Shown here: positions 1-64,000 of the stretch, piece by piece
Layout of the letters: each line of letters begins with the position of its first letter
Numbering within the stretch: the first letter of the stretch is position 1
Assembly (NCBI GenBank): GCA_024305105.1
Contig: JAMWZA010000007.1
Coordinates: forward strand, 1-64,000
Reading direction: 5' to 3'
DNA from: Marinoscillum sp.
GTDB lineage: Bacteria; Bacteroidota; Bacteroidia; Cytophagales; Cyclobacteriaceae
DNA: 64,000 bases
Translations under genes and position numbers: made by a program
The notes under the pieces: model-generated
Seen by the model: the letters and a program-made list of their open reading frames with translations, nothing else
What the model was told of the DNA's origin: nothing
The model's database searches: none

Positions 1-122
1 CTTCTCTTTGCCGCCTCGTAGCTGGCACACTCCAGACTTTTTCAGCAGGCCCTAACTAATCACCAGAATTACTCCAAAATCTCTTACTACATTGAATTTA
101 GGTTCATTAAACCACTAACATT

Positions 123-730
123 ATGAAACTTAAATTCTTAACCAACCTAGGTGCTCTAGTATTTTTAATAAGCATATTCTATGTCATCAGGCTATTTGAC
201 GTCAGTTATGAAGCTGAGCACCCTTCTCTGAATGAGAAGAACATGTCGCCTGACATTCACCTAAATAATGTAAGACACTACACAAGAGAAGTAGATCGAG
301 ACAGAAGTCTTTACCATTTGGATAAAGCCATTCAAAGCATTCAGTACCTGAAGTCCGATGTTGACCTAAATACAAGTGAAATTGTAGAAGAATCAGTAAA
401 GGAATTAATCTATGTTTATGAGAAGATTAAAGAAGATACGGTTGTTCAGGACGACTTGAATCATGCATTCGAATTTGCACTAACCAGCTTATCATTAGCC
501 GAACTCAGAGTTTCTGTGCGCTATGCCGAATCCAACAATCTAAAGCTTTCCAGAATGAAACCAATGATGCTACGAACTACGAAAAGCATATTTATCATGA
601 GATTGACTCACTGCTGGCAAACTTCAATGAAGCTCCTGTGCTAATTACTGAAAGAATCGATCATATGGTAGATGAGTTTGATTCATTGATCTTAATGGAA
701 AGAAGCCAAAGGTCATTGGTCTTTCAATAA
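123..730 (+). pseudogene. Frameshifted paralogue of the helical membrane-anchored protein at 20726-21346
   Basis: The first 140 or so residues read as an N-terminal membrane anchor followed by helical sequence that aligns with the protein at 20726-21346 (shared AELRV/AELKV stretch, IQSI/IQAI stretch). The open frame then stops at 642-644 after a tail with no similarity. From about 551 a second frame, ending TAA at 728-730, restores the match: it encodes a YEKHIYHEIDSLL segment aligning with YEIKIYAELDSLL of the paralogue. About 14 residues are missing at the junction (near 541-560), so an out-of-frame deletion is the simplest explanation. A sequencing error alone would not explain the missing residues. 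Function of the family is unknown. Confidence 0.7.
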
Positions 731-743
731 CAAAACAGATCCA

Positions 744-2369
744 TTAGATGTCGTAGCATTCCCGACAGAATTTCTTCCTGCCAAATAAGAATGGTCTCCC
801 ACCTCGAACGGCCATTGGCATCTCTTTTGGATATGGCTCAAACTTGATCATTTGCTTTTGTATCTGATCATCGAGACTAGAACCAAGAGCCAGTACAGTG
901 AGCGAATCGTGGTTTTCATACCAAATCTTTGTCAAAATTTTCGCCAGCATACCACATATTAAAACAACGACCGCATCTTTAGGAAACTTCATTTTCGCAT
1001 ATTGATCATACTCCAGATATGAGTTTTTAAAAGGTACTGTAGTCACTCGTTTTGGATCCACTTCGATACCCACATGCTTGAAAAAGGATAAGTCCTGAAA
1101 TTCGTTACAAAAAAAATACACTTCCCGATCCTTTAACGCCTGCAACAAGCGTGGCATATAGGCAAGATTATGATGGATGGACATGGCCTGTATTTTGTAT
1201 TCATAGTCACCAACAATTTTATCCGCCAACTTTCTCAATCTGCGATGATGAACAGAGCAAGGAACTCCTACAAAATACCCTTCTTTACGGTATTGCATTG
1301 CTTCATGAAGTCGTTTTGCAAGTACCGGATCATATTGCTGCTGTTTACGACCGTACCAATTATTATGATGTTTCTCCTGAAGGTAATCTTTAATAAAACT
1401 TAGTTCTCCATCATTGTAATGCGCAAAACTAAGTGGCTGCTTCTGCTCAAGACGTGAAAGTATTTTATTAGTTCCATCGGTCACCTTTTTGGCTTTGTTG
1501 ATCTGGTAGCGAAACAACTTACTATACTTTTGCGTCCATTTATTCTTCTTATTAATCGCTAAGTACTCACCTATTGTGGCCTTTCTGATTTCCTTTTTCA
1601 AGGGCACCGGTAGTGAAATTGGTGACTCTGGTATCGGTTCAGAGATTAATATCCCCGGTTCCGTTTTGGTGATCTGTTGATAAAAAACGCCATCCTTCTC
1701 TATTACGTTGAGAGGGTATTGTAAAGCATCTTCAAAACCCCTTTCATTCAATAGCTTCTTTTCTGTGACCTGATACAATAGTTCATACATCCACCCCCAT
1801 CTGAGTTGTGTTTTAGACGATCGCTGAGTTACTGCAAAAACTTCCTGTTTATAGTCAAGTACAATGTCTCCCTGTGAAGAAAAGCATCCATTGGTAGCAT
1901 CCGCATAATATCTATTTAACATAACACTCAAAGAAGTTTCATCTGAATAGGTATCCAAAACATCTTTCATAAGTACTGAAAGGCTTCCTGACCCACCATA
2001 GAAAGCTGACGAATCGATGAAATTATAGCGCTTATGGGGTCTTGGAAAATGCTTCCAATAGTAATAATAGAGCGCATGGTTATCAAACTCAAGATGACTA
2101 GAAGCTGGAAAGAGTACGCCCTCTGACGATACCTGATCAATTTTTCTTGTGAAATTCTTACTTAAGAAGAGCCTTGCAGTGTCCCACAATACCAGAACCG
2201 GTCGATCAACCTTTCTCAATTCACTAATAAGTGCTTCCAGTTTTTCTTGAGTATCCGCTAGTGGCCTTATTGACAGATAGTCATACCCTTCATGGACAAA
2301 TTTGGCCTGTAGTTCCTTATGGTTATCTACACCTTCAAACCCAATGACAATCAATTCTTTTTCACTCAT
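744..2369 (-). CDS. Two-domain glycosyltransferase: degenerate PLOD-like domain plus GT-D (DUF1792-like) domain
   Basis: The C-terminal half (about 280-541) contains YNDGELSFI, resembling the DxE-containing motif of the GT-D fold (DUF1792/dGT1 family); D320 and E322 would be the metal/nucleotide ligands. The N-terminal 240 residues resemble the procollagen-lysine glycosyltransferase (PLOD-like) domain seen at 7714-9153, with an equivalent of its VLxxD strand and of its NSG loop. However, the DxxD site reads DTAR (63-66), so this half may be inactive. An in-frame TTG 18 bases upstream (2387) is possible, but a TAGCTTTG promoter box at 2397-2390 leaves ATG 2369 as the better start. Probably adds sugars to a surface glycan; substrate unknown. 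Confidence 0.68.
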   Translation of the reverse strand: MSEKELIVIGFEGVDNHKELQAKFVHEGYDYLSIRPLADTQEKLEALISELRKVDRPVLVLWDTARLFLSKNFTRKIDQVSSEGVLFPASSHLEFDNHALYYYYWKHFPRPHKRYNFIDSSAFYGGSGSLSVLMKDVLDTYSDETSLSVMLNRYYADATNGCFSSQGDIVLDYKQEVFAVTQRSSKTQLRWGWMYELLYQVTEKKLLNERGFEDALQYPLNVIEKDGVFYQQITKTEPGILISEPIPESPISLPVPLKKEIRKATIGEYLAINKKNKWTQKYSKLFRYQINKAKKVTDGTNKILSRLEQKQPLSFAHYNDGELSFIKDYLQEKHHNNWYGRKQQQYDPVLAKRLHEAMQYRKEGYFVGVPCSVHHRRLRKLADKIVGDYEYKIQAMSIHHNLAYMPRLLQALKDREVYFFCNEFQDLSFFKHVGIEVDPKRVTTVPFKNSYLEYDQYAKMKFPKDAVVVLICGMLAKILTKIWYENHDSLTVLALGSSLDDQIQKQMIKFEPYPKEMPMAVRGGRPFLFGRKKFCRECYDI

Positions 2370-2389
2370 ATCGAAATCACTGTTCAAAA

Positions 2390-2397
2390 CAAAGCTA
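2390..2397 (-). promoter_or_regulatory. Candidate Bacteroidota -7 box upstream of the GT-D fusion gene
   Basis: The minus strand reads TAGCTTTG, an exact match to TAnnTTTG, 20 bases upstream of the ATG at 2369. No good TTG is seen at the expected 19-21 base spacing, so the call rests on one box. Confidence 0.35.
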
Positions 2398-2485
2398 GTA
2401 TGAATAGAATAACTAAGAAGTAGATTCTTTCATTCACAAAGCTTTTTCTTCATCTTTGAACAAAAAAAGAACTGAATAAAAGTCC

Positions 2486-3355
2486 ATGAGTAAAATCGGT
2501 GAGGTCCTTCGGTATGTCAAGCTAATCTTGTTCCCAGGACTTTTTATTCCTAAAAAGACCAAATCTACCGAAACCTACGAGATCGTCTTTTCCTTCACGA
2601 CGCTTCCTAGTCGTATTAAGAATATAAAACCCACTATCGCTTCTCTATTAGACCAAAAAATCAGGCCTGATAAGATCATCCTAAATATTCCGAAGTTCTC
2701 CAAAAGAGAAAAAAGACCTTACCTAATCCCCGATTTTTTAAAGCAATGTCCTTACATCCTTATCAATGAAATCGAAGAAGACATGGGACCTGCGACTAAG
2801 CTACTCCCCACATTAAACCTCTTAAAAGAAACCGATACACTGATTGTTATTGGGGATGATGATGAAGTCTACCCAAAACAACTTTTTGCAAACTATCTCA
2901 ACAACCAAAGCAACTTTAAAGACTCCACCATGACACTTGTCGGTTGGAATGCTCCTGAGGACAACAATCATTCACATAAAAAAATTAAATATGGAGCCAT
3001 AGGGAGTATTCCCAACAATGCTATTGAGGTGCGTACTCCAACTCAAGTAGATTGTGTGCAGGGAGCATCGACTTATGCGGTGCGTACTTCATTCTTTTCA
3101 GACAAACTATTTGATTATACTAGGGCACCTAAGCAAGCTTTTTTTGTTGATGACATTTGGATTAGTGGGAATATGGCGCGTGATGCCACTAAAATCTTTG
3201 TGATTCCTGCTTCTTTCAGGTATGCACGAATGAAGGTGCCTTCACATTTGGTCTTTAGTGAACCGCTCCACCGTAAAGAAAACCATTCTGGAGAAAACAA
3301 CGCCACGCTATACGAGTACTTCCATAACTATTGGCACTCAAGAGGAATAAAATGA
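2486..3355 (+). CDS. GT-A fold (family 2-like) glycosyltransferase, paralogue of 9395-10258
   Basis: 289 residues with the layout of a nucleotide-sugar transferase. There is an FTTLPSR strand-turn at about 37-43, a DDD metal/nucleotide motif at 124-126 after a hydrophobic strand, and a conserved VDDIWISG segment at about 221-228 that would hold the catalytic acidic residues. No membrane segment is evident, so it is probably cytoplasmic or peripheral. It is about the same length as the product of 9395-10258 and shares its motifs in order, including the opening SxxxEVLRY, so the two are duplicates. Its stop overlaps the ATG of the GT32 gene downstream (ATGA), indicating translational coupling. 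Donor and acceptor cannot be deduced. Confidence 0.75.
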   Translation: MSKIGEVLRYVKLILFPGLFIPKKTKSTETYEIVFSFTTLPSRIKNIKPTIASLLDQKIRPDKIILNIPKFSKREKRPYLIPDFLKQCPYILINEIEEDMGPATKLLPTLNLLKETDTLIVIGDDDEVYPKQLFANYLNNQSNFKDSTMTLVGWNAPEDNNHSHKKIKYGAIGSIPNNAIEVRTPTQVDCVQGASTYAVRTSFFSDKLFDYTRAPKQAFFVDDIWISGNMARDATKIFVIPASFRYARMKVPSHLVFSEPLHRKENHSGENNATLYEYFHNYWHSRGIK

Positions 3356-4362
3356 CCGTGAAAATCAGTAAAACCAGCATTCCGAATCACTACCATTTCA
3401 TATGGATGGGGCCAAAAAAGCCTTACTTTTTGGCCGTGGCAATTAAATCAGTTTTAATAAGATGTGACGGAGCAAAAGTTACCTTATGGTCGGACAGATT
3501 AGACCTTGATGATTTCCCAGAAGTGATCGAATCTAACATAAGGTTTGAATGCAAACTCCTTGATACAAATCAGTTGATCGGTGAACTCGAAGAAGGAGTT
3601 GTCAAACAGGTACTCACCAAAAATTTGGGAATAGCTGGCACAAGAAGCAATACAGACAAGAAAACAGTCACCAAACCAATAGAGCGTTCTAAATCCAATT
3701 TACTGAGATACCTTATTCTGTACTTGTATGGCGGAGTTTATTTGGATGCTGACACTATTGTATTAAAAAACCTTAAACCATTACTAGAATCAAACTCTGG
3801 CTTTATTGGCAATGAAAATTCCGCCTGGCCCATCGCTAAAAGAGAGCAACTATTTCATCGCGTCATTTGGGGACCAATCCTGGAAATCGTAAGGTTCATT
3901 GCCATTAAGTTACCTATCGGTTATCGCTTAAACCCTTTGTACGCATATCTAAGTTCTGCTTCAGAAAACAATGCCGTATTGGGATTCACTGCCCACCACA
4001 ACTACCTTTTTGAGTGTTTTGTCCACATCTCAAAAATGAGCAAAAAGGAAATTCTCAAATCGCTGCGACTGGGTCCATTCCTACTACAACGAGTATCCAA
4101 GACCTATGATCATCATGACCTAACTACCTATCCCCCAAAATATTTCTATCCGTATGGCCCACTGATCTCCGAACACTTCTTTCGAAAGCGGAAAAAGATC
4201 ACTCCTGTACTCGATTACATGATTGATAAAGACACCTACGTTATTCATTGGGGGGCATCGTCTAAGTTTTTGAATGAGTTTAGCAAACAAGACATCTTAA
4301 ATAACGCATCAGAAAGTGTTTTCACCTACCTGGAAAGTGAGGTAATCAAAGCAGATGAATAG
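3352..4362 (+). CDS. GT32-family glycosyltransferase (DXD sugar-binding region)
   Basis: The pattern YLYGGVYLDADTI (about 125-136, DXD at 132-134) is the hallmark of the Gly_transf_sug/GT32 group that includes capsule and Och1-like transferases. The N-terminal PNHYHFIWMG and C-terminal YVIHWGAS segments also fit this family. I chose the ATG at 3352, which overlaps the upstream stop codon, rather than the in-frame ATG at 3331, because the shorter form begins just ahead of the conserved IPNHYHFIW strand and gives the usual ATGA coupling. It probably acts on the same glycan as its upstream neighbour. Confidence 0.8.
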   Translation: MTVKISKTSIPNHYHFIWMGPKKPYFLAVAIKSVLIRCDGAKVTLWSDRLDLDDFPEVIESNIRFECKLLDTNQLIGELEEGVVKQVLTKNLGIAGTRSNTDKKTVTKPIERSKSNLLRYLILYLYGGVYLDADTIVLKNLKPLLESNSGFIGNENSAWPIAKREQLFHRVIWGPILEIVRFIAIKLPIGYRLNPLYAYLSSASENNAVLGFTAHHNYLFECFVHISKMSKKEILKSLRLGPFLLQRVSKTYDHHDLTTYPPKYFYPYGPLISEHFFRKRKKITPVLDYMIDKDTYVIHWGASSKFLNEFSKQDILNNASESVFTYLESEVIKADE

Positions 4363-4416
4363 TAACTGCAGAAAATGTATTGCAGCTATTTTCATATGAC
4401 TTGTAGTCTAAACTTT

Positions 4417-4424
4417 TAACTTTG
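4417..4424 (+). promoter_or_regulatory. Candidate -7 box for the ABC exporter gene
   Basis: TAACTTTG matches TAnnTTTG exactly and ends 22 bases before the ATG at 4447. A convincing -33 TTG at 19-21 bases is not seen. Confidence 0.4.
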
Positions 4425-4446
4425 CCGCCGATTAGATTAAAAATTT

Positions 4447-6099
4447 ATGAAGGTTATACTAATACTTTTCAGATCATCACCCTGGAGGTTTTTAATAGCA
4501 ACGGTTGTTAGTTTTATTTCTGGATCTGCTTTAGCTGCGGTTATTTATATTCTCAATCAGGCCATAAAAACAAAAATGGCTGATCCGGAAGTACTAATAG
4601 CTCAATTTCTTTCTGTCCTGATAGTTTACGTAGCAACTGGAATTAGTGGAGCCTACTTAATCACCTTACTTGGGCAGACTGCTATTCAAAACATGAGGCT
4701 TACACTTAGTAATAAGATATTAGAAGCCTCCTTTCATAAATTAGAATATGAAACCAAACGACTTTTCACCATCCTGACCGACGACATCAATACCATTTCG
4801 GTAGTGATTGTAAAACTCCCATCAATGCTCACGGCATTTACTACAGTTCTCGGATGTTTTGCTTACATGTTGTTCATCTCCTGGCAACTATTTGGATTGT
4901 TTTTAACCATTTTCCTTCTGACATTTATACTATATAGGCTCCCACTAAATGCTTATGGTGTAAGGATGCGTCAAAACAGAAACTTCCAGAATGAGCTCTT
5001 CGGACATTTTGAAGGATTGATCTATGGGCTGAAGGAATTAACCATGAATAAAAAATTCCGAAGCCTCTACACCAAAGAGATTATTGAACCCATAACGGAA
5101 GCGCAGAAAAATCACCAGGTGAAAGGTAAAACGACCATAGAGGTATTTTCCAGATGGGGTGAGGTTATTCTTTTCCTTGGAATAGGCGGAATACTAATGC
5201 TAATCAGCGAAACAGGATTAACCACATACGATGTAATGGTGAGCTTTCTAACCGTTACAATCTTCATTATCGCTCCTCTCACCCGACTTACTCGTGTGAT
5301 TCCTGAATTCCAGCGCCTGAGTATTGCGATGGAGCAAATCGAAGGAATCGGATTGGATCTGGATAAAAATACGCTTAAAAAGAACTTGGCCAATAAATCA
5401 TTTGATCAGGTAGATCAAGAACCGATAATATCACTAAAAAGTGCTAGCTATAGTTACTATCAGCAGGATGAAGACAAGGTATTTAAACTTGGCCCTGTAA
5501 ATCTGGATATCAAAAAAGGCCAAATAACCTTTTTGATTGGTGGAAATGGAAGTGGAAAAAGTACGTTGGCTAAGGTACTGTGCGGATTATACCCCCCAGA
5601 CTCTGGAACGGTTGAGCACTTTGGGAATGTGGTAGATGAATCAAACATAGAGGACTATCGCGATCAGTTTAGCATAGTCTTTTCTGACTTCTATCTGTTT
5701 GAGAGCGTGATCCATATTTCAGAAGAAGTAATTGACAACAAAGCTCAAGAATACCTTGAACTTCTCGAACTTGACAAGAAGGTTAAAATAGTTGATCAGA
5801 AACTTACAACAACAAACCTTTCGACAGGCCAGCGTAAGCGTCTGGGGTTGTTAATTTCGTATCTGGAAGACAAACCAATATACCTTTTTGACGAATGGGC
5901 AGCTGGGTTAGATCCACACTACAAAAAAATCTTTTACAAAAAATTACTCCCAGATTTGAAGGCAAGAGGCAAAACGGTTTTTGCCATTACCCATGATGAA
6001 TCCTACTTTGACTGTGCTGATGAGGTAATTATGCTCAAAGAGGGGCAGTTACTAGAGTCTCACCTGCTTCACGATCAGCTTATTGAGTTTTTTAATTAA
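4447..6099 (+). CDS. Cyclic-peptide-type ABC exporter (fused membrane and ATPase domains, SyrD/PvdE-like)
   Basis: A half-transporter of 550 residues. It has about six membrane helices in the first 290 residues and an ATPase domain from about 325, with Walker A GGNGSGKS (365-372), signature LSTGQ (458-462), Walker B YLFDE (479-483) and H-loop His516. The LSTGQRKRL and FDEWAAGLDP wording is typical of the cyclic peptide transporter family (TIGR01194-like, exporters of siderophore or lipopeptide precursors) rather than of polysaccharide Wzm/Wzt exporters. It would act as a homodimer in the inner membrane. It sits inside a glycosyltransferase cluster with its own -7 box, and no peptide precursor or NRPS gene is visible in the window, so its cargo is unknown. 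Confidence 0.85.
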   Translation: MKVILILFRSSPWRFLIATVVSFISGSALAAVIYILNQAIKTKMADPEVLIAQFLSVLIVYVATGISGAYLITLLGQTAIQNMRLTLSNKILEASFHKLEYETKRLFTILTDDINTISVVIVKLPSMLTAFTTVLGCFAYMLFISWQLFGLFLTIFLLTFILYRLPLNAYGVRMRQNRNFQNELFGHFEGLIYGLKELTMNKKFRSLYTKEIIEPITEAQKNHQVKGKTTIEVFSRWGEVILFLGIGGILMLISETGLTTYDVMVSFLTVTIFIIAPLTRLTRVIPEFQRLSIAMEQIEGIGLDLDKNTLKKNLANKSFDQVDQEPIISLKSASYSYYQQDEDKVFKLGPVNLDIKKGQITFLIGGNGSGKSTLAKVLCGLYPPDSGTVEHFGNVVDESNIEDYRDQFSIVFSDFYLFESVIHISEEVIDNKAQEYLELLELDKKVKIVDQKLTTTNLSTGQRKRLGLLISYLEDKPIYLFDEWAAGLDPHYKKIFYKKLLPDLKARGKTVFAITHDESYFDCADEVIMLKEGQLLESHLLHDQLIEFFN

Positions 6100-6111
6100 C
6101 AATAGATGCTG

Positions 6112-6135
6112 TGGCTTATTTCATTACATAAGCCA
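6112..6135. terminator. Hairpin between convergent ABC exporter and Wzi genes
   Basis: TGGCTTAT (6112-6119) and ATAAGCCA (6128-6135) form a perfect 8-bp stem with an 8-base loop in the 3' overlap zone of two convergent genes. It covers the stop codon of the minus-strand gene. No strong T-run follows on either strand, so termination is a modest inference. Confidence 0.35.
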
Positions 6136-7714
6136 TCGTCACTTTTCCATAAAAATTGACCATATCATTTTTATAGATATAATTCCAATTGAGACGTTGA
6201 CTGCCTGTAATCTCCACTCCAAAGACCATATCGTTCACAAATCGGATAGCTTTTAAGCAAATGGAATACTCGGTATCAAATGGGCGATCATCCGTAGAAT
6301 TGAAGGTATCAAAAGCATAGTCATCATTAAATCGAATACGCTGAAAACTGAATCCGAAAAGGCCCTGCGGATAGAAATAGGAAATCATCCCAATATCGCC
6401 ACTACCTCCAGGACCAATACCTGCACCTAAAACCTGTCCATTCTGAGTGTACCCTTGTCGCGAGAATGCATGTGTGTAGTAGATTGGTGTAGCAGGTCTT
6501 AGATTTCTCAAGCGTGGACGGCCCAAATTCGTATGCTCGTAAACCCCTTTGAACGCCCGACCCTTTCCTATGTCTATCATTTTTGCAAACCCGATGGTAT
6601 AAGCTCTACTATGTTCAGGTTCAGTAAGTATAGATCTAATATTACTAAAATCATTCCTGGCCAGCTCAAAGTATGCTTCAAAACCAATCTCTTCGAATGT
6701 CCATTTAAAATTAGCAGAAGTCATCTGGTCATAGACATCATTCACCACATTTCCGTTGGCGAGCGTATCTGTATTACTCGAAAAATCTGCGAAAGAGATG
6801 AACACGTCTTTCACGCCAAAGTCCTGATCCTGTAAATCACGGTAATGAATTCTGCTCACCCCAAATGAGAAACCCGGCAAGAAAGATGGTTGCAGAAAGA
6901 CTCCTCCCCCTTGAAAATAACGCAAGTCATTATCAGGATTGCTATCAAAATAGTCTGATTCACGCATTAACCCCCAGATGGATCGAAACTCAAACGCGCC
7001 AATTTTTGTCTCAATGGGCGTGTCAGTCCCAATATCAATGTGAGGAAACATAGCTGCATTATTACTCATGATGATTGGGTTAACATTTGCAGGCCCCAAT
7101 GTAATATTCTGTGTAGAGGCCCCTATAGTCAGGTTTTTCCAAATCAACCGAACCTCAGATTGACCAAGACTAAAACGAGTAATTGGATCTGGACCAAATC
7201 GCTGCACCATATCGATTCGGCTATTGAACTGATAACTGTACAGGCTATCATTAATGCCTCTATTCGCACGTTCAAAATCAGCATTTTGAGCAAAATAAAC
7301 TACCGGTGCAAACGTATAATGTAAAATTCCAAAATTTCCTTTTATGCCGAAGTTAACATCTGCATTTGCTCCCTTTCCTTTCCATACCGGTCCGTCATTA
7401 TACCCTCGTGGGTACTTTGAATTAAAGCTCAATGAAGAAACAACTGGCAGCACATGAAAGCTTTTATTTTCTTTCTCATTTACCCTGAAAACAGGAAATT
7501 GTTCCTCCCATGGATTCCATTTGGGTAAACTGTCATGCTCATAAAGCGAAACAGAACTTGTATGAATCATTTTATGCTTGCGAAAACCTTCATTTTGAAG
7601 CTCCAATGCCTTGTAATATTCAACCAGATAACTATCAGGATAAATAACCTGACCGGTACCCACTACTGAAATCAGAAGGCTGATTATCAAGATCAAATAA
7701 TTTAGTTTTTTCAT
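6116..7714 (-). CDS. Wzi-like capsule assembly outer-membrane barrel protein
   Basis: The product starts with a clear signal peptide (KKLNYLILIISLLISVVGTGQ, cleavage near residue 21). The rest is rich in alternating aromatic/polar strands ending in an aromatic-containing tail, as in outer-membrane beta barrels. Length (532) and internal phrases such as GPVWKGKG, and the repeated barrel strands, fit the Bacteroidota branch of the capsule assembly Wzi family, which anchors or organises surface polysaccharide. Its ATG overlaps the stop codon of the PLOD-like glycosyltransferase gene by one base (TAATG), so the two are translationally coupled, linking glycan synthesis with surface attachment. Confidence 0.75.
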   Translation of the reverse strand: MKKLNYLILIISLLISVVGTGQVIYPDSYLVEYYKALELQNEGFRKHKMIHTSSVSLYEHDSLPKWNPWEEQFPVFRVNEKENKSFHVLPVVSSLSFNSKYPRGYNDGPVWKGKGANADVNFGIKGNFGILHYTFAPVVYFAQNADFERANRGINDSLYSYQFNSRIDMVQRFGPDPITRFSLGQSEVRLIWKNLTIGASTQNITLGPANVNPIIMSNNAAMFPHIDIGTDTPIETKIGAFEFRSIWGLMRESDYFDSNPDNDLRYFQGGGVFLQPSFLPGFSFGVSRIHYRDLQDQDFGVKDVFISFADFSSNTDTLANGNVVNDVYDQMTSANFKWTFEEIGFEAYFELARNDFSNIRSILTEPEHSRAYTIGFAKMIDIGKGRAFKGVYEHTNLGRPRLRNLRPATPIYYTHAFSRQGYTQNGQVLGAGIGPGGSGDIGMISYFYPQGLFGFSFQRIRFNDDYAFDTFNSTDDRPFDTEYSICLKAIRFVNDMVFGVEITGSQRLNWNYIYKNDMVNFYGKVTMAYVMK

Positions 7715-9153
7715 TATTGCTGGTGTTTAATCTTTATTCTTATTTGCTTAGGAATGCTAAACATCCGGTGTTGTCCCAAAAGCTTTTTTATTCCTGTTTG
7801 GTGATAGAGAATATCATCCAGGTAATTTCTAAAATGTACCACAGACTGACCTTGATCAGCCAATTCCAACTGATCATCTGTAATCACTAGTACTACATTC
7901 TTCTCCAGGTTTTTGATTTTCGCTTGTATTTCAGGCCCTTCGTCAGAGAATATCACTCGATCCGTTTCTAAGCCCATGGCCGTTATGGTTTTTAATTCCT
8001 GCCCTCTCTTAATTACAAAGCATAGGTTCTTTCCTTTAAGACTGCTGAGAATGTAAGGAACGTCTTTCAATTTATATTCCTCATTATCTAAATCAATCAA
8101 ATACAACTCTGAGCTCTCCATCTGTTTCTCAAGCGATGCCTCATGAGTTACTTTATCTTTTGGATCGGCCAATACAACCGGAAATAGTTCATCAACCTTA
8201 ACACTTCCTTTATTAAATAGATGAACCGTTACTAAGGTAAAAAAAGATCTTATATAAGCTATTAAGCTAATGATAAGGGCTACAGGAAATAATAAACTAT
8301 TGTAATCAAGGACTGAATTTCCTTTCAATCTTGATAGAATTTTAGAGAAGTTGCTATATGTGCCTGGCAAGTGAATAACTAATGGATTCGATTGAGTATA
8401 GGCATTTATATAATTACCATTTTTAAATCCCAGGTCTCTATTTACTCTTTGGTTACCAATGAGCGAGAGACTTTTAACCAATCTTCTTTCGAACTTGAAT
8501 AACAAATAACCATGCATCCATGACACCGTTGGCCACTTAAATACGGTCATCCGTCCTCCAGAACAACCAAAAATTTCCTGTGAATGGTCCAGCCCCATGC
8601 TAAAAGAGGCCTTAATTGTGCCCATTTTAATATCAGCATACAATCTACTGTATAAACCCTGATCTCCACGAAACCGAGTAATGGTCTCTGGTTTATCAAA
8701 ATCCAGTCCATATGAGCTGGAAAGAAGATCCAATAATTCTCGTATTTTTCCAGCATACCCCATCATAGAGCCGGAATTAAGAAAATGATAGATCGTATCA
8801 CACTTTCTAGGATAATAGCGCCAATAAAATGCAGAAAATCGTCCGTTTAGATAGAAATTGGCCTCAGCCGAGAAAATAATATCCAACCCATTCTTTTTAA
8901 AACTATCCAGGATCTGAACCTCGCTACCCGCTACTATCACATCAAAAGCATCCACAACCATCACGACATCTCTATCTGATATTTGATCAGATTCGAGATA
9001 ATCATATAAAAATTTGATCTTGTAAACGTTCTGAATCCATTCAGCACCATTCCCAATGACATCAAGTGTAAGATTATTACGATTACAAGACTCCTGTAAG
9101 AGAGACATTCGATCATCAACTGTATCCGCAGGAGTAACAATCCTCAAAGCCAT
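7714..9153 (-). CDS. PLOD-like glycosyltransferase with C-terminal membrane segment and extra domain
   Basis: Residues 1-265 follow the procollagen galactosyl/glucosyltransferase (PLOD1-3-like) GT pattern. VVDAFDV carries D68/D71, FSAEANF (94-100) comes next, then NSGSMMGYA (126-134), GDQG (163-166), LDHSQEIF (188-195) and a terminal IHLPG (260-264). A hydrophobic stretch at about 288-311 looks like a membrane segment, followed by about 165 residues that I do not recognise, possibly a second Rossmann-like domain. It is upstream of and overlaps the Wzi gene by one base. This transferase group is best known from animals and large viruses, and bacterial members usually act on surface glycans or glycoproteins. 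The acceptor here is unknown. Confidence 0.72.
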   Translation of the reverse strand: MALRIVTPADTVDDRMSLLQESCNRNNLTLDVIGNGAEWIQNVYKIKFLYDYLESDQISDRDVVMVVDAFDVIVAGSEVQILDSFKKNGLDIIFSAEANFYLNGRFSAFYWRYYPRKCDTIYHFLNSGSMMGYAGKIRELLDLLSSSYGLDFDKPETITRFRGDQGLYSRLYADIKMGTIKASFSMGLDHSQEIFGCSGGRMTVFKWPTVSWMHGYLLFKFERRLVKSLSLIGNQRVNRDLGFKNGNYINAYTQSNPLVIHLPGTYSNFSKILSRLKGNSVLDYNSLLFPVALIISLIAYIRSFFTLVTVHLFNKGSVKVDELFPVVLADPKDKVTHEASLEKQMESSELYLIDLDNEEYKLKDVPYILSSLKGKNLCFVIKRGQELKTITAMGLETDRVIFSDEGPEIQAKIKNLEKNVVLVITDDQLELADQGQSVVHFRNYLDDILYHQTGIKKLLGQHRMFSIPKQIRIKIKHQQ

Positions 9154-9394
9154 AGACCACTTTTGACTAGTTATTTTCAGGGCGCAAGTTCCATAATTTT
9201 GTGCAGATCATTGATACACAAACCAAGTGATCTTCTAGAGCCCGTCTTCATAAAAGCATGTTTCAATCAAATTAACACCTCTTGAAGTAGTAAACAGACA
9301 ATAGCAACTACCTCATGAAGGGTAAACATGAAAGCTGATTAAATCTATTTTCACCTTCAAAGTCTGGGTGAATAACCATTAATTTGCACCAATT

Positions 9395-10258
9395 ATGTCA
9401 AGAGTAAGTGAAGTACTGCGCTACATTAATATTTGTTTCTTAAATGGAGCATTTACCCGAACAACCAAGATTTCTACATCTAAGGAAGCCAAATTCCATT
9501 TCACGCTGACTACTACACCCGATAGGCTTGATAAGATCAAAGCCACGCTCCTATCCTTAAATGACCAAACCACTCCTCCCTCAGAAATCATACTGAACCT
9601 TCCAGTGATGTCCATGAAGGGAAAACAATATGTTCTCCCCAAGTATTTAATGAAAATCAAAAATCTGAGAATCAATCGAGTGCCAGAGGATTTGGGTCCA
9701 GGAACAAAACTCATCCCTACTCTACATGATGACAGCATTGCTGCAAACGACTTTATCGTTGTAGTTGATGACGATCAGGTATACCCGAAACGGCTTTTGG
9801 AAACGTACCTTAAAAATACAAGGACATTTCCAGGTGCTGCACTAACCCTGTGTGGATGGAATGTGCCGCCTGACATGAAGCACAACAGAAAAAAAACGAA
9901 GAAAGGAGCTGGCATTAAATTCAAAGACCCAAATCCAAATGTGCCCGAGCCGCTGAATGTAGAAATCCTCCAGGGTGCTTCGTCATTTCTCGTTTGTAAG
10001 TCCTTTTTTACCAAAGATGTTTTTGACTATTCGGATGCTCCGGAAGGGGCACTATTTGCCGATGATATTTGGTTCAGCGGTCATCTGGCAAAAAACAATA
10101 TTCCTCGCAAGCTGATAATCGGTGACTTTGCATTTTACCGCATGCACTCATTTAAACACATGGGTACCACCGGCCTGCGATACTCTGTAAACGCTGACAA
10201 TCAGAACAACAATGCGCTGTACAAATACTTTGAAGCTCACTGGAAAAAATTTGACTAG
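9395..10258 (+). CDS. GT-A fold (family 2-like) glycosyltransferase, paralogue of 2486-3355
   Basis: 287 residues colinear with the product of 2486-3355. TTTPDR replaces TTLPSR at about 39-44, the DDD motif is at 125-127 in VVVDDDQVYP, and FADDIWFSGHL is near 220. Both proteins begin with SxxSEVLRY/SxxGEVLRY and end in an aromatic-rich ALYKYF/TLYEYF segment. The gene stands alone on the plus strand between minus-strand genes and ends inside the stop region of the converging GT4 gene (4-base overlap). A partial -7 box TTAATTTG lies at 9379-9386. It is probably a separately specialised duplicate for another linkage in the same glycan. Confidence 0.74.
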   Translation: MSRVSEVLRYINICFLNGAFTRTTKISTSKEAKFHFTLTTTPDRLDKIKATLLSLNDQTTPPSEIILNLPVMSMKGKQYVLPKYLMKIKNLRINRVPEDLGPGTKLIPTLHDDSIAANDFIVVVDDDQVYPKRLLETYLKNTRTFPGAALTLCGWNVPPDMKHNRKKTKKGAGIKFKDPNPNVPEPLNVEILQGASSFLVCKSFFTKDVFDYSDAPEGALFADDIWFSGHLAKNNIPRKLIIGDFAFYRMHSFKHMGTTGLRYSVNADNQNNNALYKYFEAHWKKFD

Positions 10259-11421
10259 ATTTTACCCTGGTAAATAGCAAGTTGCTTTTCAAAGCAAGCT
10301 TCCCAGGTTAAACGCTCTGCATAACCTCTTGCCTTCTCTTTTAGAGACTTTTGCTGCAAGCTTTTTGAGTAGGTCACCACTGCATTCGCCACTTCTTCTG
10401 GAGTCACTTCAGGTAAAACAACTCCTGCTCCAGATCGGTCTATATGCTCATAAGCCGCACCATCATTCGCAGCAATTAACGGAAGCCCTGAACTCAACGA
10501 TTCCAAAAGAGAAAGGCCAAACGTCTCCCACTTACTCAGGGCAAATCCAAGATCTGCACTGGCGTAATACTGAGCCATACGCTCCTTACCATCAATAAAC
10601 CCTTCCAGATGCACGTGTTCATATTTTTCACTGGCCCGCTTTGCGAGTCCTTCATAAGGTCCCATCCCAGCGATCACCAGAGCCGGAGCAAGCTCTAGTC
10701 GTTCGCACATCAATGGATACGCATCCAATATAACATCCAGTCCTTTCTCTTTGCTAAAGCGATGTGGGAAAAACAATAGCAAGCGATCTTGTTTCTGTTT
10801 ATACTTTTTTACTATCTCTTCATCTTTTTTAGCCGGGTGAAACAATTCACAATCTACTCCCAAAGGAACAAAGTGGACCTTCTCAAGACCATTTCTAAGC
10901 ATCCGATCCATTATAATTTGACTGGACACGATCGTTCCGGCCATTTTATTATAATACTTCCGGGCATGTTTCCAAGCCAATTGCTCTCCCACATTAGCCA
11001 CAGCCCCAGAAAATGGCTGCAAAAATCTCTTGACATAAGTAACAGGAAAATCAGCATGCCAAAACCCAAAGACTCTTGATTGCAAACCCCGCCTTCTGAC
11101 CACTTTCTGAACGATTCCAGGTAAAAAATACGGCGAGCCAACTTCAATGGCATCCGGATTCAGGCGAGCCAAAATGGGTTCTATAGGTCCCGATTTTATC
11201 AGGTAGCGGTACTCCCAATTTCCGGCAACTTTAGGTACTTTGAGGTGCTCTATGAATGTACTCTCGCCTATTTGTTCAGTCCATGTTTCTTTATCGTGCA
11301 TGATAAAGGAATAATGAACATCCGGGTGATTTTTGTAGAACTCCATCTTCTCCAGGTGGTACCTGCGTACTCCACCTCCGGACGGACTCCAAAAGTTATT
11401 ACAATCTACTACTGAAAACAT
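10255..11421 (-). CDS. GT4-family (GT-B fold) glycosyltransferase
   Basis: A 388-residue GT-B enzyme. The N-terminal domain has the glycine-rich loop SPSGGGVRRY (12-21). The C-terminal nucleotide-sugar domain has FPHRFSKEKGLDV (about 218-230), GFID and the EX7E motif ETFGLSLLE with E299 and E307, followed by SGLPLIA. All are standard for glycosyl transferase group 1 (GT4), retaining enzymes using nucleotide sugars at the inner membrane face. It converges with 9395-10258, with 4 bases of overlap. The sugar cannot be specified from the sequence. Confidence 0.85.
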   Translation of the reverse strand: MFSVVDCNNFWSPSGGGVRRYHLEKMEFYKNHPDVHYSFIMHDKETWTEQIGESTFIEHLKVPKVAGNWEYRYLIKSGPIEPILARLNPDAIEVGSPYFLPGIVQKVVRRRGLQSRVFGFWHADFPVTYVKRFLQPFSGAVANVGEQLAWKHARKYYNKMAGTIVSSQIIMDRMLRNGLEKVHFVPLGVDCELFHPAKKDEEIVKKYKQKQDRLLLFFPHRFSKEKGLDVILDAYPLMCERLELAPALVIAGMGPYEGLAKRASEKYEHVHLEGFIDGKERMAQYYASADLGFALSKWETFGLSLLESLSSGLPLIAANDGAAYEHIDRSGAGVVLPEVTPEEVANAVVTYSKSLQQKSLKEKARGYAERLTWEACFEKQLAIYQGKI

Positions 11422-11557
11422 GCAATGATTTGCTTAATAACATTAATTGGCTAAGATAATGAGCTGAAATTAACTTGTACCATTACACTGACACTACCAT
11501 TCAGATTGTCTGAAATACCACCTACACATTTAAATAAATAAAATGCATTTTTGCACC

Positions 11558-12295
11558 ATGTCACAGGTTACCATTATTCAGCTCGCAACACCCAATATTG
11601 ATGAGTATGCCCAATACAGCACGGCCTCTGCCCGAGAGTACGCAATGGATCATGGCTACCATTTGTTTGTCCAACGCTCACGAACTATACAAGATTTACA
11701 CATTAACTGGACAAAAATTGATATCTTAAAAACAGCCTTATCAAATATGCCGCAGGATGAGGATTCATATGTAGTGCTATTGGATGCCGACACCATCATC
11801 ATGCAGCCAGATCGCACAATGGACTACTTTATTGATAAATATGGCAAATCCGACACTGCCATATTCTTTGCTGCCGACACTCCCTTTTCTCTAAAAGCCA
11901 AAAAGAAACCAAACGCCGGATTTGTCATTGTCAGAAATAATGAGATTGGAAGAAACATAATCAACAGGTGGCTAGAGGCGGCTTACACTGATGGTAAAAA
12001 ATACAATGATACGCATCCCCGAAACCAACTGGTTTACTGGAACTGTGTAGAGCCTGAGTACCAATCGGTACAGGTCGTTCTTCCAAAATCATATTTTCAC
12101 AAACCACTTTGGTGGGTACCCAAGCCATTCAAAACCAACGAGTTTTTATACCACATCACCTCCACCAACATTGAGACTCGTACACTTCAAATGAAGAAGT
12201 TCTACGAACAAGCATGCGCTGACTGCCTTACGAATCTAAAAGAAACCACCAATATATTATCTCAAGCGTCTGAGGGATTACTTAAGCTTTGTTAA
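11558..12295 (+). CDS. Glycosyltransferase resembling the GMA12/MNN10 (GT34) group
   Basis: About 245 residues. VVLLDADTIIMQP contains a DXD motif, and NAGFVIVRNN is the typical NxGxxxx loop that follows it in GT34-like enzymes. HPRNQLVYWNC and the WWVPKP stretch further match this fold. An in-frame ATG lies 15 bases upstream (11543), but the sequence between them carries a CATTTTTG -7-like box and the family core starts directly at VTIIQLA, so I prefer ATG 11558. It converges on the GT4 gene at 12282 with a 14-base overlap. Donor and acceptor are unknown. Confidence 0.65.
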   Translation: MSQVTIIQLATPNIDEYAQYSTASAREYAMDHGYHLFVQRSRTIQDLHINWTKIDILKTALSNMPQDEDSYVVLLDADTIIMQPDRTMDYFIDKYGKSDTAIFFAADTPFSLKAKKKPNAGFVIVRNNEIGRNIINRWLEAAYTDGKKYNDTHPRNQLVYWNCVEPEYQSVQVVLPKSYFHKPLWWVPKPFKTNEFLYHITSTNIETRTLQMKKFYEQACADCLTNLKETTNILSQASEGLLKLC

Positions 12296-13430
12296 CAAGC
12301 CTTTGGTACAAGTCAAATAATTCTTTACAAAGAGTTTCCCAGTTTTGAGACTTTGCATAAAGCAAAGCATTTTGTCTGGAAGTGGCATAATACTCCTCAT
12401 TGTCCAGAAGCTTCACAATTTCCTCATAAAATGCCTCCTCATTTTGGTGTTCTACCAAAACTCCGGTCACTCCTTGTTTGATGATATCTACAGGGCCACC
12501 ACCATTAGCTGCGACTACTGGCAGTCCAGAAGCTAATGCTTCCAAAACCACATTACCAAAGGTTTCTGTAACAGATGGAAAAACAAATACATCTGATGAG
12601 GCGTATGCTCTGGCCAGATCCTCTCCGGTCAGCTTACCCGTAAAGATGGCGTCAGGCATAGACTCTTCTAATATCCTCTTGGTTGGTCCATCTCCTGTGA
12701 CAATCATTTTAATATCGGGCCTACGCTTGGCTAAGAGCTGATATAGCCTGATAAGTGTTTTGGGTTCCTTTTCCTTGACTAAGCGACTTACAAAAATCAC
12801 TTTTTTAGTGGTGGGACTTAAAGACGGCCACAAGTTTTCATCCCGATGATGTGGGCCAAAACGATCTGTACTAACACCCCTACCCCATATATTGATGGCC
12901 TCTTCTTTTACACCCTTACCCAACAAATAATCTCGCATGGTTGGTGTAGGCGCCAGCACTCGGTCTACCGCTCGATAAACCCAAAACAATCGTTTTATAA
13001 TTGGGTCAGATAATTGTTCTATCCATGGAATAAACCGTAAATAATAGGTAGCAAAACTCGGGAAATGTGTATGATAAATAGTCGTAACAGGAAGCTTATT
13101 CGCTCTCGCATACTTTACCGCATAGCTTCCCATGGCACTTGGAGAGCTGAAATGAATAATATCGGGTCCAAACTGGTCTAGCGTTCTTTTTAGCGATTTC
13201 ATCTTACCAGGAAGCGCAAACCTGTAGTCCTTTTGATTGAAAGGCATCGACCAATATGGACATGTATAAACCGGGTAAGGAAAGTCCTTTTTTGGAGGCT
13301 GTGGCGTAATGAAGATTGGCTCTAGCAGGTCATTGGGAATCCTTTTGATGACCTGATGCATCGTGTTTGCCACACCATCAAAATCCTCTTCCATCACATC
13401 CAGAAAAAAGGCAATTTTCACTCTATTCAT
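12282..13430 (-). CDS. GT4-family glycosyltransferase (MgtA/PimB-like)
   Basis: A GT-B enzyme of 382 residues. The N-terminal domain contains DGVANTMHQV and HFSSPSAMGSYAVKYA, and a YHTHFPSF segment at about 119-126, as in GDP-mannose or UDP-sugar-dependent GT4 enzymes of the MgtA group. VSRLVKEKEPKTL at about 214-226 and ETFGNVVLE (E289, E297) followed by SGLPVVA form the donor site. It has no membrane helix. It probably completes the glycan-building set of this region, although the same subfamily also contains glycolipid glycosyltransferases, and the neighbouring operon makes a lipid. A glycolipid role is therefore also possible. Confidence 0.83.
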   Translation of the reverse strand: MNRVKIAFFLDVMEEDFDGVANTMHQVIKRIPNDLLEPIFITPQPPKKDFPYPVYTCPYWSMPFNQKDYRFALPGKMKSLKRTLDQFGPDIIHFSSPSAMGSYAVKYARANKLPVTTIYHTHFPSFATYYLRFIPWIEQLSDPIIKRLFWVYRAVDRVLAPTPTMRDYLLGKGVKEEAINIWGRGVSTDRFGPHHRDENLWPSLSPTTKKVIFVSRLVKEKEPKTLIRLYQLLAKRRPDIKMIVTGDGPTKRILEESMPDAIFTGKLTGEDLARAYASSDVFVFPSVTETFGNVVLEALASGLPVVAANGGGPVDIIKQGVTGVLVEHQNEEAFYEEIVKLLDNEEYYATSRQNALLYAKSQNWETLCKELFDLYQRLVNKA

Positions 13431-13635
13431 TCATGATTGCATTATCCATTCAAAATTACCGTATTCTAGTTAAGATGACGATAATTGACCACCCAAGTTC
13501 TATTGATAATAAAGACTTAGATAATATTGATCATTTACTACAGATCAAATCAATCCAATTTTTCGACTTTTTAAATGATTTCATGGTACTTTTACAGATT
13601 GATTCGAAAGCGACAATTTCTGAAGCGAAATATTA

Positions 13636-14832
13636 ATGAGTAACATTCTAAAGAGCCGGTATTCCTATTATCAGGAACCACAAAAAGCAAAAGCACTTAA
13701 CATTTATCCATTCTTTAGAAACATCCAATCCGGTCAGGATTCGGAGGTAATGGTTGAAGGTAAGAAGGTACTGATGTTTGGGTCAAACAGCTACCTTGGG
13801 CTTACTACGCATCCGAAAATTAAAGAAGCTGCAATAAATGCAGTGAATAAATATGGTTCTAGTTTAAGCGGGTCCAGGTACATGAATGGCACCAGTGACA
13901 TGCACACTGAGCTAGAACATCGTTTGGCTAAATTCTTAGGTAAAGAGGCTGTTGCTCTTTACAGTACTGGATTTCAAGTGAATATTGGCGTATTGCCAAC
14001 AATCGCAGGGAAAGGAGATTATCTTTTTCTAGATCGCCTGAATCACGCTTCCATTTTCGAAGGCGCTAAACTTTCCGCAGCACAATCTGTCATTTTCCGA
14101 CATAACAACCTCGAATCACTAGAAAACAAGCTTCGAAAAGTTCCAGCAGACGCTTTCAAGTTCATTGTGGTAGATGGGATTTTCAGCATGGAGGGCAATA
14201 TCGTGAAGCTTCCTGGAATTATTGAGCTTGCCAAAAAATACAATGCCGCTGTAATGACTGATTGTGCACATGCAATAGGTGTAATTGGAAAAAATGGCTC
14301 AGGTACTCCAGACCACTTTGGGCTTACTGATGAGGTCGATATAATCGGCGGGACGTTAAGTAAATCATTCGCTTCGCTGGGTGGATTCTGTGCCTCTGAT
14401 GCTCAAACGATCGATTATCTTAGACATCATTCCAAGTCAATGATATTTGCTGCAAGTATTACGCCTGCCAGCATTGCATCAGCACTTGCTGCTCTTGATA
14501 TCATGGAAACGGATGACTCTTACCGATTAAGACTTTGGGACAACACCAACTACACACTCAAAGTAATGAAGGAATTAGGGTTCGATACAGGAGCTTCTGA
14601 AACTCCAATTGTGCCCATATTCATCAGGAATGACATGAAAGCATACCAATTGACCAAAATGCTTTTTGATAGAGGCGTTTTTGTGAATCCTGTGGTATCT
14701 CCCGGGGTTAGTCCGGAAGATTCTTTGATCAGGTTCTCGATCATGTCTTCTCATACGCATGATCAAATAGATAAAGCTGCTGAGGTTTTATACAAAGCTG
14801 CTAAAGAAGTAGACCTATTTGAAACTGCTTAA
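13636..14832 (+). CDS. spt: Alpha-oxoamine synthase, probable serine palmitoyltransferase (or cysteate acyltransferase)
   Basis: A PLP enzyme that condenses an amino acid with an acyl thioester. Landmarks are FGSNSYLGL (48-56), GSRYMNGT (79-86), NHASI with H137, DCAH (209-212), and GGTLSKSFASLGG with PLP lysine K243. Overall wording is much closer to Bacteroidota serine palmitoyltransferase than to BioF or KBL. The usual DEAH/DDAH is DCAH here, so the residue beside the PLP-ring aspartate is Cys. It is the first gene of a cluster with a reductase, an acyltransferase, KAS and ACP, which supports de novo sphingoid base synthesis. The close relative CapB, which uses cysteate to make sulfonolipids, cannot be excluded. 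The enzyme is expected in the cytoplasm or at the membrane. Confidence 0.8.
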   Translation: MSNILKSRYSYYQEPQKAKALNIYPFFRNIQSGQDSEVMVEGKKVLMFGSNSYLGLTTHPKIKEAAINAVNKYGSSLSGSRYMNGTSDMHTELEHRLAKFLGKEAVALYSTGFQVNIGVLPTIAGKGDYLFLDRLNHASIFEGAKLSAAQSVIFRHNNLESLENKLRKVPADAFKFIVVDGIFSMEGNIVKLPGIIELAKKYNAAVMTDCAHAIGVIGKNGSGTPDHFGLTDEVDIIGGTLSKSFASLGGFCASDAQTIDYLRHHSKSMIFAASITPASIASALAALDIMETDDSYRLRLWDNTNYTLKVMKELGFDTGASETPIVPIFIRNDMKAYQLTKMLFDRGVFVNPVVSPGVSPEDSLIRFSIMSSHTHDQIDKAAEVLYKAAKEVDLFETA

Positions 14833-14841
14833 TACGTAGGT

Positions 14842-15798
14842 ATGAAAGTACTCATTACCGGAGCCAATGGATTTCTTGGTAGTCACATCGTTGAGAAAGC
14901 TTTATCAAAAAATCATGACACAACGGCCATCATTCGGGAAGGGTCTGACATCAGTAACCTTGCAGAAATTGACGGATACCAACGAATATCACTGAACTAT
15001 AGTAGTGTAGATTCTATCACAAATGGACTTAACGAATTACCCGAGCAAGACCTCATTATTCATAATGCAGGACTCGTAAAGTCATACACACTCGAAAAAT
15101 ACTTAAAAGTCAATGTTGAGCTCACAGCTAGATTAATTCAGGGCATAAAGGAAAGTTCAGCAGCAGGACTGAATACCAAATTTGCGTACATTTCTTCCCT
15201 TGCAGCAAAGGGTCCTGTCGGTAATGGTGGACCAGCTTCTAACTATGGCATCAGCAAATTGAAAGCCGAAGAAGTTGTAACCAACTCAGGGTTGAATTGG
15301 ATGATTTTTAGACCTACGGGAATTTATGGAGCCCGTGATGTTCAATTTGTCCCGTTAATAAAGGCTGTTAAATTGGGACTTTATCCGCTAATGACCTCAC
15401 CCAAACATCAAATGACATTAATTAATGCCGCTGACGTGGCAGAAAATGTTATTGACTGTTCTTTTAGTCACAACCGACAAATTGTTCATTTAGAAGATGG
15501 CTCTGTCTATGAACACAAGGACCTAAAAAGAATACTGGAAAAGGTCCTGGACAAAAAGAGTCTCAACCTGAAAGTATCGCCACCAATAGTCAAAGCCGTT
15601 TTGTACTTATCAGATATAATCGACCGTACTTTTGACCGAACACCTAAATTGTCTCTGGAACACTATTCTGAAATATCGCAGGACTGGGATCATGATTTCA
15701 GCGAAGAACGAAAGTCCATTCCCCTGACCATCAATATTCCATTAGCAGATGGTTTTCAAGAAGCGTATGACTATTACCACCAAAATGACCTAATTTAA
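14842..15798 (+). CDS. NAD(P)-dependent SDR/epimerase-family reductase (CerR-like)
   Basis: An extended short-chain dehydrogenase of 318 residues. The dinucleotide loop GANGFLG is at 7-13, there is HNAG at about 74-77, an ISS catalytic strand near 117-119, and the YxxxK pair at Y135/K139. It lies 9 bases after the serine-palmitoyltransferase-like gene and 4 bases before the acyltransferase gene. In bacterial sphingolipid clusters an epimerase-like SDR (CerR in Caulobacter) reduces the 3-keto group of the sphingoid or ceramide intermediate; by position this is the same step. A similar SDR is proposed in sulfonolipid synthesis. The precise substrate is inferred from context only. Confidence 0.72.
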   Translation: MKVLITGANGFLGSHIVEKALSKNHDTTAIIREGSDISNLAEIDGYQRISLNYSSVDSITNGLNELPEQDLIIHNAGLVKSYTLEKYLKVNVELTARLIQGIKESSAAGLNTKFAYISSLAAKGPVGNGGPASNYGISKLKAEEVVTNSGLNWMIFRPTGIYGARDVQFVPLIKAVKLGLYPLMTSPKHQMTLINAADVAENVIDCSFSHNRQIVHLEDGSVYEHKDLKRILEKVLDKKSLNLKVSPPIVKAVLYLSDIIDRTFDRTPKLSLEHYSEISQDWDHDFSEERKSIPLTINIPLADGFQEAYDYYHQNDLI

Positions 15799-15802
15799 AT
15801 CC

Positions 15803-16936
15803 ATGAGTATCGAAATAAAGGAATTGACCTCCAAGAAAGAAATCAAGCAGTTTATAAAGTTTCAGTGGGGTCTCTACAGGGGTGTACAGCAGTTTGTTCC
15901 TCCAATGATGGAATTCGAGTTAGGGACTTTTGACAAAAAGAAAAACCCAGCATTTAAGACGACCCAAGGCAGATTCTGGATGGCTTACAAAGAAGGTAAA
16001 GCCGTTGGTCGTATTGTTGGAATTATTCATAACGAAGAAGCCAAAGAAGACAAAAGGATACGATTTGGCTGGATAGACTTTATTGATGACATTGACGTAA
16101 GTACAGCACTGATCAAAACAGTAGAAGAGTGGGGAAAAACAGAAGGTCTTGAGACCATACATGGGCCACTGGGTTTTACTGATTTGGATTTTGAAGGAAC
16201 ACTCGTAGAAGGCTTCAATCAACTGTCTACTCAGGCCACGATGTATAACTTTCCATATTACAAGGATCATTTCGAAAAATTGGGATTTGTAAAAGCCGTT
16301 GATTGGACGGAAGCCCGTATCAAAGTACCTCTGGGGGACAAAGCGCTAGAAGCTGATCTAGACCGAAAAGCCAACATCGTCAGCAATCGCTATGGCATGC
16401 ACATAAAGGAGTTTAAATCTGGTAAAGAAATCCTTAAATATGCAGATGATTTTTTTGAGTTGTTAAACAATACTTATGGACACCTTTACGGATTTCATAA
16501 ACTAACCAATGAGCAAGTAAATTACTTCATAGACTCCTATTTTGGTTTTGTTCAAAAAGACTTCATCTTGATGATTGTGGACGATGAGGATAAGCTGGTC
16601 GGCGCAGCAATCACTTTCCCATCGTTATCGAAAGCCTTCAAAAAAGCTAAAGGTCATATGTATCCTTTCGGATTCATTCATGTATTAAAAGCATTTTACA
16701 AAAATGATATTCTGGATTTCTTCTTGATTGCTGCGAAGGAAGAATACCAGAGAAAAGGGTTTAACGCCCTCTTGTGGAAGCGATTATTCTGGGCCTGTAA
16801 CAAACACAAAATCAAAGAAATATGGTCTGGACAGATGCTCGAGACAAATGACAATGTGAACAACCTCTGGTCTAAGTACCAATCTGCTAAAGACGAAGAA
16901 ATTCGCAGAAGGTGCTTCACCAAATCCATCAGCTAA
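15803..16936 (+). CDS. GNAT-superfamily acyltransferase, candidate bacterial ceramide synthase
   Basis: 377 residues without a membrane helix. The pattern suggests a duplicated GNAT fold. The N-terminal part has GKAVGRIVGII (strand pair), and the C-terminal part has KLVGAAITFPS followed by EEYQRKGFNALLWKRL, an acyl-CoA-binding loop-like R/Q-x-x-G/A region near residues 313-320. The middle GPLGFTDLDFEG is typical of a conserved Bacteroidota/Proteobacteria family found next to spt genes. The bacterial ceramide synthase (bCerS) described in Caulobacter is also a GNAT-type protein, so N-acylation of the sphingoid base is the favoured role. That is inference from family and operon position, not from a diagnostic residue. 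Confidence 0.62.
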   Translation: MSIEIKELTSKKEIKQFIKFQWGLYRGVQQFVPPMMEFELGTFDKKKNPAFKTTQGRFWMAYKEGKAVGRIVGIIHNEEAKEDKRIRFGWIDFIDDIDVSTALIKTVEEWGKTEGLETIHGPLGFTDLDFEGTLVEGFNQLSTQATMYNFPYYKDHFEKLGFVKAVDWTEARIKVPLGDKALEADLDRKANIVSNRYGMHIKEFKSGKEILKYADDFFELLNNTYGHLYGFHKLTNEQVNYFIDSYFGFVQKDFILMIVDDEDKLVGAAITFPSLSKAFKKAKGHMYPFGFIHVLKAFYKNDILDFFLIAAKEEYQRKGFNALLWKRLFWACNKHKIKEIWSGQMLETNDNVNNLWSKYQSAKDEEIRRRCFTKSIS

Positions 16937-16995
16937 TACATATCTCTTTTGATTAAAAGTATTAGACATTTAACTAGGGGTTTAACAATTTTATT

Positions 16996-17027
16996 TTGCC
17001 CTTGTTGAAGGGTAGTATGTAGTTTTA
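16996..17027 (+). promoter_or_regulatory. Candidate promoter for the KAS/ACP sub-operon
   Basis: TTG at 16996-16998 and TAGTTTTA at 17020-17027 are 21 bases apart, close to the Bacteroidota TTG-N19-21-TAnnTTTG pattern except that the last base is A. It lies in the 150-base gap between the acyltransferase gene and the ketoacyl synthase gene and would allow the second half of the cluster to be transcribed separately. Confidence 0.35.
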
Positions 17028-17086
17028 CCAACACAATTGGGCTATTGATCGTATTTTGAATCATAGCAAAATCAAAGAACAGTAAA

Positions 17087-18364
17087 TTGTCACAAAAAAA
17101 ACGAGTAGTTATAACCGGTCTGGGTGTCGTTGCACCAAATGGCTTGAACATCAATGAATTTGAGACAGCCCTCCGATCAGGAACATCTGGAATTCGTAAA
17201 TGGGAGGGACTTGAAGAACTCAACTTCAAATGCCAAATTGGAGGACGTCCAGCCATCACTCAAGAATATAAAGATGAACACCTACCCCAGTTCATTGCTA
17301 AAAAACTAAGGAATAACGCAGTAATTTATGCGTGTCTATCGGGTTTGGAAGCGTGGAAAGATTCGGGTTTGCAGTTGGATTCTAACCAACAGCGAAGATC
17401 AGGCATTATTTTTGGAAGTGGCGCCATGGCGCTAGACGAGTTCATAGGAGCGAACATTGATATGCTCAATCAGGGACAGCACAGAAAAGTGGGATCTCGA
17501 AGCGTTCCAGAGTCTATGAGTAGTGGAGCAGCAGCCTTTTTGAACGGTATTTTAGGCCTACAAGGAAGAATCCTGTCAAACAGTTCGGCATGTATCACTG
17601 GATCTGAGGCAATTCTCCAGGGGTTTGAGATGATTCAATCCGGTAAAATGGACAGAATGCTTTGCGGAAGTACTGAAGGAGATGGACAATACATTTGGGG
17701 TGGGTTTGATGCCATGCGTGTACTATGTAGCGACGCTAACGACAATCCTACTTATGGGTCAAGACCTATGAGTGCCTCGAGCAGTGGATTTGTTCCTAGC
17801 GGAGGTTCAGGAGCCTTAGTATTAGAATCTCTGGAAATAGCCCAAGCGCGGGGTGCTGAAATTTATGCTGAAATTCTTGGGGGAGAAGTAAACTCTGGTG
17901 GACAGCAAAACGGAGGTTCAATGACCGCCCAAAATCCAGAAGCCGTGGTGGATTGTATTAAAACAACCATGAATAATGCAGGCATCAAATCAACGGAAAT
18001 AGATTTGATTTCCGGGCATCTCACTTCAACGAAAGGCGATCCATATGAAATAAAGAATTGGTCAAATGCCCTGGGTTTATCCAAAGAGGAAATGCCCTAC
18101 ATCAATTCCACAAAATCCATGATTGGTCATTGTGTGGCTGGTGCAGGCTCCATTGAACTGGTTGCCGGAGTATTGCAACTGTCCAAAAGTTTTATTCATC
18201 CAAACCTAAATCTGGAAGAAATTCATCCGGATATATTGGGAATAGTGGATCAAAAGAAGATTCCAAAGGCCACTATTGAAAAAGACATTAATATAATATT
18301 GAAAGCGAACTTTGGGTTTGGTGACCTGAATTGTTGCATAGCACTTAAAAAATTTGATAACTAA
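17087..18364 (+). CDS. Beta-ketoacyl-ACP synthase (KAS II/FabF-like)
   Basis: 425 residues of thiolase-fold condensing enzyme with the complete catalytic triad: Cys in SSACITGSEAI, first His in SGHLTSTKGDP, and second His in KSMIGHCVAGAG. The standard triad context NAHGTST is changed to SGHLTST, so it is a divergent paralogue rather than the housekeeping FabF. It starts with TTG at 17087; no ATG is available close to the conserved KKRVVITGLGVV strand. It is followed directly by its probable partner ACP (18366) and is 150 bases after the sphingolipid-type genes. The likely role is chain elongation or modification of the acyl group used by that pathway. Flexirubin- or polyene-type chemistry is a less likely alternative because the other genes of those clusters are absent. 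Confidence 0.82.
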   Translation: MSQKKRVVITGLGVVAPNGLNINEFETALRSGTSGIRKWEGLEELNFKCQIGGRPAITQEYKDEHLPQFIAKKLRNNAVIYACLSGLEAWKDSGLQLDSNQQRRSGIIFGSGAMALDEFIGANIDMLNQGQHRKVGSRSVPESMSSGAAAFLNGILGLQGRILSNSSACITGSEAILQGFEMIQSGKMDRMLCGSTEGDGQYIWGGFDAMRVLCSDANDNPTYGSRPMSASSSGFVPSGGSGALVLESLEIAQARGAEIYAEILGGEVNSGGQQNGGSMTAQNPEAVVDCIKTTMNNAGIKSTEIDLISGHLTSTKGDPYEIKNWSNALGLSKEEMPYINSTKSMIGHCVAGAGSIELVAGVLQLSKSFIHPNLNLEEIHPDILGIVDQKKIPKATIEKDINIILKANFGFGDLNCCIALKKFDN

Positions 18365-18365
18365 T

Positions 18366-18617
18366 ATGACTAGAGAAGAAATTAAAACCGAACTATTAAG
18401 TATCATCGACCCTTACATCGACGAAAAAGAAGTGACTACCAATGTGTCTGAGCAATCTGATCTGATCAATGATTTAAACATCAATTCAGCACATCTAGTA
18501 GATATCGTTTTGGATATCGAGGATAAATTTGACATAATGATAGAAGATGACTTCATCGGTAAAATGGATACCGTTGGTAATGCACTGGACATTATTCAGG
18601 AAAAACTGGAAGGTTAG
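18366..18617 (+). CDS. Dedicated acyl carrier protein
   Basis: An 83-residue acidic helical protein with the ACP pattern: DLNINSAHLVDIVLDIEDKF aligns with DLGADSLDxVELVxxLEExF. The serine that would carry 4'-phosphopantetheine is conserved, but the usual DSL is NSA followed by H. I chose ATG 18366, two bases after the stop of the KAS gene, over an in-frame TTG inside it at 18354. A phosphopantetheinyl transferase gene lies less than 0.5 kb downstream and is the probable activator. As a second ACP next to a KAS and a sphingolipid-type operon, it is probably pathway-specific. Confidence 0.82.
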   Translation: MTREEIKTELLSIIDPYIDEKEVTTNVSEQSDLINDLNINSAHLVDIVLDIEDKFDIMIEDDFIGKMDTVGNALDIIQEKLEG

Positions 18618-18620
18618 TTT

Positions 18621-19043
18621 ATGTACGCCAAAAACCCCATAATACTTTTCATATTTCTAATAGCCTGCTCTGTGCCAAAACCTGGTGAAGAACAAGCTGA
18701 CAATCTTAAACTGGCTGAAGAACGTCAGGATTATGAGTATTCATTACTGTTCAGCAGCATAGATAATAGGGTAAAAGTATTTGTGAATGACGAGGAAATT
18801 GCCCTTATTGAAGCCACTAAAGGTGATCCCGAGCAGCTAGGTCTTGATCGATTTTTATCCAAAGGAAAGAACAATTTAAGAGTAGAGCTTTACAACGGAA
18901 CTGGAAATCTGGACTTTGATAAAAAATGGCAAATTTATTTCGAGCTGTTTAATCGATCAGAGCCAATCGAGTTTGCCAACGAAAAGTCTGCCAATGGAGA
19001 GCAAGGTCTTGTATTTGAACGAAACTACACTATTGAATACTAA
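18621..19043 (+). CDS. Small lipoprotein of unknown function in the lipid operon
   Basis: 140 residues. The N-terminus has a hydrophobic stretch ending FLIAC, a good lipobox with Cys near residue 16, so the mature protein should be lipid-anchored in the cell envelope. The rest is predicted beta-rich and acidic, with no motif I recognise. It starts 3 bases after the ACP stop codon and so is in the same transcript. The conserved placement suggests a role in moving or handling the lipid product, but this is only contextual. Confidence 0.65.
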   Translation: MYAKNPIILFIFLIACSVPKPGEEQADNLKLAEERQDYEYSLLFSSIDNRVKVFVNDEEIALIEATKGDPEQLGLDRFLSKGKNNLRVELYNGTGNLDFDKKWQIYFELFNRSEPIEFANEKSANGEQGLVFERNYTIEY

Positions 19044-19096
19044 CTGATTTCTTAGCCGATTATTGACGATTAACTTTTTCATTTTAAAATGATTTT

Positions 19097-19636
19097 ATGC
19101 CAGGCATAGACCTCATAGACCTAAACGACCCATTACTTCGTGAACGCGGTGAAAATGCACTCCGGTTGATCACTCACGAGGATGATGAGTTACCTGACTC
19201 TCTGGGCTTTTGGTACCTATGGACTGCCAAAGAAGCGGTGTTCAAACAAAAAAGAGAGCTAATCAATTTTGACCCTAAAGAGATACCAATTAAAGTATCA
19301 TTTGACGAAGAAGATCAACCCGTATTTGCAAGTGGGCAGATAGGAGGTCGCTATTTGGTCAGAGACAACACGATCGTTGCACTTGCTACTCTAGCTGAAG
19401 AAAACAGTGTGCTTGAACTAATCCGTTCTGACACTCAGAACCAATCATTAAAAATTAGAGAGTCTATTCTTCAATACTTAAAAGTGAATTTCAACCTGGA
19501 AACCAGTATTGTCTCAGATGGTGATGGCTTACCAATTATCAAAGCCAGTGGACAACCAGTGAGCTTCACTCATCACCACCATCACATGGCTTTCGCTTTT
19601 GATCAAGCGGCCCTTAAGAGCTTCCTAGGCCATTAG
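19097..19636 (+). CDS. 4'-phosphopantetheinyl transferase superfamily protein
   Basis: Would transfer phosphopantetheine from CoA to the ACP encoded upstream. The Mg-binding GIDLID is at the very N-terminus (3-8) and WTAKEAVFK (42-50) matches WxxKEAxxK. The C-terminal portion, GLPIIKASGQPVSFTHHHHH (144-163), resembles the GxP...(N/S)xSH half that lies at the start of Sfp-type enzymes. The halves therefore appear in the reverse order to Sfp, an arrangement I associate with a Bacteroidota subfamily starting MIGNDIVDL. The 3' end overlaps the converging membrane-protein gene by 23 bases. Catalytic acid residues are present, so activity is plausible. Confidence 0.72.
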   Translation: MPGIDLIDLNDPLLRERGENALRLITHEDDELPDSLGFWYLWTAKEAVFKQKRELINFDPKEIPIKVSFDEEDQPVFASGQIGGRYLVRDNTIVALATLAEENSVLELIRSDTQNQSLKIRESILQYLKVNFNLETSIVSDGDGLPIIKASGQPVSFTHHHHHMAFAFDQAALKSFLGH

Positions 19637-20054
19637 CCATAAGTACTGCACATAAAGGGATCAACAGCAGAACGCCTACCTCCGCGTAAACCATGTATTT
19701 TATCTTACTCGGCACTTCGATTTTTTCTTCAGCATCCCCTTTACGATTTTTATTGAAAAATACTGTAGGAAGTATTGACAGTATTCCTACCACACCGAAC
19801 AATACCAGCTTAAGAATAAAGATCCAATTGGATGAATAAAATGAAGCAGGTTTGCCCACCGCAAACCAGAGCATGAAACCAGCTCCTAAAACAACCATAG
19901 TCGATAACCCATAAATCATATCGATTCTAGAAAGTCTGTATATTTCTTTGCGTTTCAGCGACGGCTTTAGAAGCAGTGTCTCCCCTGCCAAAGTTGCAAC
20001 CACAAAAAATATGGCAACAAAATGCACATATTTTATCAAAATAAAATCAATCAT
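19614..20054 (-). CDS. DUF2214-like integral membrane protein
   Basis: 146 residues with four strong hydrophobic segments (about 4-22, 45-66, 76-97, 121-141). The order of features (HFVAIFFVV, a tripeptide AGE after the first helix, RLSRIDMIYGLS, then SFYSSNWIFILKLVLFGVVG and SILPTVFF) fits the DUF2214 family, whose function is unknown. Its start codon lies within the 3' end of the methyltransferase gene (8-base overlap), so the two form a coupled pair. Confidence 0.68.
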   Translation of the reverse strand: MIDFILIKYVHFVAIFFVVATLAGETLLLKPSLKRKEIYRLSRIDMIYGLSTMVVLGAGFMLWFAVGKPASFYSSNWIFILKLVLFGVVGILSILPTVFFNKNRKGDAEEKIEVPSKIKYMVYAEVGVLLLIPLCAVLMANGLGSS

Positions 20055-20634
20055 TCTTTATCAATTTAATGAATAGCTCCCTATTCGCTCTTGGTTTGAT
20101 GGAATTGTAAGCTAATTTCATCACATCAATCTTGAAATACAGAGTAAACAAGTCCTTGTACTCTTTTATACTCCCACCAAAAGGCGGTTCAGACGTTCCA
20201 AACTCATGATTCCAGAGTAACCCCACTAGTTTTCCTTTAGGTTTTAGCAATTCATAACACTTTCTGGAATACGCCTTTCTCAACTTTGGATCCAGCGCAC
20301 AAAAAAATGTTTGCTCTATGATAAGATCGTATGTACCATGATGCCCAAAGAAATCCTCTCTGTGCAGCTGCTTTTCTGGAAAGCCACTTACTCTTTTACT
20401 AAATGAAGCCATTGCACGATCGGAGATATCCAAAACATGCACATCGGTAAACCCGATATCACGGAGGTACTCTGCCTCATAAGCATTCCCAGCTCCTGGA
20501 ATCAAAACGTTGAGATGCTTATTTTCTAGCTGATCAAAATATTCTTTTAAAGGTGTGGTGATATTGCCTGCATCCCAGTCTGTTCGTTCTTTATCGTATC
20601 TAAAATTCCAATACGCTTTGTTTAAATGAATCAT
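20047..20634 (-). CDS. Thiopurine methyltransferase (TPMT)-family SAM-dependent methyltransferase
   Basis: 195 residues with the TPMT-family opening YWNxRYxxxxTxWDAG, the SAM-binding loop VLIPGAGNAYEAEYL (motif I), VLDIS (motif II) and the later DLIIEQTFFCALDP strand-helix. The family methylates thiols, selenols, tellurite or iodide/sulfide-like small nucleophiles; bacterial members often confer chalcogen detoxification. No membrane anchor. It is the first gene of a two-gene minus-strand unit with the DUF2214 membrane protein. The methyl acceptor is unknown. Confidence 0.82.
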   Translation of the reverse strand: MIHLNKAYWNFRYDKERTDWDAGNITTPLKEYFDQLENKHLNVLIPGAGNAYEAEYLRDIGFTDVHVLDISDRAMASFSKRVSGFPEKQLHREDFFGHHGTYDLIIEQTFFCALDPKLRKAYSRKCYELLKPKGKLVGLLWNHEFGTSEPPFGGSIKEYKDLFTLYFKIDVMKLAYNSIKPRANRELFIKLIKND

Positions 20635-20653
20635 AAACTCTAATCAAATATGG

Positions 20654-20661
20654 TATCTTTG
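20654..20661 (+). promoter_or_regulatory. Candidate -7 box upstream of the helical membrane-anchored protein
   Basis: TATCTTTG matches TAnnTTTG exactly, about 65 bases ahead of the GTG start at 20726, in the gap between divergent genes. No clear TTG is found at the expected distance. Confidence 0.35.
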
Positions 20662-20725
20662 AAACGAAACACTTAGAAGAATGTTAATTCGATTGATACT
20701 CAACTAATAGAAAACAAATAAGCAC

Positions 20726-21346
20726 GTGAAAGTTTTTGGATACCTTGGATTTGTTGCAGCCTTTTTTTTGACATTGTTTGCAATACATCATTTTGCAATG
20801 AAATCAGCACCTTCTACACTAACGGCAGATGTTGTAGAACCGGATATTTTATTGTCTAACTCAAAAAAATACTTCGAGGAAGATGCGCATCAACGAAGCA
20901 TGGAGCACCTCTACCGTGCCATCCAGGCGATAGAAAAGATAGAGCAGGATATAGATGATGACAGCAAGAAAAAAGTAGATAAAGCCGTAAAGAGCCTTAA
21001 AAATATCTACAGCGAAATGAAGCATGACACATTCAATATAAAAAAGTTGAATGAGGCAAGTGTCAAAGCCCTTAATGCATTGACATACGCTGAGCTCAAA
21101 GTGACCGAGCATTTTGTTGAATCACATGAGTTAGATAAAGCACGAGTTGCGCTTCAATATGGAATGCTCCATGTAAAAAATGCATTGATGTTTTCCGAAG
21201 GAGTTAAAAAAGAATATGAAATTAAGATCTATGCTGAATTAGACTCCTTATTAAATCACGATCACTTTACTGACAAACAGTTAATCGAGCATTTGGAAAA
21301 AATGATCAATGAGATGGACGAAGGCGAGCTGGACATAACTGATTAA
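20726..21346 (+). CDS. Helical protein with N-terminal membrane anchor, unknown function
   Basis: Starts with GTG at 20726. The first 25 residues form a hydrophobic anchor or uncleaved signal (YLGFVAAFFLTLFAIHHFA). The remaining 180 are almost entirely amphipathic helix rich in Glu, Lys and Asp, suggesting a periplasmic helical bundle or coiled coil. I do not recognise a family. A frameshifted copy occurs at 123-730, so the gene was duplicated within 21 kb and one copy decayed. It stands 38 bases before the glutamine-synthetase-like gene but has its own candidate promoter, so operon membership is uncertain. Confidence 0.6.
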   Translation: MKVFGYLGFVAAFFLTLFAIHHFAMKSAPSTLTADVVEPDILLSNSKKYFEEDAHQRSMEHLYRAIQAIEKIEQDIDDDSKKKVDKAVKSLKNIYSEMKHDTFNIKKLNEASVKALNALTYAELKVTEHFVESHELDKARVALQYGMLHVKNALMFSEGVKKEYEIKIYAELDSLLNHDHFTDKQLIEHLEKMINEMDEGELDITD

Positions 21347-21384
21347 TCTAAATTTAAACGCTATTGTAGTATCTTATCATCACC

Positions 21385-22728
21385 ATGGATAAAAAGGAAC
21401 TACTTGAAAGAATAGGCAGTCTCGATGACCAACGCATCAAATTGGGTATTGTAGATATAGATGGCGTAATCAGAGGTAAAATTGTACGAAAAGATAAATT
21501 TCTGAACATAGTAGAAAGCTCTGGTGGGTTTTGTGATGTGGTTTTTGGTTGGGATATGCTGGACCAATCGTACGATAACTCCAAAGTTACGGGCTGGCAT
21601 ACCGGATATCCAGATACTTCCTTCACCTTAGATTTAAATACCTTTCGACAAATTCCCTGGGACGAAAACATCCCGTTCTTTCTTGGAGACTTTAGCGAAG
21701 TAAGTCATCCAGCCTGTCCAAGAACACTCCTAAAAACGGTGATCTCCAAAGCAGAATCAATGGGAGTCACTCCCCTATTTGCGCAGGAATTTGAATGGTT
21801 CAATTTTGATGAAACCATGGATTCGTTGAATGCTAAAGGAGGCCTGAATCCTACACCATTGACTACAGGCATGTTTGGGTATTCATTGCTGAGAGCCTCT
21901 CAAAAAAGTGCGTATTTCAATGACCTGTTTACTTTACTGGACGAATTCAATATTCCACTGGAAGGGTTGCATACTGAAACTGGACCGGGTGTCTATGAAG
22001 CTTGCATTCAATACACCGATGTACTGGAAGCAGCTGATCGAGCGGTTTTGTTTAAATCATCTGTAAAAGAGATCGCCAGTAAGCATGGCGTTATGCCAAG
22101 TTTTATGGCCAAGTGGAATTCAGAATTACCGGGATGTAGTGGGCACATTCATCAAAGCCTGTGGAAAGAAGGTATTAACTTATTTTGGGATAATAATGAG
22201 CCGTTTAAAATGTCCGAATTCTTCAAATCCTATACGGCTGGTCAGTTAGACGCGTTACCTGAAATATTGCCGATGTTTGCTCCAACTATTAATAGCTATA
22301 AAAGGCTTGTAGAAGGTGCGTGGGCCCCTACTACGCTCACATGGGGCATAGACAACCGCACCACCGCACTTCGCGTCCTCAATACAGGAGAGAAATCAAC
22401 TCGGCTGGAAACACGCGTCCCAGGATCTGACGTAAACCCTTACCTGGCCATGGCAGCTGCGCTGGCATCTGGCCTACATGGTATAGAAAAGCAACTTAAA
22501 CTTGAAGTGAAGCCCACAGTTGGTAATGGATACGAAAATAAAGCAAATGGCACATTACCTCCAGACCTTATATCAGCCACAAACGCAATGAAATCTTCAG
22601 AGTTAGCAAAAACACTTTTTGGTGATGCTTTTGTTGACCACTTTTGCAGAACCCGTGAATGGGAACACCGTCAATTCGCTGCAAGAGTTACAGACTGGGA
22701 ATTGAAACGCTATTTCGAAATTATCTAA
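21385..22728 (+). CDS. Glutamine-synthetase-family gamma-glutamyl ligase
   Basis: 447 residues of GS fold. EFEWFNF (about 133-139) holds the first metal-binding Glu pair, GCSGHIHQSL is the NxxGxHxHxS-type loop, and RLETRVPGSDVNPYLAMAA is the C-terminal Arg/Glu/Asn catalytic segment. The protein lacks the tyrosine-adenylylation loop and resembles PuuA/GlnT-type enzymes that glutamylate amines more than housekeeping GlnA. It is followed within 9 bases by a kinase-fold protein and then a HAD phosphatase-fold protein, an arrangement that suggests ATP-driven gamma-glutamylation of an amino compound followed by phosphate chemistry. The substrate is not known. Confidence 0.8.
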   Translation: MDKKELLERIGSLDDQRIKLGIVDIDGVIRGKIVRKDKFLNIVESSGGFCDVVFGWDMLDQSYDNSKVTGWHTGYPDTSFTLDLNTFRQIPWDENIPFFLGDFSEVSHPACPRTLLKTVISKAESMGVTPLFAQEFEWFNFDETMDSLNAKGGLNPTPLTTGMFGYSLLRASQKSAYFNDLFTLLDEFNIPLEGLHTETGPGVYEACIQYTDVLEAADRAVLFKSSVKEIASKHGVMPSFMAKWNSELPGCSGHIHQSLWKEGINLFWDNNEPFKMSEFFKSYTAGQLDALPEILPMFAPTINSYKRLVEGAWAPTTLTWGIDNRTTALRVLNTGEKSTRLETRVPGSDVNPYLAMAAALASGLHGIEKQLKLEVKPTVGNGYENKANGTLPPDLISATNAMKSSELAKTLFGDAFVDHFCRTREWEHRQFAARVTDWELKRYFEII

Positions 22729-22737
22729 AGAAATCAC

Positions 22738-23784
22738 ATGTATCAGAATATCAACTTCATTAAAATAATTGAAGATGCATGGCATGACTATGACAGCACC
22801 AGAAGTATTAAAGCTGTTGAAGACATCAGTGCCAAAGTATCTACCAACCACGTTTACAGGATTCGGTTTGAAGACGATGACAACATCATTGCCAAACTAT
22901 CCTATTTCGGGAAATTCGAACATTTTGAAGAAGATCATGGAATAATCAATGCACTGGCTAACAACCTGTCTGCGCCATTTGAAAACTTCCTGGCCAAGTC
23001 GCTGACCAAACATGGCAAGCTTTTCATCTACAGACATACCGATAGCCTGATGGATGCGTGGGTGGTGTTTTACAACCCTATTAAAATAGACCAGAAGCCT
23101 GATAAAAAGCAATCAAAGGAACAAATAACCATTCTAGGAAAGGAGCTAGCCAAGTTTCACAAAGCTTGCTATAAGGTAGCCAACACCCTGCCACCGAATT
23201 ATAAACAAACGACTGATGATATCAATCACCTGCTTGAAATCTTAAAGACAGAAAGAGGTCAGTTTGAACATAGAGGTCATGAAGATGTCATCCGCAAGCA
23301 ATGTGACCTCTACATCGAGAACTGTGATAAGATCGGTGTAGCAGAGATGCCTTCTATTCCGGTCTTTGTGGATTGGAACATCGGCAATTTTTCAGTCAAA
23401 AACGATTACTCATTCTTTAGCAGATGGGATTACGACTGGTTTAGAATGAGTACCCGAATGATGGATTTCTATTTCTTCAGCAGGGTATGTTCAGAAATCG
23501 GGGATCGCACAGTTTTTAGCTACACCATTGATCCTTTGATGGAAGACCGATTCATGATCTTTCTCAAAGCTTATCACAAAGTGTACCCTTTGACGGAGCA
23601 GGAAGTGAAAATTCTAAAAGAAACCTATCGCTTCTTCATTCTCAACTATGTGATCAAGGATGGCCGATATTTCTTCCATGAATTCTATGCCAGTAAGCTT
23701 CAGTTTGAGGCGTATGACAACTACTTCCCAAATATTGACCAATCCTTTGATACGGACAAAATATTAAAAGCATTAGATATATAG
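22738..23784 (+). CDS. Aminoglycoside-phosphotransferase-fold small-molecule kinase
   Basis: 348 residues. VFVDWNIGNFSV matches the catalytic loop HGDxxxGNxL of the APH/choline-kinase fold with Asp and Asn kept but the first His/Gly replaced by Val/Asp context. RWDYDWF follows as the metal-binding DxD equivalent. The N-terminal lobe has HVYRIRFEDDDNIIAKLSYF, a plausible ATP-lobe strand pair with the Lys. It is sandwiched between the GS-like and HAD genes, with the stop codon 2 bases before the next start. Target small molecule unknown. Confidence 0.68.
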   Translation: MYQNINFIKIIEDAWHDYDSTRSIKAVEDISAKVSTNHVYRIRFEDDDNIIAKLSYFGKFEHFEEDHGIINALANNLSAPFENFLAKSLTKHGKLFIYRHTDSLMDAWVVFYNPIKIDQKPDKKQSKEQITILGKELAKFHKACYKVANTLPPNYKQTTDDINHLLEILKTERGQFEHRGHEDVIRKQCDLYIENCDKIGVAEMPSIPVFVDWNIGNFSVKNDYSFFSRWDYDWFRMSTRMMDFYFFSRVCSEIGDRTVFSYTIDPLMEDRFMIFLKAYHKVYPLTEQEVKILKETYRFFILNYVIKDGRYFFHEFYASKLQFEAYDNYFPNIDQSFDTDKILKALDI

Positions 23785-23786
23785 GT

Positions 23787-24638
23787 ATGGATTTAACTTC
23801 CTTTAAATCAATTGTAGATCAATACGAAACCATATTTTTTGATGCCTTTGGTGTACTAAAGAACCATCGGGGACTTATTCCAGGGATCAAAAAAACATTT
23901 GATTACCTGGAGGAGAATGGAATCAATTACTATATCCTCACCAATGACGCGTCCAGAGGGCCGAGAGAACTTGCTCAGTCCTACCAGGAGGCTGGTTTAG
24001 AACACATTACCATCGATAAGATCGTGTCTTCTGGAATGCTTGCCAGAGAGTATTTGAAATACAAGGTAAAAGCCGGAACCATTGCCTATCTGGGAACCTT
24101 TAGATCGGCACATTATATTGAGACTTTGGGCCTTGATACCCTATCGATTGCTCACATGGACTTGTCTCAAGCAGATGAAATCAGTGCGCTGGTTTTTCTT
24201 GATGATGAGGGGTTTGATTGGTCTGAAGACCTGAACAAAGCAGTAAATCTTCTGAGATTCACCAACATCCCAGCCATCGTTTCCAATACAGATCTATCCT
24301 ACCCAATGGATCAGAAACAAGTGGCGATAGCGGTTGGAGGCATTGCAGACATGGTGGAGTCGGTGGTAGGTAAGCGCTTTATCCGGTTTGGAAAACCCGA
24401 TGCACAAATGTTCATATTTGCGCATGAACATTCTGTAGCTCTGGGCGGTACACCGGATAAGAACAAAATTCTTATGGTGGGCGATACGCTGACAACAGAT
24501 ATCATTGGCGGAAATAAATTTGGGTTGGATACGATGCTTGTAATGACCGGAAACACACTACCTAAGCATTCGGCCATGATGATTGAAACAAGCGGAATTA
24601 TTCCAACTTATGTCTGTGAAAACGCAGTAATAGAGTGA
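23787..24638 (+). CDS. HAD-IIA family phosphatase-like protein (NagD-like)
   Basis: 283 residues with motif I FFDAFGVL (nucleophile Asp, second Asp replaced by Phe as in the DVWGVL subgroup), motif II ILTNDASRG, a KPDAQMF lysine segment and motif IV MVGDTLTTDIIGG. This is the HAD-IIA layout of NagD, phosphoglycolate phosphatase and TIGR01459 proteins. Because the general acid Asp of motif I is missing, activity on phosphoesters may be reduced or specialised. It ends the plus-strand trio and is followed by a strong bidirectional terminator. Confidence 0.78.
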   Translation: MDLTSFKSIVDQYETIFFDAFGVLKNHRGLIPGIKKTFDYLEENGINYYILTNDASRGPRELAQSYQEAGLEHITIDKIVSSGMLAREYLKYKVKAGTIAYLGTFRSAHYIETLGLDTLSIAHMDLSQADEISALVFLDDEGFDWSEDLNKAVNLLRFTNIPAIVSNTDLSYPMDQKQVAIAVGGIADMVESVVGKRFIRFGKPDAQMFIFAHEHSVALGGTPDKNKILMVGDTLTTDIIGGNKFGLDTMLVMTGNTLPKHSAMMIETSGIIPTYVCENAVIE

Positions 24639-24639
24639 A

Positions 24640-24683
24640 GAATGTCTTAAAAGATGTAGTGCGCTACCTCTTTTAAGACATTC
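24640..24683. terminator. Strong bidirectional terminator hairpin
   Basis: GAATGTCTTAAAAGA (24640-24654) and its exact complement TCTTTTAAGACATTC (24669-24683) give a 15-bp perfect stem, with a further GTAG/CTAC pairing inside the loop. It sits between the convergent HAD and thiol peroxidase genes. The A/T-rich stem gives U-runs in both directions, so it probably ends both transcripts. Confidence 0.85.
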
Positions 24684-24690
24684 TATTAGC

Positions 24691-25191
24691 TTATAAAAGT
24701 GCCTTTAAGGCTGAATCGTAATCAGGTTCATCAACGATTTCATCTACCAGTTGGGTATAGACCACATTTCCTGACTCATCTAATACCACTACAGATCTGG
24801 CCGTAAGACCTTTTAACGGTCCATCTATTAGCTCTATTCCGTAATCTTTAGCAAAAGATTCACTTCTAAATGCTGAAAGTGTTTGCACTTTGTCAATTCC
24901 CTCTGCTCCACAGAAACGGGCCTGGGCAAACGGAAGGTCTTTAGAGATGCACAATACTACCGTGTTATCAAGCTCAGATGCTTTCTGATTAAAATGCCGA
25001 ACAGATGCAGCACAGGTTCCGGTATCTATACTCGGAAATATATTGAGAACTACTTTTTTTCCATTGAACTCACTTAATGAAGCTTCCGATAAATCACTCT
25101 TCACCAAAGTGAAAGATGGAGCTCCAGAACCTGTAGATGGTAAATTACCTGAAGTGTTAACAGGGTTTCCTTTTAGTGTTACTTGTGCCAT
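24691..25191 (-). CDS. tpx: Thiol peroxidase (atypical 2-Cys peroxiredoxin)
   Basis: 166 residues with the Tpx pattern: LKGNP at the start, [13 protein letters not shown] with peroxidatic Cys60, and ARFCGAEG with resolving Cys94, about 34 residues apart as in Escherichia coli Tpx. It reduces hydroperoxides using thioredoxin in the cytoplasm. Single-gene unit ending at the strong hairpin 24640-24683. Confidence 0.92.
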
Positions 25192-25244
25192 TATTTAATT
25201 CGTTTAAATTGATAACCAAAAGAGACTAAAGCTGTTTTATCTCT

Positions 25245-25787
25245 ATGGATAATAATGTCCAATCTACACGCTATTTGCCGAAAATTCATTTCCAATCCAC
25301 CACTTCTGTGGTCATTCACAGATCTCATAGGGAAGTGTTTGCTCATCTGCAATGCATCGATTTCACCAAAGCCAAAATGAGTACCTTACTATTTAGACTC
25401 CGTGGGATCAACGTACCAAGAGGTGATGGATTCAATGAAAATCCATTTTGTCACTTTTATAAACTTAGCGTGGAACCCTACCAGGCGATGCATTTAGGCC
25501 TAATTGGAAAATTTTGGACTTTCAATGGTGATTTACAGCAATTTGATCCTAGTGACTTTAAGAACTATCCTGGAAATAACCATGCAAAAGCAATATGGGA
25601 ATTCAGACTTCTGAATCTAGGATTTACCAAGACACGATTACAATTATCCACCCAAATTTTTGCACCAACCGATAGCATTTACAAAAGACTAATGCGCTAT
25701 TGGGTTTTTGCTAAACCTATGAGTTATCTGGTTAAATTGGAAATATTACATGCCTTTAAGCGTCAAGTTTTGCGTAATTCGGCATAA
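25245..25787 (+). CDS. Conserved hypothetical protein, SRPBCC/DUF2867-like
   Basis: 180 residues. The pattern TSVVIHRSHREVFAHLQCIDF, a long central beta region and a final helix (RLMRYWVFAKPMSYLVKLEILHAFKRQV) fit a small START/SRPBCC ligand-binding fold such as DUF2867. There is no signal peptide and no catalytic motif. Thirty bases downstream is DNA polymerase IV with its own TAGTTTTA box, so this gene may be monocistronic. I do not assign a function. Confidence 0.55.
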   Translation: MDNNVQSTRYLPKIHFQSTTSVVIHRSHREVFAHLQCIDFTKAKMSTLLFRLRGINVPRGDGFNENPFCHFYKLSVEPYQAMHLGLIGKFWTFNGDLQQFDPSDFKNYPGNNHAKAIWEFRLLNLGFTKTRLQLSTQIFAPTDSIYKRLMRYWVFAKPMSYLVKLEILHAFKRQVLRNSA

Positions 25788-25817
25788 CCGCCATGGCTTA
25801 TATAGTTTTACCCACTA

Positions 25818-26894
25818 GTGGAAACCAGAAAGATCATTCACATAGACATGGACGCATTTTATGCATCTGTAGAGCAGCGTGATAATCCATTGCTAAGGAA
25901 TAAGCCATTGGCGGTCGGTGGAAATAAAGAACGCGGTGTAGTGGCGGCTGCCAGTTATGAAGCACGAAAATTCGGAGTGAAGTCCGCCATGCCTTCGGCT
26001 ATTGCTGCCAGAAGATGTCCCGATCTCATTTTCGTTAAGGCTCGTTTTGACAGATACAAAGAAGTATCCAAACAAATTCACGAGGTGTTTCAAGAATACA
26101 CTGACCTGGTAGAACCTCTTAGTCTGGATGAAGCCTATCTTGATGTAACCACTACAAAAATTGGATTGCCATCCGCCACGCTCATCGCCCAGGAAATCCG
26201 GCAAAAAATCTTCGAAAGAACTCAACTTACAGCTTCTGCAGGCATCTCCTACTGCAAGTTTTTAGCAAAGACCGCCTCGGATGTCAATAAGCCAAATGGA
26301 CTGTTTACGATTCTTCCACAGGATGCCGAGGAATACCTCAGAAAAATGGCCATTCATAAGTTTCATGGCATTGGTAAAGCCACAGCAGAGAAAATGAAAG
26401 TTGCAGGAATATTTACTGGAGGTGATCTTAGAAAGAAAAGTCAGGAAGACTTAATCAGGCGATTTGGTAAATCAGGAGTCTTCTATTACAACATCTGTCG
26501 CGGAATTGATAACCGGCTGGTCATATCTGATCGTGAACGAAAATCAATCAGTGCAGAACGCACGTTTGATCATAATATCATGAGCTTAAGTGAAGTCCAT
26601 GAACAACTCAAACGAATTTCTGACATCACTTTTGATCGCTATTTGAAAACCAAAGCAAGAGGAAAAACCATCATCGTAAAAGTGAAGTACGGTGATTTTA
26701 GACAAATCACCAAGAGCCATACACTAGATCAGGTTATTCATGACTCAGTCACGCTATCTCAAGAAGTACTCAGAATTGCAACTCAAGATTTATTACGTGA
26801 CGAGGGTATTCGTCTCTTGGGAGTAGGTATCAGCAATTTCCAAAGCAGTGTCATAAGCAAAGAGCAACCCCAGCAATTAACTTTAAAGTTTTGA
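25818..26894 (+). CDS. dinB: DNA polymerase IV (Y-family translesion polymerase)
   Basis: 358 residues. Catalytic carboxylates are D10 (HIDMDAF) and D104/E105 (SLDEAYLDV), with the conserved YEARKFGV finger near 47-54. The helix-hairpin-helix thumb HGIGKATAEKMK and the little-finger domain follow. The C-terminus ends QQLTLKF, a beta-clamp binding motif. Start is GTG at 25818 within KIIHIDMDAFYASVEQ context. Bypasses lesions in DNA, usually in the SOS response; no LexA-type box was recognised upstream. Adjacent TetR gene is separated by 30 bases and has its own promoter. Confidence 0.93.
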   Translation: METRKIIHIDMDAFYASVEQRDNPLLRNKPLAVGGNKERGVVAAASYEARKFGVKSAMPSAIAARRCPDLIFVKARFDRYKEVSKQIHEVFQEYTDLVEPLSLDEAYLDVTTTKIGLPSATLIAQEIRQKIFERTQLTASAGISYCKFLAKTASDVNKPNGLFTILPQDAEEYLRKMAIHKFHGIGKATAEKMKVAGIFTGGDLRKKSQEDLIRRFGKSGVFYYNICRGIDNRLVISDRERKSISAERTFDHNIMSLSEVHEQLKRISDITFDRYLKTKARGKTIIVKVKYGDFRQITKSHTLDQVIHDSVTLSQEVLRIATQDLLRDEGIRLLGVGISNFQSSVISKEQPQQLTLKF

Positions 26895-26920
26895 ATTTAA
26901 TATACCGATCGGTATATTTG
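26891..26920 (+). promoter_or_regulatory. Promoter of the TetR-family gene
   Basis: TTG (26891-26893) and TATATTTG (26913-26920) are exactly 19 bases apart, a full match to the Bacteroidota sigma consensus TTG-N19-TAnnTTTG. The start codon GTG lies at 26925, so the transcript must be leaderless or nearly so. Confidence 0.75.
26901..26916. promoter_or_regulatory. TetR-type operator overlapping the tetR promoter
   Basis: TATACCGATCGGTATA is a perfect 16-bp palindrome sitting between the -33 and -7 boxes and overlapping the latter. Binding would block RNA polymerase, predicting autorepression by the TetR protein. A variant copy lies at 27534-27547. Confidence 0.72.
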
Positions 26921-26924
26921 TCGT

Positions 26925-27515
26925 GTGAGGAATCCAGAACAGACCAAAAGTTTAATCATCACTAAGGCCATTTCCATCTTTAATAAGAAGGGTTATCGAG
27001 CTACTTCATTGTCTGATATTACCAGGGCTACAGGCATGACCAAAGGTGCCATTTATGGGAATTTTGATAACAAGGATGCGGTAGCCGTGGCATCTTTTCA
27101 ATATGCTACAGAAAAAGTTCTAGGAGATCTCAGAGTACATATCAAAGCTGCTCAAACAGCCCCATTAAAATTGAAGGCAATTCTGAACTATTACGTGGAG
27201 TATATTGACAATCCGCCGATCGAAGGAGGATGTCCTGTAATCAACACCTCTGTGGAAGCCGATGATGAACATCCTTTATTGCGTATGAAAGTGGTCTCGA
27301 TGATTGCGATGATCAAAGATTCATTAAAGCAAATCATCCATCGGGGCATTCAGGAAAACCAAATCAGAAAAGAGGTTGACGTAGACCTCTATGCCAACAT
27401 GTTTTACTCCACCATTAAAGGTGCTATTCTGATATCCAGAGTTGAAGGAGATACAAGAACGTTTGATTTAATTCGATCAGGTCTCTTTAGCCAAATAGAT
27501 GCCATAACGATTTAA
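26925..27515 (+). CDS. TetR-family transcriptional repressor
   Basis: 196 residues with an N-terminal TetR DNA-binding domain: IFNKKGYRATSLSDITRATGMTKGAIYGNFDNKDAV at about 18-54 carries the conserved T-x-x-I-A/T-x-x-G-x-x-K-G-x-x-Y/W signature. A C-terminal dimer/effector domain contains GGCPVINTS, resembling the TetR_C of regulators sensing electrophiles or quaternary amines. Starts with GTG. Operators flank the gene (26901-26916 and 27534-27547), so it should repress itself and the alpha/beta hydrolase gene. The ligand is unknown. Confidence 0.87.
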   Translation: MRNPEQTKSLIITKAISIFNKKGYRATSLSDITRATGMTKGAIYGNFDNKDAVAVASFQYATEKVLGDLRVHIKAAQTAPLKLKAILNYYVEYIDNPPIEGGCPVINTSVEADDEHPLLRMKVVSMIAMIKDSLKQIIHRGIQENQIRKEVDVDLYANMFYSTIKGAILISRVEGDTRTFDLIRSGLFSQIDAITI

Positions 27516-27533
27516 AAAAATTTACCACACCAA

Positions 27534-27547
27534 ATACCAATCGGTAT
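27534..27547. promoter_or_regulatory. Second TetR operator, in front of the alpha/beta hydrolase gene
   Basis: ATACCAATCGGTAT matches the inner 14 bases of the operator at 26901-26916 with a single change (G to A). It lies just 3 bases before the ATG at 27551, a position suited to blocking initiation or ribosome access for the hydrolase. Confidence 0.6.
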
Positions 27548-27550
27548 ATT

Positions 27551-28483
27551 ATGAAAAAGAATATCACAAAGATCAATGCAAGCATACAAGATATAAGCAG
27601 ACCTTCAGATCGTCCACCAAAGACCAATTGGAAAACCAAATTGGTCAAAAAGGGACTTGCAACCTTGCAACATATCTCACCTGTCAAGACCGCAGAAATT
27701 GTCTGGCATTACTTTACCAAGCCGGGTGGGGTTCGTTTCAAACAATCCCATGAAGAGCTAATCGATAATGCGGAGTTGTTTTCTACCAACTATAAAGGAT
27801 ATAAAATTCAAGGTTACCGATGGGGTCAATCCGGACCGAAAGTTCTTCTTGCTCATGGATGGCGCTCCAAGATTTCTGACTTCAGAAGAATGATCAAAGC
27901 ACTAGTAGAAGCTGGGTTCATAGTAGAGGGTTTGGACATGAAAGCTCATGGAAAATCTGAAGGTAAACACACTGCTATGCCAGAGATGCGCGACATCATC
28001 AAAGATCATTATGTAAAAGAAGGTCCGTACCATACGGTCATAGGATACTCCATTGGAGGTTTGGCAGCCGGTATGGTTTTGACAGAGCTCTCCCCTACTC
28101 TTCATCCAGAGCATCTGATCATTATCTCTTCGCCACCGTATGTTCGGTATTTTTTCAAAGACATCATAGACGACCTGGGCTTTAACAATCAGGTCTATGA
28201 GGAGATGGCTAAGCTTGTTCAAATAAACTTTCATGAAGAGATTGACTATTTCGACTTAAGAAATAAGCAACACCTCTTAAATGGAATCAATCTTACCCTA
28301 ATATATGATGAGATGGATCAGACTGTTCCTTTTGAACGGGGTGAGGAATTACATAACAGTTTTCCTGAAGCACATTTCGTACACACTTCGGGATTAGGCC
28401 ATTATAAGATCATCGCTTACGAAGGCATTTTCAACCAGATCATTCATACAATCAAACAGGAAAAAGCAGAAACCATTCGCTAG
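27551..28483 (+). CDS. Alpha/beta hydrolase under TetR control
   Basis: 310 residues of alpha/beta hydrolase fold. LLAHGWRSKISDF supplies the HG oxyanion region, GYSIGG is the nucleophile elbow (GxSxG), the acid is probably Asp in LIYDEMDQTVPF and the general base His in SGLGHYKI. The first 40 residues form a basic, possibly membrane-peripheral extension before the fold. The operator 27534-27547 immediately before the start indicates control by the upstream TetR regulator, as in many xenobiotic esterase pairs. No secretion signal is apparent; the substrate is unknown. Confidence 0.85.
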   Translation: MKKNITKINASIQDISRPSDRPPKTNWKTKLVKKGLATLQHISPVKTAEIVWHYFTKPGGVRFKQSHEELIDNAELFSTNYKGYKIQGYRWGQSGPKVLLAHGWRSKISDFRRMIKALVEAGFIVEGLDMKAHGKSEGKHTAMPEMRDIIKDHYVKEGPYHTVIGYSIGGLAAGMVLTELSPTLHPEHLIIISSPPYVRYFFKDIIDDLGFNNQVYEEMAKLVQINFHEEIDYFDLRNKQHLLNGINLTLIYDEMDQTVPFERGEELHNSFPEAHFVHTSGLGHYKIIAYEGIFNQIIHTIKQEKAETIR

Positions 28484-28565
28484 AGTCTAGCAAAAAAGTG
28501 CTTGTACATGAACTCGGTAGTAAACACAACTTCCGAAAAAGATACGTGGATTGTCTTTTGACTCG

Positions 28566-28573
28566 TATATTTG
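28566..28573 (+). promoter_or_regulatory. Candidate -7 box for the small membrane protein
   Basis: TATATTTG matches TAnnTTTG exactly, 18 bases before the ATG at 28592. An upstream in-frame TTG (28571) overlaps this box, which argues that the ATG is the true start. Confidence 0.45.
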
Positions 28574-28591
28574 AGCAAAAATCAACTTACA

Positions 28592-29047
28592 ATGACTCTA
28601 CTTGACATTAACGCTTATACGCTCATACTACACCTACACTCCGTAATCCGATGGGTGGTCCTTATTTTAGCCATCATTGTTACGCTTAAATCTTTAATGG
28701 GTGTATTTGGTAATCCCGTTTATGCCAAGCTCGACAATATTCTATCTGCCTCTTATGTCGGCCTTATGGATTTGATGTTACTATTGGGATTGGTGCTCTA
28801 TGTATTCTTAAGTCCAATTACGCAAAGTGCCTTTAACGATTTCGGTGCTGCCATGGGCAATGCTGCCGTTCGATTCTGGGCCGTTGAACACATTACCATT
28901 ATGATCATCGCCGTTGCGCTTGCACACATAGGTCGAAGCAAAGCCAAAAAGAATCCGGATGTGAAAAAGAAGTATAAGTTTCAGGCTATTTTCTTTGGGA
29001 TTTCTCTCCTTGTAATGCTTGCAGGAATGCCCTGGGATAGGTTTTAA
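28592..29047 (+). CDS. Conserved four-helix membrane protein
   Basis: 151 residues with four hydrophobic helices (about 8-30, 47-68, 90-110, 128-145). His residues in the first helix region (LHLHSVIRW) and third (EHITIMIIAVALAH) resemble those used for heme in cytochrome-b-like proteins, but no complete family pattern is present, so heme binding is only a possibility. Similar proteins are common in Bacteroidota with no known function. The ATG start follows a TATATTTG -7 box. Confidence 0.62.
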   Translation: MTLLDINAYTLILHLHSVIRWVVLILAIIVTLKSLMGVFGNPVYAKLDNILSASYVGLMDLMLLLGLVLYVFLSPITQSAFNDFGAAMGNAAVRFWAVEHITIMIIAVALAHIGRSKAKKNPDVKKKYKFQAIFFGISLLVMLAGMPWDRF

Positions 29048-29135
29048 CACTTATTACCCCGTCTAATCTCTGATGAGCTGGTGTTTGCAACCAGTTCTGC
29101 GTAATACCCTATTTTTTGATCTAATTCAATTAACA

Positions 29136-29870
29136 ATGTTCATTAATACCTTCAAATTTTTACTTGGAGTAGTACTTATAGGATCGTTTACAACCACCTT
29201 AAAAGCTCAGGAGGTTCATGGCAAACCAAATGTCTGGTATTTGTTATTGGCCAACCACAAGCTCAATGATCAGGTTAATCTGGGTACCGAGTTACACATG
29301 CGCTTCGATGACTGGATGGCTGATGAACAACAGTTTTTATTCAGACCATATATTGATTTCAATACCAAAAAAACACCTAACGTCGTTTATTCATTCGGGT
29401 ACACCTACATTAAAACATTTCCTTACGGTGATTACCCACTGAACATTGCTAAGCCTGAGAATAACATTTGGGAACAGGTCACTTTCAAGCATCAGTATAA
29501 CCAACTAAAAGTACAACATCGCTATCGCCTGGAACAACGGTGGCAAAAAGACATTGTCTACGATGCTGTAAACGACGATTATGAGCTGGATGGCGCTACT
29601 TATGCCAATAGATTTCGTTACCGCCTCACGTTGACACAGCCGATTACAGAGAGTGTCTTCGTCAATATTTTTGACGAGTTATGGTTCAATGGAGATAAGT
29701 CTTTACGTAACATAACCTTTGATCGAAATTGGCTTTACATCGGTTTAGGCTATTCTTTCACAGAAGATGTTTCCCTACAACTTGCCTATCTGCATCAGTA
29801 TGCCATGAACTCACCAATCAGGTATGAGAGGCATCACGGCTTGCAAGTCACCGGTGCAGTAACCTTTTGA
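29136..29870 (+). CDS. DUF2490 family outer-membrane barrel-like protein
   Basis: 244 residues. A signal peptide (FINTFKFLLGVVLIGSFTTTLKAQ) is followed by beta-strand rich sequence. Recognisable DUF2490 elements are VWYLLLANHKLNDQVNLGTELHMRFDD, QHRYRLEQRWQKD, ANRFRYRLTL and an ending LQVTGAVTF with a C-terminal aromatic, as in outer-membrane barrels. Start chosen at ATG 29136, because the 21 residues ahead in the longer frame (29073) are not signal-like. A broken relative lies at 54793-55431. Function unknown. Confidence 0.75.
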   Translation: MFINTFKFLLGVVLIGSFTTTLKAQEVHGKPNVWYLLLANHKLNDQVNLGTELHMRFDDWMADEQQFLFRPYIDFNTKKTPNVVYSFGYTYIKTFPYGDYPLNIAKPENNIWEQVTFKHQYNQLKVQHRYRLEQRWQKDIVYDAVNDDYELDGATYANRFRYRLTLTQPITESVFVNIFDELWFNGDKSLRNITFDRNWLYIGLGYSFTEDVSLQLAYLHQYAMNSPIRYERHHGLQVTGAVTF

Positions 29871-29884
29871 CATGCAGACTTAGA

Positions 29885-30094
29885 TTATTTCTTGCGAAAA
29901 AACTTACTGTTTCTTAATCCAAGACCGATCAAAATAACTCCTGCAGCTGTCATGCCAAACAAAATTACTTTTTGAGAAGTGGTAGCTTCGGTAGTTGATT
30001 GTGATGTCGATTCTTGGGGCTCGGTGGATTCCTGAGAGAAACCATGAAGAGAAACAAACAGGATAAAAGTGGTTAGTAGGTGTCTTAATTTCAT
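29885..30094 (-). CDS. Small secreted or membrane protein with Ser/Thr-rich linker and C-terminal anchor
   Basis: 69 residues in three parts: signal peptide (KLRHLLTTFILFVSLHGFSQ), a 23-residue Ser/Thr/Glu-rich linker, and a C-terminal membrane segment (VILFGMTAAGVILIGLGL) ending in RNSKFFRKK. That is the tripartite layout of sorted surface proteins (signal, linker, anchor, basic tail), but there is no LPXTG or PEP motif. A consensus minus-strand promoter (30100-30131) lies immediately upstream, supporting expression as its own unit. Function unknown. Confidence 0.65.
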   Translation of the reverse strand: MKLRHLLTTFILFVSLHGFSQESTEPQESTSQSTTEATTSQKVILFGMTAAGVILIGLGLRNSKFFRKK

Positions 30095-30099
30095 AAGAA

Positions 30100-30131
30100 C
30101 AAATATAGAACGGTTGTTTACATTGACACAA
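30100..30131 (-). promoter_or_regulatory. Promoter of the 69-residue protein gene
   Basis: On the minus strand TTG (30131-30129) and TATATTTG (30107-30100) are 21 bases apart, fitting TTG-N19-21-TAnnTTTG. The -7 box ends 5 bases before the ATG at 30094, so the transcript would have almost no leader. The -33 lies in the end of the OmpA-type gene. Confidence 0.65.
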
Positions 30132-32214
30132 TAGTAAATTCAACTCTTCTGTTTCGTTGCCTCCCCTCTTCTGTTTCATTGGAAGCAATCGGCTTAACCT
30201 CTCCTAGCCCTTTGGACACTAAACGTCCCGCATCAATAGATTTACCAACCAGGTAATCCAACACGGCTGCAGCCCGGCTTTTGGATAACGATTGATTGGC
30301 TGCTTCAGACCCAACATTATCCGTATGACCAGAAACCTCAATTGTCATATCTGGATACTTTGCTAAAAGCTCCACCAATCGATTCAAGTCTGCAAAGGAT
30401 GTCTCACGAAGTGATGCTTCGCCAAAATCAAAAAAGATGTTGTTGATTAGTACCGTCTGACCAACCTCTATCGGTGCCAGGTAAAGGTTCCTTTCAATCT
30501 CCATATATTCCTTGTTATCAGGAATTTCAAGATTATCACTTACTGTGATGAATTTCTCTTTACTCGCCAGAAAACTGTAGGACTTACCTGAGGTGAGTAC
30601 TAGCTTATATGAACCATCAGCTTCCAATGAAGTAGCCCGGCCTATTTCAGAATCGGTATCTAAATCGCTATAGCGAATGTCTGCGCTCAATGGCTCACCC
30701 GTTTTCTGGTTTAGCACTTTACCATATACCAGCGTTACCGCTTTTGGTTTAGCTGCTTCTGGTATCTTGATTCGGTAAATATCCAGATCTCCTTCATACG
30801 GAGAGTTAGAAACCACATAAGCATAAGCTCCAGATGCAGGGATGGTATAGTAGGCATCCCAGTTCGGAGAGTTAATCTGAGGACCCAGGTTTTGTGGTTC
30901 TGACCAATTGAGCCAGGTATCGTCTAAACGGCGTGTCATGAAAATATCTCCACTTCCAAAACCCGGATGACCAGATGTGGAAAAATACATCGTGACATCA
31001 TCCGCCGCGAGGAATGGGCTATCTTCATCGGACTCCGTGTTGAGGACAGTGCCCAGGTTCTTAGGCTCCGTCCATACACTATCCGCTCCCAAAAAGGAAA
31101 CATACAAATCCTTAGACCCTCTGTGGTCGTCTCGTTCTACAGAAGAGATCAACACCTTTCTGGAACTGGATAAACAGCTTTCCGTGTAGTCATTGTGATT
31201 GTGATAGTTCTTTACAGTCACATCTTTAGGTACTTCCCATCCTTCCGACTTTTTTCGGGTATATGAAAAGCCACTACCCTTAGCAGTACCATCTGCATTG
31301 TACGTATTGCCAACCAAAAGTGCATTATTATCTGGAGTTACACTGACCACAAAATTGTGACTACCATTATTCACTGGTCTTGGAAACTGTTCCGCTTTTT
31401 GCCATTTACCATGTTCATACCGCGAAAACCAAATATCTGAGTACTCACGATCCTCTGTATTATCCGGATGTCCACCTCTATTAAAATAAAGGGTATTGCC
31501 GTCAGCAGAGATTACTGGTGATTTTTCGGTATACGGTGAATTGATCTCCGGCCCCAGTGGCTCTCTCACCAGCTGAAGTGTATCGACGCCTGGCACCAGG
31601 TTAATGTCTTTATAGTCTTGCTTGACCTCTAAAAAATCAAACTCTACCCGCATCTCATTGTAGAGAATAAAGCCAATGCGCTGCCCATAAATCTTAATCT
31701 TATCAACAGGCATCGAAAGGACCTCCGTGTGATTAATGGAAAAGCGAAATTGATCACCTTCACGTTCAAAAACAACGGAGTTAATCTCACCAGATTTGTT
31801 AATCAGATTACTGGTTTCCCACTCCGTTTTGTTATTATATTCACCTCCATCATATCCAGCCAAACGATAGTACCCATTAGATGTGATGATGAAAAAATTG
31901 GAATTATTAACGTCCTCGGCACCAAAGATCAATCCGTATCCATGATTCACGATTCCGCTTGTCTGTGTTGCTTCTATCTCTATGCGAAAATCTTTATCAT
32001 ACTCAGTATAGACCTTTTTATAAAAAAACCACGATCCACTCTCGGTCTTCTTGGAAATGACATATTTCCCATTTTGGATATAAGATGAATATTCTTCCTT
32101 AGCAGCGATAGTCCAGTTATTGCGATTGTCTCTAAAATCATCTCTAAAAACCGTTTTTTGAGCTGAAATGGTGGAAACGATTAAGCAAAGTGTGAGCGAT
32201 AAATAGAACCTCAT
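30118..32214 (-). CDS. OmpA-family peptidoglycan-binding protein with PD40 propeller
   Basis: 698 residues. Signal peptide (1-18), then a LamG/jelly-roll-like domain (about 20-200, FRDDFRDNRNNW onset). Next come PD40/WD40-like propeller repeats (SPVISADGNTLYFNRGG, SPFLAADDVTMYFSTSG and two more copies) to about 490, and a small linker domain of carboxypeptidase-regulatory type (about 495-570). The C-terminal OmpA domain has FDFGEASL, SGHTDNVGS, LSKSRAAAVLDYL and GRQRNRRVEF, which binds peptidoglycan. The layout is common in Bacteroidota outer-membrane/envelope proteins that link the T9SS or gliding machinery to the cell wall, although direct involvement here is not shown. Confidence 0.86.
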   Translation of the reverse strand: MRFYLSLTLCLIVSTISAQKTVFRDDFRDNRNNWTIAAKEEYSSYIQNGKYVISKKTESGSWFFYKKVYTEYDKDFRIEIEATQTSGIVNHGYGLIFGAEDVNNSNFFIITSNGYYRLAGYDGGEYNNKTEWETSNLINKSGEINSVVFEREGDQFRFSINHTEVLSMPVDKIKIYGQRIGFILYNEMRVEFDFLEVKQDYKDINLVPGVDTLQLVREPLGPEINSPYTEKSPVISADGNTLYFNRGGHPDNTEDREYSDIWFSRYEHGKWQKAEQFPRPVNNGSHNFVVSVTPDNNALLVGNTYNADGTAKGSGFSYTRKKSEGWEVPKDVTVKNYHNHNDYTESCLSSSRKVLISSVERDDHRGSKDLYVSFLGADSVWTEPKNLGTVLNTESDEDSPFLAADDVTMYFSTSGHPGFGSGDIFMTRRLDDTWLNWSEPQNLGPQINSPNWDAYYTIPASGAYAYVVSNSPYEGDLDIYRIKIPEAAKPKAVTLVYGKVLNQKTGEPLSADIRYSDLDTDSEIGRATSLEADGSYKLVLTSGKSYSFLASKEKFITVSDNLEIPDNKEYMEIERNLYLAPIEVGQTVLINNIFFDFGEASLRETSFADLNRLVELLAKYPDMTIEVSGHTDNVGSEAANQSLSKSRAAAVLDYLVGKSIDAGRLVSKGLGEVKPIASNETEEGRQRNRRVEFTIVSM

Positions 32215-32310
32215 AGCAGTATCAATTAATTACGAAGTAAAGCTAGAAGTTGTATGAGGGCATAACCATACCCTGAGGATGGTATATTTCAGTTTTTGTG
32301 CTACTGTCTT

Positions 32311-34104
32311 TTATGTTGTTGGAATAGTTACTATAAATGTAGCTCCCTCACCTTTACTAGAAAGCAACTCCAACTCACCATTAAGCTGACCAACATACCT
32401 CTTGACGATAGATAACCCAAGACCTGTTGAAGACTCGCCTCCAGTGGGTTTAGCAGACAGTTTTTGGAACCGACCGAACATCAATTGTTTGTCATCTTCG
32501 GTAAAACCTGGCCCTTCATCTTTTACAGAAAACGCCGCATAACTGTCAGTACACTGTGCTTCCACTGACACCACGGTACCCTTTGGAGAGAATTTCACTG
32601 CATTGGATACCAGATTCTCCAATACCTGAAGCAACAAGAGGTGGTCCGTTGTTAAAATATATTGATCATCACACGCTGATAATTTGATTTGAATCTTTTT
32701 ATCGGCGGCTAAAGGCAAATACCGCTTGACCACATCTTCTAATAATTGGGTAACATATACGCGCTCTTGCATAACATGATGCTCTTCTAAAGCATTCTCA
32801 TCAAGCATTTTATTAATCATCTGATTCAGACGGTCAGAGCTTTTAGCAATTTGCTCGAGCATTTCCTTATGGTGAGAATCTAAATTTTCAATTTGGTTAC
32901 TTATAGCACCAGACAGCCCGATGATTTGACCAAGTGGAGATCGCATATCATGTGCCAAAATATTCACAAGATTGTTCTTGTCTTCATTAATAGAGATGAG
33001 CTGTCTGTTTCTGTTTGTTAACTGTTCATTTTTTATGGAAATTGCGGTCTGTTGTAGTTCTATTTGGTCCTTTTGCTCACTAAGCTTTTGGTTTGCACGC
33101 TGATTTCTCAAATAAAGCCAGATCAGTAACCCAACCAGGAACAGTGTTACTACCATTCCAATGATCAAAAATCGAATAATCAGTTTCTCCTCCTGTAGCT
33201 TAAGGTTGGCATTTTTTATGAGCTCAAGCTGCATTTCCTTCTCTTTAGTGAGTATGGAAGTTGACAATTGGTTCGAATCGTACACGCGATCAATAAAGTT
33301 GTAAAGCTCATGGCCCAGGTATTTCGAAATACTTCCAGATATTTTTGCAGCGTAATCAGGATGCTTCAAAAATTCATTAAATGGGATATTCCAATCACTG
33401 TTAAGTGGCATGATTATCCCATAGCCATCGCCTTTGATGGTAAAGAAATTCTGTCTGGTGAGATTTCCTCCGCGCTCGATGAGCATCAGGTAAATAGGTA
33501 AATCAATAAAACCAAATCGATTATCTGCTTTGGATATCGCCTCTAAGATGTTATCACCACTTGGTATATACTGAATTTCAAACTCTATGCCTAACTGCCG
33601 TTTCAGATCCATTATCATCTGCTCATAGGTCGTACTCTTGATAGTAATGGCCACTTTACCTTTCATGAAATCATCGATTTCTTCGAAAGTTCTTACAATG
33701 GGGGTCCCCCGACTCGACACCAATACGGTGATATCCGGCATGTAGGACTCTGTGAATTTCATTTCTCTAGCTCGTCCTTCGGTAATGGAAAATGCGGAGA
33801 TACCGAATATATTAGGCTTGTCTGACTCCTTTATGTGATCCATTATGGTTGGGAAATTCACATCTTCGAACCAATTCAACGTCAAATCAACCTGATGCTC
33901 TATTTTTAAAAATTCTTTAAAAGCTTCCATCATGTCGACTTCTATTCCTACTAGTCTACCACTTCTCTGCTCAATAAATGGTCTGGAAGTATACCACGCT
34001 AAGTCGAGTGTTGCCTCACCAGTTGCTTTAGCCTCTTCCCAAGATTGAGAATAGGCGTAACCCGCACACAGAAGCAATACCATATAGAGTGTTAGGCGAT
34101 ACAT
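32311..34104 (-). CDS. Sensor histidine kinase with periplasmic solute-binding (SBP_bac_3-like) domain
   Basis: 597 residues. Signal peptide (1-20), then a periplasmic amino-acid-type solute-binding domain (about 25-270), a membrane helix at 309-332, a short coiled coil, a HisKA domain with phospho-acceptor H385 in NILAHDMRSPLGQII, and an HATPase with N-box ENLVSNAVKFS (496-506), G1 DEGPGF and G2 GLGLSIVK. It senses a small periplasmic ligand and autophosphorylates. It is an orphan here: the adjacent genes are not response regulators. The BvgS/LuxQ-like arrangement of a binding protein fused to a kinase is well known. Confidence 0.87.
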   Translation of the reverse strand: MYRLTLYMVLLLCAGYAYSQSWEEAKATGEATLDLAWYTSRPFIEQRSGRLVGIEVDMMEAFKEFLKIEHQVDLTLNWFEDVNFPTIMDHIKESDKPNIFGISAFSITEGRAREMKFTESYMPDITVLVSSRGTPIVRTFEEIDDFMKGKVAITIKSTTYEQMIMDLKRQLGIEFEIQYIPSGDNILEAISKADNRFGFIDLPIYLMLIERGGNLTRQNFFTIKGDGYGIIMPLNSDWNIPFNEFLKHPDYAAKISGSISKYLGHELYNFIDRVYDSNQLSTSILTKEKEMQLELIKNANLKLQEEKLIIRFLIIGMVVTLFLVGLLIWLYLRNQRANQKLSEQKDQIELQQTAISIKNEQLTNRNRQLISINEDKNNLVNILAHDMRSPLGQIIGLSGAISNQIENLDSHHKEMLEQIAKSSDRLNQMINKMLDENALEEHHVMQERVYVTQLLEDVVKRYLPLAADKKIQIKLSACDDQYILTTDHLLLLQVLENLVSNAVKFSPKGTVVSVEAQCTDSYAAFSVKDEGPGFTEDDKQLMFGRFQKLSAKPTGGESSTGLGLSIVKRYVGQLNGELELLSSKGEGATFIVTIPTT

Positions 34105-34227
34105 GCAGTTAAGATGAATAATTATCTCTCAGCACGCAAAGCGACTGAAGTGAACGGGGATAAAGTTTAAATGAATATCTCTTTGGTATCAATAAGCTTG
34201 ATAAACTAACAATTATTCATCCTTTCT

Positions 34228-34235
34228 TAATTTTG
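34228..34235 (+). promoter_or_regulatory. Candidate -7 box for the DUF3859 gene
   Basis: TAATTTTG matches TAnnTTTG exactly and ends 6 bases before the ATG at 34242, suggesting a very short or absent 5' leader. Confidence 0.45.
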
Positions 34236-34241
34236 CCCTGA

Positions 34242-34634
34242 ATGAAAAAGAAGAAAAATCGACCCATCGAAATAGAGCTCATTAACTATGGAAAGTATAG
34301 TGAGTGGGATCGGGCAAATGAAAGTCTGCCGAAATTCATCGAACTGACTAATACTATAGAAGCTGAACTTGGTGTAGAGTTTGGAATGATCGTGGAAATA
34401 AAGAAAGCCCGAGGTAGGTATCTGGAATTTGAGATTGATCATCCCCCATTCAAAGATGCGAAGGGAAACACGGAACCGCCATTCACTGGTACCTTCAGGG
34501 TGAAGCATAACCCATTTCAGTTTTTCCTTGGAGACACCATTTGGGATCCAGTCGAGGATAAAAAAGGCTATTGGAAACTTTCTATACTTTTGGATGATCA
34601 AGTTCTCATCACAAAGACCATTAACCTAATTTAG
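34242..34634 (+). CDS. DUF3859 domain protein
   Basis: 130 residues. Recognisable parts of DUF3859 are ELINYGKYS, the ELGVEFGMIVEIK segment where these proteins have an IPxxxGxxFG strand, EIDHPPFKDAKG, the FQFFLGDTIWDPVEDKKGYW region and a closing dimer-type strand pair. It has no signal peptide. It is followed after 4 bases by a GyrI-like gene on the same strand, then two further small proteins, suggesting one transcript of small ligand-binding or stress proteins. Function unknown. Confidence 0.6.
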   Translation: MKKKKNRPIEIELINYGKYSEWDRANESLPKFIELTNTIEAELGVEFGMIVEIKKARGRYLEFEIDHPPFKDAKGNTEPPFTGTFRVKHNPFQFFLGDTIWDPVEDKKGYWKLSILLDDQVLITKTINLI

Positions 34635-34638
34635 CTAA

Positions 34639-35142
34639 ATGCTTATTGACCCAAAGATCATCCGAATAGAGCCAAAGATCATGGTAGGTTTGTCCATCAC
34701 CACCAATCAAAAATCTCCTGAACATACACAGCAACTTTGGAGATCATTTATGCCTCATATTAGTAAAATCTCTCATAAAAAAGACCAAAACCTGTACTCA
34801 ATTCAGCTCTACCCATCCCATATTGATTTTTCATTATTTAACCCAGATACTACTTTTCAGAAATGGGCGGCAGTAGAAGTAGAAGCGGCCGACGTAGTTC
34901 CAGAGGGAATGAAGACCTTACAGATCACTTCGGGGGACTATGCCATTTTCATTCACCACGGACCGGCAATAAATTTTCCAAAAACGGCTCAATACATTTT
35001 TGGAATGTGGTTGCCAAACTCCATTTATGATTTTGATGCCAGACCTCAATTTGAAATTATGGGACCAAACTATAAAGGACCTGAGGATGCAGACTCCCAA
35101 GAGGAAGTATGGATTCCAATCAAAAAGAAAGCAACCTATTAA
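34639..35142 (+). CDS. GyrI-like small-molecule-binding protein
   Basis: 167 residues fitting the AraC effector-binding/GyrI-like fold: two strand-helix repeats with IEPKIMVGLSI at the start of the first and WAAVEVEAADVVPEGMKTLQITSGDYAIFIHHGP in the second, with the typical W-A-A-x-E-V turn and G-x-Y strand. Such domains bind hydrophobic or cationic small molecules; stand-alone members can hydrolyse or sequester toxins. Starts 4 bases after the DUF3859 gene. Confidence 0.75.
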   Translation: MLIDPKIIRIEPKIMVGLSITTNQKSPEHTQQLWRSFMPHISKISHKKDQNLYSIQLYPSHIDFSLFNPDTTFQKWAAVEVEAADVVPEGMKTLQITSGDYAIFIHHGPAINFPKTAQYIFGMWLPNSIYDFDARPQFEIMGPNYKGPEDADSQEEVWIPIKKKATY

Positions 35143-35154
35143 CCATCCCAACAA

Positions 35155-35538
35155 ATGTTAACGCAGGAAAAGAACAAGAAAAATGCCATGGCTTTTTATG
35201 ACCTTATGTTCAATAGGTGCAAACCTCAAAAAGCCATAGACAAGTATACGGGAGCCGAATATATCCAGCACAATCCGCATGTAGCGGATGGAAAAGCTGG
35301 TTTTGTAAAATATTTTGAGCGCATGCAAAAAGAGTACCCAGGCAAGAGTGTCGAGTTTAAGAAAGTCATTGCAGAAGGAAATCTGGTGGTTTTACACTGT
35401 CATCAAAAATGGCCCGGAGATGAGGACTATGCTGGCATTGATATTTTTAGGTTCGATGATCAGGGAAAAATTGTAGAACACTGGGATGTGTTACAAACCA
35501 TACCAAAAAAATCAGCAAATGATAACGGCCTGTTCTAG
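35155..35538 (+). CDS. SnoaL-like (NTF2-fold) small enzyme
   Basis: 127 residues of the NTF2 fold: EYIQHNPHVADGKAGFVKYF is the SnoaL/ketosteroid-isomerase helix-strand signature with the YxQHNP motif, and a C-terminal GKIVEHWDVLQTIP strand pair closes the pocket. Members include polyketide cyclases and many uncharacterised lactonase-like or isomerase proteins. Starts 12 bases after the GyrI-like gene. No signal peptide. Substrate unknown. Confidence 0.82.
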   Translation: MLTQEKNKKNAMAFYDLMFNRCKPQKAIDKYTGAEYIQHNPHVADGKAGFVKYFERMQKEYPGKSVEFKKVIAEGNLVVLHCHQKWPGDEDYAGIDIFRFDDQGKIVEHWDVLQTIPKKSANDNGLF

Positions 35539-35574
35539 GAGAAGGAAATACCTTACGAACCTATGATCAGACAC

Positions 35575-36027
35575 ATGAAAAAGTTCCTTGTCCTATTTTT
35601 GATTGTCAGCTGTTATGAGGTTGGCGCTCAAGTCTATCAGCCCAAAGCGAAAATAGATCACCTGGCAATTGTTGTTACCGATCTCGATAAAAGTGCGCTG
35701 TTTTACTCAAAGATTCTGGGGCTAAACGAAATCACTAATCAAACCAAAAAGTCTAACATTCGATGGTTTCAATTTGAGGATGGAATAGAATTACATCTCA
35801 TCCAAACGAGTAAAGAAGGCATTCTAACAAAGAAAGACTTACATCTGGCCACAGCCATTAACGACTTGCCAGAATTCATCAAAATGCTTGAAAGCAAACA
35901 AGTACCATTCGAAAGTTGGCAAGGAGAATCGAATACCTCCAATTCAAGACCAGACGGCATTAACCAGGTGTATGTTCAGGATCCTGATGGCTACTGGATC
36001 GAAGTGAATGATGCTAATCGTTTTTAG
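35575..36027 (+). CDS. VOC/glyoxalase-family protein with signal peptide
   Basis: A vicinal-oxygen-chelate protein of about 150 residues. IDHLAIVVTDLDKSALFYSKILGL opens the first betaalphabetabetabeta module with its metal-binding His, and YVQDPDGYWIEV ends the second with the metal-binding Glu. A clear signal peptide (KKFLVLFLIVSCYEVGAQ) precedes it, so unlike most glyoxalases it is exported to the periplasm. An ATG 12 bases upstream (35563) is also in frame; I prefer 35575 as the usual signal-peptide start. Reaction unknown. Confidence 0.82.
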   Translation: MKKFLVLFLIVSCYEVGAQVYQPKAKIDHLAIVVTDLDKSALFYSKILGLNEITNQTKKSNIRWFQFEDGIELHLIQTSKEGILTKKDLHLATAINDLPEFIKMLESKQVPFESWQGESNTSNSRPDGINQVYVQDPDGYWIEVNDANRF

Positions 36028-36116
36028 AAAAATGGTATGCCATCAGCCACAACCATAACTCATCCAGCTGCAAATGAGATTCGAATTACCCCCATGTAAC
36101 CTGAATCCCAACCGTG

Positions 36117-37442
36117 TCAAAACTGCTTAAACCGCTCAAATGCTTCTTTGCTCAACAGCTCACGATGATCTGGGTGAGCAATATTGATTAAGGCATGAGC
36201 GCGCTCACGAAGGTTTTTACCATATAGATCTACTGCTCCATATTCTGTTACTATATAGTGTACATGGGCTCGTGTGGTTACCACGCCAGCACCTGGTTTC
36301 AACATCGACGAAATCTTTGAATCGCCTCTTTTGGTAACGGAAGTCAACGCAATAATTGGTTTTCCTCCAGGAGAGAGTGATGCCCCACGGATAAAATCCA
36401 TCTGACCTCCTACTCCAGAGTATATCCGAGTGCCAATAGAATCGGCACTCACCTGACCAGTGATATCTACCTCTATTGCACTATTGATACTGATCATTTT
36501 AGGCATCTTACGAATCACCGCAGTGTCATTTACATACTGAATATCCAGGATGCGAACCAACGGATTATCATCCACAAAGTCATAGAGCTTTCTTGTTCCC
36601 AACAAAAACCCAGACACAATGACGTCTTTATGTCTGGTTTTAAACTTATTGGTAACCACACCCTGCTCCACCAGAGGCACCACGCCATCAGAAAGCATCT
36701 CTGTATGAATGCCCAAGTCTTTGTGATTACAAAGGCAACTCAAGACGGCATCCGGAATAGCGCCTATTCCCAGCTGAAGAGTAGACCGGTCTTCAATTAA
36801 TTCAGCTATGTGTTCGCCAATTTGTTTCTCTTCCTTAGTCAGAGGATGAGATTGTAATTCTGGCAACTCCTCATTCACCTCAATGTAATCGGCAAATCGA
36901 CTGATGTGGATCATACCATCTCCGTGAGTTCGAGGCATCCTGGGGTTTATTTGAGCAACAACTAGTTTGGCTACATCAACCGCCGCTTTGGATGCATCCA
37001 CAGAAATCCCCAATGAGCAAAATCCATGACTATCTGGTGGTGAAACCTGAATAAGTGCCACATCGATTGGCACAACTCCATTGCGAAACATGATCGGAAT
37101 CTCACTGAGAAAACTTGGGATAAAGTCTGCATATCCGTCTGCTGTAGCCGAACGACAGTTTGCCCCAAGAAAGAATGAATTGACATGAAAAGCTTTTCTG
37201 TATTCGGGTTTTGTATAAGGTGCCGGTCCTTCGGTATGCATGTGGTATAGCTCCACACCTACTAGTTCGTCAGCTCGTTCTGTCATTGCTTTAACGAGTG
37301 TGTTTGGAGTTGCTCCTGCTGTATGGATATAAACATGATCCCCTGATTGAATATGTTTAACAGCACTTTTAGGTGTTGTAGCCTTTTTCATTTCGCAAAG
37401 TTCGCTTTTTAACGAACCTGCCGAAACAATAGGGTCATCCAT
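36117..37442 (-). CDS. Acetyl-CoA hydrolase/transferase family CoA-transferase (Cat1/4-hydroxybutyrate CoA-transferase type)
   Basis: 441 residues across the two CoA-transferase domains. Features include SGDHVYIHTAGATPN near the N-terminus, DVALIQVSPPD with the CoA-binding region, the LGIGAIPDAVL segment, the catalytic Glu in HTEMLSDG, a GVGGQMDFIRGA loop and the family-typical TEYGAVDLYGKNLRERA near the C-terminus. It transfers CoA between acyl-CoA and a carboxylate such as acetate, butyrate or succinate; specificity cannot be told. Alone on the minus strand between plus-strand genes. Confidence 0.88.
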   Translation of the reverse strand: MDDPIVSAGSLKSELCEMKKATTPKSAVKHIQSGDHVYIHTAGATPNTLVKAMTERADELVGVELYHMHTEGPAPYTKPEYRKAFHVNSFFLGANCRSATADGYADFIPSFLSEIPIMFRNGVVPIDVALIQVSPPDSHGFCSLGISVDASKAAVDVAKLVVAQINPRMPRTHGDGMIHISRFADYIEVNEELPELQSHPLTKEEKQIGEHIAELIEDRSTLQLGIGAIPDAVLSCLCNHKDLGIHTEMLSDGVVPLVEQGVVTNKFKTRHKDVIVSGFLLGTRKLYDFVDDNPLVRILDIQYVNDTAVIRKMPKMISINSAIEVDITGQVSADSIGTRIYSGVGGQMDFIRGASLSPGGKPIIALTSVTKRGDSKISSMLKPGAGVVTTRAHVHYIVTEYGAVDLYGKNLRERAHALINIAHPDHRELLSKEAFERFKQF

Positions 37443-37575
37443 TTAAATGACTTATATCACCAAGACTCCTGAAAAGGCGAGCAGCTATAAGTATAAAATT
37501 AACCAATCTAATTACCAATTACCCGATGGTCACATTTACATCCCTTTCCGATAATTACTTGATTAATATTGCTTT

Positions 37576-40413
37576 ATGAAAAACCTAATTACCCCATTAA
37601 TTGCAGTTGGCTTATTGCTTGTTGGCTGTCAGCAAACACCTCAAAAAGAAGTTACAACAGACTTTAGCGTTCCATTCGAAAAATTCACATTAGACAATGG
37701 ACTGGAGGTAGTACTCCATATAGATCGATCAGACCCGGTAGTAGCGGTGGCGCTAACCGCCCACGTAGGGTCAGCCAGAGAGCTTCCAGGCCGAACGGGC
37801 TTTGCTCACTTATTTGAACACTTATTATTCCTGGAGTCCGAGAATTTAGGCAAAGGAGGGTTGGATCAAATGAGTGCGCGGATTGGTGGATCTGGTGCGA
37901 ATGGCTCCACTTCCAGAGATCGCACCAATTACTTCCAAACGGTACCTAATGATGCGTTGGAAAAAATGATCTGGGCAGAAGCAGACAAGCTGGGCTGGTT
38001 CATCAATACCGTCACGGAACCTGTCCTGGCCAAGGAAAAGCAAGTGGTCAAAAATGAAAAACGCCAGGGCGTGGATAATCGTCCATACGGACATACAAGC
38101 TATGTGATCGACAAGAACCTGTACCCGGAAGATCACCCCTATAACTGGCAGGTCATCGGGTCATTAGAAGACCTTCAAAACGCCACCTTACAAGATGTAA
38201 AAAACTTTTTCAACCAATGGTACACTCCTAATAATGTCACCCTGACTATAGCCGGAGACTTTGACCCATCTCAAGCCAAAGAGTGGGTTCGTAAATACTT
38301 TGATGAAATCCCTAAGGGACCAGAAGTCAACCCGCTGACCAAGCGCCCGGGTTTCCTAAGTGAAACGGTAAAGAAATACCACGAAGACAATTTTGCCCGA
38401 TTGCCACAGCTCACTCTTACGTGGCCTACAGTGGAGCAATACCACCCTGACTCCTATCCGCTCACCGTTCTGGCCACTTACTTAGCTGATGGTAAAGCTG
38501 CGCCACTGAACAAAGTATTGATCGAAGAAAAACAGGTGACCAGTAATGTGCGCATGTACCAGTGGAGCTCAGAACTGGCCGGACAACTACAGCTGCAGGT
38601 TCAGGCATTTCCAGACACTTCATTGGATTCGGTACTGAGTGGGTTTAATGAAGGTCTTGAGCGCTTTGAGAAGAATGGTATTTCTGAAGAGGAGCTTGGT
38701 AGAATCAAAGCAGGTCAGGAAACGCGCTTTTACAATGGACTGTCCAGTGTTCTTGGCAAAGGGTTCCAACTGGCACAGTACAATATTTTTGCTGGTGACC
38801 CTGGCTTCATAGAGGAAGATATTCAAAACATCCTGGCCGTGACCACTGAAGACGTATCGCGGGTATACTATCAATACGTAAAAGATAAGCCCTACGTGGC
38901 TACCAGTTTCGTGCCACAGGGTAGTCTCAATCTTGCTTTGACCGGTTCATCTCAAGCTGAGGTAGTGGAAGAAGAAATAGTCCCTGGAGCTGAAGAAGCT
39001 TTTGATGCTTCAGTACAAGCGGATTATGAAAAAACTCCTTCTACATTTGATCGGTCTACCGAACCTGCATACGGGATTGCGCCCGAGATTAGTGTCCCTG
39101 AGGTTTGGAAATCACAACTGGAAAATGGATTGGAGCTTTATGGCATTTACAGCGATGAAGTACCACTTGTTGATTTCAATCTCATCATAGATGGTGGACA
39201 ACTACTGGAAACCATGGACTTGCCGGGCGTGGCTAACTTAACTGCCCAGATGCTCTCGAAAGGAACAGCTCTAAAAACAACCGAGGAGTTAGAAAGTGCG
39301 ATTGATAACCTTGGGGCAACTATTCGTGTTAATGCGTCAGGCGATAACCTATCCATTACTGGAAATACGCTTGCGAGAAACTATGATAAAACCATGGATT
39401 TGGTTTCAGAAATGTTGCTACAACCACGATGGGATGAAGAAGAACTGGAACTGTTAAAGCAAAGTGTAAAAAGCCAGATTCGTCAGCAAGAGGCCAATCC
39501 TAACGCCGTGGCACAGAACAATTTCAACATACTGCTTTACGGGAAAGATGACATCCGTTCGATGAACTCATTGGGAACTATTGAATCAGTAGATCGCATT
39601 ACCATGGATGCCCTGAAAAGCTATTATCGTTTGTATATCAGTCCCAATGTTAGCGCTTTTCACGTTGTTGGGGCGGTTGACCAAAATACGGTAACGAAAA
39701 GTTTGAATAAGTTAAATAGCAACTGGCAGTCCAAAAATGTAGAATTGCCAATTCTCGACAAACCAAATCCTGTAGAGCAATCTCAAGTCTACTTCTATGA
39801 TATTCCGGATGCCAAGCAGTCGGTGTTAAACATTGGATACCTTGCATTGGCTGAAGATGATCCAGACTACTATCCTGCAACCATTCTAAACTATAGACTC
39901 GGTGGCGGTGGCTTTGCCTCCCAACTGACTCAGGAGCTAAGAGAAGGTAAAGGGTATACCTATGGCGTGGGATCAGGCTTCCGAGGAACCGACGAACCAG
40001 GTTCATTTAGCATAAGATCAGGAGTAAGAACCAACGTCACGCTAGAGTCTACGCTGCTAATCAAGAAGATCTTGGCAGATTATGGTTCTGATTACAACGA
40101 AGACGATCTGGCAACAACCAAAAGTTCGATGATCAAGAGTAACGCCAGAGCTTTTGAAACATCACGTGCCAAACTGGGAATGCTTCAAGACTTGAGCAGG
40201 TATGGATGGGAACCTGACTATGTGAAAGCGCGCGAAGAAACAGTTGGTAACATGACTGTTGACCAGATGAAGGAACTGGCTTCCAAATACCTCAATGAAG
40301 ATAAAATGATCTGGCTGATCGTCGGTGATGCAAAAACGCAGCTGGACCGAATGGAAGAGCTCGGATTTGGTAAGCCGATTTTAATCAATGACATGACTGG
40401 TCCAGAGCAGTAA
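37576..40413 (+). CDS. M16-family zinc metallopeptidase, lipoprotein (two fused halves)
   Basis: 945 residues. The signal ends LLLVGC with Cys18 as a lipobox, so it is probably attached in the envelope. The N-terminal half has the inverted zinc motif HLFEH (78-82), followed about 70 residues later by the Glu of the downstream EKRQG helix. The C-terminal half repeats the same fold without a zinc motif (SQLENGLELYGIYSDEVPLVDF onset), as is usual in two-domain insulinase/pitrilysin-type enzymes. Degrades peptides in the periplasm or at the surface. Gene stands alone, 133 bases after the divergent CoA-transferase gene. Confidence 0.87.
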   Translation: MKNLITPLIAVGLLLVGCQQTPQKEVTTDFSVPFEKFTLDNGLEVVLHIDRSDPVVAVALTAHVGSARELPGRTGFAHLFEHLLFLESENLGKGGLDQMSARIGGSGANGSTSRDRTNYFQTVPNDALEKMIWAEADKLGWFINTVTEPVLAKEKQVVKNEKRQGVDNRPYGHTSYVIDKNLYPEDHPYNWQVIGSLEDLQNATLQDVKNFFNQWYTPNNVTLTIAGDFDPSQAKEWVRKYFDEIPKGPEVNPLTKRPGFLSETVKKYHEDNFARLPQLTLTWPTVEQYHPDSYPLTVLATYLADGKAAPLNKVLIEEKQVTSNVRMYQWSSELAGQLQLQVQAFPDTSLDSVLSGFNEGLERFEKNGISEEELGRIKAGQETRFYNGLSSVLGKGFQLAQYNIFAGDPGFIEEDIQNILAVTTEDVSRVYYQYVKDKPYVATSFVPQGSLNLALTGSSQAEVVEEEIVPGAEEAFDASVQADYEKTPSTFDRSTEPAYGIAPEISVPEVWKSQLENGLELYGIYSDEVPLVDFNLIIDGGQLLETMDLPGVANLTAQMLSKGTALKTTEELESAIDNLGATIRVNASGDNLSITGNTLARNYDKTMDLVSEMLLQPRWDEEELELLKQSVKSQIRQQEANPNAVAQNNFNILLYGKDDIRSMNSLGTIESVDRITMDALKSYYRLYISPNVSAFHVVGAVDQNTVTKSLNKLNSNWQSKNVELPILDKPNPVEQSQVYFYDIPDAKQSVLNIGYLALAEDDPDYYPATILNYRLGGGGFASQLTQELREGKGYTYGVGSGFRGTDEPGSFSIRSGVRTNVTLESTLLIKKILADYGSDYNEDDLATTKSSMIKSNARAFETSRAKLGMLQDLSRYGWEPDYVKAREETVGNMTVDQMKELASKYLNEDKMIWLIVGDAKTQLDRMEELGFGKPILINDMTGPEQ

Positions 40414-40709
40414 ACATTGGTTTGGTCATATCAAAAAAGGCGAAAGTCATTCGACTATGTATTAAATCAAAAAACAACGTTTAAACGAAATAAGAACAGA
40501 TTTTACACTGAGTATGAAACCACCACAGCAGCATAGTGGCCAACTAGTGGGGTGACTACCAAACAATCCTTTAGGGGTGCCCGGCTTAGGGGCGCCCCTA
40601 AGCCGGGGCTGCAATCCGATGTGGAATGAAGTGCCCGACCAGCTTATTTTTTCACGGATCGGTTTCTTTTGAAAAATCTTTTCTCAGTTGCTTGATAATT
40701 ACGCCGTAA
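40414..40709. other. 296-base gene-free stretch between peptidase and OmpH genes
   Basis: I see no credible open reading frame. It contains a 28-bp GC-rich perfect palindrome at 40580-40607 and otherwise AT-rich sequence. Both flanking genes read towards it, so it is a 3'-3' gap in which a terminator would be expected. No T-run follows the palindrome. Confidence 0.5.
40580..40607. repeat. 28-bp perfect GC-rich palindrome
   Basis: Arm CCCGGCTTAGGGGC followed directly by its complement GCCCCTAAGCCGGG, with no spacer bases. GC content is far above the surroundings. A related CTTTAGGGGTGCC lies just upstream. There is no poly-T on either side, so it does not look like a standard terminator; an extragenic palindrome (REP-like) or a mobile-element footprint is more likely. 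Confidence 0.6.
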
Positions 40710-41255
40710 CTACTGCCCTTGATTACCTTGCGGTGGCACTGTTTTTCCAAGCTCTACGCCCAGTTTTTCAGCTACTAATGCCGTTATATCATCACTATTT
40801 CCCTTCACAAAAATGAAGGTAGATTTAGGCAAGATGTGTGTATACCCCTGTTCGTTTGCCACTTGTTCAATGGCTGTTGTAATCTTCGTTTCGATAGGCT
40901 CAAACAGTTCACGTTCTTTTTTCTTGTAAGAGTCATTGGCATTTTTTTCGAATTCCTTAGCCGAACTTTGTAGATGTTGCAGTTGAGATTCTATATCCTT
41001 CAAAACAACCTCATTGAGCGTATCCTTAGCTTGCTCAAATCCCTCAAGTTTCTGTCGATATTCAGTGTATTTTGTATCTAAGGTTGCGGAAAGTTCACTT
41101 TGATAGGAACTTAAAACAGACTGGGCATTTTGGTAATCAGGAAGTCGATTAATAAGTGTCTCTGTCTGCACATAACCCAGTTTCATTTTTTGAGCCTGAA
41201 TATTAATAATAGCAAATACTAATATGCTTAATGTAATAAAGGTTTTCTTCGTCAT
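40710..41255 (-). CDS. OmpH/Skp-family periplasmic chaperone-like protein
   Basis: 181 residues. Signal peptide (TKKTFITLSILVFAIINIQAQ), then KLGYVQTETLINRLPDYQ, which is the usual Skp/OmpH N-terminal strand (IGYVDxxxIL), followed by a long helical region rich in Gln/Glu/Lys, the tentacle coiled coil, and a final TFIFVKGNSDDITALVAEKLGV strand-helix. Binds unfolded outer-membrane proteins in the periplasm. I used ATG 41255; the longer frame from 41330 would overlap the upstream gene by 50 bases and has no signal. It lies 25 bases after the trypsin-esterase gene and is probably part of the same transcript. Confidence 0.82.
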   Translation of the reverse strand: MTKKTFITLSILVFAIINIQAQKMKLGYVQTETLINRLPDYQNAQSVLSSYQSELSATLDTKYTEYRQKLEGFEQAKDTLNEVVLKDIESQLQHLQSSAKEFEKNANDSYKKKERELFEPIETKITTAIEQVANEQGYTHILPKSTFIFVKGNSDDITALVAEKLGVELGKTVPPQGNQGQ

Positions 41256-41280
41256 CGTGTTAGTAATGTGTTGTTGAATT

Positions 41281-44200
41281 TTAGTTATCAGACACCAATA
41301 GTTTCTGATTCTGGTTAAGGCCCGCCCCACTGACTTTAACCGTATAAAGTCCTTTAGGCAGACCTTTTATTTCAAGAGTGATTTCTGACAGACCTTCAGC
41401 AACCTCTACTTTCTGTCTTCTCACAATCTTCCCCTGAAGGTCTATGACTTCTATGTCTAATTCCCCCGATCTATCAGTACTGATTCTCATTTTAGTGTCT
41501 CTACCATTAGTTGGATTGGGATATATGAGCGTCGGTAGGTCTGAGGCGAGCGTATCCCTGTCTACTTCTACATCAGCCAAACGACTCGATCCTCCATGAT
41601 CCTTAAGGAAAAATGCATCTACATAGAACATCACCTTTTCCTCCAGCTCGGGATTGTCTTTAGACTTGCTCTTGGTGGTTCCATATTTAAGCTGAGGCAA
41701 GTGATATACGGATAGCATCCCCTCCCCGCCTGCTGCATGTGTATCATCTAGCTCCAGAAATGAGTAACCAAACACACCGTTACTATTCGCATAAGATTCC
41801 AGCGTGCCACCACCGTCGATATTTGCAAGTATTGATTCATTGGATATGCCTAAGTAGTTCAATATACTGTTCACAAAAGAGGTGAAGTAAGTGAATGGCG
41901 GTCGCGTATCTATCGGAACAATTTTATCATTGATATGGTGAACGTCTGTCGTTGGGCGATCAGCCCCACTCATCCACTCTTTTTTACCCATACCTCCTGC
42001 AAATGAGGCTCCTTTGTTCAGCCGGCCGTCGGTGGCAGCCACAAGATTCAATTCAGACTGTGACAAGTTACACGGGTTTCCGCCGATAGCTATACATGGT
42101 ACAGTAGCATATGCCTCCAAATCATAAGTTCTTACGGTGCTTTCAATGTCACAGTTTCCATCCTGGTTAAAATCATGACACTCTGCTGTCAACTGATAAT
42201 TACGCGTGGTGGCATTTAAATAACCGGTACTCCCTCGCTCTGTATTGTATTTGGATCTGGTTAAGTAAATATTCTGTAATACAGTGATAGCGCCCGCACT
42301 CCATCCAAGGCCGTATATCTTGTTCGGATCTACCTTCCATTTACCTCCCTCGTAGTTTCTGTTTCGCCAATATTTAACGGCTGCCTCCAGGTCCTGCCAC
42401 GCACGAAGTGGCGCTCTTTTAGCCAACTCAGCTTCAAATGGATCCATACCCAACCGGTACTCTATCGCTGCAACTACATATCCTTTACCAGCCAACCAGC
42501 GACAGGTTTCTTCGTCCAGTTCTGGATAAGCCTGCTTCAAAAAACCACCTCCAAACATGTATATAACCAATGGCAAAGATTGTTTATCATCAAAGAGTCC
42601 GGTACCTGGTTTTGGGTAGTACACATCCATGTACAAGGTTCCTTCCTGAACAGGGCCTTTGCCTTGGTTCTGTGGAAGCGCTCCCCCCAGTGTAAGGTCT
42701 AATCCTTCTTCTACTTCAAACTCCATGGTCATAATCGCCGGCTCTGCTCGGTAGGAAGCACTAGACTGGAAAGACCAGGGTGAGCCATGAGCTATAGCAT
42801 AAGGAATATTCTCTTCCACAGCTACCTGAAAAGAAACGTCTTCAGGAATGTTAGATAAGCTCAATGGATTATACCTTGTCGAAGGCAGATAGTCATTAGC
42901 AATCGATTCTTTATCAGATAGGTAAGTGGAAGCTGATACCGAAAGAAGACTGGCTGCATAGTCATCGTATGCCGTTTCTGAAGCGTTGATATCACTCTGA
43001 GTTATTTGTATAAATTCGTAGGAAGCTACTAACTCATCACAATCATTGGTATAGGTAACATCAAAGTCATAGTATCCCGGTGAGGTAATCCCAGACTCAG
43101 CTATGTTGAATAAAAAAACAGGCTCTCCTTTTATCACCATCTGACCTGATCCTGATCCAGATGCACCCCACTCATAGTCCACTTCTGCATGATCTGCATT
43201 GGTTACATCTGCGTAAACATTCCCGTCAATAATCTCATAACCAGCACTCTCTATACCGTAGCATCCAGTAGCACAGCTGAGTCCGTTCATTCCTCCACTC
43301 GTTATCTCTACTTCGGCTCCAGCTTTTATCTCTGCTCCATGAGTTAGTAAGACTTGCTTGGCATGAAGACCCATTTTATTCCCTTCTCGAACTATGGACT
43401 TCAACTCGATCTGATCCTGAGCTACATAGGAATGTGAAGAAGAATTGGCAGGTATTTCACTATCGATGACCTGGTTTCGTCGATATCTATTCTGATCTTC
43501 TGCGCTCACTCCTGTAGTTCCAATCTGGCATGGATAACAACCCTCTAATTCTGTAATTCCTGTGCCTGTAGGGTCTAGGAAATTCTTTATTGGGCTATAT
43601 CCATTGTAGCTACCAGACCAAATACCGCTTAAAGAAGAACTAACCGTATGGTTGACGGATGCTATTGGAATAGTTGCCTGTTTAATTGCATAAATTAGAC
43701 CCTCCTGGTTATACAATGGAGCTCCTGAGCTTCCTTGGACGGGTATTCCTGAGTATCCCAAGTAATTATGAAAATCATTGTTGTCATTTTGAATCCAGTG
43801 TTTTTTATCAGCTGTTTGTGCAGTCGGGTCAATCTCAGCAAAATAGGTTGTTTGCTCTTGATCCCAAGCCCAATCGATTTTACGTCGTTTAGCTCTTTTT
43901 GGAATTGTGATTTTCTTAGGATACCCGCCTGTATGAGAAATCATCAATCCGGCATCTAAAAGCACCTGATCTGTAGTTTCTACATTGGTAGGTAACCCAC
44001 CATTACTCTCTGCGTTCCATCCAGCAAAATAAAGCTTACGCGCTTTCTCATTGAATGTAAGATCAGGCTTCTCTGATAACTCCAGTAGGGCTATGTCCGA
44101 GTTAAGCTGATAATCCTGACCTGACAGATTAAATCTTGATCCTTCAGAATATACTCCCAGTACTTTAGCCCCCGCTAATGTCATGCCAGAAGGTGCTGCA

Positions 44201-44571
44201 ATATTCTGATTACATGAATTGCGTTCATAAAAAAATTCAAACAAATAGTTACTCAAAGCCGCATTGATGACGCTTTCAGTCTGTGGGTTGCCATTTCCAT
44301 TTTCAGGTAAATTATGAGCGGCAGTCAAGACTAAATACCGTCCATTCTGGCTGGTATTATTCACCAGTACTCCTGTAGCATCATAGTTTCCATTATTATC
44401 AGACCAGTAGATCTTACAAACAGAATTGCTTGGTCCTTGATAAAAGTCTCCACCACTTAGTGGAGGAAGACACGCATAATCTGCATAATCACTGTCCGAC
44501 TGGCTATACCCTGTTAAACAAATGAAGTAGCAGAAAACCACGCTAAGAATGATTTTACATTCCTTATTCAT
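41281..44571 (-). CDS. Giant secreted protein: trypsin-like protease plus alpha/beta-hydrolase with T9SS sorting domain
   Basis: 1096 residues. Signal peptide (1-23), then a trypsin-like domain (about 45-300) with His86 in TAAHN, Asp159 in NSDIALLEL and probably Ser282 in GSSGAP. A central beta-rich region without recognised motifs (about 370-620) follows. Next is a carboxylesterase-type alpha/beta hydrolase with oxyanion-loop FGGGF near 673 and GWSAG with Ser758, then a T9SS type A C-terminal sorting domain (about 1018-1096, YPNPTNG onset). This places it for export across the outer membrane. Both catalytic sites look intact. The 5' end overlaps the preceding S74-like gene by 8 bases. The combination of two unrelated hydrolases is unusual; the order of domains suggests coupled attack on a protein-ester substrate, but that is inference. 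Confidence 0.8.
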   Translation of the reverse strand: MNKECKIILSVVFCYFICLTGYSQSDSDYADYACLPPLSGGDFYQGPSNSVCKIYWSDNNGNYDATGVLVNNTSQNGRYLVLTAAHNLPENGNGNPQTESVINAALSNYLFEFFYERNSCNQNIAAPSGMTLAGAKVLGVYSEGSRFNLSGQDYQLNSDIALLELSEKPDLTFNEKARKLYFAGWNAESNGGLPTNVETTDQVLLDAGLMISHTGGYPKKITIPKRAKRRKIDWAWDQEQTTYFAEIDPTAQTADKKHWIQNDNNDFHNYLGYSGIPVQGSSGAPLYNQEGLIYAIKQATIPIASVNHTVSSSLSGIWSGSYNGYSPIKNFLDPTGTGITELEGCYPCQIGTTGVSAEDQNRYRRNQVIDSEIPANSSSHSYVAQDQIELKSIVREGNKMGLHAKQVLLTHGAEIKAGAEVEITSGGMNGLSCATGCYGIESAGYEIIDGNVYADVTNADHAEVDYEWGASGSGSGQMVIKGEPVFLFNIAESGITSPGYYDFDVTYTNDCDELVASYEFIQITQSDINASETAYDDYAASLLSVSASTYLSDKESIANDYLPSTRYNPLSLSNIPEDVSFQVAVEENIPYAIAHGSPWSFQSSASYRAEPAIMTMEFEVEEGLDLTLGGALPQNQGKGPVQEGTLYMDVYYPKPGTGLFDDKQSLPLVIYMFGGGFLKQAYPELDEETCRWLAGKGYVVAAIEYRLGMDPFEAELAKRAPLRAWQDLEAAVKYWRNRNYEGGKWKVDPNKIYGLGWSAGAITVLQNIYLTRSKYNTERGSTGYLNATTRNYQLTAECHDFNQDGNCDIESTVRTYDLEAYATVPCIAIGGNPCNLSQSELNLVAATDGRLNKGASFAGGMGKKEWMSGADRPTTDVHHINDKIVPIDTRPPFTYFTSFVNSILNYLGISNESILANIDGGGTLESYANSNGVFGYSFLELDDTHAAGGEGMLSVYHLPQLKYGTTKSKSKDNPELEEKVMFYVDAFFLKDHGGSSRLADVEVDRDTLASDLPTLIYPNPTNGRDTKMRISTDRSGELDIEVIDLQGKIVRRQKVEVAEGLSEITLEIKGLPKGLYTVKVSGAGLNQNQKLLVSDN

Positions 44572-45067
44572 CTTGTCCGCTTTTCGCTTTCAAAGATTCA
44601 ATCTCTTTTTGCTGCTCGATGAGATAGAGCGTTAGTTCTTCGATCTTTTGAAGTAACATTTTATTTATCTCGTGTTGGTCATAATAACCCTGCTTGATCA
44701 GTTCCTTCTCAGAAGGCACATTTGGCAGATGCTTTTCTTTTTGAATGTGCTCTTCTACATCATCGAGACTCATTAAAAAGTAGGTGTCTTCAAAAACAAA
44801 ATCCGCCCAGTCTGCCGGGTTTTTCACAAATATTGCTTCAGTAGAGATTCCGTCCTCCACATAAAGATTATGAGAAGGCAAACTTCCCAAAGAACTCAAG
44901 TCTTCCTGATGCCCAATATGTACCATTGCATCATCATTACCAGTTCCATTGTAAAAGGTAAGCAACCGGCCATCACCACCTGGCCCCCAATGATGAATGC
45001 TTTGAGCGTTAAGTTCAACTGCTGCAAAAAGCACATAAATGCAGAAACAAAATACGTTATTTTTCAT
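44564..45067 (-). CDS. Small secreted protein with tail-fibre (S74-like) C-terminal module
   Basis: 167 residues. Signal peptide (KNNVFCFCIYVLFAAVELNAQ) and a short beta-type body. The C-terminal stretch (DWADFVFEDTYFLMSLDDVEEHI, HLPNVPSEKE, KIEELTLYLIEQQKEIESL) is the pattern that ends many Bacteroidota tail-fibre-like proteins before a coiled coil. A close relative ends the protein at 49965-51185. The catalytic S74 intramolecular chaperone core is not evident. It precedes the trypsin-esterase gene with 8 bases of overlap, so the two are probably made together. Confidence 0.72.
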   Translation of the reverse strand: MKNNVFCFCIYVLFAAVELNAQSIHHWGPGGDGRLLTFYNGTGNDDAMVHIGHQEDLSSLGSLPSHNLYVEDGISTEAIFVKNPADWADFVFEDTYFLMSLDDVEEHIQKEKHLPNVPSEKELIKQGYYDQHEINKMLLQKIEELTLYLIEQQKEIESLKAKSGQDE

Positions 45068-45093
45068 GGTTTTGAATTTTAAGAATTACTAAA

Positions 45094-45115
45094 ACAATCA
45101 GTATTCGGTGATTGT
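45094..45115. promoter_or_regulatory. Inverted repeat upstream of the S74-like protein gene
   Basis: ACAATCA (45094-45100) and TGATTGT (45109-45115) form a 7-bp perfect inverted repeat with an 8-base spacer, about 25 bases ahead of the ATG at 45067. It could be an operator or leader hairpin; no regulator is known. Confidence 0.3.
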
Positions 45116-45223
45116 ATATTTTCAAATCACGTTTAGACACTCTCTCACATCAGGCTCAACCAGTTCTATGACTCAAATACCTAAGCTTAATTGATGGTAT
45201 TCATCAATCACCCACTCGTTGCT

Positions 45224-45249
45224 TTCCTTTTATTAGTACAATAAAGGAA
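45224..45249. terminator. Weak hairpin downstream of the HEXXH protein gene
   Basis: TTCCTTTTATT (45224-45234) pairs with AATAAAGGAA (45240-45249) apart from one bulged base, giving a 10-bp stem 40 bases after the stop codon of the minus-strand gene. No U-run follows, so it is only a possible terminator. Confidence 0.3.
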
Positions 45250-45289
45250 TGAGAACAATAAATAAGTTTCTCCCATTCAATAATTAATT

Positions 45290-45529
45290 TTACTCCACTA
45301 TCACCCTACTAGTTTCCTTCATCCCGGGAGCAACCAACTCAATCAAGTAAACACCCGGCCCTAACCGGCCATCTTTATTGATCTCAATAGTGCTATTTCC
45401 CTTAGGAAGTGTTAGCACCTTACCAAACAACAGTTTGCCTGATAGATCAAATACCTCATAGCTTCCTTCACTAGCTTCCTCAAAGGTCAGATCGATTTTA
45501 ACCCCCCCCTGACTAGGGTTCGGATAAAC
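45290..45529 (-). repeat. T9SS sorting domain, near-duplicate of that at 47145-47384
   Basis: The last 79 residues of this gene (VYPNP to the terminal RVIVE) match the last 79 residues of the gene at 47145-48158 at about 54 positions by eye, including LPKGNS and YEVFDLSGK. The upstream parts of the two proteins are unrelated, so the domain has been copied between genes. Confidence 0.8.
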
Positions 45530-47068
45530 CACAAATTCACGCAGTTGATCTTCCTCTTTATTCATAGAAGGACCAGTTATTGATTCATCAGCGATTCTTA
45601 ATTCACCACAACCAGGCCCATTCCCTCTTGGAATCAGTGACCATGGTCTTATACGCGAACACAAAAACTGATTCTCATAGAATTGAAAACGATTGGCTAA
45701 CCCCTCACCAATTAAAGCAGGATCAAACATTCGATCTCTTTTGTATTTATACATCAACCAAACTGGAAAGGTCTCAGAATGATCTTCAGGATTGGGAGTT
45801 CCATTGGCGTTAAACCCATAGTCTGACAGCCAATAGGTATCGTTACTTACTGCATTAGTCCAACCTGCATCATAGCTAATATTGTATCGCTCATGCAAAA
45901 TGTGACTCAGCTCATGCATGAAAACCTCTTCTGTTAATTTCCCAAATGCTCCCCGAGCATCTGTTGTCCAGGCATCATCAACTAGGATTTGAAATACTTT
46001 ACCAGAAGTTTGTGGGACGGCCACTGGCTTCACAGACCAATTATTGTTAAAGTTATTCATTATTGCTACTTCAAACTTTTTACCGTCAGACTGTTCGTCA
46101 CGCAACAACTCGGGTACTCTACCCAGTGCTTTGGCATATTTCTCAGCAATGTTTTCTGCGTTGGAGGAATTGGGCCAGGAATTTGAATTGACATAGATAT
46201 GAACATTTGGTTGTCCATTACTATATTTCGCTTCAAATAGATAGAAATTATAATATCTCCAATTCCAATTATGATTTGGGTCTGGCACACTATGAGGAAT
46301 TGGCACGGAGGGAAAAGAAGGCAAGGTAATACCTGTATAACTAGTTGGGTCCAAAGGCTTACCAGACTCACGTACCTCCCCATAAATTATCTCTCTATCC
46401 TTAGCCGACCAATAACTGCTGTTATAAAAGCTACTCTTATTACCCGTACTGACGATTTCACTATGGGAAACAGTAACTCCCGGAAGCTTTACACGATCTA
46501 TATGGTCTAGTGTAACGTTTCCATAAGTGGTGATCACTATTTTCACATCCAAGGAAAGAGCTAATAAATTCCACGAGCTGTCTGTGTTATGTATGTAACT
46601 ATACATTAAATTTTTAAAATTAACTGACTTTATATCAGACGCTAGACCCCATCTCCAACATCCATACAACATTCCTTCAATACTACATGACCTAAATCGA
46701 TAATTCCAATGATCTTCCAAAGTCTTATATGCATCATCTGCATTAATCATGTTTCCTTTGGCTCCATAGAGCATCCCTTCTTGGTATTCATAAGTATTTG
46801 GATTATTAGAAGAATGTGGTGTAAGCGAATCAGTTATATTAGTGGCCCAACTTGTAAACATTTTGACCTCAACCCGATCATTAGCTGTTGGTGTTCCATG
46901 TAAATTCTTAAATCTTTTCAAACCCAATTCGAAACCATAATTACGACTGCCCGCAAAGCCTATTGATGTCACTGGCTTTATGATTTTCTGGATAACAGTT
47001 TGTTGATTCTGCTGAGCCTTTGCCATAAAAATCACTGTAAATAAGGCAATGGTAAGTGCTATTCTCAT
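45290..47068 (-). CDS. Secreted HEXXH (zinc-metalloprotease-like) protein with T9SS sorting domain
   Basis: 592 residues. Signal peptide from ATG 47068 (RIALTIALFTVIFMAKAQ). HELSH at about 385-389 within EEVFMHELSHILHERYN has the HEXXH zinc-peptidase signature. No third ligand is obvious, so family assignment is open (gluzincin-like). The region around 180-210 (TTYGNVTLDHIDRVKLPGV) resembles a module in the neighbouring GDPD protein (FTGDLELTDFEKIVIPGV). A T9SS type A sorting domain (VYPNPSQGG onset) forms the last 79 residues. A G8 tract in the coding strand (45502-45509) lies at the start of this domain. In-frame ATGs at 47077 and 47101 are possible starts but lead to less typical signal peptides. 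Confidence 0.75.
   Translation of the reverse strand: MRIALTIALFTVIFMAKAQQNQQTVIQKIIKPVTSIGFAGSRNYGFELGLKRFKNLHGTPTANDRVEVKMFTSWATNITDSLTPHSSNNPNTYEYQEGMLYGAKGNMINADDAYKTLEDHWNYRFRSCSIEGMLYGCWRWGLASDIKSVNFKNLMYSYIHNTDSSWNLLALSLDVKIVITTYGNVTLDHIDRVKLPGVTVSHSEIVSTGNKSSFYNSSYWSAKDREIIYGEVRESGKPLDPTSYTGITLPSFPSVPIPHSVPDPNHNWNWRYYNFYLFEAKYSNGQPNVHIYVNSNSWPNSSNAENIAEKYAKALGRVPELLRDEQSDGKKFEVAIMNNFNNNWSVKPVAVPQTSGKVFQILVDDAWTTDARGAFGKLTEEVFMHELSHILHERYNISYDAGWTNAVSNDTYWLSDYGFNANGTPNPEDHSETFPVWLMYKYKRDRMFDPALIGEGLANRFQFYENQFLCSRIRPWSLIPRGNGPGCGELRIADESITGPSMNKEEDQLREFVVYPNPSQGGVKIDLTFEEASEGSYEVFDLSGKLLFGKVLTLPKGNSTIEINKDGRLGPGVYLIELVAPGMKETSRVIVE
45502..45509 (-). repeat. G8 homopolymer in the coding strand at the T9SS sorting domain boundary
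   Basis: Eight consecutive C on the plus strand encode the Gly-Gly-Val of SQGGV just after VYPNP. Long G runs are rare in this AT-leaning sequence, and slippage here would remove most of the sorting domain. Confidence 0.65.
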
Positions 47069-47144
47069 GTTGTTCATACCTCTTTCAATTAATAAAATCA
47101 TTAATTGGGAGCAACGTTAAGTTGCTCCCAGTTACTGGTAATTA

Positions 47145-47384
47145 CTACTCCACTATCACCCTTCTGGTCTCCTTCATTCTGGGGGATACCAGTTCGATCA
47201 GATAAGTACCTGACATCAATTCACCTTGCGTGTTGATCTCAATACTACTGTTTCCTTTAGGTAATGTTAATGCTTTGCCAAACATGGATTTCCCAGAAAG
47301 ATCAAAAACCTCATAGCGCAATTTACCAGCTTCCTTTAATGTCAAGTCCAGGTAAAATACCTGCTTACTAGGATTGGGGTAAAC
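47145..47384 (-). repeat. T9SS sorting domain, near-duplicate of that at 45290-45529
   Basis: Same 79-residue C-terminal domain as in the downstream gene, about 68 percent identical by eye, ending KETRRVIVE. Indicates local duplication or gene conversion of sorting domains. Confidence 0.8.
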
Positions 47385-48158
47385 TGTAAAACCAGAAGCC
47401 AAGTCCACCGATTCATTAACTCCTCGCTCTTCAATGTCCTCGGCGAATCGGGCATTATTAATTTCATTCTGCGAATTATTCAATGCTTGTATCAATGTTG
47501 ATATTTTTGCATCTCCATTCATTTTCCAAAGATCTGCCACTTTCAGGGTAAAAAATTGTCTAGTATAGTTTAGACTTGTTTCACCTGTAAATTCTCCAAG
47601 ATGACTTGAAAGGGTTCCAAGGTTAGAGTCCATTCCAAAAAAGATTGGTGCTAGTTTAAACTCTGTCCCAGTATCATCTACCGCTAACGCTGTGAAATCA
47701 TGACCAATCATGAAGGTAAATGTCCCATTGACACCTAAATCATCATAGATTTCATAATCCAACCACTCTACGCTTGTAGCTGATGATAGTGATGCTTTTC
47801 GCCGAATGTACCAATGGACTCTATCCTCTACGCCAATCTGCAAGATTGTATTGTTTTGTAACTCGAAAGCGAAAACCACATGTTTGTTTTCAAAATCATA
47901 TGCTCCACTAAAATCAGTTGCTTGCAAACTGGTTGTCAATATAAAACAATCAGCATTAGCTGAACTTAAATCTGACCGCTGAGTAGCAAAATTGTAAAAT
48001 GCATCTGCTGTTGAGAACCCAGTCAATTCATCACTAGTGGCAAGACCTAATGCATTCGTAACGTTTGTTTGGGCTACCCCTAAGAATCCATATAGAGCAC
48101 AAATTAAACCAAACGTTACCCTTGTTATTTTTTTATATTTTCCCATCTTAGTTTCCAT
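47145..48158 (-). CDS. Secreted protein of unknown function with T9SS sorting domain
   Basis: 337 residues. Signal peptide (KKITRVTFGLICALYGFLGVAQ), a beta-rich body of about 230 residues (FVFAFELQNNTILQIGVEDRVHWYIRR, GTFTFMIGHDFTALAV) without any motif I recognise, then the T9SS type A domain (VYPNPSKQV onset). An ATG 12 bases inside (48146) is an alternative start that would follow the upstream stop by one base, so the 11-base overlap may not be real. The secretion signal implies a surface or released role. Confidence 0.7.
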   Translation of the reverse strand: METKMGKYKKITRVTFGLICALYGFLGVAQTNVTNALGLATSDELTGFSTADAFYNFATQRSDLSSANADCFILTTSLQATDFSGAYDFENKHVVFAFELQNNTILQIGVEDRVHWYIRRKASLSSATSVEWLDYEIYDDLGVNGTFTFMIGHDFTALAVDDTGTEFKLAPIFFGMDSNLGTLSSHLGEFTGETSLNYTRQFFTLKVADLWKMNGDAKISTLIQALNNSQNEINNARFAEDIEERGVNESVDLASGFTVYPNPSKQVFYLDLTLKEAGKLRYEVFDLSGKSMFGKALTLPKGNSSIEINTQGELMSGTYLIELVSPRMKETRRVIVE

Positions 48159-49947
48159 TTAATTGATCCCACAAATCGGGCCGATCAGTTGTGATCACCG
48201 CATATTTGAAATAAGGTTGACTTAGTAACCACAAATGATCCCCTCGTCTGTCGCTAACAGGATTTTTGATTTTCCATTTTCCCCATCTATTCACAGTACC
48301 TTTCCCTCCAACAGGTTCTTCAGAGAAAATGCCCGCACGCCTACCTGACATCTCATAGATGTATTCCATGATATTATAACATTGCTGACCCGAAGAAGAA
48401 ATCTTACAATAGCTATTGTCCAACATGACTGAAGATTTATCGTCAAAATCATTGAAAAAGTTAGTCTCATAGTATAGTACGGACTCATTATGAACAAACC
48501 AACCATTTAGATGAGCCTTAATTTTATCAGGGTCAAAATCTGAGTCAGAGTCTGCAGGATTGATCCGCCATTGAGGTGCAGGCGCCAGCATGGGTGCCCA
48601 CAGAACTTTGTTAAAACGTGATTCACTAACTGCATTGGATCCTGTAGTAAGATTTGTTTTTAGATCATCATAGGCAGCGTACGTTTTTACAGCAATATGC
48701 TTGAGCCTGGCTTCCGTTGTATTATTTAATGCATACTTGAGATTATGATATAAAGACTCATTTTTTCTGGATTGATCCTGCCAGTCACACAACTCTGTAC
48801 AGTTTGGGTCTGCTCCTTTTGATTCAAGGTTCTTCATATCCACACAAACTATACTATTCGTGCTAACAGCATAATCAACCAATTCGTCAAACATCAATAT
48901 TTTTTCTGACCCATTTGTCTCACTTCTAGGCTCTTTTAAAGACAATGCTTTCAACTGAGTTCTGCTTCGATTATATACACGATTCGCATTATTTGTCTCC
49001 GATGTATACCTGGTTAGTATAAAATCATGAAAACATGCTAAATCACTAGGTAAGCCAGACCCTGCATCGACATAAGCACCTCCATCATGGACATTAACAG
49101 GCATTATATCGCTTTCTAATAAGTAGTATCCATCAGCAACTGCCGCCTGCATTGCACCTAGAGTGTTTTCCTGATTTGTCCCTGGTTTTCCCCAAACGCC
49201 CCTGTGTGCTTGAACAATTACATCTGTTGTACCATTGACATTTGGCTCTCTCACATTCGCAATTCTGTCACAAAGCTGATCAGAAGCACCATCGCAACCG
49301 TGATCTTGGTTGTATGCAGTTTTGTCGATGAAATCATCCCAGTAAAGTGTTCCAACTCCAGGTATAACTATCTTTTCAAAATCAGTCAATTCTAAATCCC
49401 CGGTAAACGTAAGTGTAATTTTTACGTCTACTGTGTTATCAAGCCATTTAACCCATGGTATGTTCCATCTGGTAGTAAATGCTTGATTCTTAAAGAATTT
49501 TCTTTGATCTGGTTTTATAGCATTTGATCTACAGATTTGATCACCTGCAATAAAACCTCTGTAAAAATAATATGGATTACCATTTGAATAAGAAGCATTA
49601 AATTGATAATCATGTATATAACCCTCTGAATTACTTGGCGAATTGTGAGTAGCTTGGGTTTCATACATCACTAGTTTACTGTTATGTGTTCTGAAATTAA
49701 TTGGTGAAAATATGCAGAAATAAAGCCATCCAAATTGTATATTATCCTCAGTTTCCGCCTTTAAAGTTATAGTAAACTGCTTCCCTGCTACATTTCCCAG
49801 TACTATGCCATGTTCATTTTTATGCTTTGAAGATGATGCTTTTGCTGTCGATAATGGCCTTTCTATAGAAATTGTGGTTTGACCCATGAGCGTCATGGAC
49901 AAGAGCCACAATATGCCAAAACCACATACTATTTTTAAAATTTTCAT
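48148..49947 (-). CDS. Secreted glycerophosphodiester phosphodiesterase-family protein with extra N-terminal beta domain
   Basis: 599 residues. Signal peptide (1-22), a beta-rich N-terminal domain (about 30-240) sharing a segment with the HEXXH protein, then a GDPD catalytic domain: AHRG with H248/R249, E260 in NQEN, ESD (E278, D280) and H307/D308 in CFHDF. This is the complete HR...ExD...HD set expected for metal-dependent phosphodiester cleavage. The C-terminal tail is unfamiliar and ends in TTDRPDLWDQL, as in GDPD proteins. No T9SS domain was recognised, so it is probably periplasmic or outer-membrane associated. It is in the same orientation and 17 bases after the S74-like gene. Confidence 0.75.
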   Translation of the reverse strand: MKILKIVCGFGILWLLSMTLMGQTTISIERPLSTAKASSSKHKNEHGIVLGNVAGKQFTITLKAETEDNIQFGWLYFCIFSPINFRTHNSKLVMYETQATHNSPSNSEGYIHDYQFNASYSNGNPYYFYRGFIAGDQICRSNAIKPDQRKFFKNQAFTTRWNIPWVKWLDNTVDVKITLTFTGDLELTDFEKIVIPGVGTLYWDDFIDKTAYNQDHGCDGASDQLCDRIANVREPNVNGTTDVIVQAHRGVWGKPGTNQENTLGAMQAAVADGYYLLESDIMPVNVHDGGAYVDAGSGLPSDLACFHDFILTRYTSETNNANRVYNRSRTQLKALSLKEPRSETNGSEKILMFDELVDYAVSTNSIVCVDMKNLESKGADPNCTELCDWQDQSRKNESLYHNLKYALNNTTEARLKHIAVKTYAAYDDLKTNLTTGSNAVSESRFNKVLWAPMLAPAPQWRINPADSDSDFDPDKIKAHLNGWFVHNESVLYYETNFFNDFDDKSSVMLDNSYCKISSSGQQCYNIMEYIYEMSGRRAGIFSEEPVGGKGTVNRWGKWKIKNPVSDRRGDHLWLLSQPYFKYAVITTDRPDLWDQLNGN

Positions 49948-49964
49948 ATTCTCAAATTTTAGAA

Positions 49965-51185
49965 TTAATATCTAGCATTTTCAATTTTTTCGAGTCTTTT
50001 CATAAGATCATCGATCAGGTCGTTTTGCGATTTTATCTGCTTTTCTTGAGCGATTAAATGAAGGGTCATTTCCTCCACTGTTCGAACTGTTCGTTGTGTG
50101 ATATCCTTTACGGACAAACCTTGAGATTGAACCTCATCTGCAGAAGGCATGGTATGCATGTGCCCATTGGTTTTGATGTGGTTTTCTACTTCCTCTAAGC
50201 TAGCTAGTTCATAATCTGCTTCAAATACATAATCTGGCCAATCATTAAGTTCGGTCAGTGCTAAGTCAAGACTAACTATTCCTTCTTCCACCCAAAGCAG
50301 GTAATCATCGTATTTAAAACCAGAAGCTGTACTAAAACCTTCTTCAGTACCTCCTTCTTCAGAGATATATACTCTTCCGTCAAAGTGAGCAATAGTATTT
50401 GCAATAGGAGTTTGATCACCAACCAATAAGCGTGAATTAATAAAAACGTCTCCATTACCCTCAATTGCCATGTCAACTGTTGCCCCAGAGCCATTTTTAA
50501 TGTCATTTGTCGAGCCCACTCTTCCGAATTCAAAATCCTGATTAGCAACTCTCCAAATACCAGCTTCTCTTCCCCAGTATTTCATAATGCCTATTCGCTT
50601 ATAACCTGCGGCATCTATAATGATTCCTTGACTTTCGCCGTTGAAATAAAGACTACCTCCATTAACCTGTAATTTCTCAGTCGGATCATTTACACCAAGG
50701 CCCAAATTTCCACTAACAGTTAGATCTCCATTATCTTCAAGTGTCATTAAAGTTGTGCCACCACCATTGTTCAATTCACTGTGACTATGGATTCCTCCTC
50801 TATACCACGCGAAATTTTGATTGGTTCGAAAATATTGAGTATTGGACTGGACACCTATACCATATTCTGTGTTATACAAATTAATCATCTGCCTGGTAGT
50901 TGAGCTAAATAACATAGTCCCATCAGTACGCATGGTAATACTCGGATTCAGGTTGGCATCGTTGAACTTGAAAATCAAGGATGAATTACTGTTATGTATT
51001 TTCCAGTGCTGGTTGTACTGGGTAAAGAGAAGCAGCTGGGCACTATTTGAAGACTGATCCACATTAATGCTGTACGAATCACTGGTTGTGGCCAAATCAT
51101 CAGACACCTGTGCATTTACATAATTGAAACCCAGAAATGTTAATGTTACGACTATCACCCTGAAAGATTTAAAATAGTTTTTCAT
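49965..51185 (-). CDS. Secreted tail-fibre-like protein with S74-type C-terminal module
   Basis: 406 residues. Signal peptide (KNYFKSFRVIVVTLTFLGFNYVNAQ), a long repetitive beta-type body with short Asn/Ser/Gly-rich strands (typical trimeric fibre stretches such as LGVNDPTEKLQVNGG), and a C-terminal module DWPDYVFEADYELASLEEVENHI followed by a coiled coil. It heads a minus-strand group and pairs with the shorter homologue at 44564-45067, which heads the next group. Probably a surface fibre or scaffold for the co-encoded secreted enzymes; role inferred. Confidence 0.75.
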   Translation of the reverse strand: MKNYFKSFRVIVVTLTFLGFNYVNAQVSDDLATTSDSYSINVDQSSNSAQLLLFTQYNQHWKIHNSNSSLIFKFNDANLNPSITMRTDGTMLFSSTTRQMINLYNTEYGIGVQSNTQYFRTNQNFAWYRGGIHSHSELNNGGGTTLMTLEDNGDLTVSGNLGLGVNDPTEKLQVNGGSLYFNGESQGIIIDAAGYKRIGIMKYWGREAGIWRVANQDFEFGRVGSTNDIKNGSGATVDMAIEGNGDVFINSRLLVGDQTPIANTIAHFDGRVYISEEGGTEEGFSTASGFKYDDYLLWVEEGIVSLDLALTELNDWPDYVFEADYELASLEEVENHIKTNGHMHTMPSADEVQSQGLSVKDITQRTVRTVEEMTLHLIAQEKQIKSQNDLIDDLMKRLEKIENARY

Positions 51186-51216
51186 AGTATTAATTGTTTA
51201 ATAATTGATTTTTAAG

Positions 51217-51253
51217 TTTCGGAATAAGACCTACTAAATCTACAATTCCGAAA
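51217..51253. promoter_or_regulatory. Inverted repeat in the divergent region of the secreted-protein group and two-component system
   Basis: TTTCGGAAT (51217-51225) and ATTCCGAAA (51245-51253) are exact 9-bp complements separated by 19 bases. It lies between the S74-like protein start (51185, minus) and the histidine kinase start (51413, plus), an ideal place for an operator of the response regulator encoded there. Binding is untested. Confidence 0.45.
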
Positions 51254-51261
51254 TAATTTTG
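51254..51261 (+). promoter_or_regulatory. Candidate -7 box in the divergent region
   Basis: TAATTTTG (51254-51261) matches TAnnTTTG. It follows the inverted repeat directly and is 150 bases upstream of the histidine kinase ATG. No TTG at the correct distance was found. Confidence 0.3.
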
Positions 51262-51412
51262 ATGAAGTCAAACTTGATCATTAAAATCAAAATACTATCC
51301 TATAGAAGGGTGACAAAACGTAGACAAGCCAATGTTCTAATTCAATAGCATTTGATTATATTGTGTGTGTTGATGCCCTAGTTTCCTACCAACCCCACAT
51401 AACTGTAACTAA

Positions 51413-53908
51413 ATGGACTTGCATAAACTGGCTTTGATCGCTGTTTTAACAGTAAATTTGATTGGTCACTCACTCAAAGGCAAGACTGCCCGCTCATGGG
51501 TACGTTACAACGAAAAGCAAGAACGAGATACCGTATGGGTAAATGATCAGCTCGATGGATTTCGGCGATCAACAAAAGACAGTAGTTGGTTGCCTACTTT
51601 GATTCAAGTAAGAGAGGTGAGCGAAGCAATTCTATACCCACAAGGCCTTGCGAGAAGTCATTTTGCATTGGGACAATATTTTTCCTCGCACTCTAGAGGA
51701 GATTCTGCAATCAAACATTTTAAAGTTGCCAAAACTCTTTTTGATGAGTTATCTCAAGCTCAGGATAGAATCATACACGATTATTCACTTGAGACCAGAA
51801 GAAAACTTGCCTATCAATATCTCTGGTTAAAGCCTGAGGGGAATGATTCGGCTCTCCTCTATATGCAAGAGGCTTTGAATATGAATGAGCAATTTTCATC
51901 ATCTCAAAATTCCCGTACCTACAGCTTGTTTGCACATTACTTCAATAAAGTTCATCTCGGTGACTCGGCATTGAAATATGCGAAAATGGCCATAGAAGTA
52001 GACCCTGAAAACCTGGCAGGATATGATGTGCTGGGTCAGACTTATGGGAGAAGGGGTGTCCCTGCCAAAGCTCTTGAAACTTTTTTGAAAGGTTACGAAC
52101 TGGCTAAAGAAACTAAAGATGATTACATGACTAATTTGTTAGCTTCGAATATTGGTATTTTTTATACCAATCATGGGGAATACGAGAAAGCACTTTCTTA
52201 TAAGTTAATATCCCTGGATTACTATAAAACTCATTTACCTAAGTCTCCTAACTATGCCAATAGCTTGAGTGTGATGTATACGCTTTACGCTGAATTGGGC
52301 GATTTTGTGAAAGCCAAATATTACATTGAACTGGCCATTACCAAAGCACACAGCCTGAATCTAACCAATCAGCTTCCCTGGTTCTATCTTACCCAGGGCA
52401 CTATGTATCTGGAAGATTTACAACTGTTGGATTCTGCCAGAATCTCCTTCGAACGTTCTTTGGAATACGGAAACCTGGTAGATGAAAAAGAAGCTTCTTC
52501 TCTTGCTTATTTGGGCTTGGCTGATATCGAAATAGCGGAGGGTAATTGGCGAAAAGCCATAAAATCACTATTGGCTTCAGAACAATTAACGAATGTAACT
52601 AAAATTAAAAGGCATCAAAAAGAATTAAATAAAAAGCTATCCAAAGTATACGAAGGTTTAGGTGATTATAAAAGAGCTTTGGGTTTTTATAAAAAGTATA
52701 AATCACAAGCCGATTCGCTATTTAATGCAGAAAGTATTGAGAAAATCGCCAGATTAGAAAGTAAATCTACCGCCGAAAAGGAGCGATTAGAATTATTAAA
52801 ACAGCAAGAAGTTGAACGTGAAATTTTAAATGCGCGTATCGAGAAGGAGACTCTCGTTAGAGACTATGCCATTAAAGGTCTCTTGCTGGTACTTTTGGCC
52901 TGTTTTATCATTTATTTCTTATTCCGGGGAGCCAAGAAAAATGTCAAGACGATTAAAAACCAAAGAAATGAATTGCTAAAACTTAAGACCAACCGCGATA
53001 ACCTGACACAAATGATTTCGCATGATTTGAGGAACGTGCTCAGCACGATGGTGAATATAACCGAGCCTGCCCACCATCATATTCCTTCAAAGCAGCTTCA
53101 GCATACCAGTGTGTTTGCGCTCAACTTAATTGACAACCTTGTTGATGTTCAGCGATACGAGGATGATGGTTTTAATCTTAATAAAACGAAACATAGTATT
53201 CATCAGCTTATAAGCAATGCTCTGGCAAATGTAAAATCACTGGCCGATTCTAAAGACATTACTTTTGAAGTCAATTTTGGACAAGATTTTGAAGTAAATG
53301 TAGATGGCAATATCATTATTAGAACTATATACAACATTCTACATAATGCCATTAAATTTAGCTCAGCAGGTCAAAGTATATCAATATATACAGAATATGA
53401 TGAAACGGAAGACAGTCTCACGCTGCATTTAAAGGATAACGGCGTAGGTATTGACTTCAATGAAGCTCCCCGTATTTTTGAAAAATTTTGGAAAGACGCG
53501 TCCACTGCTAATCATGTCTCAGCTACAGGGATCGGTTTAAGTTTTTGCAAAATGGCGATGGAAGCTCACGGAGGTACCATTGATGTAAAGTCTGAAAAAG
53601 GTAAAGGATCTGTTTTCAGCATTCGCTTTGAAGGAGTGAGAAAAGAATTGTCTCTGGCACAGATACCAACAAGTCCATCGGAATTATCGGCCAATTTTCG
53701 ATTATCACCTCAAGAGATCCGTCTAATCCAAAGAAAACTACCTGGCTTATTTGATGTTAAAGCCTATGAAGGGAGCAAACTGCAGCACTACATTCAATCG
53801 GTTGAAAGATTGAGAATAAGAAGAGAATGGGTTGATAAACTCAAGGAAGCAGCGGCTAAATGTGATCAAAAATTATTAACCTTTCTTCTCAATAAGTCTC
53901 ACAAATAA
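51413..53908 (+). CDS. TPR-domain sensor histidine kinase
   Basis: 831 residues. Putative signal peptide (DLHKLALIAVLTVNLIGHSLKG), about eight TPR-like helical repeats in the periplasm (about 80-440; for example KALETFLKGYELAK and LGDFVKAKYYIELAITKA), a single membrane helix (488-504) and an adjoining coiled coil. Then a HisKA-like domain with H537 in ISHDLRNVLSTMV and an HATPase with N-box NILHNAIKFSS, DNGVGIDF and ATGIGLSFCKMAMEAHGG. The protein then extends about 90 residues beyond the kinase core with an EIRLIQRKLPGL segment of unknown role. The response regulator gene follows 11 bases later, so they form a two-component pair divergent from the secreted-protein group. Confidence 0.88.
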   Translation: MDLHKLALIAVLTVNLIGHSLKGKTARSWVRYNEKQERDTVWVNDQLDGFRRSTKDSSWLPTLIQVREVSEAILYPQGLARSHFALGQYFSSHSRGDSAIKHFKVAKTLFDELSQAQDRIIHDYSLETRRKLAYQYLWLKPEGNDSALLYMQEALNMNEQFSSSQNSRTYSLFAHYFNKVHLGDSALKYAKMAIEVDPENLAGYDVLGQTYGRRGVPAKALETFLKGYELAKETKDDYMTNLLASNIGIFYTNHGEYEKALSYKLISLDYYKTHLPKSPNYANSLSVMYTLYAELGDFVKAKYYIELAITKAHSLNLTNQLPWFYLTQGTMYLEDLQLLDSARISFERSLEYGNLVDEKEASSLAYLGLADIEIAEGNWRKAIKSLLASEQLTNVTKIKRHQKELNKKLSKVYEGLGDYKRALGFYKKYKSQADSLFNAESIEKIARLESKSTAEKERLELLKQQEVEREILNARIEKETLVRDYAIKGLLLVLLACFIIYFLFRGAKKNVKTIKNQRNELLKLKTNRDNLTQMISHDLRNVLSTMVNITEPAHHHIPSKQLQHTSVFALNLIDNLVDVQRYEDDGFNLNKTKHSIHQLISNALANVKSLADSKDITFEVNFGQDFEVNVDGNIIIRTIYNILHNAIKFSSAGQSISIYTEYDETEDSLTLHLKDNGVGIDFNEAPRIFEKFWKDASTANHVSATGIGLSFCKMAMEAHGGTIDVKSEKGKGSVFSIRFEGVRKELSLAQIPTSPSELSANFRLSPQEIRLIQRKLPGLFDVKAYEGSKLQHYIQSVERLRIRREWVDKLKEAAAKCDQKLLTFLLNKSHK

Positions 53909-53919
53909 AAATCAGAATA

Positions 53920-54780
53920 ATGAAGGTTTTAATAGTTGACGATGAAGAAAGTATACGCAAGCAGATCATGTCTTATCTATCTGAGTTAGCACTTGAAACA
54001 CTTGTAGCAGTAGATGGTCGACTAGTTTTAGAAATAGCTAAAGAAGAACGACCACAGTTGATTGTGATGGACTGGAACATGCCGGATGTCTCAGGTTTGG
54101 ATGCTGTAAAACAATTAAAAGCCAATCCTCAATGTAATACAATCCCGATTATCATGATGTCAGGAATCATGACTGGAATAGATCACCTCGAAGAAGCACT
54201 GGAGTTTGGTGCTATTGATTTTTTGCGAAAACCACTCATCAAAAGGGAGTTTATTGCCAGGATAAAGGCGTGCTTAAAGATGCGCGAACAAACAGAAATG
54301 TTGTTTGATATGATCCGTTTTGAAAAAGAGAAAATAGAGGAATTGTTAGCTTCTCATGATAGAGAGCTTGCTTCTAAAGCAATGTTTAAACATCAACGGG
54401 ATGAAATGCTGGAGAGGCTTCTCTCTCAGTGTCAAAGATTGGATCGAATAACTCAGCAAGTTTATGCTACAGATATCAAACAGATAGAGCAAGAGCTCAA
54501 CAGACAATTAAACCTCCAAAAATCCTGGACAGAATTTAAAATTCAATTTGATAAAGTTCACCCGAGGTTTTTTGAGCAGTTAATCAAAATTAACCATGCA
54601 ATTACTCTACACGACTGCAAAGTGGCGGCTCTAATAAGAATGGGCTTGTCCAACCAGGAAATCGCCGAATTCACCAATGTTGCTAAAGTATCAATACGCA
54701 AAACGCTAAACCGATTAAAAAAGAAGTTAAACATTTCGGCAGAGGAAGGTTTGAAAGAGTTTTTGTTTCAGATAAAATAA
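53920..54780 (+). CDS. Response regulator with receiver and C-terminal helix-turn-helix
   Basis: 286 residues. Receiver domain at 1-120 with acid pocket DD/E near 7-9 and phospho-acceptor D51 in LIVMDWNMPDVSG. A coiled coil (about 130-200) follows, then a C-terminal helix-turn-helix of LuxR-like type: DCKVAALIRMGLSNQEIAEFTNVAKVSIRKTLNRLKKKL at about 228-266, as in the DNA-binding domain used in Bacteroidota (TPR kinase partner) regulators. Starts 11 bases after the kinase. Likely target: the divergent promoter region holding the inverted repeat at 51217-51253. Confidence 0.86.
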   Translation: MKVLIVDDEESIRKQIMSYLSELALETLVAVDGRLVLEIAKEERPQLIVMDWNMPDVSGLDAVKQLKANPQCNTIPIIMMSGIMTGIDHLEEALEFGAIDFLRKPLIKREFIARIKACLKMREQTEMLFDMIRFEKEKIEELLASHDRELASKAMFKHQRDEMLERLLSQCQRLDRITQQVYATDIKQIEQELNRQLNLQKSWTEFKIQFDKVHPRFFEQLIKINHAITLHDCKVAALIRMGLSNQEIAEFTNVAKVSIRKTLNRLKKKLNISAEEGLKEFLFQIK

Positions 54781-54792
54781 TGATGGTAGTCA

Positions 54793-55431
54793 CTAAAAGC
54801 GCTTAAACCAACCCATTTTCAGCCAAAGCCTTGTCCTTGACGCAGTGCCAAAATCCGCATCTATCCTGTAATCAGGACCGATCTGCAGTCGACTATGATC
54901 TGGCAAATAAATACCCAATGCAAGGACCAGTCTATTCTCCCAGGAAGAAGTATTTCCCTGATAGGCATAGATCAACTCATCAGATAACATTACATAAGCA
55001 GAACCCCTATAAAAGATTTTTGGCACTGAAATCGGTAGCGCAAACGCCACTGGTCTGACGCTCCTGTTTCAAATGTCTGATCTGCACGTATTCGGTGATT
55101 TAGCTTAATCCGCTCTTGTGAATTACTCCAAGAGACTTGCTGGATGCTTCGGTGATTATCAATACCTGGCTGAATTCGATACTGGTAGCCAATAGCCACT
55201 TTGTATCGACCCCTTAACTGGTATCCAACAAAACCCTGTAGATCTGTACGGTCGTGGAAGTATTTAAATTGGTCATTTCCCTCCAATATTGACTCTATCA
55301 GACCGTGTTGGGATTCTATTTTTAGTTTTAACGTGAAGCGCTGACCTACTGATTTGGTAATGCCTGTTTCTGGAAAGAACCCTCCATAATTCGTTTGGCT
55401 TGAGCCAACAAAATATCAGAAGCTTATACAT
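54793..55431 (-). pseudogene. Frameshifted DUF2490-family gene remnant
   Basis: Two adjacent minus-strand frames (about 55410-55035 and 55050-54793) together read as a DUF2490-type barrel: the first gives GQRFTLKLKIESQHG, GRYKVAIGYQYRI and DQWRLRYRF, and the second continues with LPISVPKIFYRG, SAYVMLSDELIYAY and ENRLVLALGIYLPD. The frame changes near 55035, where DQWRLRYR continues naturally only if one base is added or removed. At the 5' end a possible ATG (55431) starts a hydrophobic stretch that must also change frame near 55410. Two lesions make a degenerate gene likelier than a single sequencing error. The intact relative is at 29136-29870. Confidence 0.62.
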
Positions 55432-55538
55432 ATCCTCCAGATCATATTAACTCGATTTGTACTCGTGCTGATTTGAATACGGTTTGTCTAAAAATTCTTC
55501 AATAGGGATAAATCTGGTTAATGAAGTTTGATCTGATT

Positions 55539-56780
55539 TCAGTCCTTGTATTTGACGTTCCAAACAAATAGCGGCAATACCATAGCCACGACTGCCGCTA
55601 TGAACCAAAAGATCTTTACCTGCTCGAAATCATACGTATTGACACTTTCGATCACTTCTAATCCATCTTCAATAAATAACCCGCTGATTATGTCCTGGAT
55701 CCCTGCTCCTAGATAACTAGCAATACCGACGAAACCCAGCGCTGTGCCTGAGACATTTTTCGGGCAAATATCTACCACCATCAGACCTCCCAGATAGACC
55801 AGCAATGCCCCAAGAGCCAAACCGAATAAAGCCATCGAAAAAATATCCAGATACCAGTTAGCCGGCGCAAAAACGAATAAGCCAGTTGCTAGTGCGTAAG
55901 CTGCGCCGAATAACAGCACCGGCATATTGCGTCTTCCCTTGAAAAGCGTATCTGAAATGATCCCTGAAAAGAACGTGCCTAATATTCCAAAAATGGCATT
56001 GACCGAAATAATAGATCCGGCCTCAATTAAGCTATACCCTTTTTCATTTTGGAGGAAGAAGACTCCCCATGAGTTAATGCCGTATCGGGTGATGTAAAAT
56101 GAAGCACTGGCCATAGCGATGATCCAGACATTGGGGTTCATGAAAACACTCAACTGTGTTTTCCCAAGTGACTTATTGGCATTATCCGAATTATCCGGAG
56201 CTGGATGTGGTTTGAGAAAAATAAAGATTAAAGCAGCCATAACCATCGCACTAATCCCGGCAGCTCTAAAGCCCCATTGCCAACCAAAATAGGATACCAC
56301 TACTGCTGTGACTAAGAAGGTGACTGCCTCGCCAATGTTGTGACTGGAGCTCCACATGCCATAAAAACTCCCTCGATTTTTGCCACTAAACCAGCGCGAA
56401 ATACTCACAACGCTGGAAGGAGCACCCATGGACTGAAACCACCCATTAAGCCCCCAAAGTACGGCAAAAGCAAAGAAGCCTTCTGAAAAGCCCAGTAGTA
56501 TGTTGATGAGCGCTGAGACAAATAATCCTAAAGACATCAGGTAACGGACATTCACTCGATCAGCAATGATGCCGTTGACCAACTTCCCCACTGCATAAGC
56601 GAAGAAAAGTGCAGAACCGATGTATCCAATTTCTGAAGTAGTGAAAATATTATCCTCAGTTAGCGAATTTTTGGTCAGGTTAAAGCTTAACCGTGTCACA
56701 TAGAAAAAACCGTAACCGAAGGTTGTAGATAGAAAAACAGCCCATTGATCACGAGAAATACCTTTTAAAAGTTTAGTCAT
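55539..56780 (-). CDS. MFS transporter, organophosphate (GlpT/UhpT)-type
   Basis: 413 residues with 12 predicted membrane helices. Phrases such as GYGFFYVTRLSFNLTKNSL at the start, GALFFAYAVGKLVNGIIADRV (loop 2-3 signature) and FGWQWGFRAAGI follow the organophosphate:phosphate antiporter family, which exchanges glycerol-3-phosphate or sugar phosphates for phosphate in the inner membrane. It is 6 bases downstream of a GDPD gene, whose product would release glycerol-3-phosphate, supporting a GlpT-like function. Confidence 0.85.
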   Translation of the reverse strand: MTKLLKGISRDQWAVFLSTTFGYGFFYVTRLSFNLTKNSLTEDNIFTTSEIGYIGSALFFAYAVGKLVNGIIADRVNVRYLMSLGLFVSALINILLGFSEGFFAFAVLWGLNGWFQSMGAPSSVVSISRWFSGKNRGSFYGMWSSSHNIGEAVTFLVTAVVVSYFGWQWGFRAAGISAMVMAALIFIFLKPHPAPDNSDNANKSLGKTQLSVFMNPNVWIIAMASASFYITRYGINSWGVFFLQNEKGYSLIEAGSIISVNAIFGILGTFFSGIISDTLFKGRRNMPVLLFGAAYALATGLFVFAPANWYLDIFSMALFGLALGALLVYLGGLMVVDICPKNVSGTALGFVGIASYLGAGIQDIISGLFIEDGLEVIESVNTYDFEQVKIFWFIAAVVAMVLPLFVWNVKYKD

Positions 56781-56786
56781 GGAATG

Positions 56787-57704
56787 TTAATTGAGCTGAT
56801 TATGGAGTTGCTTTTTTTCTAAATAATCGAGTAATAGCGCTGGTCTGTCAGTCTGGATCAATGTGGCACCATTCTCAACAATCCATCCGTAGGATGATTT
56901 GAGATCGTCTAGAGCGAGATCATCGCTGTGACCACCATTAAGGTCGTCCCATAGGCTATTGATCCAAATTCTTTTATCTGCTTCATTGATAGTGTTTACA
57001 ATATCCTGTGTTAGATACTTATCATCACTAAAAACCAGCTCAAAAGCGATCGCAGCATCCTGTTTGATATATTCCTCAATAATCATGGTAGCATTCGTAT
57101 CGGCCAAGTCCACAATGGGCATAAAAATCACCTGATCCAGATATTCACCGAACTCTTTTTCTACCACCGCATAAGGTTTCTTAGCTTTCATCACCACCTG
57201 ATCAATCGTTTCCGTTTTTCGTAAAACTTCATATACCTGGTCGAAATAGTTGTAGCTTTTATCGAGGTTTACAAGAACCCTTCCTTTTGCTTCCAACAAG
57301 GCTTCTTCTAGCGTCGGTATTTTAAATCGGGTAACTCGTCCCTGTCCATTTTTGAGGTTTAGGGTTTTTAAGGAGTCCAGTGTCCATTGGCTTACGAGAC
57401 CTTTCCCATTGGTTGTTCGATCAATGGTTTTATCATGCATGATGACGAGCTGATTGTCTTTTGTTTTTCTCACATCTATTTCCACCATGTCTGCTCCCAT
57501 TGCTATGGCGCTTCTAATGGCTTCCAGTGAATTTTCCGGAGCATTCCTCCAGTCTGCCCTATGCGCTATAACAAACACGTACGCTCTATCAGTACTTTTG
57601 AGTTTGGAGCTGAGCCTTTGAGCCCGGTCTTCCTGCCCAAAAAGCGAGAAATAAAGGGTGATAAAAATGGTTACTAATAGGAGAAATGGAGTGGAAAGTT
57701 TCAT
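56787..57704 (-). CDS. Periplasmic glycerophosphodiester phosphodiesterase
   Basis: 305 residues. Signal peptide (KLSTPFLLLVTIFITLYFSLFGQ), then a GDPD domain with H48/R49 (AHRAD), E75/D77 in MVEIDV, H90/D91 in IMHDKTIDRTTNG, and a terminal TLIQTDRPALLLDYL. The complete set of metal and general-acid residues is present, though HRG is HRA here. Hydrolyses glycerophosphodiesters to glycerol-3-phosphate plus an alcohol in the periplasm. In tandem with the GlpT-type transporter (6 bases) and part of the SusC/SusD operon. No PKD domain, unlike the GDPD at 59305-60408. Confidence 0.85.
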   Translation of the reverse strand: MKLSTPFLLLVTIFITLYFSLFGQEDRAQRLSSKLKSTDRAYVFVIAHRADWRNAPENSLEAIRSAIAMGADMVEIDVRKTKDNQLVIMHDKTIDRTTNGKGLVSQWTLDSLKTLNLKNGQGRVTRFKIPTLEEALLEAKGRVLVNLDKSYNYFDQVYEVLRKTETIDQVVMKAKKPYAVVEKEFGEYLDQVIFMPIVDLADTNATMIIEEYIKQDAAIAFELVFSDDKYLTQDIVNTINEADKRIWINSLWDDLNGGHSDDLALDDLKSSYGWIVENGATLIQTDRPALLLDYLEKKQLHNQLN

Positions 57705-57800
57705 TTGAGTTGATTCTGATTAGTAAACATTCAGTCAAATGGTAAGGATGCCCCAAAAGGCATCCCTACCAAAATTGACCGATGTATGAAGAAGTATGAA

Positions 57801-59276
57801 TTAAAATCTACCGGTGTGTGAAGCATTTTTGCTTCTCATCGGCCATGCACTGGTTGCCAAGCCTGTTGCATTAGTTTGAATCGCATAAAGCTTGCCTGTT
57901 TCTCCCGCCTGATCTGCAGCCACATATATCGTCCCATCAGGAGCGATTGTTGGTGAACTCCAGATTTTAACTCCAAGTTGTTTTTCCTTCCACTTTTTGG
58001 TGCCATCAGGTGCGACCACATGTAAGAAGCCTGAATCATCCGTCACATAGATGTTGCCATCATTGTCTACAGCAGGTGTAGCCAGGATATTTCCATTCAC
58101 ACCATACTCCCACCTGATCGTACCGTCAGCAGGGTTCAATGCGAATAATTTCTGGTCATGGCCACCCACATAAATCGTTCCATCAGGACCAATGGCAGGA
58201 CCTCCCTGGTTTACTTTGCTGGTCATATTGGTATGCCACTTCTCACTTCCATCTGCTGCGTTGTATGCAACTACTATACCTCCAAATGCCTCATCATAGA
58301 CATTTCCTTCACCAGCAAAGTAGATGGTACCATCCTCAGCAATGGCTGCAGCAGTGGCCGTCCATCCGCCATAGGTCTTTTGCCATTTGACTGTTCCATC
58401 TGGATTAAATGCGAAGAAATCATCTCCCGTAGACCCAACGTAAATTACTCCACTTGCTCCCACAATTGGCGTAGAATTTACATCTCCACCGGTGTCGTAT
58501 CGCCATCCTTCAGTTCCATCACTATTAACGGCTATCAATTCATCTGTTTGACAACCTATGTATATTGTACCATCTGACCCTAATGCAGGACCGCTATATT
58601 TAGCATTATTTCCCATATCGAATTGCAAAGTGACGTCTCCAGATGCAGCATTAAATCCGTAGAGGTTATTGTCATAAGATCCTAAATAAATGGTACTTCC
58701 ATCATCACTTATTGTTGGCGCAGATCTTACAATGTCTCCTGTTTCATAGCTCCACACCTCCGAACCATCTTTAACTGCGAAGACATTGGCTAAGCCTTCT
58801 TTACCATTACACCCAATGTAAATGGTATTGTCATTTCCCACGGCTGGTGATGAATCCTCAATTACAGCTGGAAGATCAAACATCCACAAGGTGGTAGGCT
58901 CGGTAGTAGCTGTAGATGGCTCCAATACAGTAATCACTTTTGAAAACTCATTCTCACTTGAATTCCCATCATTGTCCGTTACCTGAAGGGTTACAGTATG
59001 CTCGCCAAGCGGTAAGGTTTTAGATGGATTCTGCTCCTCAGAAGTCTCGCCATTACCAAAGTCCCAAAGCCAGGCAGTGATCTCACCGTCCTGATCAAAG
59101 GATACATCTGTGAATACTACCGCAGTACCTTCCTCCACTTCCTCACTGCTCACTTCAAATGCAGCTACAGGAATTGATCCCATATCTACAGGATCATCGT
59201 CTTCATTACACGCAGAATAGCCAAACAGCATGACTACTGCAGCTATCCAAATTACTTTACTTTTAATCGTTTTCAT
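57801..59276 (-). CDS. PKD plus PQQ-type beta-propeller lipoprotein
   Basis: 491 residues. N-terminal hydrophobic signal ending SAC (Cys23, lipobox-like). PKD domain at about 35-118 (WLWDFGNGETSEEQNP, HTVTLQVTDNDGN), then seven or so PQQ-like propeller blades with the repeated pattern DGTIYIG/DGTIYVG and W at blade ends (about 125-485). Such propellers bind sugars or quinones or serve as scaffolds on the cell surface. It lies between two GDPD genes in the operon. Its ligand is unknown; a surface binding protein for the glycerophosphodiester substrate is a reasonable guess. Confidence 0.8.
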   Translation of the reverse strand: MKTIKSKVIWIAAVVMLFGYSACNEDDDPVDMGSIPVAAFEVSSEEVEEGTAVVFTDVSFDQDGEITAWLWDFGNGETSEEQNPSKTLPLGEHTVTLQVTDNDGNSSENEFSKVITVLEPSTATTEPTTLWMFDLPAVIEDSSPAVGNDNTIYIGCNGKEGLANVFAVKDGSEVWSYETGDIVRSAPTISDDGSTIYLGSYDNNLYGFNAASGDVTLQFDMGNNAKYSGPALGSDGTIYIGCQTDELIAVNSDGTEGWRYDTGGDVNSTPIVGASGVIYVGSTGDDFFAFNPDGTVKWQKTYGGWTATAAAIAEDGTIYFAGEGNVYDEAFGGIVVAYNAADGSEKWHTNMTSKVNQGGPAIGPDGTIYVGGHDQKLFALNPADGTIRWEYGVNGNILATPAVDNDGNIYVTDDSGFLHVVAPDGTKKWKEKQLGVKIWSSPTIAPDGTIYVAADQAGETGKLYAIQTNATGLATSAWPMRSKNASHTGRF

Positions 59277-59304
59277 ATGTGTTATTTATTTAGAGATTGT
59301 ACAA

Positions 59305-60408
59305 TTAATTATTATTTAGATACTGGATTATTTCCAGTGGGTAATCAGTTTGTATGAGCCTGGCACCAAGCGATCTGCTCCGATCCACTTCTTTGTAATT
59401 ATCAGATGAGGGACGGATATCTACATTCACATAAGCGTTTCTGAAGTAATACCAACTTTGGTTTTCTATGGCTTGCAAATAAGAATCGTTATTACCGTTG
59501 TACTGCATGACCTGAATTCCACCAATTGTTTTGAATAGGTCCAAATCTTCCTCACTTCTTAAAATCGGCATTACTACCACATCCTGAGATCGATCTGTTG
59601 CTTGAACAATTTCAGTTTTGGAGGTCAAATAGAATAAGACTTGCTTTGTCATTCCGTACATGTCTACCTGCCGAAAGACATTGTTAAATGTGGCTCCTTT
59701 CAAGTCAAAATCAATATACACTTTACCCCTTGTTATATTCAGTATATCCTCTAAAGCTGGAATGCCTTGATCTGTTTCACGACCTGATTCGTCGAGCAGT
59801 TTAAGAGCTTTTAGCTGTTCTAAGGTTAAGTCTTCTACTCGACCCGATCCATTAGTTGTTCGATCAACCGTGGCATCATGCATGAGTATCAACTCTCCCT
59901 CTTTGGTCGTTCTGACATCCAACTCAACCATCTCTACTCCGTTTTCAATTGCTCTTAAAACAGATAAGACCGAGTTTTCTGGTTGGTTTGTATTAAACCC
60001 CCTATGAGCAACTATCATGATCTCATTCTTTTCCAGTCGCTCTAATAAAGACTCTCTTTCATCAATTTCATTCGAGTAGCTTATTGTCAATTGTATACTA
60101 TGATCATCTTCAGTGCTTTGATTAGTGATTGACAGGTTTACTAAATACTTTCCAATACTTTCGTAGGAATGTACCGGACTGTGCTCTGTACTGACAGTTC
60201 CATCTCCAAAATCCCAGAGATAGGTAATCTCTCCATTAGCCATTGAGGCATTCTCAAAATGGATCTCCTCACCGACTGTGTATCGCCGATCCGAGATCGA
60301 AAATGACGCAACAATCTCATCTGACACGCGAGGATTATCAGCTTGGTTACAACTTGATGGCAGTACAAGGACTACCATCAAATTGATGAAAACAGTGTGA
60401 AACTTCAC
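59305..60408 (-). CDS. PKD-GDPD lipoprotein, surface glycerophosphodiester phosphodiesterase
   Basis: 367 residues. A hydrophobic N-terminus ends PSSC, Cys20, consistent with a lipoprotein. PKD domain at about 33-110 with WDFGDG (65-70), then GDPD core with AHRG (H135/R136), E162/D164 (VELDV), H177/D178 (LMHDATVDRTTNGSG), and a C-terminal IQTDYPLEIIQYL. All motif residues are intact. It probably sits on the outer membrane close to the SusC/SusD pair, cutting larger diesters to products that the pair imports. Spacing to the adjacent genes is 28 and 33 bases, consistent with a shared transcript. Confidence 0.85.
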   Translation of the reverse strand: MKFHTVFINLMVVLVLPSSCNQADNPRVSDEIVASFSISDRRYTVGEEIHFENASMANGEITYLWDFGDGTVSTEHSPVHSYESIGKYLVNLSITNQSTEDDHSIQLTISYSNEIDERESLLERLEKNEIMIVAHRGFNTNQPENSVLSVLRAIENGVEMVELDVRTTKEGELILMHDATVDRTTNGSGRVEDLTLEQLKALKLLDESGRETDQGIPALEDILNITRGKVYIDFDLKGATFNNVFRQVDMYGMTKQVLFYLTSKTEIVQATDRSQDVVVMPILRSEEDLDLFKTIGGIQVMQYNGNNDSYLQAIENQSWYYFRNAYVNVDIRPSSDNYKEVDRSRSLGARLIQTDYPLEIIQYLNNN

Positions 60409-60441
60409 TTTACCGAATTTTAAATAGTATATGAATTGAAC

Positions 60442-62196
60442 TTATTCCCAATTAGGATTTTGGCTCAAATTTGGATTCAATAGGATATCGCCGGATGGAA
60501 TTGGGTAGAGGTAGTCTCTACTTTCATCAAACGACTTTGTGCGATCAGCAAATGGCACGATGTTTCCAGAATTACCATTAGAGAAATTCAGTACTCCTCC
60601 AATCTCCACCGGTTGTAATCCTGTAGTTGGAGATCCTTGAAATAATTCTATGTCATCATTTCCATCGCCATCGAGATCAAATGTACCTAAGCCCGGAAAG
60701 TACATTCCTTGAAAATGATTTTCCAGGAGATTACCAGCTTTCCATCGCATCAGGTCATCATACCTGAAGCCTTCCATTACCAGCTCCACTCTTCTTTCCC
60801 TACGAATTTCAAGTAACACGCCCAGATTGCTCCCAGATACGCTGCTATACCTGGACTGAAGGATCGGATCCACATTTGTGTTCGCATTCGCCAAATTTAA
60901 AAAAGGCATACCCACACGTTGTCTCAATGCATTTACACTCTGGTCAAGATCACCTTGAGTAAGTGTACCCATTTCTGCTTTCGCCTCTGCATAATTGAGC
61001 AGTACCTCACCATATCTAATAATCGGCAGGTCTTGAAAGCTGGCCTCAAACCCATCCTGACTTTCATCCAGTAAATACTTCACTATTTGGTATCCACTAA
61101 TCCCGACAGAAAAATCTGGGAGTAATTCAGTTCCATCACCTCCGATTCTTGTATAACCGGGTGTTCGAATTGTCTGTGCCAGGCGAGGATCCCTATTCGC
61201 TGTTTCTTGATCAAACATCATTGTTTGGGATCCAGGCAAAGACGTAAAAGGCGCACCACCGGAAGTGAGGTATGTATCGACGATTGATTTTGTTAAGCTT
61301 ACATCTTGCTGAGTAGGTGACGTGAAGTAGTAGTTTACATTATTCACCACATTTAAGTCTGAATTGTACCGTCTTGTCAGCATTACTTCTTGCTCTCGTG
61401 CATTGGATGACGCAAATAAATCTCGATAATCCGAATTAGCATTCCCTGTACTGTAAAGTCTATATGGGCTTTCATTAATGACCCTACCAGCTGCTTCTGC
61501 AGCCTGTGTCAAAAGATCATCGCCTCCATCCAGGCCATGGTATTTTCTGAAAGTCCCTTCAAAAAGACAAACTCGTGATTTAAATGCCAGAGCCGTCCAT
61601 CTGGAAACCCTATCCACAGTTTGCGCAGTTCCAAGATTCGCAATTGCCGCATCAAGGTCTTCTATTATGCGATCTGTGACGAACTCACGAGAGTCTCTTT
61701 CTTTTAACAACAAATCCTCATCTCCAGTACCAATCACTCGATCATAAAATGGTACTGCTCCAAATCTCTTCAGTTTGTCGAAATAAAACCAAGCTCTAAA
61801 GAAGTGAGCTACTCCACTATACGTCAATCGAGCTTCTTCATCAGGGCAGTTTTCATAATATTCAAAAAAGATATTAATCTTTCTCAAGTCACCCCATGAC
61901 CATCCGTTACTCCCTGCTTCTCCGGGAATTACTCTTTCACCAGTCTGCTCAAATGGTACTCCATTGTAGAGTATATTGTCAGATCTTAAATCAGACTGAA
62001 TTATTCCACCCTGACCAGGCAGATCACTATAGAAACTATTCGTATATAATTCCAAATCAGCTTCTGTAGAAAATGAGTTTTCAGGTGTAATCTCTGAAAG
62101 CGGATATCTTTCTAAGAAATCATCTTCACATGCAGTAAATACTGCAAGGCTTAGTATTAATAAATATTTGATATTCAATTTCATGATTGGCTGCAT
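60442..62196 (-). CDS. SusD-family outer-membrane binding lipoprotein
   Basis: 584 residues. Signal ends FTAC (lipobox, Cys23) and is followed by EDDFLERYPLSEITPENSFS, the usual SusD N-terminus. Other SusD parts are RAWFYFDKLKRFGAVPFYD (SusD-typical aromatic TPR helix), ILLNYAEAKAEMG-like VLLNYAEAKAEMG, EIRRERRVELVMEGFRYDDLMRWK and a terminal YLYPIPSGDILLNPNLSQNP. It caps the SusC channel and binds the substrate at the cell surface. The start could also be ATG 62184, a more typical signal peptide beginning. SusC stops 1 base before the longer start, so the two are tightly coupled. Confidence 0.9.
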   Translation of the reverse strand: MQPIMKLNIKYLLILSLAVFTACEDDFLERYPLSEITPENSFSTEADLELYTNSFYSDLPGQGGIIQSDLRSDNILYNGVPFEQTGERVIPGEAGSNGWSWGDLRKINIFFEYYENCPDEEARLTYSGVAHFFRAWFYFDKLKRFGAVPFYDRVIGTGDEDLLLKERDSREFVTDRIIEDLDAAIANLGTAQTVDRVSRWTALAFKSRVCLFEGTFRKYHGLDGGDDLLTQAAEAAGRVINESPYRLYSTGNANSDYRDLFASSNAREQEVMLTRRYNSDLNVVNNVNYYFTSPTQQDVSLTKSIVDTYLTSGGAPFTSLPGSQTMMFDQETANRDPRLAQTIRTPGYTRIGGDGTELLPDFSVGISGYQIVKYLLDESQDGFEASFQDLPIIRYGEVLLNYAEAKAEMGTLTQGDLDQSVNALRQRVGMPFLNLANANTNVDPILQSRYSSVSGSNLGVLLEIRRERRVELVMEGFRYDDLMRWKAGNLLENHFQGMYFPGLGTFDLDGDGNDDIELFQGSPTTGLQPVEIGGVLNFSNGNSGNIVPFADRTKSFDESRDYLYPIPSGDILLNPNLSQNPNWE

Positions 62197-62197
62197 T

Positions 62198-64000
62198 TTA
62201 AAATTTGATATCTAAACCAACTGCGTATGTCTTTGTGAACGGGTAGTCATTCCCGTTTCCTAGTTGCTCCGGATCTATGGTTCGATCCGGGTTGTTCTCA
62301 TAAAGTGGTGAGAAAGTGAACAAATTTATTCCGGTGGCATAAACCCTTAGACTTGCTATTTTAAGATTATTGGTTAGGCCCGAAGGAAGCGTATACCCTA
62401 CCGTAATATTTTTGACTCTTAAATAAGCGGCATTTTGCAAGTATTTATCAGAGTTCACTCCCAATTGAGCCCCTTCATATGGCCCACCTCTTTCCGCATA
62501 TACTGCTAGTCTTGGAAAATAAGCGTCACGATTTGTCTCTGACCATGCAAGACTTTCGATACTTTTTGGGTAAAAGTTTTGATATTGTCTGGTATAAGGC
62601 CCCCAAAAGAACCCATTGTCCGTGCCAGGTAGCCAATCTCTTTGCATAATGCCCTGAGCAAACACACTTACATCAAAACCCATGTAATCTGCTCCAAGGT
62701 TGATTCCATAACTATACCTTGGTGTGGTATTCCCTATTCTCTTTAAGTCTCCAGGGTTGTCTAACGTTAAGTCACCTGGGGTAATTCTACCATCACCATC
62801 CAAATCAGCAAATTTAATATCACCAGATACTGGATGATTAATGAGGTAATTGTTTCTGATTCGTTCATTAACCAACGTTTGATCTGCATGAGTTAGGTAT
62901 TCATTGTCATCCTGAAAAAAACCTTGAACTGTATATCCCCAAATCTCACCGAGTTCCTGACCTTCATAGTATTGCTGAATATCCCCATTAGGATTGTCAA
63001 ATTTGGTTATATGTGTTCGACTATCTGCTAAGTAAACGCCTATGCGGTAGTTTAACGATTTTGAGCCTATTGCGATCCGGTCTCTCCAGTCAAGAGTTGC
63101 TTCGAAACCTCGTGTTCTCAAATCAGCTGCATTCTCTTCGGGTTCAGAAGCTCCGAACACAGAGGGTAATTCTCTACCTTGTGTCAACATGTCAACTACG
63201 TCTCGCTGATACCAATCAAACGATGCTTGAAGGCGATCGTCCAGAAAACCCATATCCAAGCCTATATCAGTAGTTGTTGAAGTCTCCCAGGTGAAGTTAG
63301 ATGAAACGGGAGAAGGAGTCGTTAGATAATTTATCCTACCGCCATTGGCTATGTAATTAGATTGATTGATTGAGAGTGTAGAAATGTAATCGTATGGTCC
63401 GATGTTCTGATTTCCTAGTGAACCGTAGGAACCTCTTATTTTAAACTCATTCACAATGCTCGCAATAGAAGACCAAAAAGTCTCCTCACTAACACGCCAA
63501 GCAGCTGAAGCAGAAGGGAAAAAACCAAATCGAGCATCGGTTGGAAATCTTGATGACCAATCGAAACGACCATTAAATTCAATCAAATACCTATCAGAGA
63601 AGTTGTATTTTAATCGATAAAACCCTGCACGAATAGCCCATTCTTCTTCTGTTGAAGTGAGGAATACATTATCGCCAGTTGCTAAATTAAATGAATTCAG
63701 GTTTTGAGATAAGTTACCATTTCTACTCGCGATATTTCTCTTAAAAGAATTCCACTCCTGGTTGAAACCCACAAGTGTATTCAAAGAGTGATTTTCCGAA
63801 AATGAAACGGTATAATCAGCATAGGCATTTATGGCCTGATAAAGTGTGGTTCGTTGTAACTCCTTGTAAGTCTCCGTATTGGGTTTATACAGGGCGACTC
63901 CCTGACCGTTTGGTTGATTGGTAAACGGAGTTGCTATGATTCTCACATTCTCTTGTTGAAGGCGATTTCTAAAGGTGTAGTTCCCCTTGATATTTAATCC
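62198..64000 (-). CDS. SusC-family TonB-dependent receptor, C-terminal part (cut by window end)
   Basis: The reading frame is open to the last base of the window, so the N-terminal plug, signal and carboxypeptidase-like domain lie outside. The 600 visible residues are beta-barrel of TonB-dependent transporter type: the family-typical RYLIEFNGRFDWSSRFP segment, the extended RIRNNYLINHPVSGDIKFADLDGDGRITPGDLT insert, YGINLGADYMGFDVSVFAQGIMQRD, and ending TYAVGLDIKF with C-terminal Phe. It imports substrate with the SusD protein downstream (1-base gap). Confidence 0.88.
   Translation of the reverse strand, partial: GLNIKGNYTFRNRLQQENVRIIATPFTNQPNGQGVALYKPNTETYKELQRTTLYQAINAYADYTVSFSENHSLNTLVGFNQEWNSFKRNIASRNGNLSQNLNSFNLATGDNVFLTSTEEEWAIRAGFYRLKYNFSDRYLIEFNGRFDWSSRFPTDARFGFFPSASAAWRVSEETFWSSIASIVNEFKIRGSYGSLGNQNIGPYDYISTLSINQSNYIANGGRINYLTTPSPVSSNFTWETSTTTDIGLDMGFLDDRLQASFDWYQRDVVDMLTQGRELPSVFGASEPEENAADLRTRGFEATLDWRDRIAIGSKSLNYRIGVYLADSRTHITKFDNPNGDIQQYYEGQELGEIWGYTVQGFFQDDNEYLTHADQTLVNERIRNNYLINHPVSGDIKFADLDGDGRITPGDLTLDNPGDLKRIGNTTPRYSYGINLGADYMGFDVSVFAQGIMQRDWLPGTDNGFFWGPYTRQYQNFYPKSIESLAWSETNRDAYFPRLAVYAERGGPYEGAQLGVNSDKYLQNAAYLRVKNITVGYTLPSGLTNNLKIASLRVYATGINLFTFSPLYENNPDRTIDPEQLGNGNDYPFTKTYAVGLDIKF

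Follow-up and report, generated by a model that had tools for sequence, protein, structure and literature searches.

A FecR/ECF-linked SusC/SusD operon of Marinoscillum sp. with two glycerophosphodiester phosphodiesterases and a probable role in phosphodiester uptake

The window analysed here comprises 64,000 bp of DNA, bases 1-64000 of a contig (C264) with a total length of 73,004 bp. ORF calling identified six consecutive genes on the minus strand encoding SusC, SusD, a first glycerophosphodiester phosphodiesterase (GDPD1), a beta-propeller protein, a second GDPD (GDPD2) and an MFS transporter, with intergenic gaps of 1, 33, 28, 96 and 6 bp from SusC to MFS. The same order and close spacing on one strand had been proposed in a preliminary description and are borne out by the ORFs together with Pfam and NCBIfam matches. 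The features, from upstream to downstream, are:

67083-67727 (contig, beyond the window), minus strand: ECF sigma factor, same strand as SusC and upstream of it
65899-66936 (contig, beyond the window), minus strand: FecR, same strand as SusC and upstream of it
62198..64000, minus strand: SusC-type TonB-dependent transporter, C-terminal 600 aa in the window (ORF; TIGR04056 above cut-off)
60442..62196, minus strand: SusD/RagB-type surface lipoprotein, 584 aa (PF07980, SusD_RagB, 1.3e-44; by eye, a lipobox Cys (FTAC) and then EDD)
59305..60408, minus strand: GDPD1, PKD and GDPD domains, predicted lipoprotein (by eye), 367 aa, GTG start (PF03009, 3.2e-26)
57801..59276, minus strand: PKD and PQQ-type beta-propeller lipoprotein, 491 aa (PKD and PQQ_2/ACSF4; N-terminus ...YSAC-NEDDD by eye)
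56787..57704, minus strand: GDPD2, GDPD and DUF4996 domains, 305 aa (DUF4996, PF16387, 1.1e-30)
55539..56780, minus strand: organophosphate-type MFS transporter, 413 aa (MFS_1, 1.5e-49; homology, tree and residues)
54796..55415, minus strand: probable frame-broken DUF2490 gene downstream of MFS (piece 54993-55415 against DUF2490, 1.2e-14)

The complete SusC gene (62198-65770 on the contig, 1190 aa) runs past the end of the window, and its position 1 bp from SusD is the adjacency expected of a SusCD or PUL-like uptake locus. Signal peptides and lipoboxes of the window proteins were assigned by eye; GDPD2, with a signal peptide lacking a lipobox cysteine, is probably periplasmic, and the PKD-propeller lipoprotein is a possible surface ligand-binding protein. 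The 54796-55068 piece of the DUF2490 candidate lies in a different frame and gave no match in Pfam, and its link to the 54993-55415 piece was drawn by eye only. An intact DUF2490 gene occupies the corresponding position in a related locus (L088). Base composition gave no signal of foreign origin (GC 40.7% in the cassette, 40.2% in window positions 1-55000).

SusCD loci are usually read as sugar systems. As the preliminary description had noted, no glycoside hydrolases are present, and Pfam reported no carbohydrate-active enzyme (CAZyme) from the ECF gene through the MFS gene, which sets the locus apart from a classical PUL. The window operon also contains no sugar genes and, by Pfam, no phosphomonoesterase. 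Two GDPDs beside SusCD do conform to the definition of Pus loci as SusCD with phosphodiesterases or phosphatases.

A regulator had been anticipated past position 64000, and examination of this sequence revealed the FecR and ECF pair linked to the SusCD locus on the same strand, so the operon extends beyond the six genes first described. The presence of ECF and FecR suggests an external ligand. A FecR-coupled SusC is expected to carry an N-terminal signalling (STN) domain; Pfam reported none on SusC at E 1e-3, though an N-terminal extension of approximately 130 residues exists. A terminator-like stem of 16 pairs with a T-rich tail (consensus match only) lies between the ECF gene and an SSF symporter gene, and this stem together with 458 bp separates the ECF end of the operon from the SSF, transaldolase and transketolase genes that lie further upstream. 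A set resembling these three genes comes after the cassette in Polaribacter (L105), and a functional link may exist.

Both GDPDs retain the residues H-R...E-D...H, which we take to be the catalytic His-Arg, the Glu/Asp metal ligands and the second His. These are H135, R136, E162, D164 and H177 in GDPD1 (invariant in 6/6 alignment rows and kept too in the row of a further locus, L144) and H48, R49, E75, D77 and H90 in GDPD2 (invariant in 10/10 rows). The accessible part of an account of GlpQ agrees with these roles (PMC7086022). Coverage by the GDPD HMM is confined to the first half of both enzymes, with DUF4996 spanning the remainder of GDPD2, and the AlphaFold model of GDPD1 forms a full barrel (mean pLDDT 85). 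The best PDB match of both enzymes is 3i10, a GDPD structure from Bacteroides thetaiotaomicron, which aligns with GDPD2 at 303 bits across residues 42-302; lysophospholipase D types (8ghh, 7ymq) are also among the structure matches of the GDPD fold.

The MFS transporter had been described as GlpT-like and of the organophosphate type, which held only in part. GlpT/UhpT homology and the paired arginines place it among organophosphate:phosphate antiporters in the broad sense, and R45, K80, H165 and R269 of GlpT are retained in 32/32 rows of its clade. However, its best NCBIfam match (TIGR00881) scores under the cut-off, it reaches 165.9 bits against the glpT equivalog (cut-off 632.55), and it falls in a clade apart from GlpT in trees that place both the E. 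coli rows and the window row on long branches. GlpT K46 is replaced by Leu and D274 by Ser in all 32 clade rows, and diminished binding has been reported for GlpT K46L in the accessible part of PMC4598623. The equivalog cut-off and the absence of K46 and D274 rule out a plain GlpT. As these two residues are missing, glycerol-3-phosphate (G3P) may not be the cargo, and the earlier assertion that the transporter moves G3P into the cytoplasm is unsupported as stated, since the protein is not a GlpT equivalog.

Searching genomes for the same gene order, as had been suggested, showed that the SusCD-GDPD arrangement recurs in Bacteroidota. In a phylum sample of 395 genomes the DUF4996 domain was found at 12 places in 11 genomes, the genome studied here being the sole representative of its family among them. 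SusC-SusD lies upstream in the same run at eight of the 12 places, directly adjacent at six; at two of the eight (the window and L144) GDPD1 and the propeller sit between SusD and the DUF4996 gene. No SusCD was found at two of the 12, L156 and a second place in our own genome (L009). Seven genomes of the order (~50 Mb) contain 266 SusD genes, or ~0.5% of genes assuming 1 gene/kb, and given this rough background the chance of SusD lying directly upstream at 6/12 places is ~2e-11.

We also compared 80 named loci, the best 80 of at least 370 confirmed relatives, near-identical pairs (L095/L097) and partial contigs included. ORF calling kept the longest non-overlapping ORFs, so that genes can vanish under antisense ORFs; six loci in which an antisense ORF displaced the central GDPD ORF were left out. 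Among the remaining 74 of these best 80, the operon run of the central GDPD includes SusC or SusD in 53 (both in 47), MFS in 30 and a propeller in 21. The order SusC-SusD-GDPD-propeller-GDPD-MFS is repeated in L066 and L144, and L076, L083 and L085 have the window order plus additional genes; L066, L076, L083 and L085 belong to the best 80. L085 comes from Polaribacter septentrionalilitoris, a cultured species, and related loci also occur in Bacteroides oleiciplenus (L060), B. clarus (L098) and Aquimarina longa (L071). Similar clusters are scattered over Bacteroidota, gut species included.

The MFS clade is not restricted to GDPD cassettes. Outside our own genome the phylum sample contains eight members of the clade, three with a GDPD nearby (L144, L147 and L148) and five with none visible, one of which (L146) lies at a contig end. 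Across the sample a clade MFS accompanies a DUF4996-GDPD at only two of the 12 places.

Related loci carry further phosphoester genes including PhoD, Exo_endo_phos, HAD, metallophosphatase, NAGPA (phosphodiester glycosidase) and SGNH esterase. A PhoD-family gene is present in L055 and, by clustering only, in L083, and in L076 a phosphate-selective porin O/P adjoins the MFS gene. A Maribellus locus (L112) has NAGPA, GH20-SGNH, Exo_endo_phos and GDPD after SusCD, and L118 also contains GH20. Sugar genes include GalT and an epimerase-family gene in L085, an FGGY kinase and a xylose-isomerase-like gene in L105, GalT adjoining GDPD in L161 and phosphomannose isomerase in L081. SusCD-containing runs hold 128 genes outside the core clusters, of which 54 were covered in two tallies (25 families listed of 36 and of 35) and the rest partly scanned, singly or by cluster representative. 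GH20 accounts for 4 of the 54 tallied genes among the matches listed; those of L112 and L118 were confirmed individually, and the remaining two were assigned from cluster membership to L077 and L100, in both of which GH20 lies ahead of the ECF gene. As some extra genes lie outside the scan, glycoside hydrolases in the relatives may be undercounted. These additional genes appear to point to a phosphodiester polymer or a phosphoglycan.

We propose that the operon probably serves, under ECF/FecR control, the uptake of a polymer or oligomer that contains glycerol phosphodiesters. At the cell surface, the lipoproteins SusD, PKD-propeller and PKD-GDPD1 would bind and cut the substrate, SusC would import the pieces using TonB energy, periplasmic GDPD2 would release a glycerol-phosphate or glycosyl-phosphate unit, and the organophosphate MFS would carry the released phosphate ester to the cytoplasm. 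The genome contains a GlpD-type gene elsewhere (C2:14639-15019), whose product would oxidise sn-glycerol-3-phosphate. FecR and the ECF factor would control the operon. The placement of one GDPD as a surface lipoprotein suggests a large substrate. The sequence does not discriminate between teichoic-type polymers, phospholipid head groups and glycosyl-phosphate glycans as substrates.

The closest published idea, judging from the accessible text, is that of the Flavobacterium 'phosphate utilisation systems' (Pus; PMC8115612), and it is quite conceivable, if somewhat short of an even chance, that phosphate starvation induces the operon and that small glycerophosphodiesters or lipid head groups serve as a phosphorus source, not as a carbon polymer. 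According to that text, PUSI and PUSII of F. johnsoniae resemble the window in combining SusCD with phosphodiesterases or phosphatases without CAZymes and are induced by phosphate depletion, PUSI contains an ECF sigma factor, and inner-membrane transporters for organic phosphorus are present in some further Pus clusters (PMC8115612). The porin O/P beside MFS in L076 also favours phosphorus scavenging. However, the enzymes of PUSI and PUSII named there are of metallophosphatase and PhoA types (pf00149/pf16670 for the PUSI phosphodiesterases), no GDPD-propeller-GDPD-MFS block was seen in them, and the accessible main text mentions neither 'pf03009' nor 'GDPD', with 'glycerophospho' in one reference title only (PMC8115612). 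The lack of a phosphomonoesterase in the window operon seems to suit import of a phosphate ester, not of free Pi, and a surface GDPD again suggests a larger substrate. A slightly less probable alternative is that the target is a glycan (capsule, wall polymer or phosphomannan) with a glycerol-phosphate or sugar-phosphate repeat, whose phosphodiester links the GDPDs remove or cut. The L112 gene set, GH20 in L118 and the sugar genes of L085, L105, L161 and L081 argue for it. Glycoside hydrolase and sugar genes are, however, absent from the window operon, and the sugar genes vary among loci and may in some cases be no more than neighbours.

That the operon serves to turn over envelope lipids of the cell itself, with lost material recaptured through SusCD, is improbable; lysophospholipase D types do fall within the GDPD fold, but the sporadic distribution of DUF4996 (11/395 genomes) is unsuited to a housekeeping role and ECF/FecR suggests an external ligand. 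Chance assembly of GDPDs and MFS near an ordinary SusCD pair is the least credible explanation, being contradicted by the gene order repeated across genera and the SusD adjacency count, despite clade MFS genes also occurring without GDPD.

Other described systems share parts of the arrangement. E. coli glpTQ likewise pairs a GDPD with an organophosphate MFS but has no adjoining SusCD in the stretch compared, and the window MFS belongs to another clade lacking K46 and D274. In B. subtilis, where GlpQ (exo) and PhoD (endo) turn over wall teichoic acid, a GDPD cuts polyglycerol phosphate, although of the cell's own Gram-positive wall and without SusCD import, according to the accessible text (PMC7086022). 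SusCD also lies near a GDPD in the gut model species B. thetaiotaomicron (TonB receptor and SusD BT4724-25, GDPD BT4727; accessible part of PMC10434189) and in a Flavobacterium IR1 PUL which, unlike the window, carries GH65, GH97 and GH13 (accessible part of PMC9131120). Within the literature searched, mostly outside subscription papers and partly as excerpts, we found no description of a GDPD/DUF4996-SusCD-MFS operon and no mention of 'DUF4996'.

Uptake of phosphodiesters, and not of a polysaccharide, had been the preliminary interpretation, to be abandoned if CAZymes were found upstream, if the GDPDs were inactive or if the MFS were unrelated to phosphate esters. None of the three refuted it, the catalytic residues of both GDPDs suggesting that activity may be retained, but 'not a polysaccharide' is too strong, since GH20, phosphodiester glycosidase, GalT or mannose genes in related loci make a phosphoglycan fit equally. 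Given GH20 or sugar genes in some of these loci, the substrate of the proposed phosphodiester uptake may be partly glycan. More tentatively, and with rather low probability, this may be a locus dedicated to teichoic-acid utilisation, with which Bacteroidota including gut Bacteroides harvest the glycerol-phosphate polymers of Gram-positive neighbours. They would do so by means of GDPDs at the surface and in the periplasm, SusCD, and a separate clade of organophosphate transporters whose cargo is not plain G3P. If the proposed uptake function is true, a recurrent GDPD-based SusCD module, served in part by a transporter clade of its own, would widen the known imports of Bacteroidota, and DUF4996 and the MFS clade would gain a role. 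The module would then offer a direct way to ask whether gut and marine Bacteroidota live on phosphate polymers from cell walls or on the head groups of lipids.

The minus strand of the window carries six genes in the order SusC, SusD, GDPD1 (a predicted lipoprotein with PKD and glycerophosphodiester phosphodiesterase (GDPD) domains), a PKD-PQQ propeller, GDPD2 (a GDPD and DUF4996 protein) and an organophosphate-type MFS transporter, with intergenic gaps from SusC to MFS of 1, 33, 28, 96 and 6 bp; open reading frames and family matches agree with the closely spaced one-strand order of the preliminary description. The contig (C264; 73,004 bp) extends beyond position 64000, where the regulator that had been sought was found as a FecR and an ECF sigma factor encoded upstream of SusC on the same strand. 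Full-length SusC taken from the contig has 1190 amino acids, with a carboxypeptidase-regulatory domain and a plug, and Pfam reported no STN signalling domain on it. The reported lack of glycoside hydrolases was borne out by Pfam from the ECF gene through the MFS gene, and membership of a classical PUL fails on CAZymes. A terminator-like stem lies between the ECF gene and the next gene upstream, an SSF symporter, beyond which are transaldolase and then transketolase; this trio (C264 68186-72830) adjoins the cassette, as the same trio does in Polaribacter filamentus (L105). Downstream of the MFS gene lies the following feature:

Window 54796-55415, probable DUF2490 outer-membrane protein gene, apparently frame-broken

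The match to the family comes from only one of its two pieces. At locus L088 the MFS gene is directly followed by an intact DUF2490 gene.

The same-order search across genomes suggested earlier showed that the SusCD-GDPD arrangement recurs in the order, in the phylum and among named genomes. Using GDPD2 as query against 194 genomes of the order and counting matches above 220 bits, we identified eight loci in seven genomes, the Marinoscillum genome contributing two. SusCD-type context was present at seven of the eight, counting the window and the truncated L042, in which SusD is seen upstream of the GDPD. FecR-SusC-SusD-GDPD occurs in L040, L041, L043, L044 and L045; each is preceded by an ECF gene, which in L043 and L045 is encoded on the other strand. 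The own-genome paralogue L009 (10415-18528), a second DUF4996 GDPD, is without SusCD and adjoins a hybrid two-component regulator at the contig end, with a SASA-type esterase on the opposite side. Within a phylum sample of 395 genomes, own genome included, DUF4996 was found at 12 places in 11 genomes, with 10 of those genomes above the cut-off. SusD lies directly upstream at six of the 12 (L154, L155 and L157-L160), while at the window and L144 GDPD1 and the propeller separate the DUF4996-GDPD from SusC-SusD upstream. At L047 and L161 a SusC or SusD gene is encoded on the same strand several genes off, and neither was found near DUF4996 at L009 and L156. Since seven genomes of the order sample (~50 Mb) contain 266 SusD genes, chance direct adjacency should be near 0.5%. 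Among the best 80 of 370 confirmed relatives, 74 loci had a readable centre, and these included SusC or SusD in the run at 53 (both at 47), MFS at 30, the propeller at 21, FecR at 32 and ECF at 21. L066 (Flaviramulus) and L144 share the window order SusC-SusD-GDPD-propeller-GDPD-MFS, and additional genes accompany it in L076 (Phocaeicola), L083 (Aestuariivivens) and L085 (Polaribacter). In L062 (Bacteroides stercorirosoris), SusD-GDPD-propeller-GDPD is present, with GDPD-MFS farther along. Cassette-like genes are also present on contigs binned to a KSB1 MAG (L054) and an Opitutaceae MAG (L127). The Opitutaceae MFS clusters with that of the window (97/92, long branches), a grouping which may reflect transfer, misbinning or artefact.

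Both GDPDs are supported as active phosphodiesterases, no substrate being named thereby, by invariant catalytic residues (H48, R49, E75, D77 and H90 of GDPD2 in 10 aligned rows; H135, R136, E162, D164 and H177 of GDPD1 in six), by alignment of GDPD2 residues 42-302 to PDB 3i10 (303 bits) and by the AlphaFold model of GDPD1 (mean pLDDT 85). The model consists of PKD-domain strands followed by an alternating strand-helix barrel; its best PDB match is likewise 3i10, and B. subtilis GlpQ (5t9b) and phage GDPD domains match too.

The transporter had been described as GlpT-like, which holds for R45, K80, H165 and R269 of E. coli GlpT, all kept together with tyrosines 38, 42, 76, 266 and 393, but membership of GlpT itself fails on both cut-off and residues. 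Throughout the cassette clade, the group of MFS proteins around that of the window (32 rows: 31 loci plus the window, five shorter fragments omitted), K46 is replaced by Leu, D274 by Ser, E299 by Ser or Ala and Y362 by Gly. In the available text on GlpT, a salt bridge links K46 to D274 in one state, and K46 contributes to outward-facing binding, which K46L weakens (PMC4598623). The clade separates from GlpT, UhpT and UhpC with 100/100 support in a tree with long branches, and an upstream MFS paralogue in L089 falls outside it. From sequence we infer that the window MFS would carry a phosphate ester, with the non-phosphate part of the site changed. No second match to it was found in the own genome at E 1e-5. 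Clade MFS are present at only two of the 12 DUF4996 places (the window and L144), and a search started from the MFS matched nine of 395 genomes at 1e-40, own genome among them. Eight of the nine places in other genomes are clade members, three with a GDPD nearby (L144, L147 and L148) and five with none (L145, L146, which begins at a contig end, and L149-L151), which counts against the clade being exclusive to GDPD cassettes. The remaining place, L152, combines a nearby GDPD with an MFS outside the clade. H165 is missing in L145 and L146, and the L150 MFS is adjoined by a metallophosphatase and a PfkB kinase.

Genes beside related cassettes include PhoD, DUF218, metallo-beta-lactamase, a xylose-isomerase-like barrel, HAD, Exo_endo_phos, nucleoside phosphorylase, porin O/P, an epimerase-family gene with GalT, an FGGY kinase with a xylose-isomerase-like gene and SSF, phosphomannose isomerase, a GDPD-SGNH esterase fusion and, in Maribellus, NAGPA with a GH20-SGNH fusion. 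Taken together, and with GlpQ and PhoD described in the available text as a wall teichoic acid pair of B. subtilis (PMC7086022), these companions make a substituted phosphodiester polymer or phosphoglycan the favoured target, although they vary by locus and some may be unrelated. In Flagellimonas (L069, L084 and L090) the GDPD is followed by a metallo-beta-lactamase-like cluster gene and a nucleoside-phosphorylase family gene, the latter scanned in L069. The own genome contains five GDPD matches. It also has a GlpD-type gene (C2:14639-15019), so sn-glycerol-3-phosphate could be used. That gene sits in a cluster (L008 10870-19426, contig C2) with an FGGY kinase, a GH13 enzyme, a metallophosphatase, another GDPD and an SSF symporter; at a guess, the cluster might encode a glycosyl-glycerol pathway.

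SusCD loci for organic phosphorus have been published in Flavobacterium, although the phosphodiesterases mentioned in the accessible text differ from the GDPDs of the cassette (PMC8115612). Excerpts of two further sources list a TonB receptor/SusD pair (BT4724-25) and GDPD BT4727 in a B. thetaiotaomicron expression table (PMC10434189) and show SusCD and glycoside hydrolases in the vicinity of a GDPD on a PUL map of Flavobacterium IR1 (PMC9131120). No description of the present cassette was found in the available portions of the literature searched. The cassette is best read as a real, recurrent phosphodiester-uptake operon, and for the sugar-poor form found in the window, a simple glycerol-phosphate polymer or glycerophosphodiesters would be a fitting substrate.
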